Below are positions 1-64,000 of a stretch of 64,000 nt of DNA, one piece after another. This stretch comes from Roseibium sp. Its GTDB lineage: Bacteria > Pseudomonadota > Alphaproteobacteria > Rhizobiales > Stappiaceae. The stretch is taken from positions 1-64,000 of the forward strand of contig JAEPNV010000011.1 in the NCBI GenBank assembly GCA_017643215.1, written 5' to 3'. The translations under genes were made by a program, and so were the position numbers. Numbering within the stretch: the first letter of the stretch is position 1; each line of letters starts with the position of its first letter. The notes under the pieces are model-generated. The model was not told the origin of the DNA and did not search any database. It saw nothing but the letters and a program-made list of their open reading frames with translations.

Positions 1-583
1 GTTGAAATGAGTAAGTTCGACCACAGGCATCTAAATCAATCGCTTGCTAAAGCACTCAAACATCAGTCCATCTCTCGACGAACCAACGTGAATAACGGAG
101 CCGTACAAACCGGCAGGACCTAAATCCCGCCAATTTCCGGCGTCACGTCAGAAAGATCAGCGTACCTGCGTAACACTCACAAAGCACCAGTGAACCAACA
201 CCAGCACCCCGCAAAACATCAACGCCGCCTACGCTTCCCTTCCTTCAAATCTAAAATTGTCAAAGAACATGAGGTGTCCACCTCACCGGATCCAAAACCC
301 ACCCTCAACACGCGATCCGGACCAAACACTGATATTTGGCCGTCAAATCCGCGATTTTCAGAAAGTAGAGCGCAAGACCCTGTCGCCAGCGGCAAGCCCG
401 CCGTCGATGAGCAGGGTTATAGACCCCGCTCTCAGCACCGTCAATGACTAAATTCAAAAAAATCGCGTTCGGTCTGAAGGCCCCGGAGAACGGCTCTCTT
501 CATCGCGATCTTACCCGTTTTTGCTTAACAAATACAACGTGTTAAGAACCGAAACGAAAGCCATGGATTTCCCAAGCGGCCGG
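1..583. other. Non-coding stretch at the left edge
   Basis: I see no convincing gene here. The short open frames in 190-451 are rich in Pro, Arg, Ser and Gln, lack a ribosome-binding site and have no recognisable domain. The stretch is clearly less GC-rich than the coding DNA to its right. It contains one clean dyad (524-546) just beyond the stop codon of the thiolase-like gene. Any promoter or gene remnant to the left would lie outside the window. Confidence 0.6.
524..546. repeat. Perfect 7-bp inverted repeat, possible operator
   Basis: CTTAACA and TGTTAAG are separated by 9 bases (aatacaacg). There is no T-run directly after either arm in the direction of the thiolase gene, so a classical terminator is unlikely. 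The AT-rich symmetric shape is more like a repressor site, though it may simply be the 3' structure of the biotin operon. The dyad is seen directly; the role is inference. Confidence 0.45.
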
Positions 584-1774
584 CTAGGAGCTGATCTGCT
601 TGACCGCGATTGCGCAGGATAGTCCGCCTGCCGCCGCGATCGCGGCAACGGCCGGACCGTCTGCCGCATCGCCCCTTTGTCCCGCAGCATCCGGCCGGAT
701 TGCCACGAGATCGGTAAACAACCGCACGAGCAGAATGGCCCCGGACGCGCCGATTGGATGCCCGCGGGCAAGGGCGCCGCCGCCCGGATTGACGCGTACC
801 GGATCAAGATGAAGATCAGACACGGTGGCCAGAGCCTGCACCGCAAAGGCTTCCATCAGTTCGATCCGCATGAGCGTTTCGACCGCAAGGTTCAGATCGC
901 GGCAAAGGGCGCGGACTGCCCCGACCGGGCCGAGCGCCGGGCAGGCGGGGTCCGAACCGCGCGAAACACCGCCCATAATGCGAAGGGCTCGATGGTGACC
1001 AAGACGCCAAGCGGTCTCCTGATCCATCACCAGAACCGCTGCCGCGGCATCGGCCTCCACGGCGACGGTCGCCGCGGTGACACCGGTCGCGGGATTGCCG
1101 GCCAGAACGGGCGCCCTCAGCGCCGTTTCCCGCCGCAAGACCCGGGTAAACGGATCAAGATCGACGGCTGCCCCGGGAATTCTCACGAGCTCACATGACC
1201 GGATCTCGGGAGTTTGCCGAAGACGGGCCTTGCGGTGGCTTTCCACCGCATAGTCCGCTTGCGCCGCCTTTGGAATGCTGCGCTCCCGCGCCAGCTCCGC
1301 GGCAGACATAAAGAGATCGGGATCGCCGTAAGGCGGCGGCGCGAAAGCCGGTCGGTCATAGGGCACAGGCTGATCCTCTGGCCTGAGAGGCCGGTGCATG
1401 CGAACCGGCGCCCTTGAAAAACTCTCCATGCCGCCGGCCAGAACACAGCCCGCCGCGCCGCTTTCCACGAGCCGGGCGGCGAGCAGAATGGCGTCGAGGC
1501 CGGCGCAGCACTGGGTGTCGACGGTCAGGGCGGGAACGTCGACCGGCAATCCGGCCCACAGGGCCGCCATCCGGGCCGGGTTGCCGCCGCCGTAAAGGGC
1601 ATTTCCCATGACGACCTGATCGATCGCAGACGGATCCAGCCCCGTGTCCTGCAGCACCTGCCGAAACACGGGCGCGGCCAGTTCGTCCGTCTGCAGATGC
1701 CTGAAAGCGCCGTTTTTGGGCACCACCGGCGTGCGCCGGGCCGCGACGATCACCGCATGGCGCCGGTCCGTCAC
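584..1774 (-). CDS. Thiolase-superfamily protein (YhfS-like) with altered catalytic motifs
   Basis: This 396-residue protein has the length and fold signatures of thiolases, which condense or cleave acyl-CoA thioesters. The nucleophile motif is present (DTQCCAG, Cys89), as is the GHP motif (Gly-His339-Pro within NPGGGALARGHPIGASGA). The NEAF motif is changed to MEAF (Met307), and the C-terminal CxGGG motif, which carries the second catalytic cysteine, reads AAAGGLSC (Ala at about 380-381). It is the last gene of the bioM-bioN-bioY-ligase operon and its ATG overlaps the ligase stop by 4 bases. A thiolase/ligase pair (yhfS, yhfT) next to bioY also occurs in Bacillus subtilis. Normal acetyl-CoA acetyltransferase activity is doubtful; the true reaction is unknown. 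Confidence 0.85.
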   Translation of the reverse strand: MTDRRHAVIVAARRTPVVPKNGAFRHLQTDELAAPVFRQVLQDTGLDPSAIDQVVMGNALYGGGNPARMAALWAGLPVDVPALTVDTQCCAGLDAILLAARLVESGAAGCVLAGGMESFSRAPVRMHRPLRPEDQPVPYDRPAFAPPPYGDPDLFMSAAELARERSIPKAAQADYAVESHRKARLRQTPEIRSCELVRIPGAAVDLDPFTRVLRRETALRAPVLAGNPATGVTAATVAVEADAAAAVLVMDQETAWRLGHHRALRIMGGVSRGSDPACPALGPVGAVRALCRDLNLAVETLMRIELMEAFAVQALATVSDLHLDPVRVNPGGGALARGHPIGASGAILLVRLFTDLVAIRPDAAGQRGDAADGPAVAAIAAAGGLSCAIAVKQISS

Positions 1775-3225
1775 GGCCTACGCCCCCGCCCCGGCCCGTT
1801 CTCCTTGGTAAGGAGAGCCTTCAGCTTTTTAAGATCGGTCTTGCCGCCGGCGGTCAACGGCCACGGCTCGGTGACATGGAAACGACGCGGCGTCCGCGAC
1901 CGGCCAAGCGCCGTCAAACAGTGGCGCCGAAGGCCATCTTCAGAGACCCGGGTTCCATGCGCCGGCTTGACCGCGGCAACCAGCTTTTGACCGCGCACCT
2001 CATCGGCCAGTCCAAACACGGCCGCCGCATCGACACCGGGATGGGTTTCCAGCAGCTTTTCGACCTCTTCCGGATAAATGTTCAGCCCGCTGGTGACGAT
2101 CATCCGCCCCTCCCGGCCGGTCAGGTAGAGAAAGCCGTCCTCATCGAGATAACCGTGGTCCCCGACCGTCAACCAGCCGTCCCGCCAACGGGTGCTGTCG
2201 TCCGACCCGCACAGATATCTGGAAAACAGCATCGGGCTTTTGACCCAGATTGGCCCGGGATCCCCGGCGGGGATCGAACCGCCAGGCGGCCCGATGCGCA
2301 CGCGAACGCCCGCCGCCGTACGGCCGACGGAGCCGTCCGGCACGGGCTCTTCGGGACCGGAAACGGCAATAAAGCTCGTCTCGGAGGCCCCGTAAAACTC
2401 AACCAGCCGGGCATCTGGAAACCGCCGCGCCATGTCCCGCCGGTCTTCCGCCCGCCACTTGGCGCCGCTTGCCAGAACCAGCCGCGGTCCGGCCATGGCG
2501 CCGGTCCGGCCCAACTCTCTGTCGAGGTAATGAAGCTGTGTTGGCGTTGCATAAAGGACCGAGACGCCGCCGCCGGCCAGCATCCGGACCAGCGCCTTGG
2601 GGTCAAAACGTGGCGCCAGGCTGACACGGGCACCAACATGCACGGCGTGAACGGCGCCGTAAAGATGAAGAGAGTGCTGCAGACTGCCCGGGATCAGCAC
2701 GTGATCGTGTGGACCAATCGGAAACTCGGCAGCCGACACATCAAAACTCGCCAGCCAGGAGCCATGGCTGCGGCAGAACCCTTTTGGCAAGCCGGTCGAT
2801 CCCGATGTGAAGCCGACATAGAACAAATCGTCAGCTGCCGGCATTTCGGACCGGACCCGCGCCTGGCCGGGCACGCACCACGAGCCGGCACCAACATCGT
2901 CAAACGCTGACGTGTCGAGGATCCCGTCCGGCCGGACCGCGTTCACGACGGCTTCGCGGCGCGCCATCGGCCAACCCGGATCGAAGATCATGGCCATGTG
3001 GCCCGCGCGGGCAACGGCAAGAAACGCGATCAGGAGCTCCGCCGGATCGGCAAGGTCAAGGCCAATGCGCGCGCCTTTTGGATAGGCCGATGAAACCGCG
3101 GCGGCCCGGCGGCCGACCGATGTTTCCAGATTGTCCCATGCCCACACGCGCGATCCACAGGACAGGGCCGGATCGCGCGGTCTTTTGGCCGCGCGCGCGC
3201 TGAGAGGGCTGCCGACAAAGACCAT
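1771..3225 (-). CDS. AMP-forming acyl-CoA ligase (YhfT-like)
   Basis: A 484-residue member of the acyl-adenylate-forming (ANL) superfamily, which activates a carboxylic acid with ATP and transfers it to CoA. Visible motifs are the phosphate-binding loop FTSGSTGLPKG (139-149), FYGASE (277-282), WLTVGDHG (351-358), the hinge region GREGRMIVTSG (370-380) and the C-terminal catalytic lysine in GGKTDLKKL (near 467). It starts 13 bases after bioY and overlaps the thiolase-like gene by 4 bases, so the two are probably co-translated. The substrate cannot be read from the sequence. Its place beside a biotin transporter suggests a carboxylic acid linked to biotin, such as biotin itself or a pimelate-like precursor; this is inference. 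Confidence 0.88.
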   Translation of the reverse strand: MVFVGSPLSARAAKRPRDPALSCGSRVWAWDNLETSVGRRAAAVSSAYPKGARIGLDLADPAELLIAFLAVARAGHMAMIFDPGWPMARREAVVNAVRPDGILDTSAFDDVGAGSWCVPGQARVRSEMPAADDLFYVGFTSGSTGLPKGFCRSHGSWLASFDVSAAEFPIGPHDHVLIPGSLQHSLHLYGAVHAVHVGARVSLAPRFDPKALVRMLAGGGVSVLYATPTQLHYLDRELGRTGAMAGPRLVLASGAKWRAEDRRDMARRFPDARLVEFYGASETSFIAVSGPEEPVPDGSVGRTAAGVRVRIGPPGGSIPAGDPGPIWVKSPMLFSRYLCGSDDSTRWRDGWLTVGDHGYLDEDGFLYLTGREGRMIVTSGLNIYPEEVEKLLETHPGVDAAAVFGLADEVRGQKLVAAVKPAHGTRVSEDGLRRHCLTALGRSRTPRRFHVTEPWPLTAGGKTDLKKLKALLTKENGPGRGRRP

Positions 3226-3238
3226 TGCCGGCCCGCCG

Positions 3239-3793
3239 TCAGGCCCGGGACAAGAGTGCTTGCGGCAGGCCCCGCGCGACGGTTTCCGCCACGACGGCCG
3301 TGATCGCCACCTTGATCAGATCACCAGGCAAATAGATCGCACTGCCGATCGCGGCCTCGGTCAGCGCAAGGCCAGTCATGATGGAAATTCCGGGAATGCC
3401 AAAGAGATAAACAACCCCGATCCCGCCGACGAGCGCGGCAAGCGCCGCGGACGGCAGAACCTTGAACCGCCGGGTTGCGCGCATGATCAGGCCAGCGGCG
3501 AACGCGCCGAGCGGCCAGCCGATCAAAAACCCGACAGACGGCGAGGCGAACACCCACAGTCCGCCGCGTCCGCCCGCCAAGAGCGGCGCGCCGACGGCGA
3601 CGAGAAACAGGAACAATAGGACGGCGAGGGCGCCGCGGACCGGTCCAAGCATCACCCCGGCCAGCATCACGCCCAGGGTCTGTGCCGTGATCGGCACGCC
3701 GGCCAGGAAGGGAATGGCGAATTGCGGCAACAACCCCAGCGCGGCGATCAGTGCGGCATAAAAGGCGATTTGAACCAAGGACCGGTCGGTCAT
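3239..3793 (-). CDS. bioY: BioY, substrate-binding (S) component of the biotin ECF transporter
   Basis: An integral membrane protein of 184 residues from the chosen ATG. It has about six hydrophobic segments and BioY-type features such as the region around IPFLAGVPITAQTLGVMLAG and a glycine-rich GGRGGLW loop. BioY binds biotin with high affinity and works alone or with BioMN. I chose the start at 3793 because AAGGAT lies 6 bases upstream and because this places the start 4 bases after the bioN stop; the open frame runs further upstream, but that part would overlap bioN. The neighbouring bioN and bioM make this a complete tripartite transporter. Confidence 0.95.
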   Translation of the reverse strand: MTDRSLVQIAFYAALIAALGLLPQFAIPFLAGVPITAQTLGVMLAGVMLGPVRGALAVLLFLFLVAVGAPLLAGGRGGLWVFASPSVGFLIGWPLGAFAAGLIMRATRRFKVLPSAALAALVGGIGVVYLFGIPGISIMTGLALTEAAIGSAIYLPGDLIKVAITAVVAETVARGLPQALLSRA

Positions 3794-3797
3794 TGAA

Positions 3798-4466
3798 CTA
3801 TCCTTTTTCATTGGTCGACAGGCGCAAGGCGCGGCCGGTTTGAGGCGTGTCTTTTCCACAGCGCGCCAGTCCCCGGGATCCGCCGCGCGCGCTCAGCGCC
3901 TCCGCGACGTTTTCAGACATGCGCACGGCCTGAAGGGCAAGCGGGGCGATCAAGCGCCAGTTCGTCGCGCGGCCGGTGCGCGCCCGGTAGGCGTCGCTGA
4001 GGCTTCCATATACAAAGAGCAGGACAGGCGCAAACCGGATGACCAGAGATATCGCCAATGCCGGCTTTTGCGGCGAGAGGCCAATCCACCTTAACGGGGC
4101 AAAGACCGGCCGGATCGCGTTGATCATGTCATCCATGCGCGTCGTCACCGAAACAAGGTTGGCGGCCAGAACCATCACCAAAAGGCGCAGCACGGCCGAT
4201 AGACCGGTTTCCCATGTTCCGGCAAGACCATGGAGCCCAAGGAAAAACACCAACAGCCAGAGCAAGGGCCTGAGATACAGAAGCTGGCGCAGACCTTCAA
4301 CACGCAAGCTGGCATAAAGGCTGAGCACGGCGGCCAGGCACACCAGGAGGAGGCTTCGATCCGTGACCGGGAAGATCATGGCGCCGCCGGCCACCAGGAG
4401 CAGCAGTTTCACCGGCGCGGGCAGACGGTGCAGCCAGCTCGACCCGGTCATTTGACGCCCGATCAC
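3798..4466 (-). CDS. bioN: BioN, transmembrane (T) component of the biotin ECF transporter
   Basis: A CbiQ/BioN-family membrane protein with several hydrophobic helices in residues 15-140 and a cytoplasmic coupling helix near the C terminus containing ALSARGGSRG, matching the Ala-Arg-Gly pattern by which ECF T components contact their ATPases. I chose the GTG at 4466 (222 residues): it overlaps the bioM stop as GTGA and is preceded by a GGGAGGGGG purine run. An ATG at 4451 (217 residues) is the alternative. The open frame upstream of 4466 is Arg/Gly/Cys-rich and lies inside bioM. Confidence 0.93.
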   Translation of the reverse strand: MIGRQMTGSSWLHRLPAPVKLLLLVAGGAMIFPVTDRSLLLVCLAAVLSLYASLRVEGLRQLLYLRPLLWLLVFFLGLHGLAGTWETGLSAVLRLLVMVLAANLVSVTTRMDDMINAIRPVFAPLRWIGLSPQKPALAISLVIRFAPVLLFVYGSLSDAYRARTGRATNWRLIAPLALQAVRMSENVAEALSARGGSRGLARCGKDTPQTGRALRLSTNEKG

Positions 4467-5242
4467 AGCCCGTCCCCCTCCCATACCTCTGCCGCCGCGC
4501 GCCGGTCGAGATCGGCAGCATAGGCCGGCAGCACATCGCCTGGAACACCGTCCATCCGGATGCGCCCGTCTTCCAGCCACAAAATACGGTCAAATCCGGT
4601 TAATGCGGAAAGGTCATGGCTGACCATGATGAGCGTTTGATCCAGCGATTGCAGTTTTTGAAGGATGCGCTTCGCCGCCAAGCCGTCCAGGCTTGTCATC
4701 GGTTCATCCAGAACGAGAATGCACGGCTGCATGACGAGGACCGCCAATATGCAGACCAGCTGTTTTTGGCCTTCCGACAGGGTCGCGATGGGTTTGTCGG
4801 CTAGGAATTCGCATCTGTGGCGGCGCAAGAATCCAACCGCTTCCGCGCGCGCGGATGTCCGGTCATGACCGATCTGTGTCAGGCCGAAGGCGATCTCTTC
4901 CTCCACGGTCGGAAAGATGGCCTGGTGATCCGGGTTTTGAAACACAAAACCGACGTGGCGCGGCAATTGCGCGGCGACACTGACCGTGTCCGCGCCGAAC
5001 AGACGCACCTTGCCATTGGTCGGGAGCCGGAGCCCGTTTAACAGGCGCGCCAGGCTGCTCTTGCCCGATCCGTTCAATCCGACAATGCCGACCCTGCGCT
5101 CGGACAGCGCAAGAGAAATCCCGTCCAGGACGGTCTTGCCGTCCAAGGCCAGCGATACGGCTTCGAACACCGCATAGGTCTTGACGGTCAGGTCAAAGGA
5201 CGCTGCGGCGGAGACGGATCGTCCCTTTGCCCAAAATGCCAT
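4463..5242 (-). CDS. bioM: BioM, ATPase of the biotin ECF transporter
   Basis: An ABC ATPase of 259 residues from the chosen ATG. Walker A is GLNGSGKSS, the Q-loop lies in VFQNPDHQAIF, the signature is LSEGQ, Walker B is ILVLDEP, and the switch histidine is in MVSHD. It energises BioN/BioY-mediated biotin uptake at the cytoplasmic membrane. The frame stays open to a TTG at 5332, but that TTG is the first three bases of a TTGACA hexamer that looks like a promoter -35 box, and the extra N-terminal residues have no family counterpart. The ATG at 5242 has a poor Shine-Dalgarno match, so the start is only moderately certain. It is the first gene of the operon. Confidence 0.92.
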   Translation of the reverse strand: MAFWAKGRSVSAAASFDLTVKTYAVFEAVSLALDGKTVLDGISLALSERRVGIVGLNGSGKSSLARLLNGLRLPTNGKVRLFGADTVSVAAQLPRHVGFVFQNPDHQAIFPTVEEEIAFGLTQIGHDRTSARAEAVGFLRRHRCEFLADKPIATLSEGQKQLVCILAVLVMQPCILVLDEPMTSLDGLAAKRILQKLQSLDQTLIMVSHDLSALTGFDRILWLEDGRIRMDGVPGDVLPAYAADLDRRAAAEVWEGDGL

Positions 5243-5303
5243 GCTGTTCGTCTGTTGCCGCGTCCGGTTGCCCGAAGAATGGCCAGGTGTTGATGGTTCG
5301 CCG

Positions 5304-5332
5304 CTTAATGACAGGTTTTGGCCGGTTGTCAA
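5304..5332 (-). promoter_or_regulatory. Candidate promoter of the bioMNY operon
   Basis: On the minus strand TTGACA (5332-5327) is followed after 17 bases by ATTAAG (5309-5304). The -35 box is perfect and the -10 box is weak (3 of 6). It lies about 60 bases upstream of the bioM ATG and just beyond the stop codon of the MocR gene. I looked for a BioR-type palindrome (TTATnnATAA class) in this gap and did not see one. Confidence 0.4.
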
Positions 5333-5364
5333 AGCCTGTGACCGATGAGAGGCCGCTTACACGG

Positions 5365-6774
5365 CTAGCCGACCGGCTCGCGCCGCATGGCGGGCGTCTC
5401 ACCGCGCTCGATGGCCAGAGCCACGCGGTCAATGGCACTGCGAAAATCGCCTTCTCCGGCGACCGAGCCGAGGGTGATCCGCAGATAGGGGGCCGGGCGC
5501 CGCATTTCGGGCTGGAAATGCCGGGCCGCCAAAACGGCAATGCCTTGATGGGTCAAAGACGTTTCCAAGCCCTGAGAATCCAGATCCTCCGGCAATCGCA
5601 GCCATGCAAACACCTTCTCGTCGGAGCCGATGAAACGGGCTTCACCGAACCGGCCCACGGCGTAGCGGTAACGCCGTGCATTTTCCTTTTTTTTCGCAAG
5701 AACCGTTTTGTCCAAGGTCCCGTCGCGGACCCAGCCGGCAATCAGTTCGGCGGTGATCGGCGAAGCCATCCATGTGCTTTCACCGATCAGGCTGCGTACC
5801 TCTGGCATGAAAGGCGCCGGCACATTCACGAAACCGATGCGGCTCCCGGGTGAGATCAGTTTTGAGATGCTGGCAATCGACGCGGTCAAATCCGGCGCCA
5901 GCGCGCCGAACGCAGGCGGGTGATCGCTGACAAAGGGTGTGTACGGATCGTCCTCGATGATCCTGAGGCCATGGCGCCTGGCAACGGTGACAAGCGCCCG
6001 CCGTTCATCAAGGCTCATGGTGTGGGTCGTGGGATTTTGCATGTTCGGCATCAAAAAGACGCCCTTGACGGCTTGAGATCGCGCGGCGCTGGCAAGCGCG
6101 TCCGGATCCATGGCGTCCAAACCGGCTTTTCCTGTCGAAGTCCCCGGAACCGGCACCAGCCTGAGACCCAGATTGGGCGCGGAATGAATGATCGACGGAT
6201 AGGTGTAGGCGTCCACCGCCAACGCGTCACCCGGACGGAAAAGGGCTTGAAGCAGGATCTGAATGCCGTGTTGCGCACCGCAAGTGAGGGCGACCTGCGC
6301 AGGATCCGCCGTTAGTCCATAGTGGGAAAACAGCAGCGCGCCGGTCTCGCGGTGCGCCTTCAAGCCCTCCGAGGGCACAAATCCATTGAGCCGGTCGACG
6401 CCGGGCGTACGCGCCAGGCGCATCAGGCCGGCGGACAGGTCGGGATTGAGATGCGGATAGGCGAAATTGCGGGCAAGATCGAGGCGCCCGTCATCCTCTT
6501 CAGACGGAATAAGCGGTGAGATGGCGGGGCTTTCGGGAGCGACAAACGTGCCGCGGCCGGTCTCGCCGCGCAACAACCGCCGCCGCTCGGCCTCCGCATA
6601 GGCCCGGGTAACCGTGCCGAGCGTAACCCCAAGCTGATACGCCAGTTCGCGTTGGGGCGGCAATCTGTCACCGGTGGACAGGACGCCAGACTTCACATCG
6701 GATTCGATGGCATTCGCGATGGCCAGATAAATCGGGCCGCTCGGCGCACTGAGGTCGGGTATCCACATTGTCAT
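5365..6774 (-). CDS. MocR-family (GntR-type HTH plus PLP aminotransferase domain) regulator
   Basis: 469 residues. A winged helix-turn-helix lies at about 10-78 (LPPQRELAYQLGVTLGTVTRAY, with a RGTFV wing), followed by a class-I aminotransferase-like domain. The PLP lysine is in SISKLISPG (Lys305), the Asn/Pro motif is NMQNPT, and the PLP-ring Asp lies in EDDPY. MocR proteins use a PLP- or amino-acid-bound aminotransferase fold to sense ligands such as amino acids, GABA, taurine or vitamin B6 compounds. It is transcribed away from a LysE-type exporter 96 bases upstream, and ATTGTA(T/C)C repeats lie between, so export of an amino acid or amine is the likely target. It is not obviously related to biotin control despite its position. 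Confidence 0.9.
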   Translation of the reverse strand: MTMWIPDLSAPSGPIYLAIANAIESDVKSGVLSTGDRLPPQRELAYQLGVTLGTVTRAYAEAERRRLLRGETGRGTFVAPESPAISPLIPSEEDDGRLDLARNFAYPHLNPDLSAGLMRLARTPGVDRLNGFVPSEGLKAHRETGALLFSHYGLTADPAQVALTCGAQHGIQILLQALFRPGDALAVDAYTYPSIIHSAPNLGLRLVPVPGTSTGKAGLDAMDPDALASAARSQAVKGVFLMPNMQNPTTHTMSLDERRALVTVARRHGLRIIEDDPYTPFVSDHPPAFGALAPDLTASIASISKLISPGSRIGFVNVPAPFMPEVRSLIGESTWMASPITAELIAGWVRDGTLDKTVLAKKKENARRYRYAVGRFGEARFIGSDEKVFAWLRLPEDLDSQGLETSLTHQGIAVLAARHFQPEMRRPAPYLRITLGSVAGEGDFRSAIDRVALAIERGETPAMRREPVG

Positions 6775-6796
6775 GAGAACAATGTTATCATTGACC

Positions 6797-6849
6797 GATA
6801 CAATATTTCAATGCTTACGTCCGAATGCTCTAATTGTATCTATTGTACC
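6797..6849. promoter_or_regulatory. Repeat cluster, candidate MocR operator
   Basis: ATTGTATC (6833-6840) and ATTGTACC (6842-6849) form a direct repeat with 9-base periodicity. The inverse, GATACAAT, lies at 6797-6804. All sit in the 96-base gap between the divergent MocR and LysE genes. MocR-family regulators typically bind combinations of direct and inverted repeats of this kind. The repeats are seen directly; binding is inferred. Confidence 0.5.
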
Positions 6850-6870
6850 TAGACAGTCCGGACCTTAGGC

Positions 6871-7467
6871 ATGGATGCCTCAACACTCACCGCATTCGCG
6901 CTGTTCGTCGCCGTGATGACCGGCACGCCCGGCCCAGGCAACCTGACTTTCATGGCGATCGGCGCGGCGTCGGGATACCGGGCCGCGTTTCCGGTGATCT
7001 TGGCCTCCCAGGTCGGGTCGATTGGATTGAACATGTGTGTCGCGTTTGGTCTGGGCCAAGTGATGGCGGGCGGCGGGCCGGTGGTGCTGGTGTTCAAGCT
7101 CCTCAGCCTGGCCTATATGACCTATCTCGCCTGGCGGATCGTGGCCGTCAGCATCCGGCCGAAAGGCTCGGTCGCCCTGCCGAGTTTCTGGGAAGGCCTG
7201 CTCATCCACCCCTTGAGCCCCAAGACCTGGGCGATGAGCCTTGCCGCCTTTACGACCTTTTTTGCTGGCAACGACCTCGGCCTCCCACAAAACGCGGTGC
7301 TTCTGACCAGCGGATTTGTGCTCGGCGGCATGATCTCGCACTCGTTGTGGGCGCTGGCCGGCGTCTCGATCCTGACCGCCCTCGGCGAGGGGCCGCTGCT
7401 GCGCGGCGTGACCGTTTTGATGGCCGCCGGCATGCTGGCCGCGACCTTATGGGCGATGGTGATGTAG
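6871..7467 (+). CDS. LysE/RhtB-family amino acid exporter
   Basis: 198 residues with about six hydrophobic segments, the usual length for the family. The N-terminal region FVAVMTGTPGPGNLTFMAIG carries the conserved TPGPGN-type motif of LysE/RhtB translocators, which export amino acids by proton exchange. The divergent MocR gene and the repeats between them suggest ligand-dependent induction. The substrate cannot be told from sequence; basic amino acids, homoserine/threonine and cysteine pathway products are all known for the family. Confidence 0.88.
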   Translation: MDASTLTAFALFVAVMTGTPGPGNLTFMAIGAASGYRAAFPVILASQVGSIGLNMCVAFGLGQVMAGGGPVVLVFKLLSLAYMTYLAWRIVAVSIRPKGSVALPSFWEGLLIHPLSPKTWAMSLAAFTTFFAGNDLGLPQNAVLLTSGFVLGGMISHSLWALAGVSILTALGEGPLLRGVTVLMAAGMLAATLWAMVM

Positions 7468-7485
7468 CCGGGCGGGCGATGCCGG

Positions 7486-8343
7486 TTACGGCGTGAACAC
7501 GATTGTCTTGTTGCCGACCATCATCACCCGGTTCTCAAGGTGGTATTTCACCGCCCGCGCCAAGACCCGCGATTCAATGTCCCGCCCCCGCGCGACGAAG
7601 TCCTCGGCGGACAGGGCGTGGCTGACCCGCTCCGCGTCCTGCTCGATGATCGGGCCTTCATCGAGGTCCGGCGTCACGTAATGCGCAGTCGCGCCGATCA
7701 TCTTCACGCCGCGCTGATGCGCCTGGTGGTAGGGCTTTGCGCCCTTGAAACTCGGCAGGAACGAGTGGTGAATGTTGATGACCTTGCCGAACAGGCGCTT
7801 GGAGAGGGTGTCGGACAGGACTTGCATGTAGCGGGCCAGAACCACTAGATCGGCGCCCGTTTCCGTGACGAGCCTGTGGAGCTTTTCCTCTTGGTCCGGC
7901 TTGGTGTCCTTCGTCACCGGCCAGCAATGGTAGGCAATGCCCTCAATGTCCGCCGTGCGGCGGCTGTCCTCGTGGTTGGAGACGATGGCAACCACCTCCG
8001 CGTCCAGCCAACCGACCCGGATCTGGTACAGCAGATGCAAGAGCGCATGATCAAACTTGGACACCATGACGACCACCTTCGGCCGGATCGAGCGGTCACA
8101 CACATGCGTTTTCATGTCGAAACGGGCGATTGCCGGTCCGATCGCCTTTTCCACCTGGCCCCGGGTCACGCCGGAGGGGGCATGGACCGCGATCCGCATG
8201 AAGAAGCGATTGGTCACCTGGTCCCAGAACTGATCGCTTTCGGCGATGTTGGTGCCAAGATCAGCCAGTTCCGTGGTCACCGCCGCAACAATGCCGGGCC
8301 GGTCTTCGCAGGAAAGCGTCAGCACAAATCGCACGTTCGACAT
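7486..8343 (-). CDS. purU: Formyltetrahydrofolate deformylase
   Basis: 285 residues, the usual PurU length. An N-terminal ACT domain (about 5-85, beginning FVLTLSCEDRPGIVAAVT) precedes a formyltransferase-type domain with NIHHSFLPSFKGA (catalytic Asn and His) and DLDEGPIIEQD (catalytic Asp). The enzyme hydrolyses 10-formyl-THF to formate and THF, which balances the one-carbon pool. It lies 77 bases downstream of the BKACE gene on the same strand. A hairpin and an AT-rich patch (TATATTATTGATA) in that gap suggest that it may also have its own promoter. Together with the aminotransferase it may handle one-carbon units released during amine catabolism. Confidence 0.94.
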   Translation of the reverse strand: MSNVRFVLTLSCEDRPGIVAAVTTELADLGTNIAESDQFWDQVTNRFFMRIAVHAPSGVTRGQVEKAIGPAIARFDMKTHVCDRSIRPKVVVMVSKFDHALLHLLYQIRVGWLDAEVVAIVSNHEDSRRTADIEGIAYHCWPVTKDTKPDQEEKLHRLVTETGADLVVLARYMQVLSDTLSKRLFGKVINIHHSFLPSFKGAKPYHQAHQRGVKMIGATAHYVTPDLDEGPIIEQDAERVSHALSAEDFVARGRDIESRVLARAVKYHLENRVMMVGNKTIVFTP

Positions 8344-8394
8344 GGCGAATATCTCTTTTCTATCAATAATATAACAATTTCAGACGCGTCGCAG

Positions 8395-8413
8395 ACGCCG
8401 CCTGATGCGGCGT
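8395..8413 (-). repeat. GC-rich hairpin between the BKACE and purU genes
   Basis: ACGCCGC - 5-base loop - GCGGCGT forms a perfect 7-bp stem 7 bases beyond the BKACE stop. No T-run follows on the minus strand, so it is either an imperfect terminator/attenuator or an mRNA-stabilising element that separates expression of purU from the two upstream genes. Confidence 0.4.
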
Positions 8414-8420
8414 GGCCCGC

Positions 8421-9221
8421 TCAAGCAAGGCCTTCGGCTTTGAGAGCCTTCTTCAAGTCACGGACCCGAGCCGCATTGTCTATTGCCAACGATCCATCCC
8501 GGTTCCAAAGGCTGTTTTCAAATCCGATGCGGGTTTTGCCACCCTGCGCAACCGCGTGCACAAGACAATCCGTTTCCCGATGGCCGAACGCGCAGACGGC
8601 CCAATCCAGTTCGGTATCCCCCCGATGCTCTGACAGCACTTTGAGGAAGGGATCAAGGTCCTCCGGTGTGCTTTCCTGGTTCTCCGCGTAACGCCCGAGG
8701 ACAAACAAGACTTGATGGCACTCGCCCGGAATGACACCGCTTGCGGCGTAACGATAAAACTGCTCCAGATCCCCCGGCGCATAAAGAATGTGCTGCACGG
8801 TGATGTCTTCATTGAGGGCCCAACGATAAAAGACCCCGGCATCGGCGGTATCTTCGCCCGAGACCATTTCGCGCAGGGCAATCGATACAAATTCCGGCCG
8901 CACGTCCCGGACCAGCGCCCGTTGTTCGGCAGGATTGTAGCGGCCGACCGCCTCGCTGGTGATCTGCACCTGCATATTCGGCACTGACGTTCGCATCGTG
9001 GAGAGCAATTCGCGGTAAAGCCCGGCATCCAGGACATGAGCGCCGGCCGCGTCGCGCACATGGGCATGCAGGCACCCTGCGCCGGCATCAAAGCAGGCTC
9101 GGGCGGCGGCGACGGTTTCGGATATCGTCACAGGCAGGGCGGGATGGTCGGCCTTGGTCCGGCGCGCGCCATTCGGCGCCACCATGATCAAGGGCAGCGG
9201 CGGGATTTTGGTCTTGCTCAT
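8421..9221 (-). CDS. BKACE family protein (beta-keto acid cleavage enzyme, DUF849)
   Basis: 266 residues. It begins with the family motif VAPNGARRTKADHPALPVT and has the metal-binding HAHVRD (two zinc-ligand histidines), plus RIGFENSLW near the C terminus. BKACE enzymes use zinc to condense a beta-keto acid with acetyl-CoA, giving acetoacetate and a new acyl-CoA; characterised members act on 3-keto-5-aminohexanoate, dehydrocarnitine and related keto acids. It starts 4 bases after the class III aminotransferase, so the two are almost certainly co-expressed. The aminotransferase may make the keto acid this enzyme cleaves. The exact substrate is not readable here. Confidence 0.88.
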   Translation of the reverse strand: MSKTKIPPLPLIMVAPNGARRTKADHPALPVTISETVAAARACFDAGAGCLHAHVRDAAGAHVLDAGLYRELLSTMRTSVPNMQVQITSEAVGRYNPAEQRALVRDVRPEFVSIALREMVSGEDTADAGVFYRWALNEDITVQHILYAPGDLEQFYRYAASGVIPGECHQVLFVLGRYAENQESTPEDLDPFLKVLSEHRGDTELDWAVCAFGHRETDCLVHAVAQGGKTRIGFENSLWNRDGSLAIDNAARVRDLKKALKAEGLA

Positions 9222-9225
9222 GGGA

Positions 9226-10542
9226 TCAAAAGACCGCCTTGAAGGCCGTGTCGAGTTTGTCCGCGACCTCGTCGACCTGGCTGTCGGTCATGATGAACGG
9301 CGGGGCAAGCAGCACATGATCGCCGGTCACACCGTCAATCGTTCCGCCCATCGGATAACAGGCCAAACCAGCCTCGAAAGCTGCCTTTTTAATCGCCTTG
9401 TGAATACCGCGTTTGGGATCGAAAGGCGCTTTGCTCGCCCTGTCCTCGACAATTTCCAGCCCGCGGAAGAGGCCCCGCCCCCTGATGTCGCCGACATGAG
9501 GGTGCTGGGCGAAACGGTCGTTCAGGGCCGCGTCCAGCTTGTCGCCGAGCGGCATGACCCGGTCCAGAAGGCCACCCGTCAGTTTGGTCAGCACCGCGAG
9601 CGATGCGGCACAGGCGGTTGGATGGCCGATATAGGTGTGCCCGTGCTGGAAAAAGCCTGACCCGGATTCGATCGCCTCGTAGATCTCGGCAGAACACAGC
9701 ATGGCGCCGATCGGCTGATAGCCCGCGCCCAGGCCTTTCGCGATACACAGGATATCGGCGCTGACACCATCCTGCTCGCAGGCGAACAAGGTTCCCGTCC
9801 GGCCCATGCCGCACATCACCTCATCGAGGATCAGCAAGACGCCATGCCGGTCACAGATGTCGCGGATCCTTGTGAAATACCCTTCAACCGGCGGCACGGC
9901 GCCCGCCGTCGCGCCAACGACCGGCTCGGCGACAAAGGCCATCACGGTTTCTGGACCCAGCCGCTCGATCTCGGTCTCCAGCTCGTCGGCAACCCGCTGG
10001 CCATAGGCAAACGGGGTCTCGTCGTCCCGCCGGCCGCGATACTCATAACACGGTGAGATGTGGGAGGTTTCGATCATCAGCGGCGCAAACGGTTCGCGCC
10101 GCCACTGATTTCCACCGGTCGCCAGCGCGCCGAGCGTGTTGCCATGATAGCTCTGGCGCCGGGCGATGACCCGGTGCCGGCCCGCTTCGCCCTTTTCCAG
10201 AAAATACTGGCGGGCAAGCTTGAGCGCGGCCTCCATTGCCTCCGACCCGCCGGATACGAAATAGACGCGGTCGAGGCCGGCCGGCGCATGGTCAATCAGA
10301 AGATCGGCGAGCTGCTCCGCCGGTCCTGAGGTGAAGAACCCGGTATGGGCGAACGCGATCTGGTCGACCTGGGCCTTGATCGCGGCAATGACATCAGGAT
10401 CGCTGTGGCCGAGACACGAAACGGCCGCGCCGCCCGAGCCGTCGAAGTACCGCTTGCCGGCGGCATCGATGATGTAACAGCCATCGCCTTTCACCGCGAC
10501 GGGCGGATTGGCTTTGGTATGGCGGGGAAAAACGTGGGTCAT
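9226..10542 (-). CDS. Class III (omega) PLP-dependent aminotransferase
   Basis: 438 residues, typical for the acetylornithine/GABA/beta-alanine aminotransferase superfamily. The PLP lysine is Lys269 in IAKGLGAGYQPIGA, the PLP-ring Asp is in LILDEVMCGMGRTG (237-250), and the phosphate-binding region is SGGSEAMEAALK (97-108). The gene is first of a minus-strand set with the BKACE gene and purU. The family converts terminal or beta-amines to aldehydes or ketones using pyruvate or 2-oxoglutarate, which fits production of a beta-keto acid for the next enzyme. The upstream gap to the divergent lipoprotein gene probably holds the promoter, but no clear -35/-10 pair stands out. Confidence 0.9.
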   Translation of the reverse strand: MTHVFPRHTKANPPVAVKGDGCYIIDAAGKRYFDGSGGAAVSCLGHSDPDVIAAIKAQVDQIAFAHTGFFTSGPAEQLADLLIDHAPAGLDRVYFVSGGSEAMEAALKLARQYFLEKGEAGRHRVIARRQSYHGNTLGALATGGNQWRREPFAPLMIETSHISPCYEYRGRRDDETPFAYGQRVADELETEIERLGPETVMAFVAEPVVGATAGAVPPVEGYFTRIRDICDRHGVLLILDEVMCGMGRTGTLFACEQDGVSADILCIAKGLGAGYQPIGAMLCSAEIYEAIESGSGFFQHGHTYIGHPTACAASLAVLTKLTGGLLDRVMPLGDKLDAALNDRFAQHPHVGDIRGRGLFRGLEIVEDRASKAPFDPKRGIHKAIKKAAFEAGLACYPMGGTIDGVTGDHVLLAPPFIMTDSQVDEVADKLDTAFKAVF

Positions 10543-10838
10543 GGTTCAATCGGGCTGGATGAGAGTGTGCCGTGTGGATCGACCCATACGGCAGGATCGG
10601 TTCGCCAAGCCCACGCCTCACGCGGCCGGGTCAGCAAAGCGCCATTCCTGTAGCGCAGTCCAATGGTGTCTACCAGATCACTCGGCCACCAAAGTGCGGC
10701 CGCACGATCAAATCCTGTAAACGGGCGAAAGGTTCAACTGCCCCAGCATCGTTGCCCGTTAACCCTGTTTTTCACGACAATTTTAAGAGCTTTCCGGAAC
10801 AATTGGATGGGGAGCACGGAAAACGAAGGGTGAATGTC

Positions 10839-11255
10839 ATGCGGAGCCGCCGGCTCGCTATGGTCGTCTTGTTGCTGTTGGCGCCTGTTCTGGCGGGTTG
10901 CGGCTCGGTCGCCGGTGTCACCGGAATGGGATGGATGACGGCCTCGCACAACAAGGTTAGCTACAACGACACGAAGTGGTGCGTGCCCCGCAAACTCAAA
11001 AAAGTGTTGAACCGCGTCGCAAAACGCTATGGCAAGGTGCACGTGCACTCCACGAAACGCTGGTGGCTTGAGAACTGGTGGAAAGGCGGGGCGCGCAATT
11101 CCTATCACCTGAATTGCCAGGCGGTCGACTTCACCGTGGCCGGCGATCCGGCGTCCGTTCTCGCGTTTTTACGCGCTCAAAAGGAAGTCGGCGGCTATGC
11201 GCATTACAGCTCCGGCCACTATCATATCGACACCGGGCCGCGCCGGACGTGGTGA
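10839..11255 (+). CDS. Small lipoprotein with a peptidase M15-type (DUF882) domain
   Basis: 138 residues from the ATG at 10839, chosen because AAGGG ends 8 bases upstream; the frame is open further 5' but without coding character. The N terminus is a lipoprotein signal peptide with lipobox LAGC. The rest resembles the DUF882/M15_3 family of zinc LD/DD-peptidase-like domains: SYHL (His), QAVDF (Asp) and GHYHID (His) supply the three expected metal ligands. A role in trimming peptidoglycan peptides in the periplasm is likely by family. It stands alone, divergent from the aminotransferase gene, with 296 bases between them in which I see no other gene. Confidence 0.8.
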   Translation: MRSRRLAMVVLLLLAPVLAGCGSVAGVTGMGWMTASHNKVSYNDTKWCVPRKLKKVLNRVAKRYGKVHVHSTKRWWLENWWKGGARNSYHLNCQAVDFTVAGDPASVLAFLRAQKEVGGYAHYSSGHYHIDTGPRRTW

Positions 11256-11261
11256 CGCCGG

Positions 11262-11621
11262 TCACTTGAGTTCGCCGAGTTCGAGGGCCATTTCCCAGGC
11301 CACCGGGTCGAAGCCGATGAAGTTCTTCGATTGACCTTCAACGATCGGACGCTTGATGGCCGAGGGATGGTCCGTCAAGACCGCAAGCGCGGTGGCATTG
11401 TCCAGGACGCTGTCCTTGACCGCATCGTCCAGCTTGCGCCAGGTGGTGCCGCGCCGGTTGACCACCTGCTCCCAGCCAAATTCATCAATAAACGCCGACA
11501 GTTTCTCACGGTCCACGCCGTCTTTCTTGTAGTCATGGAAGGTGTAAGCAAGGCCCGCTTCCTCCAAAAACCTCCGCGCCTTCTTGACCGTGTCGCAGTT
11601 TTTGATGCCGTAAACCTTCAT
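11262..11621 (-). CDS. ArsC/Spx-like (YffB-type) thioredoxin-fold protein
   Basis: 119 residues starting MKVYGIKNCDTVKKARRFL. It has a single N-terminal cysteine (Cys9) in the ArsC/Spx fold and the RPI(V) element (KRPIVEGQ) conserved in the family. These small proteins reduce arsenate or act as glutathione-dependent thiol reductases; the KNCDTVKKAR form with one cysteine is the YffB/Spx-like subgroup, usually not true arsenate reductases. Its stop faces the lipoprotein gene across only 6 bases. No arsenic-resistance genes are nearby. Confidence 0.88.
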   Translation of the reverse strand: MKVYGIKNCDTVKKARRFLEEAGLAYTFHDYKKDGVDREKLSAFIDEFGWEQVVNRRGTTWRKLDDAVKDSVLDNATALAVLTDHPSAIKRPIVEGQSKNFIGFDPVAWEMALELGELK

Positions 11622-11789
11622 GTCCGTCCCCTGGTTGCGTCCCGCGCTGGGTAAATGCGCCGATCTGCCTCCCGGGGCAAGCCCGTCGGCGCTCCACGAA
11701 CCGAGAAGCCGTGACTACCCAGCAAGAACGATGACACGTTTGCGCGTTGCGGGACGCTCTAAAAAGGTTCACGTTCGGTCTAACGGCAG

Positions 11790-13568
11790 ATGGGAACAAC
11801 AATGACAGAACACGCGGCGGAACCGGGCCGGATCCGGGGATGGTTTTCCCGGACGCTCGCCTCCGGCACCTGGCAGCAAAAACTCCGCCTGTGGAGTGGG
11901 CTGGTGATGTTCGCGTTTTGCCTGTCGCATTTCACCAACCATGCGCTTGGAATCATTTCGGTCAAGGCGATGGATCGGGGATCTCTCTGGCACTACGAGG
12001 TCTGGGGCAGCCCCTTTGCGGTTGGCGTTCTGGCCACCGCGGCCTGCCTCCATGTCGGCCTTGCGCTGTGGCGCACGGCCCAACGGCACACACTCGCCAT
12101 GCCCACCTGGGAGTTCACTCAATTGGTTCTCGGGCTTTACATCCCCTGGACCCTGATCCCGCATGTTCTGGCAACGCTCGGCCTGAAGAACGTTTTCAAC
12201 ATCATCCCGACCTATCCGCAGATGCTGACCTTGCTGTGGCCAAATGGCGCTGTGATGCAGTCGGTGCTGCTGCTGGTCGTCTGGAGCCATTCGATGATCG
12301 GCCTGCATTTCTGGCTTCGGATCTATCCGCTCTACCGCCGCCTTCTGCCGTATCTGGCCACTTTTGCCATCGTTTTCCCGCTGCTTGCGCTTTGGGGATG
12401 GATTGAGGGCGCCCGCAGACAGGCGCAGAACACTGGTTACCGGTTAAAGGTGACGGACGAACACTTCACTTGGATCGAGGCAATGACGGCAGATATCCGG
12501 GCCATCGTTTTCGGCCTTGTGATATTAAGCCTCGCCGTGGTCGCGATCCGTCTTGTTGCTCATCGCATGCGGCGCAAGATCACGGTGCAGTATCCAGGCG
12601 AGGTGAAGGTGCGGGCGCTGCCCGGCGCATCGCTTCTGGAAATCAGCCGTATGAACGGCATCCCCCATACCGCCGTGTGTGGCGGACGCGCACGATGTTC
12701 AACCTGCCGCGTCCGGATCCTTGGCAGCGAAGAACCGCTTCCCGATGCCAATTCCGCCGAAGGCGCTGTGCTGCGCCGGATCGGCGCCGACGAAACGATC
12801 CGTCTCGCCTGCCAGATCCGGCCAACAACAAACCTTTGTATCCAACCGCTGGTTCCTGTGAAGGCCTCCGGACCGGCAGCGGCCGGGCCAACCGATGCCT
12901 ATTATTGGGGCGTCGAGCAGCCGGTTGTCGTCATGTTTGTCGACTTGCGGAACTTCACCGCCATCACCGAGCGCCATCTCTCTTATGACGTGGTTTTTTT
13001 GTTGAACCGTTATCTGGACACCGTGTCATCGGCAATCCGGGGCGCTGGCGGTCATGTCGACAAGTTCATCGGGGACGGCGTCATGGCGATTTTCGGCATG
13101 GACCGCCCAATTGGCGACGCCGCGCGGCAGGCTTTGATGGCATGCGAGACAATCGGTGGCGCACTTGACGAGCTCAACGCCGACCGGGGGCCGCAATTTA
13201 CAGAACCGTTGCGCCTCGGGATCGGCTTGCACGCCGGGCCGGCGATCCTCGGGCGCATTGGAGCCGCCGGCGCAGATTCACCCGCCGCGCCCATCACGGC
13301 GCTCGGCGACGTCGTGAATACGGCAAGCCGGCTTGAAGCGGAAAACAAGCAGCTCCAGACCACGTTGACAGCCTCGCAAGAGGTTCTGGATGCAGCCGGC
13401 ATTCATCTGCCGGACGCGACCCCTGCGGAAATCCTCTTGCGCGGAAAAAGCGTGCCGTTAAAGATCTACGCCATCAAAGAGCTTAAGCATCTGACCGCAG
13501 CGATAAGCATTCATCCAACGCCCCAGATGCGGTCCGGAGAACACGGTGCCGACGAATTACACACCTGA
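11790..13568 (+). CDS. Class III nucleotide cyclase with His-rich membrane anchor and [2Fe-2S] ferredoxin domain
   Basis: 592 residues in three parts. Residues 30-260 form about six membrane segments rich in histidine (His47, 51, 68, 88, 125, 167, 173), resembling the succinate dehydrogenase cytochrome b-like anchor of Sinorhizobium CyaC, which binds two hemes and responds to quinones. Residues 265-355 form a plant-type ferredoxin: Cys297, Cys303, Cys306 and Cys341. Residues 375-560 are a class III cyclase catalytic domain with metal Asp385 and Asp429, Lys425 (VDKFIGDG), and Asn510/Arg514 in GDVVNTASR. All key residues are present, so cAMP synthesis is expected. The layout implies that membrane redox state controls cAMP. 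It overlaps the next gene by 23 bases. An ATG at 11802 is an alternative start. Confidence 0.9.
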   Translation: MGTTMTEHAAEPGRIRGWFSRTLASGTWQQKLRLWSGLVMFAFCLSHFTNHALGIISVKAMDRGSLWHYEVWGSPFAVGVLATAACLHVGLALWRTAQRHTLAMPTWEFTQLVLGLYIPWTLIPHVLATLGLKNVFNIIPTYPQMLTLLWPNGAVMQSVLLLVVWSHSMIGLHFWLRIYPLYRRLLPYLATFAIVFPLLALWGWIEGARRQAQNTGYRLKVTDEHFTWIEAMTADIRAIVFGLVILSLAVVAIRLVAHRMRRKITVQYPGEVKVRALPGASLLEISRMNGIPHTAVCGGRARCSTCRVRILGSEEPLPDANSAEGAVLRRIGADETIRLACQIRPTTNLCIQPLVPVKASGPAAAGPTDAYYWGVEQPVVVMFVDLRNFTAITERHLSYDVVFLLNRYLDTVSSAIRGAGGHVDKFIGDGVMAIFGMDRPIGDAARQALMACETIGGALDELNADRGPQFTEPLRLGIGLHAGPAILGRIGAAGADSPAAPITALGDVVNTASRLEAENKQLQTTLTASQEVLDAAGIHLPDATPAEILLRGKSVPLKIYAIKELKHLTAAISIHPTPQMRSGEHGADELHT

Positions 13569-14715
13569 GGAATTGCTCGCCCAACTTGTTTCCTATCCAA
13601 CAGTGTCGGCCACAAGCAACCTCGCGTTGATCTCCTTTGTCGAAGACTATCTCACAAGCCATGGGATTGGATCTGCGCGGACCTATAACGATGTTGGCGA
13701 CAAAGCCGCCCTGCACGCCCGCATCGGCCCGGATTGCGCGGGCGGGATCGTCTTGTCGGCCCACACCGATGTCGTACCGGTCGACGGTCAAGTGTGGTCA
13801 GGCGATCCTTTCAAACTACGCGAGGCCGGCGGGCGCCTCTACGGGCGGGGCACGGCGGATATGAAAGGTTTTGCGGCAACCGTCCTTGCCCACGTTCCCA
13901 AAATCCGTCCCGAAAACCTCAAGGTTCCAATCCATTTGGCCCTGTCCTATGACGAGGAAATCGGTTGTCTGGGTGCACCCGCAATGATCGACCACATGCT
14001 ACGCGACGGCCCACGCCCCAGTGCTGTCATTGTTGGAGAGCCGACCAACATGAAGGTTGTGACCGGCCACAAGGGTATCGTGGTGCTGAAGACGCGGATC
14101 AGGGGATATCCGGTCCATTCAAGTCAGCTGGATCGCGGTGTTTCAGCCATATCTGCCGCAGCACAACTGATTGGCTGGCTCGACGGACAAACGGCGAAAA
14201 ACCGGGCCAAATCGACACCGGACTGCCCTTACGACCCGCCCTACACGACGGTGCATTGCGGCGTGATCAAGGGTGGAAGCGCCCATAACATCACGGCGGA
14301 ACACTGCGAGTTCGTGACCGATATCCGCTACCTGCCGGAAGAACGCGCGGCCGATTGGGAGGCGGCCTACCGGACGTTCGCAGCCAAATCGGTCCTGCCG
14401 GCGATGCGCCGGATTAGCCCGGATTGCGCGATTGACATCGAAAAGGCCGCGGATGTGCCCGGCCTGACGGAAGAGACCGACGGGCGGGCAGAACAGTTGG
14501 CCCGCAGCCTCACCGGCGACAACGGCCATTCGGTTGTGGTCTATGCGACGGAAGGCGGCCAGTTTCAGGAAAAGGGACTGTCCACGATCGTATGCGGACC
14601 AGGGTCGATCGACCAGGCCCACCAGGCGGACGAATTTATCGAGCGCACGGAGCTCGCCAAGTGCACTGCGTTTTTAGACCAGCTTTGCGAACGGCTTTAC
14701 CGGACCCTGATGTGA
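13546..14715 (+). CDS. argE: Acetylornithine deacetylase (ArgE-type M20 peptidase)
   Basis: 389 residues. M20-family zinc motifs are visible: SAHTDVVPVD (His and catalytic Asp), GRGTADMKGF (bridging Asp), SYDEEIGC (catalytic and metal Glu), VGEPTNM and the C-terminal PGSIDQAHQADEF (His). ArgE removes the acetyl group from N-acetylornithine in arginine synthesis; paralogues act on other N-acyl amino acids. The GTG start lies 23 bases inside the cyclase gene and is preceded by GGAGA, so translation is probably coupled. A dipeptide-type ABC transporter follows 127 bases downstream, so scavenging of N-acylated amino acids is possible as well as biosynthesis. Confidence 0.88.
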   Translation: MPTNYTPEELLAQLVSYPTVSATSNLALISFVEDYLTSHGIGSARTYNDVGDKAALHARIGPDCAGGIVLSAHTDVVPVDGQVWSGDPFKLREAGGRLYGRGTADMKGFAATVLAHVPKIRPENLKVPIHLALSYDEEIGCLGAPAMIDHMLRDGPRPSAVIVGEPTNMKVVTGHKGIVVLKTRIRGYPVHSSQLDRGVSAISAAAQLIGWLDGQTAKNRAKSTPDCPYDPPYTTVHCGVIKGGSAHNITAEHCEFVTDIRYLPEERAADWEAAYRTFAAKSVLPAMRRISPDCAIDIEKAADVPGLTEETDGRAEQLARSLTGDNGHSVVVYATEGGQFQEKGLSTIVCGPGSIDQAHQADEFIERTELAKCTAFLDQLCERLYRTLM

Positions 14716-14842
14716 TGTGGGTTGGATCGCCGGTTCATGCATTGTAATAGTGGAAGTTGAATTTGTGGCATGCGCCCAGGATCGGGAAAAATCCGGCACA
14801 TAAGGGCGCTAACGGGCACAAATCTCAATAAGAGAGGGGAAC

Positions 14843-16426
14843 ATGTCGAACAAATCTTTTTTTGTCACCGCCCTTATGCTGGGCTGCATGGGTGGGACGG
14901 CCGCGCAGGCCGAAACGCTCAAATACGCGTTTCAAGGCACATTGAACCAGCTCGACCCATACAGCCTGAACGAGACCTTCACGCTTGGCGCCTTGGGCAA
15001 CGCCTATGAGGGCCTCACCCGGCGCGGCGCCGATCTTCAGATCGAACCGGCTTTGGCGGAACGCTGGGAAGTCATCGAACCCAATCGCTGGCGGTTTTAC
15101 CTGCGTCAGGGCGTGAAATTCCACAACGGCAATGACTTCACCGCCGAAGACGTTGCGTTTTCCGCCGAACGTGTGCGCGCCGAAGGATCGGACCTGGGCA
15201 CGCGCATCAACGCCGAAGCGACCGTCGAAATCGTCGACGACTATACGGTCGACTTCGTCTTGCCCGGTCCCAACCCCATTCTGCATTACGAATGGGACAC
15301 CTGGTACATCATGGACAAGGACTGGACCGAAGCGAATGACGCTGTGAGCGTCACCTCGGCCTCCGACACGACGCCGAATTACGCCGCGCTCAACGCCAAC
15401 GGGACCGGCCCCTTCAAGATCGCCAGCCATGAGCCCGGCGTGAAGACCGTCTACGAAAAATTCGACGGATGGTGGGACACGGCCACTCACAATCTTGACG
15501 GCGTCGAGTTCACCCCGATCGGCTCCGACGCGACGCGGGTGGCCGCGCTCTTGTCCGGCGAGTTGGACATGGTCTACCCGATCCCGGTTCAGGACGTAAA
15601 ACGCGTCAACGACAATGCCGGCACACAGGCGCTTACCGGCCCAGAGTTGCGGACCATCTTCCTCGGCATGGACCAGATGCGCGACGAGCTGCTCTATTCG
15701 GATGTGAAGGGTAAAAATCCGTTCAAGGATGTCCGTGTCCGCAAAGCGTTTTATCAGTCGATCGACATTGAGGCGATCAAAGCCAAGGTGATGCGGGACC
15801 TGTCCACGCCGGCCGCGTTGATGATCTCGCCGTTCTTGTATGCGCGGGCCGGGGAGTTCGAACGCTATCCGTACGATCCGGACGCTGCAAAGGCGCTTTT
15901 GGCGGAAGCCGGATATCCGGACGGCTTCACCGTCAGCATGGATTGCCCGAACGACCGCTATGTGAACGATGAAGCCATCTGTCAGGCGGTTGCCGCCATG
16001 CTGGCGCGCGTTGGCGTGACCGTTGACCTCGTCGCGCAACCGAAGGCCAAGTACTTCGCCAAGGTGCTGGCCTCTGGCGGCTACGACACGTCGTTCTACC
16101 TTCTCGGCTGGACGCCGGGCTCCTTCGACAGCTGGAACATCCTGGAAAACCTCATCCAGTGCCGCGATGAAGCCGGCAAGGGCGGCGCCTTCAACCTGGG
16201 CGGCTATTGCAACGCGGATGTCGACGCGCTGAAAGACCAGATCCTGGTTGAAAACGATCCCGAGAAGCGGGACGCGCTGATCGCGCAGGCCTACACCATC
16301 GCCAATGACGAAGTGTCTCACATTCCGCTGCATCAACAGGGCTTGGCTTGGGGCGTTGCTGACGGCGTGGAACTCGCACAGCGGGCCGACAACCAGTTCG
16401 TATTCCGGTTCGTGACCAAGAACTGA
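14843..16426 (+). CDS. ABC transporter periplasmic substrate-binding protein (SBP_bac_5, peptide type)
   Basis: 527 residues with a Sec signal peptide (SFFVTALMLGC core, cleavage near AAQA-ET) and a GAGAGGGG-like purine-rich ribosome-binding site just upstream of the ATG. The body matches oligopeptide/dipeptide/nickel binding proteins: early EGLTRRG region, WRFYLRQGVKFHNGNDFTAEDV and VRKAFYQSIDIEAIK. It delivers its ligand to the two permeases downstream. The order SBP-permease-permease-ATPase and the close spacing show one operon. Peptides, opines, glycosides and N-acyl amino acids are all possible ligands. Confidence 0.92.
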   Translation: MSNKSFFVTALMLGCMGGTAAQAETLKYAFQGTLNQLDPYSLNETFTLGALGNAYEGLTRRGADLQIEPALAERWEVIEPNRWRFYLRQGVKFHNGNDFTAEDVAFSAERVRAEGSDLGTRINAEATVEIVDDYTVDFVLPGPNPILHYEWDTWYIMDKDWTEANDAVSVTSASDTTPNYAALNANGTGPFKIASHEPGVKTVYEKFDGWWDTATHNLDGVEFTPIGSDATRVAALLSGELDMVYPIPVQDVKRVNDNAGTQALTGPELRTIFLGMDQMRDELLYSDVKGKNPFKDVRVRKAFYQSIDIEAIKAKVMRDLSTPAALMISPFLYARAGEFERYPYDPDAAKALLAEAGYPDGFTVSMDCPNDRYVNDEAICQAVAAMLARVGVTVDLVAQPKAKYFAKVLASGGYDTSFYLLGWTPGSFDSWNILENLIQCRDEAGKGGAFNLGGYCNADVDALKDQILVENDPEKRDALIAQAYTIANDEVSHIPLHQQGLAWGVADGVELAQRADNQFVFRFVTKN

Positions 16427-16487
16427 TCCGATAACCGGCGGACATCCGGCCCGTCCGGGCGTCCGCCACTACACGCAAAGTACCGAT

Positions 16488-17462
16488 ATGTTTGGTTTTG
16501 CAATGCGTCGCCTGCTCCAGGCGATGATTGTCATGCTCGTGGTTGCCCTCTTGGCGTTCACCTTGTTCCGCTTCGTCGGCGACCCGATCAACCAGATGGT
16601 CGGCATCGAAACATCGATCGAGGAACGCGAAGCGCTGCGCGAGCGTCTTGGACTGAACGATCCGATCCCGGTCCAGTTCGCGCGCTTCATCCAGAGCGCG
16701 GTGCAGTTCGACTTTGGCACCTCCTATCAGTTCCGCCAACCGGTCTCGGACTTGTTCTTGAAGCGCATTCCGGCGACCCTGGAACTTAGTTTCGCATCGG
16801 CCGTCTTCGCGCTCGTGGTCGGCATCCCGATGGGCATTTATGCCGGGCTGAACCGGGAGTCCTGGGTGTCAAAAGTGTTTTTGTCGGTGTCCCTGGTCGG
16901 CATCTCGCTGCCGACCTTTTTCATCGGGATTTTGCTGATTTTCTTTTTCTCGGTGAATTTGCAGTGGCTGCCGAGCTTCGGCCGGGGCGAGGTCGTCGAA
17001 ATCGGATCCTGGTGGACCACCGGTTTTCTCACTGCATCCGGCCTGAAAGCCCTGATCCTGCCCTCCATCACGCTCGGTCTTTATCAGATGACCTTGATCA
17101 TGCGGCTGATCCGGGCGGAGATGCTGGAGGTCATCCGAACCGATTACATCAAGTTCGCCAGAGCACGGGGGTTGCCCGACCGGCTGGTGCACTTCCGCCA
17201 TGCCCTGAAGAACACGCTTGTGCCGGTGATCACCATCACAGGATTGCAGCTCGGGGCGATCATCGCGTTCGCCACCATCACCGAAACGGTGTTCCAGTGG
17301 CCGGGCATGGGCCTGATGTTCCTCCAAGCCGTTCAGAACGTCGATATCCCGATCATGTCCGCCTATCTGCTGCTGACCGCGTTCTTGTTCGTCAGCATCA
17401 ATTTTGTCGTCGACATCCTTTACTTCCTGATCGATCCGCGGCTGCGGATCGAGCGCGCCTGA
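16488..17462 (+). CDS. ABC transporter permease (DppB-type)
   Basis: 324 residues. The N-terminal segment (MFGFAMRRLLQAMIVMLVVALLAF) is the typical DppB signal-anchor helix. A large periplasmic loop follows, then about five further helices and the coupling motif in VIRTDYIKFARARGLP, the EAA-loop that contacts the ATPase. It forms the membrane channel with the next permease. It lies 61 bases after the binding protein and 12 bases before the second permease. Confidence 0.93.
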   Translation: MFGFAMRRLLQAMIVMLVVALLAFTLFRFVGDPINQMVGIETSIEEREALRERLGLNDPIPVQFARFIQSAVQFDFGTSYQFRQPVSDLFLKRIPATLELSFASAVFALVVGIPMGIYAGLNRESWVSKVFLSVSLVGISLPTFFIGILLIFFFSVNLQWLPSFGRGEVVEIGSWWTTGFLTASGLKALILPSITLGLYQMTLIMRLIRAEMLEVIRTDYIKFARARGLPDRLVHFRHALKNTLVPVITITGLQLGAIIAFATITETVFQWPGMGLMFLQAVQNVDIPIMSAYLLLTAFLFVSINFVVDILYFLIDPRLRIERA

Positions 17463-17474
17463 ACGGAGACCAAC

Positions 17475-18425
17475 ATGTCCAACGTCTCCACAGACAAGAC
17501 CGAGACCGCCGCAGCCGGAATGCTCGCGCGGATGGTCGACAGCGATATCTTTCACTCGTTCCTCAAATCGAAGGTGACCGTGATCGCCGCGATCGGAACG
17601 GCGGTCTTGTTCCTGCTGGCCTTTTTCGCGCCGCTGATCGCACCCCACGACCCGTTTGATCTCGCCACGATTTCGATCCTCGACGCCCGCGTCCCGCCGA
17701 TGTGGATGGAGTATGCCGATCCCCGTTTCGTCCTGGGAACGGACGACCAGGGCCGGGACCTCTTATCGGGCATCTTCTACGGCATGCGGATTTCCCTGAT
17801 TGTCGGCTTTTGCTCCGTGATTGCCGCGGCGATCCTGGGCATCACCCTCGGATTGGTCGCAGGCTACATGGGCGGGCGCGTGGATGCCGTCATCATGCGC
17901 ATTGCCGACATTCAGCTCACCTTCCCGGCGATCCTGATCGCGCTTTTGATCGACGGCGCGGCGCGCGGGATCTTCGGGGCGCTCGACCGGGAGGTGTTTT
18001 CCTTCTACATCCTGATTTTCTCGCTCGCGCTGTCGTTCTGGGTGCAATACGCGCGCACGGTGCGCGGCTCGACCATGGTGGAGAAGAACAAGGAATATGT
18101 GCAGGCCGCCCGCGTGATCGGCATTCCGGCGATCATCATCATGGTCCGGCATATCCTGCCGAACGTTACCGGGCCGGTCCTGGTGATCGCGACCATCAAT
18201 CTGGCCCTCGCGATCGTCACCGAAGCGACCCTGTCGTTCCTGGGTGTCGGCATGCCGCCCACCCAGCCGTCGCTCGGGACCTTGATCGCCATCGGCAATG
18301 ATTTCCTCTATTCCGGCGAATGGTGGATCGCGATCTTCCCGGGGCTCGCACTTGCCCTACTCGTCCTCAACGTCAATCTGCTCGGCGATTGGCTGCGCGA
18401 CGCCCTGAACCCGAAACTCCGGTGA
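17475..18425 (+). CDS. ABC transporter permease (DppC-type)
   Basis: 316 residues. The N terminus has the DppC-type cytoplasmic stretch before the first helix (VTVIAAIGTAVLFLLAFFAPLIAP), followed by the family signature LGTDDQGRDLLSGIFYGMRISL and the EAA-loop NKEYVQAARVIGI. It has about six membrane segments. It starts 12 bases after the DppB-type gene and ends 4 bases before the ATPase gene. Confidence 0.93.
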   Translation: MSNVSTDKTETAAAGMLARMVDSDIFHSFLKSKVTVIAAIGTAVLFLLAFFAPLIAPHDPFDLATISILDARVPPMWMEYADPRFVLGTDDQGRDLLSGIFYGMRISLIVGFCSVIAAAILGITLGLVAGYMGGRVDAVIMRIADIQLTFPAILIALLIDGAARGIFGALDREVFSFYILIFSLALSFWVQYARTVRGSTMVEKNKEYVQAARVIGIPAIIIMVRHILPNVTGPVLVIATINLALAIVTEATLSFLGVGMPPTQPSLGTLIAIGNDFLYSGEWWIAIFPGLALALLVLNVNLLGDWLRDALNPKLR

Positions 18426-18429
18426 TCTG

Positions 18430-20178
18430 ATGAGCGTTCTTCGAATTCACGATCTCAAGGTTGAGTTTCCCGGCCGCAAATCCACCTTTGTCGCGGTTCA
18501 CGGCGTGACTCTCGAGGTGGAGGCGGGCAAGATCCTCGGCGTCGTCGGCGAGAGCGGGGCCGGCAAATCGACCGTCGGCAATGCGGTGATCGGCCTGTTG
18601 CAGGAGCCGGGCCGCATTGGCGAGGGGGAAGTCTTCCTGCATGGCCAGCGGATCGACAATCTGCCGGACAAGCAAAAACGCCTGCTGCGCGGCCGGCGGA
18701 TCGGCATGATTTTTCAGGATCCGCTGACCTCGCTCGATCCATTGCAGACGATCGAATCGCAGCTGACCGAGACCATCCGAATCCATTTGAAGCTATCGGC
18801 CTCGGAGGCGTCGGCCCGGGCCATCGAGTTGCTGGACGCCGTCGGCATTCCCGATCCGGACATCCGGATCAAACAGTATCCGCATCAGTTTTCCGGCGGC
18901 ATGCGCCAACGTGTCGTGATCGCGCTTGCCCTTTGCGCCGAACCGGAAGTCGTGATCGCCGACGAGCCGACGACCGCGCTCGATGTCTCGATCCAGGCAC
19001 AGATCCTGGAGCTGATGAAAAAGCTGTGCGCCGACCGGAACGTCTCTATGGTGGTGATCACCCACGACATGGGTGTGATCGCGGACATCACCGACCACGT
19101 CGCGGTGATGTATCGCGGCAAACTGGTCGAATACGGCGAAACCGACCAGGTTCTTGGCCGGCCGCAACATCCTTATACCCAAAGCCTGATCTCGGCGGTG
19201 CCCCGTCCCGACATCCGTGTCGAGCGGTTTCCGATGGTGGATTACATCGAAGAAGCCGGCACACCGACCAAGCACATCGATATTGCCACCCACTGGCTCG
19301 GAAAGGCCCGCGCCTACGACAAGCCGGAGGGTGCGCTCGTCAAGATCCGGGATCTGTCCATGCGGTTCGTCACCCGCGCATCGATCGTCCCGTCGAAACG
19401 GCGGTTCCTGGACGCGGTGAAGAACGTGAGTTTCGACATCCACGAAGGCGAGACCTTCGGGCTTGTCGGCGAAAGCGGGTCCGGCAAGTCGACCATCGCG
19501 CGCCTGATCACCGGCCTGTTCCACCCCACCGGCGGTTCGATCGACTTCGCAGGCACGGAGCTGACATCGCTGACCGATCGCCGGCAGGTGCTGGCCATGC
19601 GCCGGCAAATGCAGATGATCTTTCAGGACCCCTATTCGTCCTTGAACGCACGCATGCGGGTTCGATCGATCATTGCCGAGCCGATCAAGTTTCACAGGCT
19701 CGCCGCGTCCAACACCGAGGTGCGGCAGATTGTCGACGACCTGCTCGACCATGTCGGGCTTGGTATCGCCGCCGGCGACAAGTTCCCGCACGAATTCTCC
19801 GGGGGTCAACGGCAGCGCATTTCCATCGCAAGGGCGCTTGCAACGCGGCCCCGGTTTCTGATCTGCGACGAACCGACATCCGCGCTCGATGTGTCCATAC
19901 AGGCCCAGATCCTCAACCTGTTGAAAGACCTTCAGGAGGAGCTGGGGCTGACCATGCTGTTCATCAGCCACGACCTTGCGGTGATCCGGCAGATGTGCAA
20001 CCGGATCGGCGTGATGCGCCATGGAGAGCTGTGTGAGGTCGCGGACTGCGATGCGCTTTTTGACAATCCGCAGCATCCGTATACCAAACAGCTTTTGGAA
20101 CTCATGCCGTCCATGGAACTTTTATCGCGGGCCAATCTGCAGGAATCCGGACCCACCGGCGCCCCTCCTGCGCCGTAA
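18430..20178 (+). CDS. Fused double ABC ATPase (DppD-DppF type)
   Basis: 582 residues with two complete nucleotide-binding domains in one chain. The first has GESGAGKST, FSGGMRQR and VIADEPTTALD; the second has GESGSGKST, FSGGQRQR and LICDEPTSALD. Each is followed by the oligopeptide-type C-terminal element (QHPYTQSLISAVP and QHPYTKQLLELMP). In many peptide transporters these are separate DppD and DppF subunits; fusion is common in alphaproteobacteria. It powers the transporter encoded just upstream and closes the operon. Confidence 0.94.
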   Translation: MSVLRIHDLKVEFPGRKSTFVAVHGVTLEVEAGKILGVVGESGAGKSTVGNAVIGLLQEPGRIGEGEVFLHGQRIDNLPDKQKRLLRGRRIGMIFQDPLTSLDPLQTIESQLTETIRIHLKLSASEASARAIELLDAVGIPDPDIRIKQYPHQFSGGMRQRVVIALALCAEPEVVIADEPTTALDVSIQAQILELMKKLCADRNVSMVVITHDMGVIADITDHVAVMYRGKLVEYGETDQVLGRPQHPYTQSLISAVPRPDIRVERFPMVDYIEEAGTPTKHIDIATHWLGKARAYDKPEGALVKIRDLSMRFVTRASIVPSKRRFLDAVKNVSFDIHEGETFGLVGESGSGKSTIARLITGLFHPTGGSIDFAGTELTSLTDRRQVLAMRRQMQMIFQDPYSSLNARMRVRSIIAEPIKFHRLAASNTEVRQIVDDLLDHVGLGIAAGDKFPHEFSGGQRQRISIARALATRPRFLICDEPTSALDVSIQAQILNLLKDLQEELGLTMLFISHDLAVIRQMCNRIGVMRHGELCEVADCDALFDNPQHPYTKQLLELMPSMELLSRANLQESGPTGAPPAP

Positions 20179-20625
20179 AGCCGCCACGCGCGCCAAACGG
20201 CTGACAAGCCACTTGGTCTTTCAGCAGTCATGCTCAGACTGTTCCACTGCTGTCCGGTCTAAAATCCGGGGGCAGGCAACTGTCATTGAACCAATTTGAC
20301 TTTGCGCGGCCCATACGCGTTGGGACAGGCGCTTTGACCTTGGGGCTACCCGCAGTTCTATGCTTTCCCGGAGGACGCGCAGCGGCTGTCCGGGACCCAG
20401 CAACCGCTGCATTTTGTTCTGGAAAACAATACCTTCGGCAAAGTGCTGGGCCCCGGCTCGGTGGCCGGGGCGGCATGGTGAGGCATGCGGGCTGACAATG
20501 AATATCCCACAACCGCGTTAAACCAGACAGCAGTGGGCATGTTCCGAGCATCCATCACGCCTTGAATGATATGGATCCTCGGAAAACAGGGGTGTGTCAT
20601 CATCCTTGGGCGCAACATGCGCCGA
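20179..20625. other. 447-base gap after the ABC operon
   Basis: No intact gene is seen between the ABC operon and the galE stop codon. The central part (20290-20481) reads as a decayed coding fragment, listed separately. I did not find a convincing hairpin plus T-run to end the ABC operon, nor a tRNA or repeat. Composition in the outer parts is mixed and locally less GC-rich than the flanking genes. Confidence 0.5.
20290..20481 (+). pseudogene. Probable remnant of a protein-coding gene
   Basis: One plus-strand frame reads GPYALGQAL, a TGA at 20335-20337, then PWGYPQFYAFPEDAQRL and continues to a TGA at 20479-20481. The residue composition (Tyr, Phe, Asn, Gln rich, no runs of Arg/Ala/Pro) is that of real protein, unlike shadow frames in this genome. 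There is no start codon with a ribosome-binding site and the frame begins just after another stop at 20287. I do not recognise the family. It may be the 3' end of a deleted gene with one nonsense change, or chance. Confidence 0.35.
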
Positions 20626-21648
20626 TCACGCGCGATAGCCGGTTGGGTTCTTGCACACCCAGTTCCAGGTGTCGCGGCACATGGCATCGAGGCCGCGCGC
20701 GGCCGTCCATCGAAGCGTGCGTTCCGCCAGTCCGGTGTCGGCAAATGAGACGGCAACGTCGCCGGGCCGCCGTTCGGCGGATTCATAAGCAATCGTGCGG
20801 TTCGACGCCCGTTCAAAGGCACGGATCATCTCCAGGACGCTGTATCCCTCACCGGTTCCAAGGTTGAACGTCAGGCAATTGGGGCCATCGGGCGCCGCGG
20901 CCAGATGGCGATGGGCCGCAAGATGCCCTTCCACCAAATCGACGACGTGAATGTAGTCCCGGATACCCGTTCCATCGGGCGTATCGTAGTCCGTGCCGAA
21001 CACACTCAGCGATGGCCGCTGGCCGGAGGCGGTCTGGCAAATGATCGGCATCAGGTTTGTCGGCACAATCAAAGGGCTTTCGCCGATCAGGCCGGACTCA
21101 TGCGCGCCGACCGGGTTGAAATAACGCAGCGCGGCGATGCGCCAGGCCGGGTCACTTGCGGCCACGTCCTGAAGCATCGTTTCAACAATGAGTTTTGTGC
21201 GCCCATAGGGGCTCATCGGCGCCGTCCGGTGGGTTTCATCGAGCGGCAGAGACACTGGTTCGCCATAGACATTGGCGGAGGACGAAAAGATCAACGTGTG
21301 GACCCCGCAGGCCCGCATCGCCGACACCAGGCGATAGGTGCCGACAACGTTCACATCATAGTAGTCGAGCGGCAGATCGATGGATTCCCCGACCACCTTC
21401 AATCCAGCAAAATGCACGACGCTCGTGCAGTCATACTGGCGCAGGATCCGCTCCAGGCCGGTTTGATCCCGGACATCGACGGTTTCAATCGCGACCGACC
21501 GCCCGCAGATCTCCGCCACCCGCCGCAGGCTTTCCCGGCTGGAGTTCTCGAACGTATCCACGACGACAAGGTCAAATCCGGCCTCCAGAAACGTCACGCA
21601 GCAATGCGACCCGATATAGCCGGCTCCGCCGGTGATCATGACTGTCAT
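20626..21648 (-). CDS. galE: UDP-glucose 4-epimerase
   Basis: 340 residues from the ATG at 21648, where the family start MTVMITGGAGYIGSH (NAD-binding GxxGxxG) begins; the frame is open upstream but without homology. The SDR catalytic set is present: SSSANVYG (Ser) and SPYGRTK (Tyr-x3-Lys). GalE interconverts UDP-glucose and UDP-galactose for surface polysaccharide synthesis and galactose use. It stands alone, with 222 bases separating it from the divergent dehydratase gene. Confidence 0.95.
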   Translation of the reverse strand: MTVMITGGAGYIGSHCCVTFLEAGFDLVVVDTFENSSRESLRRVAEICGRSVAIETVDVRDQTGLERILRQYDCTSVVHFAGLKVVGESIDLPLDYYDVNVVGTYRLVSAMRACGVHTLIFSSSANVYGEPVSLPLDETHRTAPMSPYGRTKLIVETMLQDVAASDPAWRIAALRYFNPVGAHESGLIGESPLIVPTNLMPIICQTASGQRPSLSVFGTDYDTPDGTGIRDYIHVVDLVEGHLAAHRHLAAAPDGPNCLTFNLGTGEGYSVLEMIRAFERASNRTIAYESAERRPGDVAVSFADTGLAERTLRWTAARGLDAMCRDTWNWVCKNPTGYRA

Positions 21649-21870
21649 GGAGACCCGCCTTCCGTTTCCCGCCTGCTGACGAAATGCCGGTGCCGAATGA
21701 CCTGGCCAGCGATTCGGCGCCTTCATCTTACGGCGAATTGGCCGCGCAAGGCTTAAAATCCTGAGCCAATTGGTGATGCGGCGTCACGATGGCTTACACA
21801 AACGCGGCGCTGTCTGCTAATCCAGAAAAAACCGCCCGGCCCCCCGCGCCGGCTACGAGGGAGACAGTCG

Positions 21871-23670
21871 ATGACCGCCAGAACAAAACCACAACTGCGG
21901 TCCGCCGCCTGGTTCAACAATCCGGACGACCCGGGCATGACCGCGCTTTACATTGAACGGTATTTGAACTTCGGCCTGACCCGGGAAGAACTGCAATCCG
22001 GGAAACCGATCATCGGGATCGCGCAAACCGGTTCGGATCTGTCGCCGTGCAACCGGCATCACCTGGAACTTGCCAAACGGGTGCGTGAAGGCATCCGGGA
22101 AGCGGGCGGCATCTGCTTTGAGTTCCCGGTCCACCCGATCCAGGAAACCGGCAAACGGCCGACCGCAGCGCTTGATCGCAACCTTGCCTATCTCGGACTG
22201 GTTGAGCTTCTTTATGGCTATCCGATCGATGGTGTCGTCCTCACCATCGGCTGCGACAAGACCACCCCGGCCTGCCTGATGGCGGCCGCCACTGTGAACA
22301 TTCCGGCCATCGCATTGTCCGTCGGCCCTATGCTGAACGGCTGGCACAAGGGCGAACGGACCGGTTCGGGAACCATTGTCTGGAAAGCCCGGCAGATGCT
22401 GGCTGCCGGCGAGATTGACTATGACGGCTTCATGGAGCTGGTGGCTTCGTCGGCCCCCTCGGTCGGCTATTGCAACACCATGGGCACCGCGACGACCATG
22501 AACTCGCTCGCCGAAGCCCTCGGCATGCAGTTGCCGGGCGCGGCGGCGATCCCGGCACCTTACCGCGAGCGGAGCCAGATCGCCTATGAAACCGGACGGC
22601 GGATCGTCGACCTCTCTCTTAATGACACCAAACCGTCCGACATCATGACGCGCGCGGCCTTTGAAAACGCCATCGTCGTCAATTCCGCGATCGGTGGATC
22701 CACCAACGCGCCCATCCATCTGAATGCCATCGCCCGTCATCTCGGCGTGCCGCTCGACAACGACGACTGGCAGCGGCTCGGCCTGGAAATCCCCCTTCTT
22801 GTCAATCTTCAGCCGGCGGGCACCTATCTGGGCGAAGACTATTTCCATGCCGGCGGCGTGCCCGCCGTCGTTGGCGAACTCCTCCGCCACGGCAAGCTGC
22901 CGCATCCGGACGCGCCGACCGTGAATGGGCGTTCGATCAGGGAGAATTGCGGCGGCCGGGACATCGAACTTCCAGATGTGATCAAGCCGTACAACGCCCC
23001 GATGAAGGAACGGGCCGGTTTCATCAACCTGAAGGGCAACCTCTTTGACAGCGCGATCATGAAGACAAGCGTCGTGTCGGACGAGTTTCGTGAACGCTAC
23101 TTGTCCAATCCCGACGATCCGGAGGCGTTCGAGGGCCGGGCCATCGTCTTTGAGGGACCTGAAGACTATCATCACAGGATCGACGATCCGTCTTTGGAGA
23201 TCGATGAGACCTGCATGCTGTTCATCCGCGGCACCGGGCCGATCGGATATCCGGGCGGCGCGGAAGTCGTCAACATGCAGCCGCCGGCGGCGTTGATCAA
23301 AAAGGGCGTTCACGCGCTGCCATGCATCGGCGACGGACGGCAGTCGGGAACGTCGGGGTCGCCGTCGATCCTGAATGCATCCCCCGAGGCCGCGGCCATG
23401 GGCGGCCTGGCGCTCATTCAAACCGGCGACCGGGTGCGCATCGACCTGCGCAAGGGAACCGCCGATATCCTGATTTCCGATGAAGAGCTCGCCAAGCGCC
23501 GGGCCGCGCTTGAAGCCAAAGGCGGATTTGCCTACGCGCCCAGCCAGACGCCGTGGCAGGAGATTCAACGGTCGATGGTCGGCCAACTGGACCAGGGAAT
23601 GGTGCTCAAACCCGCCGTCGACTACCAGGACATCGCCCACACGAAAGGCCTGCCGCGCAACAATCACTAA
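21871..23670 (+). CDS. Pentonate dehydratase (IlvD/EDD family, L-arabinonate/D-xylonate type)
   Basis: 599 residues. Three cysteines placed as in the [2Fe-2S] sugar-acid dehydratases are visible: Cys60 ([10 protein letters not shown]), Cys128 ([11 protein letters not shown]) and Cys201 (SVGYCNTMG). The C-terminal [12 protein letters not shown] loop carries the catalytic serine region, and the tail ends [10 protein letters not shown] as in L-arabinonate dehydratases rather than true IlvD. The reaction removes water from a C5 (or C6) aldonate to give a 2-keto-3-deoxy acid. No regulator or aldolase lies directly beside it, but two more sugar-acid-like enzymes follow. The exact sugar acid is not certain. 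Confidence 0.9.
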
Positions 23671-23691
23671 ACCAACGCCGCAATTCGCACT

Positions 23692-23711
23692 TGACGGTTA
23701 CGTAAACGTCA
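23692..23711. promoter_or_regulatory. 20-bp near-perfect palindrome upstream of the SCP2 gene
   Basis: TGACGGTTACGTAAACGTCA matches its reverse complement at 18 of 20 positions. It begins inside TTGACG, a plausible -35 box (23691-23696), so the operator would sit in the promoter spacer as for MerR-family activators. From memory it resembles the sites of LiuR-type MerR regulators of branched-chain acyl-CoA breakdown in proteobacteria. The palindrome is direct observation; the regulator assignment is inference. Confidence 0.55.
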
Positions 23712-23756
23712 TGCATCACATCCGTGATCTTAATTTCAATGGCCGGAGGAATTGCC

Positions 23757-24038
23757 ATGTCACTAGACCAGCTCACCGAAGGTGTTCGATCCAAGGTAGC
23801 CGGAGGCGGAATCGACGAAAGCGTCAAGTTCGATCTCGGCGGCGACGGCACGATTTTTGTCCAGGGATCGGATGTCAGCAACGACGACAAGGACGCCGAT
23901 TGCACCATTGCAATCTCCCCCGACGATCTGGCCGATCTGCTTGCCGGCGAGCTTGCGCCGACCGCGGCCTTCATGGGTGGAAAGATGACTGTGACCGGCG
24001 ACATGAGCGTTGCGATGAAACTCGGCAATATCGTTTAG
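23757..24038 (+). CDS. SCP2-type lipid-binding domain protein
   Basis: 93 residues; the ATG at 23757 follows GGAGGA (23745-23750), an excellent ribosome-binding site. The whole protein is one SCP2 domain (GVRSKVAGGGIDESVKFDLGGDGTIFV ... TAAFMGGKMTVTGDMSVAMKLGNI). SCP2 domains hold hydrophobic ligands such as fatty acyl chains or sterol-like lipids in a cytosolic pocket. The gene has its own palindromic control site and its own terminator, so it is a single-gene unit. The palindrome suggests co-regulation with acyl-CoA catabolism. Confidence 0.9.
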   Translation: MSLDQLTEGVRSKVAGGGIDESVKFDLGGDGTIFVQGSDVSNDDKDADCTIAISPDDLADLLAGELAPTAAFMGGKMTVTGDMSVAMKLGNIV

Positions 24039-24067
24039 CGCGCCGATTGGCCCCTTCTGAGACATGA

Positions 24068-24098
24068 GCGCCGGCCCGTTGGCCGGTGCTTTCGTTTT
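24068..24098 (+). terminator. Rho-independent terminator of the SCP2 gene
   Basis: GCGCCGGCC (24068-24076) pairs with GGCCGGTGC (24081-24089) over 9 positions, with one G-T wobble and a CGTT loop, followed by TTTCGTTTT. It lies 29 bases after the SCP2 stop and before the next gene's start. Confidence 0.85.
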
Positions 24099-24171
24099 CA
24101 TTCCAGGCGCCAAGTCTGCTAGGCTTTGTCAAATGGCTGCACTCAACCGCCGCAGCCTATCGGAGGCCCTC

Positions 24172-25026
24172 ATGCAGACGATCGAGCGCAGACGCGCGCG
24201 TTTTGCCGAGCTCCACGCCCGGCCAAGCGCATTCTTGATGCCCAATCCCTTTGATGTCGGCACCGCGCAAATCCTGGAGGGTCTGCGGTACGAAGCGCTC
24301 GCAACGACAAGCGCCGGACATGCCTTTACCTTGGGATTCAAGGATGCCGAGGGGCTGATCACCCGGGATCTGGCGCTCGCGCATGCGCAGGAAATCGTCA
24401 ATGCGACCACCTTGCCGGTTAACGGCGATCTGGAAAACGGCTTTGGGGACAGCCCCGATGACGTCGTTGAAACCATCAAAGGCGCCATAGACGTCGGTCT
24501 TGCCGGCTGCTCGATCGAGGACTACTCCCAAGATCACGACGCGCCTTACTATCCTTTGGACCTGGCGGTCGAGCGCATCAAGGCTGCGGTCGACGCGAAA
24601 AACCAAGCCGCGCCGGACTTTGTGCTGACGGCGCGCAGCGAAGCGCCGGTCCAGAGCGCGGGGGATCTGAAAAACACCGTCGAACGCCTGACCGCCTTTG
24701 CCGATGCCGGCGCCGACTGCATCTATGCCCCGGGACTGGTTGATCCGGAGCACATTACCAGCGTTTTGTCAGCGATCGACAAACCGCTGAACGTTCTTAG
24801 CGGACGCAAACGCTTCCACCTGACCCGCAAGGAGCTCGCGGATCTCGGCGTGACGCGCGTTTCGATTGGCTCGGGCCTGGCCCGGATTGCCTTTGGGGCG
24901 TTTGTCGCCGCAGCCGAAGACATGAAGGACAGCGGCACGTTCGGCTGTTTTGACCGGGCTTCCGGTTTCACCGAGTTCGATCCTTTCCTCCGCGGACGCA
25001 AGAGCGATCACGCTGAAGGCGGCTAA
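24172..25026 (+). CDS. Isocitrate lyase / PEP mutase family protein
   Basis: 284 residues from the ATG at 24172, preceded by GGAGG at 24162-24166; the frame runs upstream through the terminator hairpin, so an earlier start is unlikely. Family features are LMPNPFDVGTAQIL, the metal-binding DLENGFGDSPDDV, CSIEDYS and LTARSEA. It lacks the KKCGH catalytic loop of true isocitrate lyase, so it belongs to the short PEP mutase/2-methylisocitrate lyase/oxaloacetase group, which makes or breaks C-C or P-C bonds next to a carboxylate. It lies 15 bases before the DenD-like gene and may act in the same pathway. Confidence 0.87.
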   Translation: MQTIERRRARFAELHARPSAFLMPNPFDVGTAQILEGLRYEALATTSAGHAFTLGFKDAEGLITRDLALAHAQEIVNATTLPVNGDLENGFGDSPDDVVETIKGAIDVGLAGCSIEDYSQDHDAPYYPLDLAVERIKAAVDAKNQAAPDFVLTARSEAPVQSAGDLKNTVERLTAFADAGADCIYAPGLVDPEHITSVLSAIDKPLNVLSGRKRFHLTRKELADLGVTRVSIGSGLARIAFGAFVAAAEDMKDSGTFGCFDRASGFTEFDPFLRGRKSDHAEGG

Positions 25027-25041
25027 ACGGGAAAACAATAC

Positions 25042-26016
25042 GTGAAGATTCTGATTATTGGCGCCGCGGGCATGCTTGGCGCAAAACTGGCCGCGCGCCT
25101 TTGCCAGGACGGCCACATCGGCGGCGGTGAGATCACACATCTGTGCCTTGCAGATATCGCCGCCCCTGCAGCATCTCCAGACGCGCCATTTGCAGTCGCG
25201 GCCATCGCCACCGACTTTTCACTCGCAGGTCAAGCCGAGCGCCTGATCGACAATCGGCCGGACGTGATTTTTCACCTTGCCGCCATCGTCTCGGGGGAAG
25301 CGGAAACGGACCTGGAAAAAGGCTACCGGATCAATCTGGATGGTACGCGGTCCTTGTTTGACGCCATTCGCACAGCCGGCGATGACTACCGGCCCCGGGT
25401 CGTGTTCGCCTCGTCGCTCGCGGTCTTTGGCGCGCCGTTCCCGGACACGATCCCCGACGACTTCCATCTGACGCCGCTCACCTCCTACGGCACCCAAAAG
25501 GCCATGTGCGAGTTGCTGTTGGCCGACTACACCCGGCGCGGATTCCTGGACGGGATCGGATTGCGCCTTCCGACCATCGTGGTGCGGCCCGGCCGGCCCA
25601 ACAAGGCGGCCTCCGGCTTCTTCTCCGGCATCATCCGTGAACCCCTCAATGGCGAGGAGGCGGTCTTGCCCGTCTCGGACGACGTTCTTCACTGGATGGC
25701 GAGCCCGCGCGCGGCGGTGGGCTACTTTGCCCATGCTGCCGGTCTCCCGCCTGAGGCCTGCGCGGCGGCCAGAAACATCACGCTGCCAGGGCTGGCCGTG
25801 ACGGTCGCGGAGCAGATCGAAACGCTGCGCAAGATCGGTGGCACCGGTCGGGTGAACCTGATTCGCCGGGAAAAGGACCCGCTTGTGGAAAAGATCGTGT
25901 CCGGCTGGCCGCGCCGCTTTGACCCGAAGACGGCGCTCGGTCTCGGATTTCAGCCGGACGCGACGTTCGAGGCGATCGTGCGCGCCTACATCGAGGATGA
26001 GCAGATCCAGGTTTGA
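25042..26016 (+). CDS. denD: D-erythronate dehydrogenase-like NAD-dependent sugar-acid dehydrogenase
   Basis: 324 residues, GTG start. An extended SDR with NAD-binding GAAGMLGAKLA at the N terminus, SSLAVFG and catalytic SYGTQK (Tyr-x3-Lys), then RLPTIVVRPGRPNKAASGFFSGI, which is characteristic of the DenD family. DenD oxidises D-erythronate (and related C4 acids) to a 2-keto acid in four-carbon sugar-acid catabolism. The other den-pathway genes (kinase, decarboxylase/isomerases) are not in the window, so the true substrate could differ. Its 3' end overlaps the convergent citrate synthase homologue by 31 bases. Confidence 0.85.
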   Translation: MKILIIGAAGMLGAKLAARLCQDGHIGGGEITHLCLADIAAPAASPDAPFAVAAIATDFSLAGQAERLIDNRPDVIFHLAAIVSGEAETDLEKGYRINLDGTRSLFDAIRTAGDDYRPRVVFASSLAVFGAPFPDTIPDDFHLTPLTSYGTQKAMCELLLADYTRRGFLDGIGLRLPTIVVRPGRPNKAASGFFSGIIREPLNGEEAVLPVSDDVLHWMASPRAAVGYFAHAAGLPPEACAAARNITLPGLAVTVAEQIETLRKIGGTGRVNLIRREKDPLVEKIVSGWPRRFDPKTALGLGFQPDATFEAIVRAYIEDEQIQV

Positions 26017-27197
26017 CCGGATGACCTGGGGCGCGCGCCCACATAGGCCGCGCGGGGCCGGATCTGATCCGGAGACCCATACTGTTCCAGGGCATGGGCG
26101 ATCCATCCGACCATACGCCCTGAGCAGAACAGGATCTTGGCGGCATCCGGCGGCAGATCATAAGCCTTTTGGAGAACAGTCAGAGCAAAGTCGATGTTCG
26201 GTGCAAGGCCATAAAGGTCCTCGGCCGTTTCGATCAGCGCTGGAAGTGCACGGACCACCGCATTGTCCGGTGCGACCTCCCCGATAATGGCCAGAAGGCG
26301 ATCGGCGCGCGGATCGCGGTCGCGATAGATCCGGTGGCCGAAACCCGGAAGGGTCTCACCGCGGGCAAGGCGCCCGGCGAGCGTTCGATGGGCATCTTCT
26401 GGTGTTTTGATATCCGACAGCCAGGCCGCCACGCGGTCCGGCGCCGCACCATGGCGGGGACCTGAAAACGCTCCAAGTCCGGAAAGAAGCGCTGCATGCA
26501 GCGGTGCCCGCGTCGACGCCGCGCACCGGACGGCAAACGCGCTGGTGTTCAGTTCATGATCGGCGCACAGCACCAGCGCTGCCCGGACAACATCGGCGTG
26601 GCCGGTGGCCACGCCCCAAGCACCGGAAAGCTGCATATGGATCGGATCTGTGGCGGGTTGGCCGCCCAGGAGCGCGGAGAGCCCGTAGCGCAGCAACAAC
26701 GCGCCCTTCTTCGGCAGAAGTTTTCCGGACAATGTCAACGCTGCCCGGTCCTGGAGCGGCCACGCCGCCAGCGCCATCGTCAGCCGGTCAATGGCACTGA
26801 GCCCATTCGGGAGGACTGGAGCACCACCTGGCGCGTCTTGGGCAAAAGGATCGCTGTCGCAGTCCCAAAGCAACGTAGCAACAGCTTCCAGGGAGGATGT
26901 CCGGGCCAGATCCCGCGCCGGCCGGCCCCGGTAGACCGGCCCGACTTCTTGTGAAATCAGGGTTAGCCGGGTTTCCAGCACCCGCTCGCCTTGGCTGATG
27001 CCGGTGGCGGCAGACCCCGCATCCTCCGATTTGTTTGCCAGCAGTGTTCGCACATCCGACGCATCATAGCGCCGCTGTTTGCCTGGTCCTTTCACCGAGC
27101 GGATGATCCCGCGGCTGACATAGGCATAGAGCGTTGCCGGCTGGACACCCAATTCGGCCGCGGCCTCGCGCGCGGAGAGGTATATCGGCTCTGACAT
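25986..27197 (-). CDS. Citrate synthase homologue with N-terminal MerR/excisionase-type DNA-binding domain
   Basis: 403 residues from the ATG at 27197; upstream codons run into the AT-rich control region. Residues 5-52 form a helix-turn-helix (YLSAREAAAELGVQPATLYAYVSRG, then GKQRRYDASDVRTLL). Residues 75-395 are a citrate synthase fold with the catalytic triad in place: His214 (DHELNTS), His288 (GFGHRIY) and Asp336 (NIDF). The usual GPLHGGAN loop is changed to GPRHGAAPD. This design suggests a regulator that senses acyl-CoA/oxaloacetate-like ligands or an enzyme that controls its own operon. A second homologue without the HTH is divergent, 74 bases away, with TTGAT...ATCAA dyads between them. 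Confidence 0.9.
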   Translation of the reverse strand: MSEPIYLSAREAAAELGVQPATLYAYVSRGIIRSVKGPGKQRRYDASDVRTLLANKSEDAGSAATGISQGERVLETRLTLISQEVGPVYRGRPARDLARTSSLEAVATLLWDCDSDPFAQDAPGGAPVLPNGLSAIDRLTMALAAWPLQDRAALTLSGKLLPKKGALLLRYGLSALLGGQPATDPIHMQLSGAWGVATGHADVVRAALVLCADHELNTSAFAVRCAASTRAPLHAALLSGLGAFSGPRHGAAPDRVAAWLSDIKTPEDAHRTLAGRLARGETLPGFGHRIYRDRDPRADRLLAIIGEVAPDNAVVRALPALIETAEDLYGLAPNIDFALTVLQKAYDLPPDAAKILFCSGRMVGWIAHALEQYGSPDQIRPRAAYVGARPRSSGQTWICSSSM

Positions 27198-27200
27198 ATA

Positions 27201-27232
27201 TTGATTGTATTTATCAATATTGATTTTATCAA
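27201..27232. promoter_or_regulatory. Tandem dyads between the two citrate synthase homologues, candidate operator
   Basis: TTGAT (27201-27205) pairs with ATCAA (27213-27217), and TTGAT (27220-27224) pairs with ATCAA (27228-27232) around TTT. Both are embedded in the repeated string ATATTGATT. The AT-rich 74-base gap must contain both divergent promoters. The obvious candidate to bind it is the HTH-citrate synthase protein encoded on its left. The dyads are seen; binding is inferred. Confidence 0.55.
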
Positions 27233-27271
27233 GATCGACGTCTCTTCTTGGCCGATCAGAAGGAGATGATG

Positions 27272-28396
27272 ATGACACAGGCTCTCAATCCGGCGACCGT
27301 CGCCGCCCAAACGGACACCGGTCTGGAAGGGGTCGTTGCGGCCCACACAAAGCTGAGCACCGTGGATGGCGCGGCGGGTGAATTGATCCTGCGCGGCCTC
27401 CGGATCGAGCACATGGCCGGGCAGATGCCATTCGAGGCGGCTGTCGCCCATCTTTGGCAGGACACCGTCCACCTTGAGACCGGCAAGGATCCGGACGCCC
27501 TTCGCGTAGCCTTCGGCGCCGCGCGCGATTCGGCCGTGTCCGCCCTGCCGGCGATGACGGCCGGATCACCGGCCTTGTCCCCCTTTGACCGCGTGCAGAT
27601 CGGCATCGCCGCGCTCGCGCTCGACGATGGTCTTCCCGATGCCGTCCAGATCACCGGCGCCATGCCGGTTCTCGTCGCCGCGGCGGCGCGGATCGGCCTG
27701 GGAAAAGAACCGATTGCCCCCGATCCGGCGCTCGGTTTTGCCGATGATCTTCTCAGGATGGTCTCGGGTGCCCCAGCGCCGGACTGGGCCGTGGATGCGC
27801 TTGACCGGTATCTGGTAACCGTGCTCGATCATGGCCTCAATGCCTCCACCTTCGCCGCGCGCGTGATCGCGTCGACACGGGCCGATATGCGCGATGCGGT
27901 CCTTGGCGCCATGTGCGCCTTGAAAGGCCCGCTGCATGGCGGCGCGCCGGGGCCGGTCCTGGACATGCTCGACGCGGCAGGCAGTCCCGAAAATGCCGCT
28001 GGCTGGATCGACCGGGAACTTCAGGCGGGCCGGCGGATCATGGGCTTTGGCCACCGGATCTACCGGACACGGGACCCCCGGGCCGATGTCCTGAAGGCCG
28101 GTGTCCGGACGCTGCCCCGCTCCGACCGGCTTATCCTGGCCGAAGCCGTGGAAAAGGCCGCTCTCAAGGCGTTACGAGCGGCGAAACCGGACCGGGTACT
28201 GGATACGAATGTGGAGTTCTACACCGCGATCCTGCTTGACGGGATCGGTGTCGACCGCGCGCTGTTCACGCCGCTCTTTGCGGCCGGCCGGACCGCCGGA
28301 TGGTGCGCCCATGTCATCGAGCAGCAGCAAACCGGCAAGCTGATCCGTCCCGCCTCGGTCTATATCGGGCCCGACCCGGCACCTTCCGGCACCTGA
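27272..28396 (+). CDS. Citrate synthase homologue with Glu in place of the catalytic Asp
   Basis: 374 residues from the third of three consecutive ATGs, which sits best behind AGGAG (27261-27265); 27266 or 27269 are alternatives. It begins GLEGVVAAHTKLSTVDG as citrate/2-methylcitrate synthases do. It has His187 (DHGLNAS), the intact loop KGPLHGGAP (His222) and His261 (GFGHRIY). The third catalytic residue, normally Asp in NVDF, is Glu315 (NVEFYTA). It could be a specialised synthase for another acyl-CoA or keto acid, or a partner subunit of the divergent HTH protein. A GMC oxidoreductase gene converges on it from the right. Confidence 0.88.
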   Translation: MTQALNPATVAAQTDTGLEGVVAAHTKLSTVDGAAGELILRGLRIEHMAGQMPFEAAVAHLWQDTVHLETGKDPDALRVAFGAARDSAVSALPAMTAGSPALSPFDRVQIGIAALALDDGLPDAVQITGAMPVLVAAAARIGLGKEPIAPDPALGFADDLLRMVSGAPAPDWAVDALDRYLVTVLDHGLNASTFAARVIASTRADMRDAVLGAMCALKGPLHGGAPGPVLDMLDAAGSPENAAGWIDRELQAGRRIMGFGHRIYRTRDPRADVLKAGVRTLPRSDRLILAEAVEKAALKALRAAKPDRVLDTNVEFYTAILLDGIGVDRALFTPLFAAGRTAGWCAHVIEQQQTGKLIRPASVYIGPDPAPSGT

Positions 28397-28415
28397 CCGC
28401 ATTCAAATTGATCTG

Positions 28416-30032
28416 CTACCGGACCGCCTCCCGGCGGTCCGCGCGGATCATGTCGGCGCCCTTTTCCGCGATCATGACGGTCGGCGCATTGGTGTTGCCG
28501 GAGGTGATCGTCGGCATGATCGAGGCATCGACCACCCGGATACCATCCACACCACGAAGGCGCAGACGGCTGTCCACAACCGAGGCATCATCGGCGCCCA
28601 TCCGGCAGGTGCCGACCGGGTGAAAGATCGTGGTTCCGATGTCGCCAGCCGCCTCGGCAAGGGCGCCATCGGAGGTCACCTTCGCGCCGGGCAGATACTC
28701 CTCTGGCGCGTGCCCAGCCAAAGCCGGCGCCCCCATGATCTGCCGGGTCAAGCGAATGGAGTCGGCGGCGACCTTCCGGTCGCCCTCCGTCGACAGGTAG
28801 TTCGGCAGAATATCCGGCTGCTGGTGGGGATCCGGCCCTGTGATGTGGCTGTGCCCCCGGCTTTCCGGACGCAGGTTGCACACACTCGCCGTGATTGCCG
28901 GGAAATCATGCAAGGGATCGCCGAACTTGTCGAGCGACAACGGCTGGACGTGATACTCGACATTGGCGGTTTCGAACGAGGGATCGGTCCGCGCGAACAC
29001 ACCAAGCTGGCTCGGCGCCATCGACATCGGACCGGACCGGGTGAGCGCGTACTGCAGTCCGATCCGCGCCTTGCCGATCCACGACCCGGCCATCTGATTG
29101 AGCGTTTTTGCGTTCTTGATCTTGAAGATCGTCCGGATCTGCAGGTGATCCTGCAAATTGCGGCCAACACCGGAGTTTTCATGCGTCACCGCAACGCCGG
29201 CCTGCCGCAGAACCTCCGGGTCACCGATACCGGAGAGTTCCAGAAGCTGCGGCGAACCAATGGCGCCCGCGGCCAGGATCAGCTCTCCGGAGATCCGGAC
29301 CTCGGCCGGCTCGCCGTTAACGTTCATCTCAAGCGAGACCGCGCGGCCGTTGTCCGTCCTGATCCGCGTGGCGTGCGCTTCGGTGACGACCTTCAAGTTC
29401 GCCCGTTTGAGCGCCGGCCTTAAAAAGCCCCGGGCCGTGTTCCAGCGGAAGCCGGCGCGCTGATTGACCTGGAAGTAGGCGGAGCCGAAATTGTCGCCGT
29501 CATTAAAATCGCGTGTCTTGGGAATGCCGATTTCGGCGCACGCCTCGCGGAATGCATCCAGGATCTCCCAGGATAGGCGCTGCTCCTCCACCCGGAGGCC
29601 GCCGCCCTTGCCGTGCATCGCGTCGTGCCAGGCGTAGTGATCTTCCGATTTCCGGAAATGGGGCAACACATCGTCCCAGCCCCAACCATCGAGGCCGAGC
29701 TGCCGCCAGCCATCATAGTCCCGCGCTTGCCCGCGCATGTAGATCATGCCGTTGATCGAGGAGCAACCGCCGAGCACCTTGCCGCGCGGATACATCAGCG
29801 AACGGCCGTTAAGGCCGGGATCGGGCGCGGTCCGAAATCCCCAATCCGTGCGGGGATTGCCCATGCAATAAAGATAACCGACGGGAATGTGCACCCAGAT
29901 GTAGTTGTCGCTCTTGCCGGCTTCGAGCAGGAGAACCTTCACATCCGGATCTTCGGACAGCCGGTTGGCCAGTACGCACCCGGCCGACCCCGCCCCGACG
30001 ATCACATAGTCCCACGCCCCCAAATCGCGCAT
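28416..30032 (-). CDS. GMC-family FAD oxidoreductase (choline/alcohol dehydrogenase type)
   Basis: 538 residues from the ATG at 30032, preceded by GGGAGG. The N terminus carries the FAD Rossmann motif VIVGAGSAGCVLANRLSE, then GGCSSINGMIYMRGQ (GMC signature 1) and GAIGSPQLLELSGIGD (signature 2). The active-site histidine is in HPVGTCRMG and the second site in TSGNTNAPTVMIAEKGAD. GMC enzymes oxidise primary or secondary alcohols. No betaine aldehyde dehydrogenase or BetI regulator is nearby, so choline is not specially favoured. It converges with the citrate synthase homologue across 19 bases. Confidence 0.92.
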   Translation of the reverse strand: MRDLGAWDYVIVGAGSAGCVLANRLSEDPDVKVLLLEAGKSDNYIWVHIPVGYLYCMGNPRTDWGFRTAPDPGLNGRSLMYPRGKVLGGCSSINGMIYMRGQARDYDGWRQLGLDGWGWDDVLPHFRKSEDHYAWHDAMHGKGGGLRVEEQRLSWEILDAFREACAEIGIPKTRDFNDGDNFGSAYFQVNQRAGFRWNTARGFLRPALKRANLKVVTEAHATRIRTDNGRAVSLEMNVNGEPAEVRISGELILAAGAIGSPQLLELSGIGDPEVLRQAGVAVTHENSGVGRNLQDHLQIRTIFKIKNAKTLNQMAGSWIGKARIGLQYALTRSGPMSMAPSQLGVFARTDPSFETANVEYHVQPLSLDKFGDPLHDFPAITASVCNLRPESRGHSHITGPDPHQQPDILPNYLSTEGDRKVAADSIRLTRQIMGAPALAGHAPEEYLPGAKVTSDGALAEAAGDIGTTIFHPVGTCRMGADDASVVDSRLRLRGVDGIRVVDASIMPTITSGNTNAPTVMIAEKGADMIRADRREAVR

Positions 30033-30134
30033 GTATCCTCCCGAATTTTTCGCGATGGAGACATGGGAGGCCTCATTGGTCAAGTGCGGCGGGGTCTGCA
30101 AACCGGCAATGGATTTTGGCCGTTCGGTCGCGTG

Positions 30135-30899
30135 TCAGCCGGCCATTTCCGCTTCCCGCACGGCCTGTTCGATTTCATCGACCAGGGCCGGGTCGAGGCC
30201 CAAGCGGGCTGCGAGCATCTGGAGATAGGCCTTTTCAGCCGGATGATCTGGATCAATGGCCAAGCGCGAGGCGGCATAGATTTCCGCCGCCGTTTCCGGG
30301 CACGACGCGCTGGCGACGATCTTGTCGAGATCGAGCGGCGCGACCAACTCGTCCATCAGGAACGCCTTGGCCTCGCCATCCAGCCCCGCCTCGTTGATTT
30401 TTTCAAAGATCCGCGCCTGTTCCTCCGCGTCGACATGCCCGTCGGCCTTGGCGGCGCCGATCATCGCGGTCAGAAGCGTGATGGCAAAGGCGTTTTCTCC
30501 GCCCGGCTGGCGTGCCGGATCAAAGGGCGTGTCACGCGGTGCTTCGAGCGGGATCGGTTCGTCCTGGGGGTACTGCGGGCGCGGCGCGCCCTGCTGGTTC
30601 GCGCGGTAACCCTGATAGGCCTTGTAGGCAAGACCCGCGACCAGGGCCATGCCGCCGTACTGGACGGCCTTCTTGCCGATCTTGCGCCCGGACTTCGAGC
30701 CAAGCATCAATCCGGCGAGACCGCCCAGCGCCAGACCGCCGCCTTGGGACGACAGAAAATCCTTGCCCTGCGACAGGAGGTCGCCGGATCCACCTTGCGC
30801 ACCGGCCGGCGCTCCGCCCCGGCGGTCCATCTGGCCGCCGTGCTGGCCACCGGTCTGGCCGCCCAAAAACTGATCCAGCAGGGATTTAGCGTCAAACAT
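30135..30899 (-). CDS. DUF533 / TerB-like domain protein with Gly/Gln-rich N terminus
   Basis: 254 residues from MFDAKSLLDQFLGGQ. Residues 8-50 are rich in Gly, Gln and Ala (low complexity). A hydrophobic glycine-zipper-like segment follows (GGGLALGGLAGLMLGS and YGGMALVAGLAYKAY). The C-terminal 115 residues are an alpha-helical TerB-like domain with acidic metal-binding-like stretches (AAKADGHVDAEEQARIF, AIDPDHPAEKAYL). This matches the DUF533 family of inner-membrane-associated proteins (E. coli YebE type) of unknown function. The gene is monocistronic. Confidence 0.85.
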   Translation of the reverse strand: MFDAKSLLDQFLGGQTGGQHGGQMDRRGGAPAGAQGGSGDLLSQGKDFLSSQGGGLALGGLAGLMLGSKSGRKIGKKAVQYGGMALVAGLAYKAYQGYRANQQGAPRPQYPQDEPIPLEAPRDTPFDPARQPGGENAFAITLLTAMIGAAKADGHVDAEEQARIFEKINEAGLDGEAKAFLMDELVAPLDLDKIVASASCPETAAEIYAASRLAIDPDHPAEKAYLQMLAARLGLDPALVDEIEQAVREAEMAG

Positions 30900-30999
30900 C
30901 GTCCAATGGCTCCCGGTCCCGCCCAAAAAGGGCACGCGTTGTATCGGCCTAACACATGGGATTTGCCGCAACCTCGCGCAAGCTTTCATGACAAAACGG

Positions 31000-31476
31000 T
31001 CATGAGGCTCCGTTGAGCGGCAGAAGATTGTCGTCCTTCAAGGTCTCCATGGCGATCGAGGAGCGGACATTTTGGACCGCTTCCTGAGGCAAAAGATCGT
31101 CATTGATGATCTGGCTGAGTGTTTTCAGATCCTTGACCACGATCTTGAGAAGATAGTCGACATCGCCGGTCAGCGTGTGCGCTTCCTGAACTTCCGGCAT
31201 GGCGGTGACCATATTGCGGAACTTGCGCGCATTCTCCCGGCTGTGGGCCCCGAGCGTCACGCCGACAAAGGCCGTCACCGCCAGGCCCAGCGCCTCCGGA
31301 TCGAGTGCGGCCCGGTAGCGCAGGATCACGCCATCGGCCTCCAGTTTCTGACGCCGGCGGGAGATCTGGCTGGCTGACAGGCCGATCCGGTCCGCCATCT
31401 CCTGATTGGTCAATGCGGCGTTGTCCTGCAACACGCCCAGAATTTTCAGATCAAAGCCGTCTAATGCAGCAATCAT
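31000..31476 (-). CDS. Lrp/AsnC-family transcriptional regulator
   Basis: 158 residues: an N-terminal helix-turn-helix (about 5-60; LTNQEMADRIGLSASQISRRRQKLEADGVI) and a C-terminal RAM/AsnC effector domain (MVTAMPEVQEAHTLTGDVDYLLKIV). Such regulators bind amino acids and form octamers. It is divergent from the 4-hydroxyphenylpyruvate dioxygenase gene, which implies control of tyrosine/phenylalanine breakdown. A CATAA...TTATG dyad sits directly upstream of its start and may mediate autoregulation. Confidence 0.92.
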   Translation of the reverse strand: MIAALDGFDLKILGVLQDNAALTNQEMADRIGLSASQISRRRQKLEADGVILRYRAALDPEALGLAVTAFVGVTLGAHSRENARKFRNMVTAMPEVQEAHTLTGDVDYLLKIVVKDLKTLSQIINDDLLPQEAVQNVRSSIAMETLKDDNLLPLNGAS

Positions 31477-31480
31477 GCGC

Positions 31481-31497
31481 CATAAGCCCTAATTATG
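31481..31497. promoter_or_regulatory. CATAA-N7-TTATG dyad, candidate Lrp-type operator
   Basis: A 17-bp inverted repeat begins 5 bases upstream of the Lrp gene ATG, in the 124-base gap to hpd. Its position would block Lrp gene expression when bound and could influence hpd from about 105 bases upstream of its start. The size fits Lrp-family sites, but no experiment is implied. Confidence 0.4.
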
Positions 31498-31600
31498 CAT
31501 CCGATCTGCGTCATTCTACGTGAAATCCCGTGCTTTGCACACACAATGCGCGGCGGTTTGGGCATTCTGGGTAGACACGCCGAATAACAGGAGGTCCAAC

Positions 31601-32713
31601 ATGGGTCCGTTTCCCCACGATGCGCCGCCGGCGACCATCTCCGACACCAATCCCGCCGGCACGGACGGGTTCGAGTTCGTAGAATTCGCTCATCCGGAAC
31701 CGGAAAAGCTCGACGCCGTGTTCCGCAAGATGGGCTACGTCCCGGTCGCCAAACACAAGACAAAGGCCATCACGCTCTACCGCCAGGGCGACGTCACCTA
31801 CGTCCTGAACGCTGAGCCCGGCTCCTTCGGTATGACCTTTGTGGACGCCCACGGGCCTTGCGCGCCCTCTATGGCGTGGCGGGTGGTCGATGCCGGCCAT
31901 GCCTTCCGGCATGCGGTCGCCAAGGGAGCCACACCTTACAAAGGTACCAACAAAACGATCGACGCGCCGGCCATTGTCGGGATTGGCGGCTCACTATTGT
32001 ATTTTGTCGACCGCTACGGGACGGCCGGATCGGCCTATGACGCGGAATTCGACTGGTTAGACGAGCGCAATCCCAAGCCGGACGGTGTCGGCTTTTATTA
32101 TCTCGATCACCTGACCCACAACGTCTATCGCGGCAACATGGACAAGTGGTGGGACTTTTACCGCGATCTGTTTGGCTTCAAGCAGATCCACTATTTCGAC
32201 ATCGACGGACGCATCACCGGCCTTGTCAGCCGGGCGATCACCTCGCCCTGCGGCAAGATCCGGATCCCCTTGAACGAATCCAAGGACGACACCAGCCAGA
32301 TCGAGGAATACCTGAAAAAGTACCGCGGCGAGGGCATCCAGCACATCGCGGTCGGCACGGACAACATCTACGATGCCACGGACAAGCTGGCCGGAAACGG
32401 TCTGAAGTTCATGCCCGGACCGCCCGACACCTATTACGAACTGTCTCATAAGCGGGTGAAAGGCCACGACGAGCCGATCGAGCGGATGAAACAGCACGGC
32501 ATTTTGATCGACGGCGAGGGCGTGATCGATGGCGGCATGACAAAGATCCTGTTGCAGATTTTCTCAAAGACCGTCGTCGGGCCGATCTTCTTTGAATTCA
32601 TTCAGCGCAAGGGCGACGAAGGCTTTGGCGAAGGCAACTTCCGGGCCCTGTTTGAATCGATCGAGGAAGACCAGATCCGCCGGGGCGTCTTGCAAACCGA
32701 GCCAGCGGAGTAA
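31601..32713 (+). CDS. hpd: 4-Hydroxyphenylpyruvate dioxygenase
   Basis: 370 residues; the ATG at 31601 follows AGGAGG (31589-31594). Two vicinal-oxygen-chelate halves are visible, and the iron ligands are in the C-terminal half: His in LDHLTHNVYRGNM, His in GIQHIAVGTDNIY and Glu in IFFEFIQRKGD. The enzyme converts 4-hydroxyphenylpyruvate to homogentisate in tyrosine catabolism. The genes for homogentisate dioxygenase and fumarylacetoacetase are not in the window. Control by the divergent Lrp-type regulator is likely. A hairpin terminator follows. Confidence 0.96.
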   Translation: MGPFPHDAPPATISDTNPAGTDGFEFVEFAHPEPEKLDAVFRKMGYVPVAKHKTKAITLYRQGDVTYVLNAEPGSFGMTFVDAHGPCAPSMAWRVVDAGHAFRHAVAKGATPYKGTNKTIDAPAIVGIGGSLLYFVDRYGTAGSAYDAEFDWLDERNPKPDGVGFYYLDHLTHNVYRGNMDKWWDFYRDLFGFKQIHYFDIDGRITGLVSRAITSPCGKIRIPLNESKDDTSQIEEYLKKYRGEGIQHIAVGTDNIYDATDKLAGNGLKFMPGPPDTYYELSHKRVKGHDEPIERMKQHGILIDGEGVIDGGMTKILLQIFSKTVVGPIFFEFIQRKGDEGFGEGNFRALFESIEEDQIRRGVLQTEPAE

Positions 32714-32745
32714 GCAGCCCAACCGCCTGCACAAAAGCGAATGAC

Positions 32746-32777
32746 CACCCGCTTTCTCAAGTCTGGGAAAGCGGGTG
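32746..32777 (+). terminator. Hairpin terminator of hpd
   Basis: CACCCGCTTTC (32746-32756) pairs perfectly with GAAAGCGGGTG (32767-32777) across a 10-base loop; the downstream run TTGTGTGTT is only partly T-rich. It starts 32 bases after the hpd stop. Confidence 0.7.
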
Positions 32778-32890
32778 TTGTGTGTTCGGACGCACCGAAC
32801 CGAACCACCGGCGCGATCAACAGCCCAGTCACGAAAACAACGGACGGGCGTCTCCTGACTGAGCAACGGTCTTCACATCAGGAGCACAAG

Positions 32891-33292
32891 ATGGGGAAAT
32901 TGAAAAGAACAGGACTGGGCGTAGCCCTGCTGGCGGTTGCAATCGGACACGCGGCACAGGCCGCGCAAATCCAGAGCGCGGTTTGCGACCGAGCACCGGG
33001 CGAACCCAACAAGGCCACCGTCACGGTCACGGTCGCCCCCTCAGCCCAAGGGGATGTGATCAACAGCGCCAACATGACCGGCGACATGATCGCGGAATTC
33101 AACACCCAGGCGATCAATGTCGCCTGCCCAGCCGGGGGCGCCGGCGTCTATACCTGCACGTCAAGAAAGACGTTCGGCATGCTGCGCACGGTCACCAATG
33201 TGGAATATTCCATCAACGGGCAGCAAACCCTCAACGGAGCGCATGCGCAAACACCCTTCGCGATCCGGTATCAAGGCGTGTTGTGCAATTAG
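32891..33292 (+). CDS. Small secreted four-cysteine protein of unknown function
   Basis: 133 residues; the ATG at 32891 follows AGGAG. The N terminus is a clean Sec signal peptide (KRTGLGVALLAVAIGHAAQA) with cleavage near AQA-AQ, leaving a mature protein of about 110 residues. It has four cysteines (VCDRAPG, VACPAGG, YTCTSRK, GVLCN), enough for two disulfides in the periplasm or outside. The composition is Thr/Val/Ala/Gln rich and suggests a beta-structured domain. I do not recognise the family. It has its own ribosome-binding site and lies alone between the hpd terminator and the convergent gshB. Confidence 0.75.
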   Translation: MGKLKRTGLGVALLAVAIGHAAQAAQIQSAVCDRAPGEPNKATVTVTVAPSAQGDVINSANMTGDMIAEFNTQAINVACPAGGAGVYTCTSRKTFGMLRTVTNVEYSINGQQTLNGAHAQTPFAIRYQGVLCN

Positions 33293-33330
33293 TCGCATCC
33301 CGGTTCAGCGGGCCGGTGATGCGGCCGGCG

Positions 33331-34275
33331 TCAGGCGCCCGCCTTCGCCTCCAGCACATCCCAGACCAAAGCGGCGACGTCCGGGCCGCCGAGGTTCTTG
33401 ATCGCGCGGATGCCGGTCGGGGCGGTAACGTTGATTTCCGTCAGCCAGCCGTCGATCACATCGATGCCGACCAGGATCAGGCCTTTCTCGCGCAGCGACG
33501 GCCCGAGCCGCGCGCAGATGTCGCGCTCCCGCTCCGTCAGGTCACTGTCCGTCGGCGCGCCGCCGCGCACCATATTTGACCTCAAGTCGCCTTCGGCCGG
33601 CACCCGGTTGACCGCGCCGGCGAATTCCCCGTCGACCAACAAGATTCGCTTGTCGCCATGGCGCACATTGGGCAGGAATTGCTGGATCACCCAGGGCTCG
33701 CGGAAGGTCGCGGCGAAAAAGTCATAGAGCGAGCCATAATTGAGATCATCGCGGGTGATCCGGAAGACCGCCGCGCCGCCATGACCGAACAGCGGCTTCA
33801 TGACGATGTCGCCGTATTCGGCGCGGAAGAGGTCGATTTCATCCTTGTCGCGGGTCACCAGGGTCGGCGGCATCAGATCGGCGAATTCCGTCACAAAGAG
33901 TTTTTCGGGCGCGTTGCGGACCTCGGTCGGATGGTTCACGACCAGCGTGCCGGGGTGGATCTTGTCGAGAATGTGCGTGGCCGCGATGTAGGAAAGGTCA
34001 AAGGGCGGATCCTGACGCATCAGGACAACGTCCATCTCGCGCATGTTCCTGCGTTTTTTGGGGTGAAGGGTGTAGTGATCGCCTTTGTCGTCGCGGACGG
34101 TCACAGGCTCCAGCCCGCAATAGACATCGTCGCCAATCATTGCCAACTGGCCGGGCGTGTAGTGAAAAAGCTCGTGGCCGCGGGCCTGGGCCTCCAGCAT
34201 CAGGGCAAAGGCGCTGTCACCAGCAATGTTGATGGAGGAGATGTGGTCCATCTGGACCGCGACCTTGAGGGCCAT
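33331..34275 (-). CDS. gshB: Glutathione synthetase
   Basis: 314 residues, the normal length. It begins [26 protein letters not shown], the typical GshB N terminus, and shows the ATP-grasp elements [30 protein letters not shown] and the metal-binding [12 protein letters not shown]. It joins gamma-glutamylcysteine and glycine in glutathione synthesis. It is the last gene of the minus-strand set rsmI-yraN-gshB, an order common in alphaproteobacteria. Confidence 0.97.
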
Positions 34276-34382
34276 AAAAAAGAACTCCCGGCGGGGGCGC
34301 CGCGGCCGGCGCTGTTGGGATCAGGACTGGTCGGTCCAGATATGCGGTCGGCGATCCGGTTTGTCCAGATCGGGCCCGAACT

Positions 34383-34790
34383 CTAATCATCTGCCTGAAA
34401 CGCGTTTTCGACCCGCTCGGGCCAAGCAAGGGGCCGGACGATCATCACATCGAACCGGAGTGTATAAAACCCGGCCTTGGGATGTTCGGCCACGAAGATC
34501 TTCGCCGCCTTGACGATCCGCCTGCGGCTGGCCGGTGTCACCGCGTCGAGCGCCGCGTCCCGGGTCCGGCGGGCCTTGACCTCGATGAACGCGACGGTCT
34601 TGCGTTTCTTGGCGATCAGATCGATTTCGCCGGCCTTGGTCTTGTAGCGCTGCTTGAGGATCTGCCAGCCGGTCAGCCGCAATGCCCAGGCCGCGCGCGC
34701 TTCGGCGGACAGGCCCAGGCGGTAGGCCGCTTCGCGCTTGCCGGATACCTTGTCCGTCGATCCGCCCTGGCGACCCATCTCACACCCCAT
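34383..34790 (-). CDS. yraN: YraN/UPF0102 family nuclease-like protein
   Basis: 135 residues (or 131 from the ATG at 34778, which directly follows the rsmI stop). The restriction-endonuclease-like core is visible: RYKTKAGEIDLIA with the catalytic Asp, and VAFIEVKAR with the Glu-x-Lys pair. The family is universal in bacteria but its role, thought to be in DNA processing, is not settled. The start at 34790 overlaps rsmI by 11 bases; co-transcription is evident either way. Confidence 0.9.
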   Translation of the reverse strand: MGCEMGRQGGSTDKVSGKREAAYRLGLSAEARAAWALRLTGWQILKQRYKTKAGEIDLIAKKRKTVAFIEVKARRTRDAALDAVTPASRRRIVKAAKIFVAEHPKAGFYTLRFDVMIVRPLAWPERVENAFQADD

Positions 34791-35688
34791 CCGCCTTCAG
34801 GTCGAGCGCACGCTTGTAAAGCGCGGCGCGATCAAGACCGGTCGCCTTGGCGACGGACTTGGCGGCGGCGCTTACCGGCATGTCCGCAAGCGCTTCGCGA
34901 AGCAATTCGTCCGCATCCGCTGCATCAACCTCTGGCATTGCCACCGGCGGGCCGATGAGAACGACGATTTCACCCTTGACGGTTTCAGTCTCAAACCGGT
35001 CCACAAGACCGGCCAGCGTGCCGCGCTCGAACGTCTCAAACCGTTTTGTCAGCTCCCGCGCCACAACGGCCGGCCGGTCACCGCCCAAAGCATCCGCCAT
35101 GGCGCGCAAGGATGCGCCGAGGCGATGGGGTGATTCAAAAAACACGAGCGTTGCCGGAACGGCGGCAAGTTCGGCCAGGCGCGCGCCTTTGGGCCCGCCC
35201 TTTTGCGGCAGGAACCCGGCAAACAGCACCGTGTCGCTCGCCAATCCCGACCCCACCAATGCGGCCAGCGGCGCGGACGCCCCCGGCACCGGGACGACCT
35301 TCAATCCAGCCTCCAGAACCGCGCGAACAAGGCGGTATCCCGGATCGGATACCAGTGGCGTTCCGGCGTCGCTTACCAGCGCGACCGGCTCGCCGCGCTC
35401 CAGCATTTCTAAAAGTTTTGGACGCTGTCTTTCCGCATTGTGCTCATGATAGGCCACAAGCGGCGTCTTCAGCCCGAAGCGCTGAGTCAACCTCGACGTC
35501 ACCCGTGTGTCCTCACAGGCAATCACCGCGGCCGCCGCCAGCGTTTCCAGCGCGCGGACAGTGATGTCCCCCAGATTGCCGATCGGGGTCGACACCACAT
35601 AGAGCGCCGGCTCCAGCTTCGGCGCGTCGAACGCATGGGCCGACAGGACAAAGCGCCTCGGTCGGTCTGCGGTTTCGGCATCATCCAT
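34780..35688 (-). CDS. rsmI: 16S rRNA (cytidine(1402)-2'-O)-methyltransferase
   Basis: 302 residues. The SAM-dependent tetrapyrrole-methylase fold starts LYVVSTPIGNLGDITVRALETL, followed by CEDTRVTSRLTQRFG, VSDAGTPLVSDPGYRLV and FFESPHRLGASL, all RsmI hallmarks. It methylates the ribose of C1402 in the decoding centre of the small ribosomal subunit. It is first of the rsmI-yraN-gshB set and divergent from the LppC-like lipoprotein gene. Confidence 0.96.
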   Translation of the reverse strand: MDDAETADRPRRFVLSAHAFDAPKLEPALYVVSTPIGNLGDITVRALETLAAAAVIACEDTRVTSRLTQRFGLKTPLVAYHEHNAERQRPKLLEMLERGEPVALVSDAGTPLVSDPGYRLVRAVLEAGLKVVPVPGASAPLAALVGSGLASDTVLFAGFLPQKGGPKGARLAELAAVPATLVFFESPHRLGASLRAMADALGGDRPAVVARELTKRFETFERGTLAGLVDRFETETVKGEIVVLIGPPVAMPEVDAADADELLREALADMPVSAAAKSVAKATGLDRAALYKRALDLKADGV

Positions 35689-35865
35689 GCCCGGCTCTCC
35701 TCATCGGCAAGGGCGGCAGGCTTTTGAAACCGCCTTGCCCCCGCGCGCGCATTCAAGTGTATTTCGTGAACTGCGATCCGGACAGTCCCTTGATCTGCCC
35801 GGGAAAACTGGACACGCTCTTGGGGAATCCTTAAGAGTTTGGCAAGATTTGATGAGGAGGCAGAG

Positions 35866-37077
35866 GTGCGGGGAATTCTTCTGGGCAAAAGGCTGAACCG
35901 TCTTGCGCGCGCCGCCGCCGTCGGCTTCAGTGCGCTCGCTCTTGCCGCCTGTCAAGGCTCCTCCCTCGGATCCCTGCCCGGCCTGTCCGTGACGCCCGAT
36001 ACGCCGCCACAGGCAACGGGCGACGTGCTTGGAACGGGATCTGTGCGCGTCGGGCTTCTGCTCCCATTGAGTGCGGGCGGAAACGCCACCTCGGTCGCCA
36101 CCGTCTTCCGCAATTCGGCGGAGCTTGCGCTTGCCAACTTCCCGAACGCCAATGTCCAGATTCTCGTCAAGGATACCGCCGGCACCAGCCAGGGCGGCCG
36201 CGCGGCGGCGCAGTCCGCGATCGCCGAGGGGGCCGAATTCCTGCTTGGGCCGGTTTTCGCCCAGGCCGTCTCCGGAGCAGCGGCCACGGCCCGGTCCTCC
36301 GGCATCCCGGTGGTGGCGTTTTCAACAGACACCTCCGTTGCTTCCCGCGGCGTCTATCTCCTCAGTTTTCTCCCGGCCGGTGATGTGACACGGATTATCG
36401 GCTATGCGGCGAGCCAGGGCCGGCGGTCCTATGCGGCGCTGATCCCCGACAACACCTACGGATCGGTGGTTGAAGCCGCGTTCCGGCAGGAGGTCGGCCG
36501 GGCCGGCGGCCGGATCGTCTCCATTCAGCGGTACAGCGCGAGCGGCACGGACACCGCGGACTTGGCGGCCAAGGCGCGCACGCTCGCGGACGCGGCGAAC
36601 CAGATCGATGCGCTGTTCATTCCAGCCGGCGGCGGGGTTCCGGCGCTGGCAGTTCAAACGCTTACCGGCGCCGGTGCCAATCTGGGCAATGTCAAACTGC
36701 TGGGCACCGGGCAGTGGGACACCGCGCAGATCAAGTCCAGCCCGGCGCTTGCCGGCGGCTGGTATCCGGGGCCGGACGAAAACGGATTTCAGGCGTTCGC
36801 CCAGCGCTATCAGACGACCTATGGCACACCGCCGCCGCGTAATGCGACACTTGCCTATGACGGTGTCACCCTTGCGGCGGGGCTGGTGCGTTCGGCCGGC
36901 CAGCAACGCTTTTCGCTCAGCGTCTTGACCAACCGCGACGGCTTTATCGGCATCGACGGGCTGTTCCGCTTCCTGCGCAATGGCCAGAACGAACGCGGTC
37001 TTGCGGTCTATCAGCTCACCGGCTCGGGGACCCAAGTCGTTTCGCCCGCCCCCCGCGACTTCAGGTCGGGGACGTGA
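35866..37077 (+). CDS. LppC/LpoA-like lipoprotein (penicillin-binding protein activator family)
   Basis: 403 residues from the GTG at 35866, preceded by GAGGAGG; a TTG at 35839 is open but would put charged residues before the signal. The N terminus is a lipoprotein signal peptide with lipobox LAAC. The rest is a periplasmic-binding-protein fold of the branched-chain amino acid receptor type (RVGLLLPLSAGGN, LLGPVFAQAVSGAA, NTYGSVVEAAFRQE), as in the C-terminal half of LpoA, which activates PBP1A. The TPR-like N-terminal half of E. coli LpoA is absent, as usual in alphaproteobacteria. It overlaps coaBC by 4 bases. Confidence 0.85.
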   Translation: MRGILLGKRLNRLARAAAVGFSALALAACQGSSLGSLPGLSVTPDTPPQATGDVLGTGSVRVGLLLPLSAGGNATSVATVFRNSAELALANFPNANVQILVKDTAGTSQGGRAAAQSAIAEGAEFLLGPVFAQAVSGAAATARSSGIPVVAFSTDTSVASRGVYLLSFLPAGDVTRIIGYAASQGRRSYAALIPDNTYGSVVEAAFRQEVGRAGGRIVSIQRYSASGTDTADLAAKARTLADAANQIDALFIPAGGGVPALAVQTLTGAGANLGNVKLLGTGQWDTAQIKSSPALAGGWYPGPDENGFQAFAQRYQTTYGTPPPRNATLAYDGVTLAAGLVRSAGQQRFSLSVLTNRDGFIGIDGLFRFLRNGQNERGLAVYQLTGSGTQVVSPAPRDFRSGT

Positions 37078-38351
37078 GCGACACGGGGCCGCCGTCCCCG
37101 GACGAGGGGCCGGCGCTGCGTGACAAACGCGTTGTTTTGATCATCAGCGGCGGCATTGCAGCCTATAAATCGCTGGATCTGATCCGCCGGCTTCGCGAAC
37201 GCGGCGCTCATGTCATTCCCATCATGACCAGGGGCGCGCAGCAATTCATCACGCCGCTCGCGGTCGGCGCGCTTGCCGCGGACAAGGTCTACACCGATCT
37301 CTTCGACCGGGAAGCGGAGCACGATGTCGGCCATATCCGCCTTGCCCGCGACAACGATCTGATCCTGATCGCCCCCGCGACCGCCGATTTGATGGCCAAG
37401 ATGGCCCACGGGATCGCCGATGACCTGGCGACCGCCGTGCTTCTGGCGACCGACACGCCGGTTCTGCTGGCACCGGCCATGAACCCGAAAATGTGGTCGC
37501 ATCCGGCGACCAAGCGCAATGTCGAGACACTGCGCGGCGACGGTCTTTTCTTTGTTGGCCCGGACCAAGGCGAGATGGCCGAAAGCGGTGAAGCCGGTGT
37601 CGGGCGCATGGCCGAACCGCTTACGATCGCGGATGCCGCTGAGGCGCTCCTTTCGCAAAGTCCGGAGGCGGAACGCGGAAGCGCACAACACAAGCCACTT
37701 GCCGGTCGCCACGTCGTGATCACATCGGGCCCGACACATGAACCGATCGACCCGGTGCGATACATCGCCAACCGGTCCTCGGGAAAACAGGGCCATGCGA
37801 TCGCCGCCGCGGCCGCAAAAGCCGGGGCGAGGGTCACGCTGATTTCCGGGCCGGTGACCGTTGCCGAACCCGAGGACGTCACCACCATCCACGTGGAATC
37901 GGCCCGCGACATGCTGCAGGCGGTCAAGGACGCCCTGCCGGCGGACGTTGCGATCATGGCCGCGGCCGTCGCCGACTGGCGGGCGGCGGCGGATACGGGC
38001 CACAAGATCAAGAAGGACGGGTCCGGCGCGCCGCCGGCGCTTGATCTCGTTGAAAACCCGGACATCCTGGCGACCATCGGCCATCACGACACTCTAAGGC
38101 CGCTGCTTCTGATCGGCTTTGCCGCTGAAACACAGAACCTTGTCGACAATGCGCGGTCGAAACTTGCCCGCAAACGGGCCGATTGGATCGTCGCCAACGA
38201 TGTCGGCCCGGACACCGGCGTGATGGGCGGCGATGCAAACACGGTCCGGATCGTGACGGCCGATGGGATTGAGGACTGGCCGAGAATGGACAAGACCGAG
38301 GTCGCCACACGGCTGATTACCAAAATTGGCGACTTCCTGTCCAGCCGGTGA
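37074..38351 (+). CDS. coaBC: Bifunctional phosphopantothenoylcysteine decarboxylase / phosphopantothenate-cysteine ligase
   Basis: 425 residues, GTG start overlapping the lipoprotein gene as GTGA. The N-terminal flavin-binding CoaC domain has VVLIISGGIAAYKSLDLIRRL, the active-site His in EHDVGHIRLA and PAMNPKMW (substrate-binding PxMNxxMW). The C-terminal CoaB domain (from about 205) has ITSGPTHEPIDPVRYIANRSSGKQG and AAAVADWR. The protein carries out two steps of coenzyme A synthesis. Confidence 0.97.
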   Translation: MSDTGPPSPDEGPALRDKRVVLIISGGIAAYKSLDLIRRLRERGAHVIPIMTRGAQQFITPLAVGALAADKVYTDLFDREAEHDVGHIRLARDNDLILIAPATADLMAKMAHGIADDLATAVLLATDTPVLLAPAMNPKMWSHPATKRNVETLRGDGLFFVGPDQGEMAESGEAGVGRMAEPLTIADAAEALLSQSPEAERGSAQHKPLAGRHVVITSGPTHEPIDPVRYIANRSSGKQGHAIAAAAAKAGARVTLISGPVTVAEPEDVTTIHVESARDMLQAVKDALPADVAIMAAAVADWRAAADTGHKIKKDGSGAPPALDLVENPDILATIGHHDTLRPLLLIGFAAETQNLVDNARSKLARKRADWIVANDVGPDTGVMGGDANTVRIVTADGIEDWPRMDKTEVATRLITKIGDFLSSR

Positions 38352-38391
38352 CAAGCCGTCTTGCCTTCCGGCGCTCAAGGCGCTTGAGAGC

Positions 38392-39210
38392 TTAGCTTGC
38401 GCGTGGAACCGCGCCCCGTGACGGTGCCGAAAAGCTGAAATAGCTCATGCTGAGGCTGCCATGCGCATAGCTACGGTGAAGCAGCTCGGGACGCGCGCCG
38501 TCGCCGGCGGCCCCAAATGCAAAGAACAGCGGCAGCAGATGCTCTTCCGTTGGATGCGCCGTGCGAAAATGCGGCGCCTGATCCAGATCCAAAAAGTATC
38601 CGATGTCGCCGGCTTGAAGACCTTCATCGATCCAGGCATCAAACGCCGTCGCCCAATCGGGCGGCGCTGTGCCCTCCGGCTCGATCGCTTTCAGATTATG
38701 GGTCGTGCTGCCGGACCCGACGATGAGGACGCCGTCATCAGCGAGCGGGGTAAGGCTTCGGCCCAGCGCGAAGACGCTTTCGGGCGTGCTGCCATGGGGC
38801 AGGGAGAGGGCAACCACGGGAATGCCGGCATCCGGAAATGCCAATGACAAGGGCACCCATGCACCATGATCGAGCCCCCAGGACGCATCCTGGCGCGTCG
38901 TGTGCCCACTGTCGGTTAAGCACTGTGTGACCGCCTGCACCAGCTCCGCCGTCGCCGTCGCCGGATAGGAAATCTCATAGAGTGCGTCCGGAAAACCGCG
39001 AAAATCATGGATCGTCTTCAGTGATCCGGGTGCGCTGACCCGAAGGTCCGGTGTTTCCCAATGCGGCGACAGAACCACGATCCCCGTCGGACCCGGACGC
39101 CCGCCAGCAAAACCTTTCAGGAAATGATGCGCGGGTATATCCGCCGTCGCCAGGGTCGGCGCGCCGTGCGCCAAGAAGACGGGGGCAATCGGACCTGTTT
39201 CAATTTTCAT
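38392..39210 (-). CDS. ygiD: DODA-type (4,5-DOPA dioxygenase-like, class III extradiol) dioxygenase
   Basis: 272 residues from the ATG at 39210, preceded by GGAG; the frame is open far upstream but without homology. Metal ligands of the YgiD/DODA family are visible: His15 (LAHGAPTLA), His50 (LSPHWET), WGLDHGAWVPL and GSGSTTHNL. The family opens catechol rings using Fe or Zn at a class III extradiol site; the physiological substrate in bacteria is usually unknown. It is divergent from dut and convergent with coaBC. Confidence 0.9.
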   Translation of the reverse strand: MKIETGPIAPVFLAHGAPTLATADIPAHHFLKGFAGGRPGPTGIVVLSPHWETPDLRVSAPGSLKTIHDFRGFPDALYEISYPATATAELVQAVTQCLTDSGHTTRQDASWGLDHGAWVPLSLAFPDAGIPVVALSLPHGSTPESVFALGRSLTPLADDGVLIVGSGSTTHNLKAIEPEGTAPPDWATAFDAWIDEGLQAGDIGYFLDLDQAPHFRTAHPTEEHLLPLFFAFGAAGDGARPELLHRSYAHGSLSMSYFSFSAPSRGAVPRAS

Positions 39211-39509
39211 GAGGCGCTCCATCGTCTTCAAGTGGCGGCACCACCAACTTCGCCGCTGATCGGACTTCAATACCGCTGAACAGGCAATGTGGCGATAAAC
39301 TCTGACACCGGAAGCACAATAGATGTGGAATGATCGTTCACGGTTTTCCGACCAATTTCCAATTCCGGCCGGAGGCACTAACAAGGAAACGCACACGGCC
39401 GTCTTCGTCGCGCTTTCCAAAAGGACTGCGATATGACGCCCTGACCTCAAACCGCGTGCCTGTCCAACTGGGCGCCAGCCATTGCCGGAGCCGATTCGCT
39501 GGAGATGTG
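39211..39509. other. 299-base gap between ygiD and dut
   Basis: No gene or clear regulatory motif is seen. Frames that extend into it from both sides lack coding character. It must hold the promoters of the two divergent genes. Confidence 0.5.
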
Positions 39510-39956
39510 ATGACCGTTCGACTGGAGATACAACGGCTGCCGCACGCCCGCGACTTGCCGGCACCGGCCTATCAGTCCGAAATGGCGGCCGGTCTTGACC
39601 TTGTCGCCGCCGTCGAAGACGCGGTCGAGCTGGCGCCGGGCGCCCGCAGCCTCGTGCCAACCGGGATCGCGATGGCGCTGCCGCCCGGTTTTGAGGGTCA
39701 GGTCCGGCCGCGGTCCGGCCTCGCGGCGAAGAACGGCGTCACGGTGTTGAACACGCCCGGCACCATCGACGCGGATTACCGCGGAGAGGTGAAGGTCATT
39801 TTGATCAACCTGGGATCCGAACCCTTCACCATCGAACGGGGACTGAGGATCGCGCAATTGGTCATCGCGCCGGTCATCCAGGCAACGATCGTGGAGGTCG
39901 ACAGTCTGAGCGGGACAGCGCGCGGCACGGGCGGATTCGGCTCAACCGGGGGTTAA
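39510..39956 (+). CDS. dut: dUTP diphosphatase
   Basis: 148 residues from the ATG at 39510, behind GGAG. All five dUTPase motifs are present: motif 1 around [16 protein letters not shown] (motif 2), [14 protein letters not shown] (motif 3), [10 protein letters not shown] (motif 4) and the C-terminal [10 protein letters not shown] (motif 5). The trimeric enzyme converts dUTP to dUMP, keeping uracil out of DNA. It follows coaBC in many alphaproteobacteria; here ygiD is inserted between them. Confidence 0.97.
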
Positions 39957-40121
39957 ACAGATCCAGCGATTGGCCCCCTGCCAACACGCATCGCGTTTTT
40001 GAGACCGGTTTATTTTCGAATCATCCGGGCCTTAAATGCGCGTTGGGGCCGTACTATGTTAGCGCAACGCCCGGACCAGCGGGCCGAGAACAATTCTGCA
40101 AATTCGCACAAGGAACTGGAC

Positions 40122-41081
40122 ATGAGCGCACATCCACCGGGCCGGGGACGTATCTTTTCCTCCATCACAGAAACCATTGGTGATACGCCCATCGTCCGGT
40201 TGGACAAACTGGCGCACATTCATGGCGTCAAAGCGCATCTGTTGGCCAAACTGGAATTCTTCAATCCCATCGCCAGCGTCAAAGACCGGATCGGCGTCTC
40301 CATGATTGAAACCATGGAACGCGATGGGGTCATCGAGCCTGGAAAATCAGTGCTCGTCGAACCGACGTCCGGGAACACTGGCATCGCGCTTGCCTTCGTG
40401 GCCGCCGCACGGGGCTACCGGCTGATCCTGGTGATGCCGGAGACCATGTCGGTCGAACGGCGCAAAATGCTCAGGATCATGGGCGCCGAGCTCGAACTGA
40501 CCGACGGTGCGAAGGGGATGAAGGGCGCGATCGCCCGCGCCTCGGAATTGATCGGGGAAATCCCGAACGCGGTCATGCCGCAGCAGTTTCAAAATCCGGC
40601 CAATCCGGAGATCCACCGCCAGACGACCGCGGAAGAGATCTGGAACGACACCAACGGGGCGATCGACGTGTTTGTGTCGGGGATCGGCACCGGCGGAACC
40701 ATCACCGGCGTGGCGCAGGTGCTTAAACCGCGCAAACCGGATCTACATGTGGTGGCCGTTGAACCCACGGACAGCCCGGTCCTTTCGGGCGGCGATCCGG
40801 GCCCGCATAAGATCCAGGGGATCGGTGCCGGTTTTGTGCCAGGTGTGCTGGACACCGCCGTTTACGACGAGATCCAGACCGTCGGCAACGACGAGGCCAT
40901 GACCATGGCCCGGGAAATCGCGGTGACCGAGGGCATCCCTGTGGGCATTTCGTCCGGCGCGGCGGTTGTGGCGGCTGTCCGGGTGGGGCAGCGAAACGAG
41001 ATGGCGGGAAAGACCTTGGTGGTCATCATCCCATCCTTTGCAGAACGCTATCTTTCCACGGCGCTGTTCGAAGGGCTTTAG
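40122..41081 (+). CDS. cysK: Cysteine synthase A (O-acetylserine sulfhydrylase)
   Basis: 319 residues; the ATG at 40122 follows AAGGAAC. The PLP lysine is in [11 protein letters not shown], the substrate loop is [12 protein letters not shown], the phosphate-binding loop is [10 protein letters not shown] and the C-terminal PLP serine is in GISSGAAV. It makes cysteine from O-acetylserine and sulfide. Its last 4 bases overlap the 3' end of the convergent GNAT gene. Confidence 0.96.
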
Positions 41082-41674
41082 ACCACACTCTTGGTCATCT
41101 TGGTCCCTGACTTGAAACCGAAGAGACCGGCAAGCGGGCCGGTCCCTTCGGTTTCTTTGGCGACAAAACCGGCCCGCTCATAGAGCGCGCGGGCGCGCGG
41201 ATTCGTATCAACCACATCGAGCCAGATCTCGCGTATGTCGCGGCGCTGCGCCTCTTTGATGATCGCCTCCAAGAGTGCGCCACCGATCCCCTCGCCGCGT
41301 CTGTCCGCAGCAACAAAAATCCCGTCAATCAACAAGATGCCAGGTCCTATGCTGCGCTCCAGCGTACTGAGCGCAAGGGCCCGCCAAAGGCCGCCGAAAA
41401 GCCCGTAGACCTTGAACATCGGCCCGAAGCCACCTTCCGAAAAGGATCCTTCTTGGGACTTGAAACCGACAATCCCCAGAAGCTGCCCGGTCCGGTCCAC
41501 CGCGCTGATCGCGAACCGCGGATCAAGGATATTCCCTAACAGTTCGAGCGCCTTTTGTTCCGGCGCCAGGACTTTGCCGAGTTTACCGGCAAAAGCCCGC
41601 CAGTAGAGGAGGGCGGCGCGGGCGCGCTGGTTTTCGGAAAATCCCGGCCGGATGTCAAAGCCGGTCATCAACAC
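41078..41674 (-). CDS. GNAT-family N-acetyltransferase
   Basis: 198 residues. The acetyl-CoA-binding motif A is at about 120-150 ([28 protein letters not shown]), followed by the motif B-type stretch [19 protein letters not shown]. The N-terminal half ([31 protein letters not shown]) is a longer, less common extension. The substrate is unknown. The start may be the ATG at 41674 or 41668; the gene follows the YbjQ-like gene by 6 bases and is probably co-expressed with it. Confidence 0.88.
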
Positions 41675-41680
41675 CGCCGC

Positions 41681-42001
41681 TCAGCGCACAACCACGGCCG
41701 TGCCGGTGGTGCTGACCATCAGCATGGACCCGTTTTGACCGACCGTCTCATAGTCGATGTCAACGCCGATGACGGCATTTCCGCCGAGCATCTGGGCCTT
41801 TTCCTGCATTTCCGCCAGGGCGATTTCGCGCGCTTTGGCAAGCTCCTCCTCGTAGGCCGCCGACCGGCCGCCGACGATGTCCCGAATGCCGGCAAAAATG
41901 TCCTTGAAGAGGTTCGCCCCCAGAATCGCCTCGCCGGTCACAAGACCCTTGTAGTCAACGATATCCCGACCTTGCAGGGTGTTTGTGGTGGTGACGATCA
42001 T
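41681..42001 (-). CDS. YbjQ/UPF0145-type putative heavy-metal-binding domain protein
   Basis: 106 residues from [14 protein letters not shown] (ATG at 42001, preceded by AAAGGAG). The family pattern is clear: [40 protein letters not shown] and [11 protein letters not shown]. The family forms pentameric rings of unknown role; the metal-binding label is historical. The frame is open upstream but outside the family start. Confidence 0.92.
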
Positions 42002-42098
42002 GAGCGTGCTCCTTTGGCTCTTTTGTTCACCGCAGATAGGTTGGGCGCGGAGGCCGAACAAGGCAGGCCGCCGGCAAACGACAGCTGCTTCCGTTCCG

Positions 42099-43067
42099 TC
42101 AGCCGGCCGCGATCGATCGTTGATGCAAGACGCGGCCGAGCGTGTTCATCAGGATCTGTGCGGCAAGGATCCCGGTGGAACCCGTCGGATCATAGTCCGG
42201 CGCCACCTCGACCAGATCGACCCCGACGATCGTTCCGCGCTTGGCCAGGCCATCGATGAACTCTAACACCTCATAGTATTCGAATCCGCCGTGGCTCGGC
42301 GTTCCCGTTCCCGGCGCGATCGAGGGGTCAAATGCGTCGATATCGATGGTGAGATAATACCGGCCGTTTGCCGGAATGCGGTCGAGCATGCCGGCAACGC
42401 CTATCCTGCGGAAGTGCCGGACCGACTGAATGTCCGATCCCATGCGCCGGGCGTCCTCATAGCCCTCCCGCGCGGTGGAGGAGACGTTCCGGATGCCGAT
42501 TTGGCTGAGCCCGGTCACATAGGATTTTTCCGCCGCCCGCCGCATCGGATTGCCGTGGCCATAGCGAACGCCATGGCGCTCATCGACGAAATCAAGATGC
42601 GCGTCGATCTGGACGACATGGATCGGCTCCTGGCCATCAAACGCGGTGATGCAGGGGATATTGACCGAATGATCGCCGCCAAGGACGACCGGCAGCGCGC
42701 CGGCCTCCAGGATCTTGCGAACACCAAATTCGATGTTGGCATGGCTTTGGATCGTGTCAGTGTGGATGATGTCGGCATCGCCGAGGTCCACAATCCGGGT
42801 GGCTTCGGCCGGCAGATATGTCACATCATCTTCAAAATCGTATGCCCCGGCATGGCCAAAGGAAAACAGGGTCGAGGCCTCGCGGATCGCACGCGGACCC
42901 ATGCGCGCGCCGGACCGCCACTGCGTGCCAAGGTCAAACGGCGCCCCCAGGACCGCAACATCGGCGTCGATCGCGTCCCAATCAGCGAGATAGGGGAATT
43001 TGCCGAACGTGCAAATCCCGACAAAGGGCAGGTTGAGGCGGCCGTGCTGATAACCGTGTAATGTCAT
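42099..43067 (-). CDS. speB: Agmatinase / guanidino-acid ureohydrolase
   Basis: 322 residues from [17 protein letters not shown] (ATG at 43067 behind GGGAG). Arginase-fold manganese ligands are complete: [16 protein letters not shown] and DIDAFDPS. It hydrolyses agmatine, or a related guanidino compound such as guanidinobutyrate, to an amine and urea. Length and motifs do not separate agmatinase from guanidinobutyrase, so the symbol is tentative. It lies 54 bases after trpS on the same strand. Confidence 0.88.
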
Positions 43068-43121
43068 GAGGATCTCCCGGGTGCATCTTTCGGAAGACCG
43101 TAGAGGTTTCAATGCTGTCCG

Positions 43122-44198
43122 TCAGCGCACGTCCAGAAATCCGACGATTTTTCTCACATCCCGCAGAACCGGCTCGGCGATTTCAGAGGCTTTTTCCGCC
43201 CCATCCTTCAAGATCGCGTCAATTTCACCCGGAGACTCCAACAATCGGCGCATTTCCTCGGTGATCGGTGTCAGTTTGGCGACGGCAAGATCCGAAAGCG
43301 CCGGCTTGAACTCGGAGAACTGGCGGCCGCCAAAGTCTTTTAGGACCGTCTGCTTGTTCGATCCGTCAAGCGCGGCGTAGATGCCGACGAGATTGTCCGC
43401 TTCCGGGCGCGTTTTAAGGCCTTCCACGTCGCCTGGAAGGGGTTCTGGATCCGTCTTGGCCTTGCGGATCTTCTTCGCGATCATGTCCGCGTCGTCGGTC
43501 AGGTTGATGCGCGACAGGTCCGACGGATCGGACTTCGACATTTTCTTCGTGCCGTCGCGGAGCGACATGATCCGCGCGGCCTCGCCGGCGATCAACGGCT
43601 CAGTGATCGGGAAGAACAGTTCCGGCGGCAGTTCGTTGGAGGGCGTCGGATTGGGCACGCCAACGCCCAGCTCCTGGATCCGGTCCGAAAAATCATTGTT
43701 GAATTTCTGAGCGATATCGCGCGTCAGTTCCAAATGCTGCTTCTGGTCATCGCCGACCGGCACATGCGTGCCGCGGTAGGCCAGAATGTCCGCCGCCATA
43801 AGCGTCGGGTACGCAAACAGGCCGACCGACGCGTTTTCCTTGTTCTTTCCCGCCTTTTCCTTGAACTGCGTCATCCGGTTGAGCCAGCCCATCCGCGCAA
43901 TGCAGTTGAAAATCCAGGCCAGTTCGGCGTGTTCCTTGACCTGGGACTGGTTGAAGATGATCGCCTTTTTCGGATCGATCCCCGACGCAAGATAGGCTGC
44001 GGTGACTTCGCGCGTCGCCTGCGACAGCTCCTTTGGATTCTGCCAGGCCGTAATGGCATGCAGATCCACGACGCAAAAGATCGACGGCATTTCGTCCTGA
44101 AGCGGCACGAACCTTGAGATCGCGCCGATATAGTTGCCGAGGTGGAGATTGCCGGTCGGTTGGACACCGGAAAAGACACGGGGCTGGAACGCCGTCAT
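43122..44198 (-). CDS. trpS: Tryptophanyl-tRNA synthetase
   Basis: 358 residues. The class I signatures are present: [18 protein letters not shown] (HIGH-type) and [10 protein letters not shown] (KMSKS), with the ATP/Trp-binding [20 protein letters not shown]. It charges tRNA-Trp. It is part of the conserved minus-strand block glnD-murJ-trpS, 103 bases after murJ. Confidence 0.97.
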
Positions 44199-44301
44199 AA
44201 ATTGTCCCTTGCTTGACAGAGCCGGATGGAAGGGCCCGTTTTGGAGTTATTCGGGTGCCGACGGTCATAGGGCAGCGGGAAAGCCGTTGGCAAGGCCAAG
44301 A

Positions 44302-45921
44302 TCAGGGCAGGTCGGCGTTCCCGCTCGCAGTGTTGCGCGTCTTCAACGCTTTGGCGTGGCCGATCAGATCGCTGCCGCCGGTGAACTGGGCAAACACCGC
44401 GAATGTCAGCATGCCTAAGGCAATCAATGCGCAAAGGGCGAGGACGCGAACGACGAGCCAACCATCTGACAGGTACGGGCCTAGCGCGCCGGCCGCAAAA
44501 TGAACCACTACCCCCATCAGCACGCTGGCCAGCAGGATCAGGCCCGATTTGCGGACACTGCGCCCATCCGGCGTGAAATGACCGCGGCGCTGGAGGACCA
44601 CAATGAGAAGCGCCGTGTTCACCCAGCCCGCCAGCGTTGTCGCGATGGCGATGCCGACATGCTTGAAAACCGGAAACAGTGCGATCGACAGCGTCACATT
44701 CACCACCATCGCGATGGCGGCGAAGATCATCGGCGTTTTGGTGTCTTCCCTCGCGAAGTAGCCTGGCGAGAACACCTTGTTCAGCACGAAGGCGGGCAGA
44801 CCGAAAGCGAACGCAGCGAGCGCAGCGGCCGTGCCGTTGACCGCCTCGCCGTCAAAACGACCCCGCTCAAAGAGGACGGAAACCAGTTCGTGTGGCAAGA
44901 CCGCGAGGGCGACGGCGGCCGGAAGCGTCAAGACCAGCGAGAATTCCAGCGCGTTGTTGAGGCTGCGCCGGTACTGGTCCTCCTGCCCGGACCGGAGCTG
45001 GCGCGTCAGGCTGGGCAAAAGCACAACGCCAATCGCAATGCCGATGACACCGAGCGGCAACTGGTAAAGCCGGTCGGCGTAATAAAGCAGCGCATTCGCC
45101 CCGTCCTGCATGGAGGCGATGATTTGTCCGACCACGATGTTGATCTGTGTGACGCCGCCGGCAATCACGCCCGGAATGCCAAGCACCAAGAGCCTTTTTG
45201 CCGATTTCGTGTATCTGGGCCGGAAAACCGGGATGAAAAATCCGAGGCGCTTGAGATCGATCACGACCACGGCCAGCTGCACCACGCCGCCAACGGCCAC
45301 CCCGAGGGTGAGCATAACACCGAGAATCAAATTGTCGCGGACCCCCCAAAACAGAACACCGCCCAGCACCAGACACATGACCACATTCAGCATCACCGGC
45401 GCGAACGCCGCCGCGGCAAACCGCTGATAGGTGTTCAAGATGCCGCCGATAAAGGCCAGCAGCGACATGAAGATCAGGTAGGGGAAAGCGATCCGCGCCA
45501 TGAGAACCGTCAGATCGTATTTTTGAGGATCCGCCACGAAACCGGGCGCCAGCGCCCAGACGACAAACGGCATGAAGACTTGCGCCAGCGCCGTCAGGAT
45601 CAAAAGGCAAAACAGCAGCGCGGAGCCTATTTCGCCGGCGAATTTGCGCGCGCCCGCCTCCCCCTCTTCCTCGACCGCCCGGCCGAACAGCGGCACGAAG
45701 GCGGAGTTAAACGCGCCTTCGGCAAACAGCCGGCGGAACAGGTTCGGAAGGCGGAAAGCCACGACAAAGGCATCTGCCACCGGCCCCGTGCCGACCGCGG
45801 CCGCCAGCATCAGATCCCGGAGGAAACCGAGCACGCGGCTGACCATCGTCGCACCGCCGACGGTTGCGAAGTTCCGAACCAAGCTCATGGGCTGGCCGCT
45901 CGCAGGCGAACTGTCGGACAA
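44302..45921 (-). CDS. murJ: Lipid II flippase MurJ (MviN)
   Basis: 539 residues and about 14 hydrophobic segments. The N-terminal GGATMVSRVLGFLRDLMLAAAVGTG and RLPNLFRRLFAEGAFNSAFVPLF are the MurJ hallmarks, with the conserved Arg residues of the central cavity. It moves lipid II across the cytoplasmic membrane for peptidoglycan synthesis. It starts 18 bases after glnD. Confidence 0.97.
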   Translation of the reverse strand: MSDSSPASGQPMSLVRNFATVGGATMVSRVLGFLRDLMLAAAVGTGPVADAFVVAFRLPNLFRRLFAEGAFNSAFVPLFGRAVEEEGEAGARKFAGEIGSALLFCLLILTALAQVFMPFVVWALAPGFVADPQKYDLTVLMARIAFPYLIFMSLLAFIGGILNTYQRFAAAAFAPVMLNVVMCLVLGGVLFWGVRDNLILGVMLTLGVAVGGVVQLAVVVIDLKRLGFFIPVFRPRYTKSAKRLLVLGIPGVIAGGVTQINIVVGQIIASMQDGANALLYYADRLYQLPLGVIGIAIGVVLLPSLTRQLRSGQEDQYRRSLNNALEFSLVLTLPAAVALAVLPHELVSVLFERGRFDGEAVNGTAAALAAFAFGLPAFVLNKVFSPGYFAREDTKTPMIFAAIAMVVNVTLSIALFPVFKHVGIAIATTLAGWVNTALLIVVLQRRGHFTPDGRSVRKSGLILLASVLMGVVVHFAAGALGPYLSDGWLVVRVLALCALIALGMLTFAVFAQFTGGSDLIGHAKALKTRNTASGNADLP

Positions 45922-45939
45922 CAGCCGCGTACCATCTTA

Positions 45940-48792
45940 TCAGGCCGTTTGCCGTGAGGTGTTCAGGGCGATCGGCGCCGACGGACTCATGTCGAGCTCG
46001 CCTTCTACGGCAGATTCAAGCCGTTCGCGGATAATTTCCTGACGGCCGATATTGGCGATCTTCTGGCCGGTAAGATCGGTCACATAAAACACATCGACGA
46101 CCTTCTCGCCAAAGGTCGAGATATGTGCGGATCCGATGTTGAGATTGAGCGTTGAAATCGCCCGCGTGAGATCGAACAAAAGACCTGGGCGATCAAGGCC
46201 CGACACCTCGACGACCGTGTAGTCGTCCGAAACCGAATTGTTGACCAGCACTTCCGCCGCCACCCGGAATGCCTTCATGCGGCCCTTGACCGCCCCTTTC
46301 TTTGACTGCGTCTCAGGCAAACGGGTATCGCCTTTCAGCGTCTGGGCGATCAGGTCCGCGATCCGCTCGCCGCGGCGGCGTTCATCTTCATCTGCCGGCA
46401 GTTCCCGGCCGATGAAAATCGTATCAAGGGCAAATCCGTCCGTCGTGGTGTCGATCTGCGCGTCGACGATATTCGCGCCGGTGGCAAAACACGCCCCGGC
46501 GACCACCGACAGAAGGCGCGGGTGATCGGGCGCCAGAACCGTCAGCTCCGTTACGCCTTCAAACGCATAGGGCGTGACATCAAATGCGAGCCGCTCGCCG
46601 GACATGTCGGCCTTGCGGATAAGCTCGGCATGGGCAAGGCGCCGTTCCGGCGACACCCGCAGCCAATAGGGCGGATAGTGCCGGTCACCGTACATGGCGC
46701 GGTCCTCTTCCGGCCAATGACCGAGGCTTTCAAACAGCTCCTTCTTGGCGCGTTCGACGGCCTGGCGGTGCGACAGCTTGGAATGGCCGCCGGTCAGATG
46801 CGGCTCGGTTTCATAGTAAAGCGTTCGCAACAGCTGGCCCTTCCAGCCGTTGAAAACGCCCGGGCCGACCGCCCGGATGTCAGCGACCGTCAGGATCAGA
46901 AGCAGTTTCAACCGCTCCAGCGACTGAACCATCTGTGCAAAATCGGTGATGGTCTTTTGATCGGACAGATCCCGGGACTGGGCGACCGTGCTCATATCCA
47001 GATGATGTTCGATCAGCCAAGCCACGGTGCCGGTTTCCGCTTCGCTCAGGCCGAAGCGCGGGCACAGCTTGCGGGCGATGCGGGCGCCGGCGATCGAATG
47101 GTCGTCCGGACGGCCCTTGGCGATGTCGTGAAGGAACATGGCCACATACAGCACACGGCGGTTTTGCAGCGTCCGGATGATGTCCGTGGACAGCGGATGA
47201 TCCTCGCCGGAATCCCCGCGCTCGATTTCCGCCAACACCCCGATCGACCGGATCAGGTGTTCGTCCACCGTGTAGTGGTGGTACATGTTGAACTGCATCA
47301 TCGCCACGACCTTGCCGAAATCGGGAACGAACCGGCCCAAAACGCCGGTTTCGTTCATCTTCCGCAACGTCTTTTCGGCGCTGTGGCGCGAGGTCAGAAC
47401 CGACAGAAAAAGCCGGTTGGCTTCCGGGTCGCTTCGAAGCGTGCTGTCGACCAGCTTCAGCGACCGGCGGATGACCTTCGTCATTTGCGGGTGAAGATAG
47501 TAGCCATTCTTGTCGGCGATCTGGAACGCACGCAGAAGATTGGCCGGATCATCGGCAAACACCTTGTTGGAGGTGATGTTAACCCGATTGTTTTCGATGA
47601 TGAAGCCCGGCGCCCCTTCCACCGGCCGCGCTGCCGGCGGTGTCCGGCCCGGGCGCAACCGCCGCATCAATCGCGACAGGCCATTGCCCTCCGGTGCCTT
47701 GACGTGCTGATCCTCCAGTGCCGCGCACAGAATCCGCGTCAGGTCGCCCACGTCCTTGGCAACAAGGAAGTAGTGCTTCATGAAGCGCTCGACATCGCGC
47801 ATGCCCGGATGCTGAGTGTAACCCAGACTGATCGCGATTTCCCGCTGCACGTCAAAGGACAGACGTTCCTCGGCGCGCCCGGTCAAAAAATGCAGGTGGC
47901 ATCTAACCGCCCACAGGAAATCCTCGGACTTGACCATGCGGTTGTACTCTGAGCGCGACAGCACGCCAAGGGAGATCAATTCGGCCTGGCTGCGCACCCG
48001 GAAGTGGTATTTCGCAATCCAAAACAAAGTGTTGAGATCGCGCAGCCCGCCTTTGCCTTCCTTGATATTGGGCTCCACAAGGTATCGGGACCGGCCCTGG
48101 CGCTGGTGACGCTGATCGCGCTCCTGGAGCTTTGCGGCAATGAATTCGGAGCTGGTCCCGGCCACGACCTGGCTGTCGAAGCGGTCCATCAGCTCATCAA
48201 AAAGGGCCTCGTCTCCCCAGACATAGCGCGCTTCCAGGATCGCCGTGCGGATGGTCATGTCGGATTTTGACAGCCGAACGCATTCATCGATGTTGCGGGT
48301 CGCATGGCCGACCTTCAGGCCGAGATCCCACAGCATATAGAGAATGTACTCAACGATTTGCTCGCCCCACGGGGTTTGCTTGTAGGGCAGCACGAACAGC
48401 AGATCGACATCTGAACCAGGAGCCAGCGTGCCCCGGCCATAACCGCCGACGGCCACGACCGACATGCGCTCGGCGGCTGACGGGTTGGTAATCCGGTAGA
48501 CATGCCAGATCGCAAAATCGTAGATCACGCGGATGAGTTCATCTTGAACGTGCGACAAGCGCTTGGCGCACAGCAATCCACCGCCATCGGCCTCAAGCGC
48601 CTCTTTCACCAACCGCTGTCCGGTCTTCAACGCCGACTTCAGCTCTTTCAGGGCCTGTGCACGGACCTTCGCCGATGTTCCGTCGCCGTCGGTCGCGGCC
48701 GTCAGCGCGCTCAGCCGGCCGCGCAGCGCATCGGCGTCAATCAGCCCGTTCATCGGATCGGCCGCCGGTTTGGATTTTAAAGCTGCAGTCAT
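45940..48792 (-). CDS. glnD: PII uridylyltransferase / uridylyl-removing enzyme
   Basis: 950 residues in the standard order. A nucleotidyltransferase domain shows VGGYGRGTLAPGSDVDLLF (about 105-125). A GlnD-type helical domain follows, then an HD domain with FLHDIAKGRPDDHS, then two C-terminal ACT domains (TELTVLAPDHPRLLSVVAG and VEVSGLDRPGLLFDLTRAI). It senses glutamine and modifies or demodifies PII proteins, setting nitrogen control. It heads the glnD-murJ-trpS block. Confidence 0.97.
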   Translation of the reverse strand: MTAALKSKPAADPMNGLIDADALRGRLSALTAATDGDGTSAKVRAQALKELKSALKTGQRLVKEALEADGGGLLCAKRLSHVQDELIRVIYDFAIWHVYRITNPSAAERMSVVAVGGYGRGTLAPGSDVDLLFVLPYKQTPWGEQIVEYILYMLWDLGLKVGHATRNIDECVRLSKSDMTIRTAILEARYVWGDEALFDELMDRFDSQVVAGTSSEFIAAKLQERDQRHQRQGRSRYLVEPNIKEGKGGLRDLNTLFWIAKYHFRVRSQAELISLGVLSRSEYNRMVKSEDFLWAVRCHLHFLTGRAEERLSFDVQREIAISLGYTQHPGMRDVERFMKHYFLVAKDVGDLTRILCAALEDQHVKAPEGNGLSRLMRRLRPGRTPPAARPVEGAPGFIIENNRVNITSNKVFADDPANLLRAFQIADKNGYYLHPQMTKVIRRSLKLVDSTLRSDPEANRLFLSVLTSRHSAEKTLRKMNETGVLGRFVPDFGKVVAMMQFNMYHHYTVDEHLIRSIGVLAEIERGDSGEDHPLSTDIIRTLQNRRVLYVAMFLHDIAKGRPDDHSIAGARIARKLCPRFGLSEAETGTVAWLIEHHLDMSTVAQSRDLSDQKTITDFAQMVQSLERLKLLLILTVADIRAVGPGVFNGWKGQLLRTLYYETEPHLTGGHSKLSHRQAVERAKKELFESLGHWPEEDRAMYGDRHYPPYWLRVSPERRLAHAELIRKADMSGERLAFDVTPYAFEGVTELTVLAPDHPRLLSVVAGACFATGANIVDAQIDTTTDGFALDTIFIGRELPADEDERRRGERIADLIAQTLKGDTRLPETQSKKGAVKGRMKAFRVAAEVLVNNSVSDDYTVVEVSGLDRPGLLFDLTRAISTLNLNIGSAHISTFGEKVVDVFYVTDLTGQKIANIGRQEIIRERLESAVEGELDMSPSAPIALNTSRQTA

Positions 48793-48937
48793 GGCATGCG
48801 CCTGTCCTATTGAAGCGGCACGGCACGGCGCCGGCCCGCATCACGTTCGATCCACAAGGTATGTACCAGATCGAGGTCTCGGGTCACGGGCTCCGTGGTG
48901 AGTTCGCCGCTTAAGATGCGGGCTTGGTCGATTGGCG

Positions 48938-49309
48938 TCAAACGCCATCGCGGGCCGCCACGACACGGACCTGGTGGAGAAGATGGGCGAGCGAATCGGG
49001 CGACAGACCGCCAATCTTCAGCGCGAGTTGATTGGCAAGCTCGGTCGCTTTCGGATCCATTCCGGCCGTATCGATGGTGACCCGGGGATCGGACAGCTCG
49101 GCCAGCCGCTGAATCTCTTCCGCCTCGTCCCAGATCACGTTGAAATACGCGATGATCCTTTGAACCAGAAACCAGGTCGGCCGGCCCCGCTTTCCATGTT
49201 CGAGAGCGGACAGATAGGCGCTTGAAACGGCCAGTGCTTCCGCCATCTCCTTGAGGGAAATCCCGCGCTTGGCCCGCAGTTCCCGGATTTTTGCACCAAG
49301 GGGTGTCAC
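48938..49309 (-). CDS. XRE-family helix-turn-helix regulator
   Basis: 123 residues, GTG start 3 bases after the Smr gene stop. The HTH covers about 5-60 (IRELRAKRGISLKEMAEALAVSSAYLSALEHGKRGRP), followed by a helical tail that differs from phage repressors. The same gene follows Smr and MltA in many alphaproteobacteria, so it belongs to this conserved locus rather than to a mobile element. Its target is unknown. Confidence 0.92.
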   Translation of the reverse strand: MTPLGAKIRELRAKRGISLKEMAEALAVSSAYLSALEHGKRGRPTWFLVQRIIAYFNVIWDEAEEIQRLAELSDPRVTIDTAGMDPKATELANQLALKIGGLSPDSLAHLLHQVRVVAARDGV

Positions 49310-49312
49310 GTC

Positions 49313-49876
49313 TTACTTCTTTCTTCGTATGCGAACATAAAGCGCGCCCGATCCACCGTGGCTGGCATGGGCCTGTTCATATCCAACGACCAGCGGCCGC
49401 ATATCTGGCATGGTCAACCATTGCGGCACAACCCGCCGGAGAACGCCGCGTTCATCCATGAATCCGCCGCCGCCCTTGCCCGTGATCACCAGAACGACCT
49501 TGTGTCCCCGCATTTGCGCCCGGTGCAAGAACGCACGCAGAGTATCGTGAGCCTGATGCTGGGTCATGCCGTGGAGGTCGATCCGGGCGTCAATCGGCGT
49601 CACCCCACGCACCAGATTGCGCCTGTAGCGCTGATCCAGGCGATGCAGCGGCGGCGGCGCGGCCGGCGGTTTCGGTTTGGCCGGCGGCCGGATTGCCGTG
49701 GCGGTTTTGGTGAGGCCATCGGGCTTTGGAACGCCGGCGGGCCGGGCCGGTTCGTCAGGCGCTTCCGGTCTGGGGCGGTCCGGGTGAAGCGGTGTCAGCG
49801 TGCGGGTGACTTGCGCCCACAAGTCCCGGTCTTCCGGGGACAATTCCCCCCGCTTTCTGTGCCGCCCGCCGGTCAT
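49313..49876 (-). CDS. Smr-domain protein
   Basis: 187 residues. The first 100 are Pro/Arg/Lys-rich and probably disordered. The C-terminal Smr domain shows DARIDLHGMTQHQAHDTLRAFL and the catalytic-type HKVVLVITGKGGG (the TGKG motif), then RRVVPQWL. Smr domains bind or cut nucleic acids; stand-alone bacterial forms are linked to ribosome rescue or RNA cleavage. It overlaps mltA by 4 bases, so co-translation is likely. Confidence 0.92.
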   Translation of the reverse strand: MTGGRHRKRGELSPEDRDLWAQVTRTLTPLHPDRPRPEAPDEPARPAGVPKPDGLTKTATAIRPPAKPKPPAAPPPLHRLDQRYRRNLVRGVTPIDARIDLHGMTQHQAHDTLRAFLHRAQMRGHKVVLVITGKGGGGFMDERGVLRRVVPQWLTMPDMRPLVVGYEQAHASHGGSGALYVRIRRKK

Positions 49877-51114
49877 TCAGCCCCGCGCATCCGTTCCGCG
49901 AACGCATCTTCCAGACCGCGCGGGACCAGCACGGTGAGCGTTGCCGTATGCCGGATTTCGCCCGCGATCGATCCGGCTGCCACGCCGGATCCAACAAAGA
50001 TATCGGCGCGTCCCGCGCCCTTGATCGCAGAACCGGAATCATCGGCCATCATGAGGCGGGAAAATTCCCGGTCCGGCGCGTCCAAATCGGCAAGATCCTG
50101 CCCGGCCACGAAGGCCGGCAGAGCAAAAGGAACAAAAGCCGGATCGACCGCCAGGCTGCGGCCCGCCACCAGCGGCACCCCGGCCGAGCCGATTGGACCG
50201 TCATGCTGTCTGGCGCCGGTCACTTCACGGAAAAAAATATAGGAGCGGTTTTCGCGGAAGAGAGCATCGCGCCCGGCGGGATTTTTGACCAACCAACGGC
50301 GCAATCCGCTCATGGTCAGGTCTTCGGGCCGGCCTTCTCCCCGGTCCACCAGGACCCGCGCGATTGACGTGTACGGGTGGCCGGTTTTGCCCGCGTAGCC
50401 GACCCGCATCACGGACCCGTCCTCCAAACGCAGCCGCGCTGATCCTTGCACATGGACAAAAAACGCATCGACAGGGTCGCGCAGCCAAACGAGTTCGAGG
50501 TTTTCCGGGCGAAGGGCGCCATCCATGATGGCGCCGCGATCGGGCAACGGGACCAGTCCGTCCTCCGTCATCCGCCCGTGGCTGAGCTCGGCCGGCCAAT
50601 TGTGTGGACGGTTCGCATCAGTCACCGCGACCAGTCCGCCCGGCGGGCGCAGCAAGGGATAGCGGTGCTGGTTGTCGGGCGCGCGCGCGGCGGCGAGCTC
50701 CGGCTCAAAATAGCCGGTGACAAATCCGGCCTGTTTGAACCGATAGGGCGTGAAATTCTGTTCAAAAAAGGCTTTTGCCGCGTCACCGTCGGCTGTTTTG
50801 TCACCGGAGTTGGCCGCCGCCAAAGCCGACCCCGCTTCGCAGACGTCATCCGGCAACTGTAAAAACCGTTGATCGGTCACAAGGCCGGGCGTGCAGAACC
50901 GCACGAAAGCTGCCAGCGCGGCTACATGGTCATCATCGGCCCAGCGGGACAGATCTTGAAAGGAAACCGTTTCGAACACGGGATCCGGTGCCGGACGGAC
51001 CGGCCCCGTGTTTTGGTCTGAAGCTGCCCCGGCCGTCATGACGATGACCGCGCCGGCGGCGGCAACAGCGCGCCGCGCAAGCATGGCCAAAGCCACACGG
51101 ACGCCACCCGTCAT
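49873..51114 (-). CDS. mltA: Membrane-bound lytic transglycosylase A
   Basis: 413 residues with an N-terminal hydrophobic signal segment. No lipobox cysteine is seen at the cleavage site (VIVMTAGAASDQN), so it may be periplasmic rather than lipid-anchored. The MltA domain has GYFEPELAAAR and WLRDPVDAFFVHVQGSARL, and the 3D domain ends with MMADDSGSAIKGAGRADIFVG, where the catalytic Asp lies. It cleaves glycan strands of peptidoglycan. It overlaps both neighbours by 4 bases. Confidence 0.95.
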   Translation of the reverse strand: MTGGVRVALAMLARRAVAAAGAVIVMTAGAASDQNTGPVRPAPDPVFETVSFQDLSRWADDDHVAALAAFVRFCTPGLVTDQRFLQLPDDVCEAGSALAAANSGDKTADGDAAKAFFEQNFTPYRFKQAGFVTGYFEPELAAARAPDNQHRYPLLRPPGGLVAVTDANRPHNWPAELSHGRMTEDGLVPLPDRGAIMDGALRPENLELVWLRDPVDAFFVHVQGSARLRLEDGSVMRVGYAGKTGHPYTSIARVLVDRGEGRPEDLTMSGLRRWLVKNPAGRDALFRENRSYIFFREVTGARQHDGPIGSAGVPLVAGRSLAVDPAFVPFALPAFVAGQDLADLDAPDREFSRLMMADDSGSAIKGAGRADIFVGSGVAAGSIAGEIRHTATLTVLVPRGLEDAFAERMRGAE

Positions 51115-51842
51115 TCAGCGGATTCGGTGGCCACCAGCCTCCAGTTCGGATCACGCGAGCTCGTGTCGCGGGCAAATGTCCAGATGTCGACGACTTCGGA
51201 CACCTTGTTCGGATCGCCCTCAACGACCGCGCCGTCCTTGTCGCGGGTCGCGGAAATCAACTGGCTTTGGACCTTCACGGTCACCTGGGCGACTGTGCCC
51301 TTCAAGGCCGCTTCCACGATTTCGGCCTTGTCGATCCCAACAAAGGTCGAATCGATTGTCTCGTCGCGCCGTTCCCGGTCGTCGATCGCGGAGACAAACC
51401 CTTCGTAGACTTCTTTCGACAACAGCTGTTTCAAGCTCTTCCGGTCGCCTTCGGCGAACGCCATGACGATCATTTCATAAGCCGCCCGCGCACCTTGCAA
51501 AAACTCCTGCGGCTCAAAACTGCGGTCAACGGACAGGATCTGTTTCAACGCATCGTTGAGCGCCGATCCCGCCGGCGCGACCTTGTCGATCACCACATCG
51601 TCGCCCTGGCCGGTTTCCGCGTCGCCCATGCCCCGTTCGCCGGTCTGGCCGGGAAGCGGGATCACATTGTCAGAGGCCTGCTGGTCCTGGGAGGTCGGAC
51701 CCGGCTGCTCAGATTTCGAATAAGGATCAAACGGCGGACGTTCATTGCCGGTCCGTTTTCCAAGCACCGAGCGCAAACGGAAAATGATGAACACAGCCAA
51801 GGCCAGGAAGATGATATTGTATATGTCGAAGATTTCGCTCAT
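51111..51842 (-). CDS. Tim44/TimA-domain inner-membrane protein
   Basis: 243 residues: one N-terminal membrane segment (IYNIIFLALAVFIIFRLRSVLG), a disordered acidic linker (about 30-90), and a C-terminal Tim44-like domain (FLQGARAAYEMIVMAFAEGDRKSLKQLLSKEVYEGF ... VDIWTFARDTSSRDPNWRLVAT). It is the bacterial relative of mitochondrial Tim44, thought to act at the membrane in protein handling. It leads the set Tim44-mltA-Smr-XRE and is divergent from fxsA. Confidence 0.93.
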   Translation of the reverse strand: MSEIFDIYNIIFLALAVFIIFRLRSVLGKRTGNERPPFDPYSKSEQPGPTSQDQQASDNVIPLPGQTGERGMGDAETGQGDDVVIDKVAPAGSALNDALKQILSVDRSFEPQEFLQGARAAYEMIVMAFAEGDRKSLKQLLSKEVYEGFVSAIDDRERRDETIDSTFVGIDKAEIVEAALKGTVAQVTVKVQSQLISATRDKDGAVVEGDPNKVSEVVDIWTFARDTSSRDPNWRLVATESAE

Positions 51843-51949
51843 GTCGTGCTACCGGCTCAATCGTCGTGGCGGTTCGGGGAGTCTCGACCTCGGCCGGGCG
51901 AAAGCCTAGCCCCGGACTGCGGGCGTTGCTACTTATTTAGGGGTCCTTG

Positions 51950-51985
51950 AACCAGCATCCAGAGCCAAGAGCAAGCTGGTTTTTG
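51950..51985 (+). terminator. Hairpin followed by a T-run in the Tim44/fxsA gap
   Basis: AACCAGC (51950-51956) pairs with GCTGGTT (51975-51981) over 7 bp with an 18-base loop, followed by TTTG, giving five consecutive Ts from the end of the stem. No plus-strand gene precedes it, so it may end a small untranslated RNA or act as an fxsA leader attenuator. It could also be chance. Confidence 0.3.
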
Positions 51986-52079
51986 CAACAACACCCTTTC
52001 GGGCCGCTCAAAGAGGCTCGCAATCGCCTGAGGAGGCCCTTACCTAAGGCATACTATCATAACAGACGCCGGGGACGCC

Positions 52080-52592
52080 GTGGGACTTTATATCATTGCC
52101 GCCATCATTCTTGTTCCGCTGATTGAAATCGCGGTGTTTATCGCGGTTGGCGGCGCGATCGGAATCCTGCCGACCGTGCTTTTGACCGTGTTGACGGCCG
52201 TTGCCGGGACCATGATGCTGCGCCAGCAGGGCGTGTCGCTGGTCATGCGCATGCAATCGGAACTCGACGCGGGGCGCGTGCCCGAGCAGGACATCATGCA
52301 CGGGGCCATGATCGTGATGGCCAGCCTTTTGCTGCTGTTGCCCGGCTTCGTCACCGACGCCATTGGCCTTTTGCTGTTCATTCCGCCGGTGCGTGACGCA
52401 CTCGCGCGGTTCATTATTTCGCGCTCGAACGTCGTGATCGTTCAAAACGGATCCGTTCGCCGGCGCGATGCCCACGTCGTTGATCTTGACGAGGACGCAT
52501 GGTCCGAAAAATCCGAAACCGCGGGCGAAACGTCTCGCAATGGAGCCAAACGGATCAGCCCCTGGTCCGACGACGAAACGCCCCGGCCGTGA
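52080..52592 (+). CDS. fxsA: FxsA-family membrane protein
   Basis: 170 residues, GTG start. The membrane region has IPLIEIAVFIAVGGAIGILPTVLLTVLTAVAG-type helices and ASLLLLLPGFVTDAIGLLLFIPPVR, the FxsA signature. The C-terminal 50 residues are polar and probably cytoplasmic. FxsA in E. coli suppresses F exclusion of phage T7 when overproduced; its normal role is unknown. Opposite orientation to the Tim44 gene is the usual alphaproteobacterial arrangement. Confidence 0.92.
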   Translation: MGLYIIAAIILVPLIEIAVFIAVGGAIGILPTVLLTVLTAVAGTMMLRQQGVSLVMRMQSELDAGRVPEQDIMHGAMIVMASLLLLLPGFVTDAIGLLLFIPPVRDALARFIISRSNVVIVQNGSVRRRDAHVVDLDEDAWSEKSETAGETSRNGAKRISPWSDDETPRP

Positions 52593-52733
52593 CGCCTTTG
52601 GCGGGAAAATCGCGTGCACATCAAGTGTTTGTGACCTGCGTCGCGCGATGTTCGCGCATCGTTAACCCTTCCGCTTAACGCTTCACATAGACCGCTACTT
52701 TAAGCTGCGCCGAACCAAGTGGAGTTCGGCGTC

Positions 52734-53771
52734 ATGCATCAGCATCCTCAGCGTATCGACTGGGTCGACACGGCCAAGGGCATTTGCATCGTCTTTGTCG
52801 TGATGATGCATTCAGTGCTCGGCGTGGAAGCCGCCGCCGGCCAGACCGGCTGGATGCATGCCATTGTCGCCTTCGCCGCGCCGTTCCGGATGCCGGACTT
52901 TTTCCTGATTTCGGGCCTGTTTCTGTCAAACGTCATCACCCGGGACTGGCGGCTTTACGCCGACCGGAAAATCGTTCACTTCGCGTACTTCTACGTGCTG
53001 TGGATGACCATCCAATTCGCCGTCAAGGCGCCGGTGTTCGCCGCCGACATGGGCTGGGCGGGCGCCCTACAGTTTTATCTCGTCAGTTTCGTCAATCCGT
53101 TCGGCACGCTATGGTTCATCTATATGCTGCCGATCTTCTTCATCGTCTGCAAGATCGCGCATGACCGGAACATTCCGTGGCAACTGATGCTGGCCGGCGC
53201 GGCGCTACTTCAAATCGCACCGATCCATACCGGCTATCTTCTGGTCGACGAGTTCGCCTCAAGGTTCGTCTATTTCTACGCCGGTTACATTTTTGCCCAG
53301 CGCATCTTCGAACTGGCCGACTGGGCCCAGGACCGGGCCGGTCTCAGCCTGGCGTTTCTGGCTGTCTGGGCCCTGGTCAATGGCGGCCTGGTCTATGCCG
53401 GATGGGCGGCGCTGCCGCTGGTGTCTCTGGCGCTCGGGGCGGCGGGCGCGGGCGCGATCATCCTGACCAGCGCGCTGATCGTGAAATCGGGCCGGCTTGA
53501 TGTCCTGCGCGCATTTGGCGCCAATTCCATTGTCATTTACCTCGCCTTCTTCTTCCCCATGGCCGTCACGCGGATCCTTCTCCTGAAACTTGGGCTCTTG
53601 GATGTCGGGACGGTATCGCTTGTTGTCACCGCCGCGGCCGTCATCAGCCCGATGATCCTGCTCTGGATGATCGAAAAGACCGGGATCGGCTGGTTCTTGT
53701 TCAAACGCCCGAAATGGGCCTATCTGGACGGGACATTCCGCAAGCGGCCCGCCGTGCAACCGGCGGAGTGA
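52734..53771 (+). CDS. Acyltransferase-3 family membrane protein
   Basis: 345 residues from MHQHPQRIDWVDTAKGICIVFVVMMHS; a GTG at 52719 would add five residues. The first helix carries the family catalytic-type motif (DTAKGICIVFVVMMH with the His), followed by about ten membrane segments and FFLISGLFLS, also characteristic. Such proteins acylate exported polysaccharides, glucans or lipids. The target is unknown; no polysaccharide genes are adjacent. Confidence 0.88.
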   Translation: MHQHPQRIDWVDTAKGICIVFVVMMHSVLGVEAAAGQTGWMHAIVAFAAPFRMPDFFLISGLFLSNVITRDWRLYADRKIVHFAYFYVLWMTIQFAVKAPVFAADMGWAGALQFYLVSFVNPFGTLWFIYMLPIFFIVCKIAHDRNIPWQLMLAGAALLQIAPIHTGYLLVDEFASRFVYFYAGYIFAQRIFELADWAQDRAGLSLAFLAVWALVNGGLVYAGWAALPLVSLALGAAGAGAIILTSALIVKSGRLDVLRAFGANSIVIYLAFFFPMAVTRILLLKLGLLDVGTVSLVVTAAAVISPMILLWMIEKTGIGWFLFKRPKWAYLDGTFRKRPAVQPAE

Positions 53772-53831
53772 CAAGGTGCAAAAACTCTTAGAAGAAAACC
53801 TGATTTCTGTACTTTTTAAGAGCTCTGGACA

Positions 53832-54212
53832 ATGTCTTTCTTATATTCTGTTGGTTGGTTTATTTCCGCTTTGCTTGGATTGATATTTGCTCTAATTATA
53901 TCATCCGGCAGTGGATTTGACCTTGGGGCCGTTTATATTGTGTTTTTTGGAATATCATCCGGTATTTATTGGGTAATTGCAGTAGCAATTATTGAAAAAC
54001 TCTGCTCTGTGTACATTCGTTACTCAGATCAGCCTTTTTTTATTATATTGTTATCGCTAGTGCTTCTGGCCCTCATAGGCGGATACGTTGGTTTGAGTAC
54101 TGGACGCATCTCACAAATTTTTAATTTCGACACAGTGCGCGATGTTGGTTTCCCCGCTCTTGCGCCTGTGGGCATTTATCTGATGAGAAATGCTGGTCGT
54201 CCCCGACATTGA
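53832..54212 (+). CDS. Small AT-rich membrane protein, family not recognised
   Basis: 126 residues with four hydrophobic segments (about 5-25, 32-55, 68-90 and 103-118). The DNA is strikingly AT-rich compared with both flanks (stretches such as ttttattatattgtta), with codon choices unlike its neighbours. There is no clear ribosome-binding site and I see no domain. It sits between the acyltransferase gene and polA, 44 bases before the polA start. The composition points to recent acquisition. It may be real but is not certain to be expressed. Confidence 0.65.
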   Translation: MSFLYSVGWFISALLGLIFALIISSGSGFDLGAVYIVFFGISSGIYWVIAVAIIEKLCSVYIRYSDQPFFIILLSLVLLALIGGYVGLSTGRISQIFNFDTVRDVGFPALAPVGIYLMRNAGRPRH

Positions 54213-54256
54213 AATAGGGCTTCCATCCCATTCCCGCTGCGGGCATGATCCGCGCC

Positions 54257-57214
54257 ATGTCAACCGAAGCATCCCCCGCCCTCACCGCCGATGACCATCT
54301 GATCCTGGTCGATGGCTCCACCTTTATCTTCCGTGCCTATCACGCGCTGCCGCCTCTGACCCGCAAGTCCGATGGCCTGCCCGTCGGCGCCGTCTCCGGC
54401 TTTTGCAACATGCTGTGGAAGCTGTTGCAGGAAGGTCTCACCCCGGAAGAGGGCGACGAACCGACGCATTTTGCTGTGATCTTCGACCATTCGGCACGGA
54501 CATTCCGGAACGAGATCTACCCGGACTACAAGGCCCACCGCCCCGAGCCGCCAGAGGATCTGGTGCCGCAATTCGGTCTGATCCGGCGCGCGACCCGGGC
54601 GTTTTCCGTCGCCTGCATCGAACAGGAAGGGTTTGAGGCCGACGACCTGATCGCGACCTATGCCCGCCAGGCGGCCGCCAGCGGCGCGCGGGTGACCATC
54701 GTATCGGGCGACAAGGACCTAATGCAGCTGATCGGGCCGAAGGTCGGCATGATCGACACGATGAAAAACAAGAGTTTCGACGAAGCGGAGGTGTTTGAAA
54801 AATTCGGCGTGGGTCCGGACAAGGTGATCGAAGTCCAGTCGCTGGCCGGCGACAGCGTCGACAACGTGCCGGGCGTTCCCGGCATCGGCCTGAAAACCGC
54901 CGCGCTTCTCATCAACGAATTCGGCGATCTGGAGTCCCTGCTCGCCCAGGCGGGCACGATCAAACAGAACAAGCGGCGGGAAAACCTGATCGAATTCGCC
55001 GATCAGGCCCGCGTTTCCAAACAGCTCGTGACGCTCAAGGACGATGTGCCGGTCGAGGTCTCGGTCGCGGACCTGATCGTCAATCAACTCGACGGACCGA
55101 AGGCGGTCGGTTTCTTGAAAGCCATGGGCTTTACCACGCTGACCAAACGGGTGGCCGAAACGACCGGCGCCGATCTTGCCAACATCGAAGCGGACGCGTT
55201 CGACGTGCCCGGCTGGGATGTGCCCGATCACAAGGGCCGGCAGGCCGAGCGCAGCGCCGGGTCGGCCGCAGCGCCCGATACCATTTCCGGCACCGCGGAC
55301 GGCGGTATGATGACGCCGCAGAGCCTTGCAGAGGCCCGCGCCGAGGCGGCCCGGTCGGCGGCGATCGAGACCGACCGCTACGAGACCGTCCGCACAGCGG
55401 ACCGGCTGCGCGCCTGGGTCGCGGAAGCCTATGAGACCGGTTATGTCGCCTTTGACACCGAAACGACGTCCCTCGACGCGATGCAGGCGGACCTTGTTGG
55501 CCTGTCTCTTTCCTGCCGTCCCGGGACGGCCTGTTATGTCCCGCTGGGCCATGTCGACGGTGAGGGCGATCTTCTGGGCGGCGGCGCGCTGGTGGAGGGC
55601 CAGATCCCCCTCCAAGAAGCGCTCGACATCCTCAAGCCGATGCTGGAAGACCGCGCCGTCCTGAAGATCGCACAGAACCTCAAATATGACTGGCTGGTGA
55701 TGACCCGCTACGGGATCGACATCGCGCCCTTCGACGACACCATGCTGCTTTCCTACACCGTCGACGCGGGCAAGGGCGGCAACGGCATGGACGAGCTGTC
55801 CGAACGCTGGCTGGGCCACAAGCCGATCCCGTTCAAGGAGATCTGCGGCTCCGGCAAATCCATGATCACCTTCGACAAGGTGCCGATCGACAGGGCGACC
55901 GCTTATGCCGCCGAGGATGCCGACGTCACGCTCCGCCTCTGGCAGGTGTTGAAACCGCGCCTGGCGGCGGACCGGATGGCGACCGTCTATGAAACGCTGG
56001 AACGGCCGATGGTGCCGGTTCTTGCCCGCATGGAACAGCGCGGTATTTCCGTCGACCGGCAGATGCTGTCGCGGCTTTCGGGCGATTTCGCGCAAGGCAT
56101 GGCCGGGCTCGAGGCGGAGATCCATGAACTTGCCGGCGAGACCTTCAATATCGGCTCGCCCAAACAGCTCGGCGATATCCTGTTCGGCAAGATGAGCCTG
56201 CCGGGCGGCAAAAAGACCAAGACCGGCGCCTGGTCGACCTCCGCGTCCGTTTTGGAGGATCTGGCCGCCGAAGGACACGAACTGCCGTCCAAGATCGTCG
56301 CGTGGCGGCAGCTCTCCAAACTGAAATCAACCTATTCGGATGCGCTGCCTGGCTATATCAATCCCGAGACCGGCCGGGTTCATACGTCCTATGCCTTGGC
56401 GGCGACCACGACCGGGCGCCTGTCCTCCTCCGAACCCAATCTGCAAAACATTCCAGTGCGCACCGAGGAAGGCCGAAAGATCCGCAAGGCCTTCATCGCG
56501 GAAAAGGGCCACAAGCTGATTTCCGCCGACTACAGCCAGATCGAGCTCAGAGTGCTGGCCCATATGGCCGACATTCCGCAGCTGAAAAAGGCCTTCGAGG
56601 ACGGGCTCGACATTCATGCGATGACGGCGAGCGAAATGTTCGGCGTTCCGATCGACGGCATGGACCCGATGGTCCGGCGGCAAGCCAAGGCGATCAATTT
56701 CGGCATCATCTACGGGATTTCCGCCTTTGGCCTTGCCAATCAGCTCGGCATCTCGCGGGGCGAAGCGGGCGACTACATCAAGACCTATTTCGAGCGGTTT
56801 CCCGGCATCAAGGACTATATGGAAGCGACCAAGAAACAGGTCCACGCCAACGGCTTTGTGACGACGATTTTCGGCCGCAAGGCCCACTATCCGGAGGTCA
56901 ACACCAAGAACCCGAACCACCGGGCGTTTTATGAGCGCGCGGCGATCAACGCGCCGATTCAGGGCTCGGCCGCCGACATTTTACGCCGGGCGATGGTGCG
57001 TATGGAAGACCGGTTGCTTGCGGCCAAGCTCGACGCGCAAATGCTCCTGCAGGTGCATGACGAACTGATCTTCGAAGCGCCGGAGAACCAGGTCGACCGG
57101 ACGATCCCGGTCGTGACAAAGGTCATGGAAACCGCTTGCGACCCGGCGCTGAAACTCTCCGTCCCGCTCCAGGTCGACGCCCGCGCCGCCGACAACTGGG
57201 ACGAGGCGCATTAG
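54257..57214 (+). CDS. polA: DNA polymerase I
   Basis: 985 residues from the ATG at 54257 (MSTEASPALTADDHLILVDG); an ATG at 54245 adds four residues. The 5' nuclease domain covers about 1-310 (LVDGSTFIFRAYHALP, GFEADDLIATYA, GDSVDNVPGVPGIG). The 3'-5' exonuclease domain keeps its active site (VAFDTETTSLD, NLKYDWLVM, AAEDADVT). The polymerase motifs are SADYSQIELRVLAHM (A), RRQAKAINFGIIYG (B) and VHDELIFEAP (C). It fills gaps and removes RNA primers. All three activities look intact. Confidence 0.97.
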   Translation: MSTEASPALTADDHLILVDGSTFIFRAYHALPPLTRKSDGLPVGAVSGFCNMLWKLLQEGLTPEEGDEPTHFAVIFDHSARTFRNEIYPDYKAHRPEPPEDLVPQFGLIRRATRAFSVACIEQEGFEADDLIATYARQAAASGARVTIVSGDKDLMQLIGPKVGMIDTMKNKSFDEAEVFEKFGVGPDKVIEVQSLAGDSVDNVPGVPGIGLKTAALLINEFGDLESLLAQAGTIKQNKRRENLIEFADQARVSKQLVTLKDDVPVEVSVADLIVNQLDGPKAVGFLKAMGFTTLTKRVAETTGADLANIEADAFDVPGWDVPDHKGRQAERSAGSAAAPDTISGTADGGMMTPQSLAEARAEAARSAAIETDRYETVRTADRLRAWVAEAYETGYVAFDTETTSLDAMQADLVGLSLSCRPGTACYVPLGHVDGEGDLLGGGALVEGQIPLQEALDILKPMLEDRAVLKIAQNLKYDWLVMTRYGIDIAPFDDTMLLSYTVDAGKGGNGMDELSERWLGHKPIPFKEICGSGKSMITFDKVPIDRATAYAAEDADVTLRLWQVLKPRLAADRMATVYETLERPMVPVLARMEQRGISVDRQMLSRLSGDFAQGMAGLEAEIHELAGETFNIGSPKQLGDILFGKMSLPGGKKTKTGAWSTSASVLEDLAAEGHELPSKIVAWRQLSKLKSTYSDALPGYINPETGRVHTSYALAATTTGRLSSSEPNLQNIPVRTEEGRKIRKAFIAEKGHKLISADYSQIELRVLAHMADIPQLKKAFEDGLDIHAMTASEMFGVPIDGMDPMVRRQAKAINFGIIYGISAFGLANQLGISRGEAGDYIKTYFERFPGIKDYMEATKKQVHANGFVTTIFGRKAHYPEVNTKNPNHRAFYERAAINAPIQGSAADILRRAMVRMEDRLLAAKLDAQMLLQVHDELIFEAPENQVDRTIPVVTKVMETACDPALKLSVPLQVDARAADNWDEAH

Positions 57215-57219
57215 GCAGC

Positions 57220-57708
57220 ATGACTTTGATTCCCATTGCAGGTGACCGCATTCGCCTCCGAGAATGGAGGGCGGATGAAGTTGACGGGATGCATCGCTGG
57301 ATCGGCAATCCGGAAGTAATGCGCTTCCTGTCATGGGGTTCAGCGAACCGCGACGATACAATCCGGCATCTTGAATTTATTGTGAAAGAGCAATCCGCCA
57401 AGCCAAGAACACGCTACTTTCTCGCGATTGAGCTGAATGATTCAAGCAGAACGATCGGCGATGCGGGTTTCACTTGGGTGTCATCAGGTAGTGCCGAGAT
57501 CGGCTATTTCTTGGAACCAGAATATTGGGGACGAGGCCTTGGCGTCGAAGCGGCCCGCATGATCATAGACCTCGCCTTTAATCTCGGCGCTAACGAAGTC
57601 CAAGCGAACTGCTTTGCCGAAAACACGCATTCCGAACGGATCATGATTGCCTGTGGTATGAGTTCGATTGCCACCGAGGATCCGTTAATTCGGCGATATC
57701 GATTATAG
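57220..57708 (+). CDS. GNAT-family (RimJ/RimL-like) N-acetyltransferase
   Basis: 162 residues, ATG 5 bases after the polA stop. It starts IRLREWRADEVDGMHRWIGNPEVMRFLSWG, the RimJ/RimL-type opening, and has acetyl-CoA motif A in EIGYFLEPEYWGRGLGVEAARMIIDLAF and NTHSERIMIACGM. The base composition is visibly less GC-rich than polA and the next gene. No good ribosome-binding site is seen. Targets in the family include ribosomal proteins, antibiotics and small amines. Confidence 0.87.
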   Translation: MTLIPIAGDRIRLREWRADEVDGMHRWIGNPEVMRFLSWGSANRDDTIRHLEFIVKEQSAKPRTRYFLAIELNDSSRTIGDAGFTWVSSGSAEIGYFLEPEYWGRGLGVEAARMIIDLAFNLGANEVQANCFAENTHSERIMIACGMSSIATEDPLIRRYRL

Positions 57709-57742
57709 CGGTTCGTTCATTCGACGTGAGCTTCACCGTCGA

Positions 57743-58564
57743 TTAGACCAGCGCCATCACCCGGCTCGGCCCGCCCGTGCCGCCGCGGTGTTTTGGGGCG
57801 CCGACGATGAGCGTGGCGCCGCGTGCCGGCAACGCGCCCAGATTGGCGAGACATTCCAGGCCCCAGCGGTTTTCCGGCAGCCAGCCATAATGAACGGCGA
57901 AATCGGCCGACGGCCCGTGGTCCAGTGACAGCGTGTCGACCGCAATGCCGATCACATCCGCTTGTTCCAAAAGCATCTGCGCCGCCTCGATGTGAAAACC
58001 TGGAAAATGCATCGTGCCGCCCGCGTCCGCGTTGCGGAAGCGGGCCGAGTTCACATGCGCGTCCCAGCCGGAGTTCATCGCAACGCATGCCCTTTGCGGC
58101 AGGTCGCCATGGGCGGACATCCAGGCCGTCAGGTCATCGGGCGTGACCTGCGCATCCGGGTCTTCCGCCGCCTTTTCACGGATATCGACGACACACAGCG
58201 GCGCGACGAGATTTTGAACCGGGATTTCGGCAACGGACTGGCCGCCTTCGGAAAAATGCAGCGGCGCGTCCATATGCGTGCCGGTGTGCTCGTTGACGCG
58301 CAAAGTGAGGGCGTTGTAGCCGTCCTGGGCGAAATCAACGACTTTCTCGGCGAAAAACTGATCCTCACCGCCAAAGGTCGGGAATTTTTGATGAAGTTCA
58401 TGGGTCAGGTCCGAGACAGACCGCGGGTCTTGCGCCATCGCCGGCAGGCTGGCGGACATGGCTGCGACCGACGCCGCCCCAGCGCCAAACGCCGCCGATT
58501 TGAAGACGTCCCGGCGCGACAGCATCCGCGCCTTGACGGTTTCAATCACACACTGGTCACACAT
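57743..58564 (-). CDS. Tat-exported cyclase-family (kynurenine formamidase-like) hydrolase
   Basis: 273 residues from MCDQCVIETVKARMLSRRDVF, with GGGGAGG upstream of the ATG. A twin-arginine signal is clear (SRRDVFKSAAFGAGAASVAAM, cleavage near AMAQ), so it is folded before export to the periplasm. The metal-dependent cyclase domain shows NEHTGTHMDAPLHF (HxGTHxDxPxH motif), the zinc/manganese site of formamidases and isatin hydrolases. The Cys pair in MCDQC at the very start is unusual. The substrate is unknown. Confidence 0.9.
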   Translation of the reverse strand: MCDQCVIETVKARMLSRRDVFKSAAFGAGAASVAAMSASLPAMAQDPRSVSDLTHELHQKFPTFGGEDQFFAEKVVDFAQDGYNALTLRVNEHTGTHMDAPLHFSEGGQSVAEIPVQNLVAPLCVVDIREKAAEDPDAQVTPDDLTAWMSAHGDLPQRACVAMNSGWDAHVNSARFRNADAGGTMHFPGFHIEAAQMLLEQADVIGIAVDTLSLDHGPSADFAVHYGWLPENRWGLECLANLGALPARGATLIVGAPKHRGGTGGPSRVMALV

Positions 58565-58737
58565 CGCCTGTCCTCCCCGGATCACCCCGGCCGCGCGGAT
58601 AATATCATATTCAGCGTGACGCGGCCCGGGTGGCCGCGCACGCCGGTTACGCGGACCGCCTCTTTTGTTCTAACTTTGTTCTTGTTTTCCCGCAAGGGTT
58701 GTTTTATCGTTTTTACGTCGTTTTGCGGGAGGCGCTG

Positions 58738-60264
58738 ATGGTCAGCCGGGTGACAACCGTTGCTTTTCAAGGCATTGAAGCCGTGCCGGTGGATGTCCAG
58801 GTTCAGGTGGGGCCGGGCATGGTCGCTTTCACGCTGGTCGGCCTGCCGGACAAGGCCGTCGGCGAAAGCCGCGAACGGGTGCGGGCCGCCCTTCATGCCT
58901 CGGGCCTTGCCCTGCCGGCCAAGCGGGTGACCGTGAACCTTGCCCCGGCGGACCTTCCCAAGGAAGGATCCCATTATGACCTGCCGATCGCGCTCGGCAT
59001 CATGGCGGCGATTGGCGCGCTTCCGGCGGACATGTTGCGGAATTATGCCGTGGTCGGTGAACTCGGCCTGGATGGCCTGCTGGCCCCGGTCGCCGGCGTG
59101 CTGCCGGCGGCGATCGGCGCCAACGCGCTCGGCAAGGGGCTGATCTGCCCGGCCGCGTCGGGCAGCGAAGCGGCCTGGGCGGACCGGGACATGGACATTC
59201 TGGCGCCGCACTCGCTGATCCAGCTGGCCAATCACTTCAAGGGCACGCAGGTGCTTTCCCGCCCCAAACCACAACTGCGCGGTCCGGCCGGCGCGCTGCC
59301 GGACCTTTCGGAAGTCCGCGGCCAGGAAACGGCCAAGCGCGCGCTGGAAATCGCCGCGGCCGGCGGCCACAACCTCTTGATGGTCGGCCCGCCCGGCGCC
59401 GGGAAATCCATGCTGGCCAGCCGCCTGCCGTCGATCCTGCCGCCCCTGACGCCCAAAGAGCTTCTGGACGTGTCGATGATTGCCTCGCTCGCCGGGGAAC
59501 TCGCCGACGGGCAACTGACCGACCGGCGGCCGTTCCGCGCGCCGCACCATTCGGCGTCGATGGCGGCCCTTGTCGGCGGCGGCATCCGGGCCCGGCCGGG
59601 CGAAGTCTCGCTGGCCCATCACGGGGTCCTGTTTCTGGATGAACTGCCCGAATTCAATCCGCAGGTGCTCGACAGCCTGCGCCAGCCACTGGAATCCGGC
59701 GAGGCGGTGATCGCGCGCGCCAACCACCGGGTCGCCTATCCAGCCAAGATCCAGCTCGTGGCGGCCATGAACCCGTGCCGGTGCGGCTATGCGGACGAAC
59801 CGGGATACCAGTGCCGCCAGGGCCAACGTTGCGCTGCGGCCTATCAGGCGCGCATTTCCGGCCCGTTTCTGGACCGGATCGATCTGAGAATCGATGTGCC
59901 GGCTGTCACCGCCCGGGACCTGATCGGCCCCGGCCCCGGCGAGCCGTCGGCAGACGTTGCCCGGCGCGTTGCCGGAGCGCGCGCGGTTCAGGCCGACCGG
60001 TACCAGCGCCTTGGCGTGTCGTCGCGGACCAATGCCCAGGCCCCGGCTTCGGTCATTGAGGCCGCGGCGGCGCTCGATGGCGGCGCGACGGCGTTTTTGA
60101 ACGAAGCCGCCGATACGCTGCATTTGACCGCGCGCGGCTATCACCGGGTGCTCAAACTCGCCCGAACGCTGGCCGATCTCGACGGCGCGGACGGCCTGTC
60201 CCGGATCCACCTTGCCGAAGCGCTCACTTACCGCGGCCAGGATCAGCAGCGCCGGGCCGCCTGA
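58738..60264 (+). CDS. comM: ComM/YifB family AAA ATPase (Mg-chelatase-like)
   Basis: 508 residues from the ATG at 58738, behind GGGAGG. The order is the usual one: an N-terminal Lon-protease-like ChlI fold (VDVQVQVGPGMVAFTLVGLPD), the AAA core with Walker A GPPGAGKSM, HHSASMAALVGGG, Walker B-type LFLDELPEF, and the cysteine-rich AMNPCRCGYADEPGYQCRQGQRC. ComM acts as a branch-migration helicase that helps integrate transformed DNA in some bacteria. Its presence hints at recombination functions, not proof of competence. Confidence 0.93.
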   Translation: MVSRVTTVAFQGIEAVPVDVQVQVGPGMVAFTLVGLPDKAVGESRERVRAALHASGLALPAKRVTVNLAPADLPKEGSHYDLPIALGIMAAIGALPADMLRNYAVVGELGLDGLLAPVAGVLPAAIGANALGKGLICPAASGSEAAWADRDMDILAPHSLIQLANHFKGTQVLSRPKPQLRGPAGALPDLSEVRGQETAKRALEIAAAGGHNLLMVGPPGAGKSMLASRLPSILPPLTPKELLDVSMIASLAGELADGQLTDRRPFRAPHHSASMAALVGGGIRARPGEVSLAHHGVLFLDELPEFNPQVLDSLRQPLESGEAVIARANHRVAYPAKIQLVAAMNPCRCGYADEPGYQCRQGQRCAAAYQARISGPFLDRIDLRIDVPAVTARDLIGPGPGEPSADVARRVAGARAVQADRYQRLGVSSRTNAQAPASVIEAAAALDGGATAFLNEAADTLHLTARGYHRVLKLARTLADLDGADGLSRIHLAEALTYRGQDQQRRAA

Positions 60265-60420
60265 CGCAGGTAGCGGCCAATCAGAAGCTGCGGGAGACCA
60301 AGGAAACGGACACGGCTTCTGGCACCGGTTCGGACAACCCGGCCGGCGCCGCGCACCGATGCAACGGTTTTTCAAAGGTTTTTCGAAAAACTGCGCCGAA
60401 GGATCACTCTTTGGAGCGCG

Positions 60421-62760
60421 GTGAAATTGGTCTTTCAGGCACAAAAGCCCCCTTCGGACCCGGAACGCGCCGATTCAGGCCGCACAGCCGCCACCCGCGG
60501 TTCCGGCACTGCAGGGCAAACGCGGTCCGCGCCCATGGAGCCGCACACCGCGTCTTTGGCAGCCTTTCCGGTGGCCGCGCCGTCCCGGACCCTGCAGGTT
60601 CTGGCGGTTCTTGCCATGGCGGCGGGCCTTGCCAGCGCCTTTTTCCTCTCAAACGTGCCCGGCCCTCCCGGCTTTCTGGCACTTGGCGCCGCGTTTTTCG
60701 CCGGCGGGCTCGCGGTGTGGCGGCTTCTTTGCGACACGCAAACCCGAGCCGTGCGCGCATTCGCCGCGCAAAACGCCACGATCCGCGATCTTCATACCCG
60801 TTGCGAGGATCTTGAAGACCGCGTCTGGGAACTGCGCGAATCCGATGAACGGCAGGCAAATATTCTCGGTACGCTCGGCGATGCGATCATCCGCCGGGAC
60901 GCGCAGGGCCGGGTCGTTTATGCCAACCGGGCGGCCACCGATACGTTCGGCGGAGCGGACGCGGCCCGGCCTGGCGATCCATTTGCGCTTCCTGAAACCC
61001 GTCGCGGATCGGCCCCGGACGAGGCCGCACCCGGGTTTGGCGACCTGTGCCTCGATACCGTCAACGGTCCGCGCTGGTTTTCGCGGCTGGACGCACCTGT
61101 GCGCGATGCCGTCACGCAGCAGCCATTGGTACAAACGGTCCTGCGCGATGTGACCGACCGCCGCCTGATCGAGGAAGAATTGCTGGCCGCGCGTCATTCG
61201 GCTGAAAGCTCGAATGAAGCCAAATCCCGGTTTCTGGCCACCGTCAGCCACGAAATCCGGACGCCGCTCAATGGTATCCTGGGGATGGCGGCGCTGCTGC
61301 GCGACACGCGGCTGACCAAGGAACAGGCCGCCTATATCGATGCGCTCGAAACCTCTGGCGAGACGCTGCTGCTTTTGATCGATGAGGTGCTCGACTTTTC
61401 AAAGGTTGAGGCCGGCAAGCTTGCCATCCAGGCCGCGCCGGTCCGTCTCGCGCCTCTTGTCGACGGTGTTGCCGAACTGCTCGCCCCCAAGGCGCACGCC
61501 AAAGGCCTGGAAATTGCCGCCCGGGTCCATCCGCTCGTCCCCGAAACCGTGACGCTGGATGCCACCCGTGTCCGGCAGATCCTCTACAATCTGGCCGGCA
61601 ATGGCGTGAAATTCACCGACCGTGGCGGTATTGCCATGGAAATTAATGCGTGCCCTGGACCTGAGAGCGGCAGCGTCCTGTCCATTTCCGTGCGCGACAC
61701 CGGGATCGGCTTCGACCCTGACGAGGCCCAGCGCCTGTTCCAGGAATTCGAGCAGGTTGACCATGGCCCGGCCCGCAAATTCGGCGGGACCGGCCTTGGC
61801 CTGGCGATCGCCCAACGTCTTTGTGAGTTGATGGGCGGATCGATTTCCGCCGAGGTGGCCGATGGAGGTGGTGCGCGCTTCACGGTGCGTTTGCCCGTAC
61901 CGGAAACGGCCAACGCGGCGCCAGGCCCGTCCGAATCCGCCACGCTTGGCGGCAAACGGATCGTGCTGGTCAGCACCAGCCGCATCGAATGCCCGCTCCT
62001 GTCCGACCGAATGGCGCTCGAAGGCGCTCACACCGACGTGTTGGCGCCGGGCGATGCGGACCTGACCGACTGTCTCAACCGGGCGGATCTTGTTTTTGTC
62101 GATCATGCCGCCATGGCCGATCCCGGGGCCTGGCTCGTCGCCGCCCGGCTCGCCGGTTGCCTGGCCAAGGCGGTGATCCTGATCGCGCCGTCGGAACGCG
62201 ATCGGCTGGACCGGCTTCGGGAGGCTGGATTTGACGCGTATCTGATTCGTCCAGTGCGCAGCGAAACGATGATGCATATTGTCCATGGCTTGACCGGGAC
62301 GGACTCGGCCAACGATTTTTGGGAAACGGACACCCATGCGACCGCGCGCGATGGGGACGCGGACCACGAACCGGGCCGGCCGCCGGCGCGGCCCTTGCGC
62401 CTGCTTGTTGCCGAGGACAATGATATCAACCGGCTTCTCAGCGAAGCCCTGCTGCGCAAGCTTGGCCACGAACCGACCATGGTCGCAGATGGGAATGCCG
62501 CAATCCGGGCCGCGGCCGAGATCCAGTTCGATGCCATCTTGATGGATTTGCACATGCCCGGTGTCGACGGCCTTGAGGCGATCCGCCAAATCCGCGCCCG
62601 GGAACACACGCTCAACCTGCCACCGGCGCCAGTCCTGGTCGTCAGCGCCGATGTGATGGAGGACGCCCGCGACAAGGCCCGGCGCGCCGGGGCGGCCGGC
62701 TATGTGACAAAACCGCTCACTGCGGATGCGATTCGCGCCGCGCTGAGCGCATTGACTTGA
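60421..62760 (+). CDS. Hybrid sensor histidine kinase with PAS-like, degenerate and intact receiver domains
   Basis: 779 residues (GTG start; an ATG at codon 39 is possible). Two membrane segments lie at about 58-76 and 84-102, then a coiled region (105-142) and a PAS-like domain (145-250). HisKA has phosphoacceptor His277 (ATVSHEIRTPLNG) and HATPase has NLAGNGVKF, DTGIGFD and GGTGLGLAI. Residues 510-625 form a receiver-like domain without the acidic pair and with Arg in place of the switch Lys. The last domain (655-775) is an intact receiver: Asp666/Asp668 region, phosphoacceptor Asp709 and Lys764. No partner regulator is adjacent, so phosphotransfer must go elsewhere. Confidence 0.93.
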   Translation: MKLVFQAQKPPSDPERADSGRTAATRGSGTAGQTRSAPMEPHTASLAAFPVAAPSRTLQVLAVLAMAAGLASAFFLSNVPGPPGFLALGAAFFAGGLAVWRLLCDTQTRAVRAFAAQNATIRDLHTRCEDLEDRVWELRESDERQANILGTLGDAIIRRDAQGRVVYANRAATDTFGGADAARPGDPFALPETRRGSAPDEAAPGFGDLCLDTVNGPRWFSRLDAPVRDAVTQQPLVQTVLRDVTDRRLIEEELLAARHSAESSNEAKSRFLATVSHEIRTPLNGILGMAALLRDTRLTKEQAAYIDALETSGETLLLLIDEVLDFSKVEAGKLAIQAAPVRLAPLVDGVAELLAPKAHAKGLEIAARVHPLVPETVTLDATRVRQILYNLAGNGVKFTDRGGIAMEINACPGPESGSVLSISVRDTGIGFDPDEAQRLFQEFEQVDHGPARKFGGTGLGLAIAQRLCELMGGSISAEVADGGGARFTVRLPVPETANAAPGPSESATLGGKRIVLVSTSRIECPLLSDRMALEGAHTDVLAPGDADLTDCLNRADLVFVDHAAMADPGAWLVAARLAGCLAKAVILIAPSERDRLDRLREAGFDAYLIRPVRSETMMHIVHGLTGTDSANDFWETDTHATARDGDADHEPGRPPARPLRLLVAEDNDINRLLSEALLRKLGHEPTMVADGNAAIRAAAEIQFDAILMDLHMPGVDGLEAIRQIRAREHTLNLPPAPVLVVSADVMEDARDKARRAGAAGYVTKPLTADAIRAALSALT

Positions 62761-62830
62761 AATGCGCCCGCACCGCCCTGATATGTGCAAAACCACCGAT
62801 TTCCACAACGCGGACGGACACGGATTTGCC

Positions 62831-62885
62831 AGTGTCACGGAGTTGTCGGAAACTTGTGCTTGTTACCGTGACACTTTGGGGATTG
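62831..62885. repeat. Perfect 10-bp inverted repeat upstream of olsB
   Basis: AGTGTCACGG (62831-62840) and CCGTGACACT (62876-62885) pair perfectly around a 35-base interval. With the second hairpin just downstream it gives the gap before olsB a two-stem structure. It could be an RNA leader or widely spaced operator halves. Confidence 0.55.
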
Positions 62886-62891
62886 TCGCGG

Positions 62892-62918
62892 CAGCTAGCC
62901 GCGGCAATGGGATAGTGG
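62892..62918. repeat. GC-rich 11-bp hairpin upstream of olsB
   Basis: ATTGTCGCGGC and GCCGCGGCAAT pair over 11 positions (one T-G wobble) with an AGCTA loop. No T-run follows, so it is not a standard terminator for the kinase gene. It lies 44 bases before the olsB start. Confidence 0.55.
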
Positions 62919-62961
62919 CGGATCCTTGCTTGCCCCGGCGCCGCCAAGGGCAATCGGACCG

Positions 62962-63927
62962 ATGAAACACAGGGGCCGGACATCCATGATGCGGTCGGGC
63001 ATGTTTTCACCAATGGATCTGGTCAAAAAGTTCACGCCCACCACGTGGCAGCGGCCAGCCGCACTCGGCATCGCCCGCCCAAGCCACGCGCATACACCGT
63101 TTTACGCCGCCCATGAAAGCCTTGGCCGCATCGGACCACTGGAAGTCCGCCTGGCGCGCAACTTTGCCGAAGTGAAGAAGGCCCAGCGGCTGCGCTATCA
63201 GGTGTTTTACGAGGAAATGTCCGCCATCGCCGACGTACAAACACTCACAACGCGCCGCGATGCCGATCCGTTCGATGCCCATTGCGACCACATGCTGGTG
63301 GTCGATCATGCCTCCGCCAGGCGCAACCGGCTTGGACGCCTGGTCCCGGAGATTGTCGGAACCTACCGGTTGCTGCGTCAGGACGTCGCCGACCGGCAAG
63401 GCGGGTTTTATACGGCGAACGAATACGACATTCAGCCGCTGATCGCGGCAAACCCGGACAAGCGGTTTTTGGAGCTCGGCCGTTCCTGCGTGCTCAAACC
63501 CTACCGCAACAAGAAGACGGTCGAGCTTCTCTGGCATGGTGTCTGGTCGTACATTTTAATGCACAACATCGATGTCATGCTTGGCTGCGCCTCCATGGAG
63601 GGTACGGATCCTGACCGGCTGGCCGGCCAGTTGTCGTTCCTCCACCACCACGCCCTCGCGCCGGAACCATGGCGCGTGGCGGCCCTGCCGTCGCTTTATG
63701 TGGAGATGAACCGCATGGCCAAGGACGCCGTCGATCCGAAGGCCGCTCTGCGGGCGCTGCCGCCGCTGATCAAGGGCTACTTGCGTCTTGGTGCCTTTAT
63801 CGGTGACGGGGCGGTTCTCGACCACCAGTTCGGCACCACCGATGTGCTGGTGATCATGCCGGTCTCCGAGTTGAACACACGCTACGTGAATTACTACGGC
63901 GCCGACGCCAGCCGATACGCCAGCTAA
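62962..63927 (+). CDS. olsB: Ornithine-lipid N-acyltransferase (OlsB) family protein
   Basis: 321 residues from the ATG at 62962; ATGs at 62986, 62989 and 63001 are also possible, and the family alignment only becomes strong from about residue 55. The acyltransferase core shows LEVRLARNFAEVKKAQRLRYQVFYEEM, FDAHCDHMLVVD, VGTYRLL, FLELGRSCVLKPYRNKKTVELLW and LSFLHHHALAPEPWR. OlsB attaches a 3-hydroxyacyl chain to ornithine to make lyso-ornithine lipid, a phosphorus-free membrane lipid made under phosphate limitation. olsA is not in the window and no Pho box was recognised. Confidence 0.88.
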   Translation: MKHRGRTSMMRSGMFSPMDLVKKFTPTTWQRPAALGIARPSHAHTPFYAAHESLGRIGPLEVRLARNFAEVKKAQRLRYQVFYEEMSAIADVQTLTTRRDADPFDAHCDHMLVVDHASARRNRLGRLVPEIVGTYRLLRQDVADRQGGFYTANEYDIQPLIAANPDKRFLELGRSCVLKPYRNKKTVELLWHGVWSYILMHNIDVMLGCASMEGTDPDRLAGQLSFLHHHALAPEPWRVAALPSLYVEMNRMAKDAVDPKAALRALPPLIKGYLRLGAFIGDGAVLDHQFGTTDVLVIMPVSELNTRYVNYYGADASRYAS

Positions 63928-64000
63928 GACCAATTCAACCCAGGGCGCCGGCACGGCGGGCTTATGCCGCGATAAGCCCGATCAGCCGCCGCCGGGCTGC

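Follow-up and report, generated by a model that had tools for sequence, protein, structure and literature searches.

Why should a citrate synthase carry a DNA-binding head, and why should its gene stand back to back with the gene of a second citrate synthase? Such a pair lies in the window analysed here, a stretch of 64,000 nucleotides from Roseibium sp. (contig JAEPNV010000011.1). The protein with the head, HTH-CS, is read here as a one-component transcriptional regulator that would use citrate synthase as its effector domain and act on the site TTGAT-N7-ATCAA. To this reading, drawn from sequence, we assign a probability of about 0.8.

The divergent genes and their products

The HTH-CS gene occupies positions 25986-27197 of the minus strand and codes for 403 amino acids from the ATG at 27197; an in-frame GTG upstream, at 27278, would extend the protein to 430 amino acids. 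The partner gene (27272-28396, plus strand) codes for a Glu-type citrate synthase of 374 amino acids from the ATG at 27272 and is preceded by a Shine-Dalgarno sequence, AAGGAG, read at 27260-27265. Both reading frames were found where a preliminary description of this DNA had located them, and its claim that one protein joins a MerR/excisionase-type HTH to a citrate synthase is borne out by Pfam matches above cut-off to HTH_17 (39.6, cut-off 27), MerR_1 (28.6, cut-off 21.6) and Citrate_synt (PF00285, 201.7 bits, cut-off 27). The score with PF00376 (27.4) falls just under its cut-off of 28.2. HTH-CS thus combines a winged HTH with a full citrate-synthase fold.

The HTH lies at 27018-27185 of the minus strand (approximately residues 5-60) and has the order strand-helix-helix-strand-strand-helix, with wing-like strands, in the secondary structure of an AlphaFold2 model (pLDDT 89.0, pTM 0.77). 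It is among the best-conserved parts of the protein, its TLYAYVSRG block being invariant or nearly so in 13 aligned sequences. The citrate-synthase fold of the model begins near residue 60 and runs onward, and the model matches PrpC (6s6f) with a Z of 34.9 over 335 residues; the VIA-align structural rows cover no part of the HTH.

The citrate-synthase-like domain (26028-26984, minus strand, approximately residues 72-390) retains His214, His249, His288, Arg297, Asp336, Arg361 and Arg380. Numbered from the ATG at 27197, His214 lies in ADHEL, His249 in GPRHG, His288 in GFGHR and Asp336 in PNIDF. His249, His288 and Asp336 are the counterparts of pig citrate synthase His274, His320 and Asp375, and His214 that of pig His238, an oxaloacetate ligand. 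The triad His214-His288-Asp336 of the preliminary description therefore stands for its last two members; His214 was named to it in error, as it matches the oxaloacetate ligand, and the third member is His249. The loops are as described, GPRHGAAPD in HTH-CS and GPLHGGAPG in the partner.

The partner exceeds the cut-offs of Citrate_synt (314.3 bits, cut-off 27) and of NF009005 (PRK12350; 395 bits, cut-off 332). HTH-CS reaches only 169.4 bits with NF009005, over residues 224-420. At the position of the catalytic Asp the partner does have the reported Glu315 (GAG at 28214-28216). Printed alignments place TNVEF there in B. subtilis citrate synthase 1 (2c6x) and in the M. tuberculosis CitA chains 8gmf and 8gll, and Glu occurs in 81 of the 82 sequences with a letter at partner position 315, the exception being the GltA-type L055. 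By these comparisons Glu315 is a family trait common to the solved CitA enzymes. It is no sign of a dead partner, a reading rejected because the solved CitA-type chains and nearly all partners have the same Glu. The partner belongs to the CitA/PRK12350 enzymes (2c6x, the M. tuberculosis CitA 8gi7 series, M. bovis 6wgy), whose solved chains of 363-380 residues leave no room for an HTH. Unlike them, the HTH-CS clade retains Asp and remains below the NF009005 cut-off.

A twofold element at a predicted HTH-CS promoter

Between the two genes lies a conserved element, ATATTGATTGTATTTATCAATATTGA (27198-27223), with the inverted repeat ATATTGAT/ATCAATAT; it contains the proposed operator TTGAT-N7-ATCAA at 27201-27217. 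A second, shorter dyad, TTGATTTTATCAA (N3), is found at 27220-27232. In 12 related loci 22 of the 29 columns of the element and adjoining ATG are invariant, and the commonest base has a mean frequency of 0.974 in this segment versus 0.583 at third positions of the gene's first codons. A sigma-70-like promoter of HTH-CS, TTGATA-17-TACAAT (27204-27232, minus strand), overlaps the proposed operator. It matches at 10 of 12 positions and is the sole promoter-like site in 27050-27420, where shuffled sequences gave a mean of 0.2; by eye, the TTG of the -35 is present in 12/12 related loci and TACAAT in 11/12. Its -10 lies 6 nt before the ATG at 27197, which suggests a leaderless HTH-CS mRNA.

Conservation of the element for coding INIDKYNQYM was considered and rejected. 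The frame through the motif stays open in Stappiaceae-type loci, but in 23 of 64 loci an in-frame stop separates the motif from the HTH-CS frame, so that its conservation is not merely coding; would-be third codon positions in the motif are conserved at 0.954, versus 0.583 at real ones. The 12-base ATTGAT-N7-ATCAAT occurs at two places in the organism's own genome. The second of these, L138, falls within a DctM transporter gene and lacks the ATTGA extension; it was taken as chance, and a wider regulon in this genome was accordingly rejected.

Homologous loci were collected by score and are phylogenetically non-independent. Rows that duplicated a single region (L002-L004, L032, L062-L073) were dropped before counting, as was the frameshifted L014; the truncated L061 was left out of the dyad scan and, with L060 (3 bp upstream), out of the N7 spacing count. 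When every 5-mer dyad in the regions preceding 108 HTH-CS genes was scanned without bias, TTGAT/ATCAA came out first, observed in 84 regions versus 0.7 expected from shuffles. The N7 form is present in 64 of 76 loci of Pseudomonadota and Deinococcota and missing from 12; L095 and L049, which both match HTH-CS strongly, lack an N7 site. Control tiles elsewhere in the same loci gave 0/3004 occurrences, and regions upstream of other citrate-synthase open frames, whose starts are not proven, 0/10. Actinobacterial loci had no N7 form (0/31), and 13 of the 31 had no dyad at start-to-start spacings of 5-17.

Among loci retrieved once the motif had been settled, which are non-independent of the first set and include several close relatives, N7 occurs in 16 of 25 from Pseudomonadota and in 16 of the 17 scoring above 300 bits. 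The motif was absent from seven loci that all score below 270 bits (L156-L160, L163, L164) and from L171, while L162 has the dyad at other spacings. Later actinobacterial loci, one of them (L190) truncated, have a dyad in only 6/15 and never as N7. In Pseudomonadota and Deinococcota loci that have no Glu-type partner the dyad is present in 14/17 and N7 in 13/17. These comparisons support the view that the dyad tracks HTH-CS in the two phyla, with or without a citrate synthase opposite.

The HTH-CS clade and its neighbours

In a citrate-synthase tree built without B. subtilis or mycobacterial CitA and with FastTree local support values, all HTH-CS proteins (109/109) group in one clade with support 1.0, and the Glu-type partners are its sister group. 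The HTH-CS proteins come from Pseudomonadota, Actinomycetota and Deinococcota. On the conservation of the pair, a point the preliminary description had left for checking: HTH-CS has a divergent citrate synthase opposite it in 83/109 loci, 82 from the Glu-type clade and one of GltA type, and in 20/40 later loci. The pairing is more than chance. HTH-CS is also found opposite methylcitrate-cycle genes, CoA-transferases, homocitrate-synthase-like enzymes and other genes that do not code for citrate synthase, and the twofold element is retained beside such genes too. One clade (support 1.0, 5/5 members) faces methylcitrate-cycle genes; four members have prpB and prpC, two of these also acnD and prpF, the fifth has acnD, and all five carry the N7 site.

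Neighbours were labelled by eye, without a profile, in L167 and L170, from tblastn in L109, L123 and L172, and from annotation in L030; the labels of L057 and L059 were confirmed later. The DUF2332 part starts about 600 bp away in L057; in L129 and L151 an MDMPI_N protein comes first and DUF2332 second. The divergent frame of L049 matched no Pfam family and was left unlabelled, as were L095, L156-L160, L162-L164 and L171. Four Streptomyces-like loci for which no partner was found (L115, L116, L121 and L181) likewise carry no label; in a fifth, L128, the broken partner was labelled Glu-type. Passages of PMC12323332 (also PMC9739823) describe S. coelicolor sco5831/sco5832 as citA3/citA4, putative citrate synthases with an MtrA-bound site between them; by its arrangement this pair may be of the HTH-CS kind.

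One draft genome, that of Roseibium hamelinense, searched as a whole with the HTH-CS model, has lost the partner and half of the operator and has its HTH-CS divided between two frames, while the adjoining ilvD, SCP2 and PEP-mutase genes are still present.

Regulator, enzyme or both

This joint decay of pair and operator, the frequent adjacency of the two genes and the sister relationship of their families would suit a mixed enzyme in which HTH-CS is the regulatory or DNA-tethering subunit of a heteromer with the Glu-type synthase. Such a heteromer would have both subunits always together. Among 17 Pseudomonadota genomes picked for an HTH-CS without adjoining partner, in 16 every synthase stayed at or below 238 bits (201-238) against the Glu-type model, where full-length partners score about 379-611; one synthase in G040, at 268 bits, lies between the two ranges. 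Of four actinobacterial genomes picked likewise, three have a 309-341-bit match elsewhere and one (G775) has none. Because HTH-CS is present in genomes lacking the partner, and also beside genes other than citrate synthase, an obligate form of the mixed enzyme that had been proposed is unlikely, and we consider a mixed enzyme in general improbable, though an optional heteromer may form. Even less credit is due to an ordinary secondary citrate synthase whose HTH-like head and dyad are incidental, the latter being for example merely a promoter. Annotated plasmid matches are indeed named citrate synthase, citrate/2-methylcitrate synthase or citrate synthase family protein, and the element overlaps promoter-like sequence, but the twofold element recurs across classes and next to unrelated genes, is absent from the control tiles and other citrate-synthase regions, and accompanies a strongly conserved HTH block.

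A more serious competitor, though still a doubtful one, is a trigger enzyme like PutA and BirA: HTH-CS would remain an active citrate or methylcitrate synthase and would also bind the operator of its own gene, so that transcription follows its catalytic state. Asp336 and His249 are retained in 109/109 HTH-CS and His288 in 102/109, the model has a complete citrate-synthase fold, and the window copy keeps the catalytic triad and an Arg at the CoA-phosphate position. Retention of Asp336 and His288 exceeds the obvious need of a pure sensor, and for this reason catalysis may persist. Against this stands the CoA side of the pocket, where the phosphate-contacting Arg/Lys is retained in 21/109 HTH-CS versus 83/83 partners (lost in 88, with Pro in 67) and the Arg after the GFGH His in only 27/109; His288 itself is lost in seven members, including L081 from the window copy's own family. 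Rarity of the Arg/Lys also weakens CoA sensing for the family as a whole, though the window copy has the Arg. Of the metabolite-sensing repressor first proposed, which was to read acetyl- or propionyl-CoA and oxaloacetate, the regulator part is favoured by the conserved operator-like dyad and the CoA part is weakened. The oxaloacetate site is nearly intact (His214 108/109, His249 109/109, Arg297 109/109, Arg361 108/109, Arg380 109/109), and oxaloacetate or a citrate-like product is a likelier ligand than CoA.

HTH-CS is still best read as an unrecognised family of transcription factors that arose from an enzyme, regulate their own genes and sense oxaloacetate, citrate or 2-methylcitrate. Computed here were the fusion of the domains, the conservation of the divergent layout and of the element, which tracks HTH-CS, the retention of the oxaloacetate pocket and the repeated switches of target; DNA binding, ligand, allostery and sign of regulation we infer. 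The citrate-synthase domain would dimerise in the manner of citrate synthases and so bring a pair of N-terminal winged HTHs onto the twofold TTGAT-N7-ATCAA between the divergent genes. As the site overlaps the HTH-CS promoter, the protein is expected to control its own gene and the opposite synthase, most simply as a repressor. Binding of oxaloacetate or citrate in the active site (2-methylcitrate in methylcitrate-operon members) would trigger the shift from open to closed form that citrate synthases are known to make, and would alter DNA binding. Weighing against this reading, 2-methylcitrate is not the signal of every other prp regulator: according to passages of PMC12153269 and PMC9765439, the X. 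citri one was unresponsive to it and the M. tuberculosis one uses propionyl-CoA.

No description of a DNA-binding citrate-synthase regulator was found in the open-licence PMC literature. HTH-CS shares with BzdR a DNA-binding domain joined to an enzyme-like domain and, as far as sequence tells, a conserved operator-like site at the controlled promoter, less clearly so in Actinomycetota. In BzdR, according to PMC3602430, the effector domain is shikimate-kinase-like and loss of enzyme activity was essential; HTH-CS differs in fold, retains catalytic residues and faces many alternative targets. The PrpR regulators of the methylcitrate cycle covered in parts of PMC9765439 and PMC12153269 are of Fis/sigma-54, GntR and mycobacterial 4Fe4S types. 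One HTH-CS clade stands where a PrpR would be expected, divergent from prpB or acnD, but the window protein, with HTH_17/MerR and Citrate_synt as its only Pfam domains, has neither AAA+ nor GntR domain. Its winged HTH of MerR_1/HTH_17 type and its operator inside the promoter spacer recall the MerR family, from which it differs by a full citrate-synthase fold instead of a coiled coil with a small effector domain. MerR promoters have spacers of 19-20 bp, and the 17 bp of the HTH-CS promoter is shorter.

With confidence only a little above even, we propose that a single conversion turned a citrate synthase into a transcription factor, which spread to at least three phyla, its half-site TTGAT nearly fixed, its targets swapped repeatedly and its oxaloacetate/citrate pocket kept, as a widespread sensor of citrate-type acids. 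To our knowledge, little has been learnt, except in a few models, about how bacteria gauge oxaloacetate and citrate in setting the flow into the TCA and methylcitrate cycles. The unit of HTH-CS and its site recurs in other bacteria near citrate synthase or propionate-burning genes. If the proposal is true, some proteins annotated as citrate synthase would be regulators, and metabolic models would count enzymes that may not exist. The family would then be a source of biosensors whose operator is known and which respond to citrate-like acids, and a clean case of an enzyme turned transcription factor whose sister enzyme adjoins it as the usual target.

The gene pair of the window

Two genes lie back to back in the window, with a 74-bp gap between their likely starts. 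The first (positions 25986-27197, minus strand, likely start ATG 27197) codes a protein, HTH-CS, that joins an amino-terminal MerR/excisionase-type helix-turn-helix (HTH) to a citrate-synthase domain. The second (27272-28396, plus strand, likely start ATG 27272 preceded by AAGGAG at 27260-27265) codes its partner, a citrate synthase in which Glu replaces the catalytic Asp. Both are present where the preliminary description placed them. The genome search revealed one further citrate synthase, on another contig. The AlphaFold2 model of HTH-CS (pLDDT 89.0, pTM 0.77), obtained with a 26-row alignment that included ten partner-type sequences, features a winged HTH at residues 5-60 (counted from ATG 27197) and a complete citrate-synthase fold thereafter. 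Its best structural match is P. aeruginosa PrpC (6s6f; Z 34.9, 335 residues aligned, rmsd 4.3).

The partner scores 395 bits with the NCBIfam citrate-synthase model NF009005, above its cut-off of 332. The same Glu occurs, within the motif TNVEF, in the best-matching relatives of solved structure, namely B. subtilis citrate synthase 1 and the CitA of M. tuberculosis, as well as in 81 of the 82 partner sequences that have a letter at that column. The Glu reported earlier is genuine and is a lineage trait of the partner subfamily; there is therefore no ground to regard the partner as a defective enzyme.

Consecutive plus-strand genes (21871-26016) code an ilvD-like dehydratase (NF009560, 1044.7 bits), an SCP2 domain protein, a PEP-mutase/isocitrate-lyase family protein and a D-erythronate dehydrogenase (NF043036, 375.7 vs a cut-off of 325). 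The last gene is convergent with that of HTH-CS, their 3' ends overlapping by ~31 bp (25986-26016). Parts of this block adjoin the pair in several Roseibium-type loci. It may code a sugar-acid pathway whose lyase product supplies the citrate synthase.

Distribution and conserved residues of HTH-CS

At the level of Alphaproteobacteria, the class of the window, reading of result rows gave HTH-CS in 33 of 289 genomes; the phylum has it in 53 of 398 (E<=1e-50, own genome counted). At least 44 of 296 genomes from the Humibacter class also code it (row reading with five rows checked, centre genome counted), as does a Deinococcus plasmid. Annotated plasmid matches are named citrate synthase, citrate/2-methylcitrate synthase or citrate synthase family protein. 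The CS-domain tree unites the 109 HTH-CS sequences in a single clade (support 1.0), adjacent to a clade of 82 Glu-type partners (0.96), the two being jointly separated from GltA and PrpC (1.0).

Residue roles are taken here to be those of pig citrate synthase. The oxaloacetate-binding residues are nearly invariant among the 109 sequences (His214 in 108, His249 in 109, Arg297 in 109, Arg361 in 108, Arg380 in 109), catalytic His288 is present in 102 and Asp336, the position of the partner's Glu, in all 109. The position matching pig Arg324, the basic residue by which that enzyme binds the CoA phosphates, is Arg or Lys in only 21 of 109 HTH-CS vs 83 of 83 partners. This case against CoA binding is made at family level and is weaker for the window protein because its copy retains Arg. 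The changed loop GPRHG noticed previously is present and is one of several forms, the variable residue of GP-x-HG being Leu in 47, Arg in 45 and Lys in 10 of 109 sequences. In seven loci (L018, L049, L081, L095, L118, L130 and L133) HTH-CS has Gln, Asn, Ala, Met or Ile instead of the second catalytic His; such members are natural pure-sensor candidates.

A candidate operator and the proposed mechanism

A scan of the upstream regions of 108 HTH-CS genes looked for every 5-base arm that has its reverse complement 0-12 bases further on. TTGAT...ATCAA ranked first, occurring in 84 of the 108 vs 0.7 expected from shuffles. Pseudomonadota and Deinococcota sharply prefer an N7 spacing (64 of 76), found in none of the 31 Actinomycetota loci; there the dyad has a start-to-start distance of 5-17 in 18 loci, most commonly 8 (N3), and is lacking in 13. 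Controls showed no dyad at distances of 5-17, neither in 3004 tiles from other parts of these loci nor in the 10 regions examined ahead of other citrate-synthase frames. Among 40 loci fetched afterwards, N7 sites were found in 16 of 25 from Pseudomonadota, which amounts to 16 of the 17 members above 300 bits (exception L171). The dyad is missing from seven weak members (L156-L160, L163, L164), and in L162 its spacings differ from N7. The dyad is present in 6 of the 15 actinobacterial loci, never as N7.

In the window the candidate operator TTGAT-N7-ATCAA is localized between the divergent genes (27201-27217). When 12 related loci are compared, the frequency of the commonest base averages 0.974 over the 29 bp of element plus ATG, vs 0.583 for the third positions of codons immediately within the gene. 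The operator overlaps TTGATA-17-TACAAT (minus strand), the sole promoter-like sequence found in 27050-27420. Since the -10 of this promoter ends 6 nt from ATG 27197, the HTH-CS transcript is likely leaderless and under direct autocontrol.

We read HTH-CS as a putative local regulator that controls its own gene and senses through its citrate-synthase domain; its dimer would sit on the twofold operator. Because citrate synthases are dimeric and close around oxaloacetate, closure of the domain would offer a natural switch. The preliminary description proposed, as one possibility, a metabolite-sensing repressor: the conserved dyad tracking HTH-CS argues for a regulator, while its acting as a repressor is a guess, made because the operator overlaps the promoter. 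Oxaloacetate or citrate is the favoured ligand of the window protein. The invariant Asp336 favours at least citrate-like binding and perhaps residual catalysis. A trigger enzyme, still catalytic while acting as regulator, is rather unlikely but keeps some weight because Asp336 is never lost; it overlaps the sensor reading and the two estimates are not exclusive.

By architecture HTH-CS is not a MerR protein, and it matches none of the PrpR types described in the accessible parts of PMC9765439 and PMC12153269. Nearest in kind is BzdR, presented in PMC3602430 as a shikimate-kinase-derived regulator. Searches of an open-access library brought up no description of an HTH-CS-type regulator.

Partner dependence and switching of targets

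A citrate synthase is divergent from HTH-CS in 83 of 109 loci, 82 of Glu-type and one of GltA-type (L055). Seventeen Pseudomonadota genomes were picked for lacking a Glu-type gene next to HTH-CS. With the Glu-type model, no synthase in 16 of them exceeds 238 bits (full-length partners score 379-611 bits) and G040 has one at 268 bits. Among four actinobacterial genomes picked likewise, three have a 309-341-bit match elsewhere and one has none. HTH-CS thus appears not to need the partner, and the 16 Pseudomonadota genomes speak against an obligate form of the mixed enzyme suggested earlier. Pseudomonadota and Deinococcota loci without a Glu-type partner keep the dyad in 14 of 17 cases, 13 of them N7: the site goes with HTH-CS rather than with the citrate synthase.

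Roseibium hamelinense (L014) offers a case of natural loss, although it retains the ilvD, SCP2 and PEP-mutase neighbours. In this one draft genome no Glu-type gene lies beside HTH-CS, and against the Glu-type model its two other synthase-like matches reach no more than 204 and 85 bits. The HTH-CS gene is broken up over two frames and the operator dyad has lost one half. Regulator, target and operator act here as one unit.

The target class tracks the HTH-CS tree (148 tips, 18 unlabelled), with 14 changes where each of 200 shuffles needs 25 or more, but it has switched repeatedly. Methylcitrate cycle loci L139-L142 carry prpB (four, curated model) and prpC (two by model, two by tblastn), joined by acnD and prpF in L141 (model) and L142 (tblastn); in L172 acnD is directly divergent from HTH-CS. 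The five HTH-CS group together in a single clade (support 1.0), each with the N7 site. Their obvious candidate ligand would be 2-methylcitrate, because it is the reported coactivator of PrpR in S. enterica and C. glutamicum; however, the same sources describe use of propionyl-CoA by M. tuberculosis PrpR and an X. citri PrpR unresponsive to 2-methylcitrate (PMC9765439, PMC12153269).

Other genes opposite HTH-CS code CoA-transferase III (seven loci, six profile-checked), 2-hydroxyacid dehydrogenases (L026, L168) and methyltransferases (L054, L165). HMGL-type, homocitrate-synthase-like enzymes were detected in L025 and L110 by profile, both under every curated cut-off, and in L109 and L123 by tblastn. 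These NifV/LeuA-like condensing enzymes occupy the usual place of the Glu-type citrate synthase and are possibly non-homologous citrate or homocitrate synthases. A tricarboxylate-transporter receptor (L162), MipA (L163) and cation-efflux genes (L156, L157) beside weak-scoring HTH-CS, and a cation-efflux gene adjoining the strong-scoring, motif-less L095, may be chance neighbours. DUF2332, a domain of unknown function, is found near HTH-CS in Alphaproteobacteria (L027, L056, L057, L059) and as second gene in L129 and L151, the latter from an actinomycete. This proximity provides a lead on the role of DUF2332.
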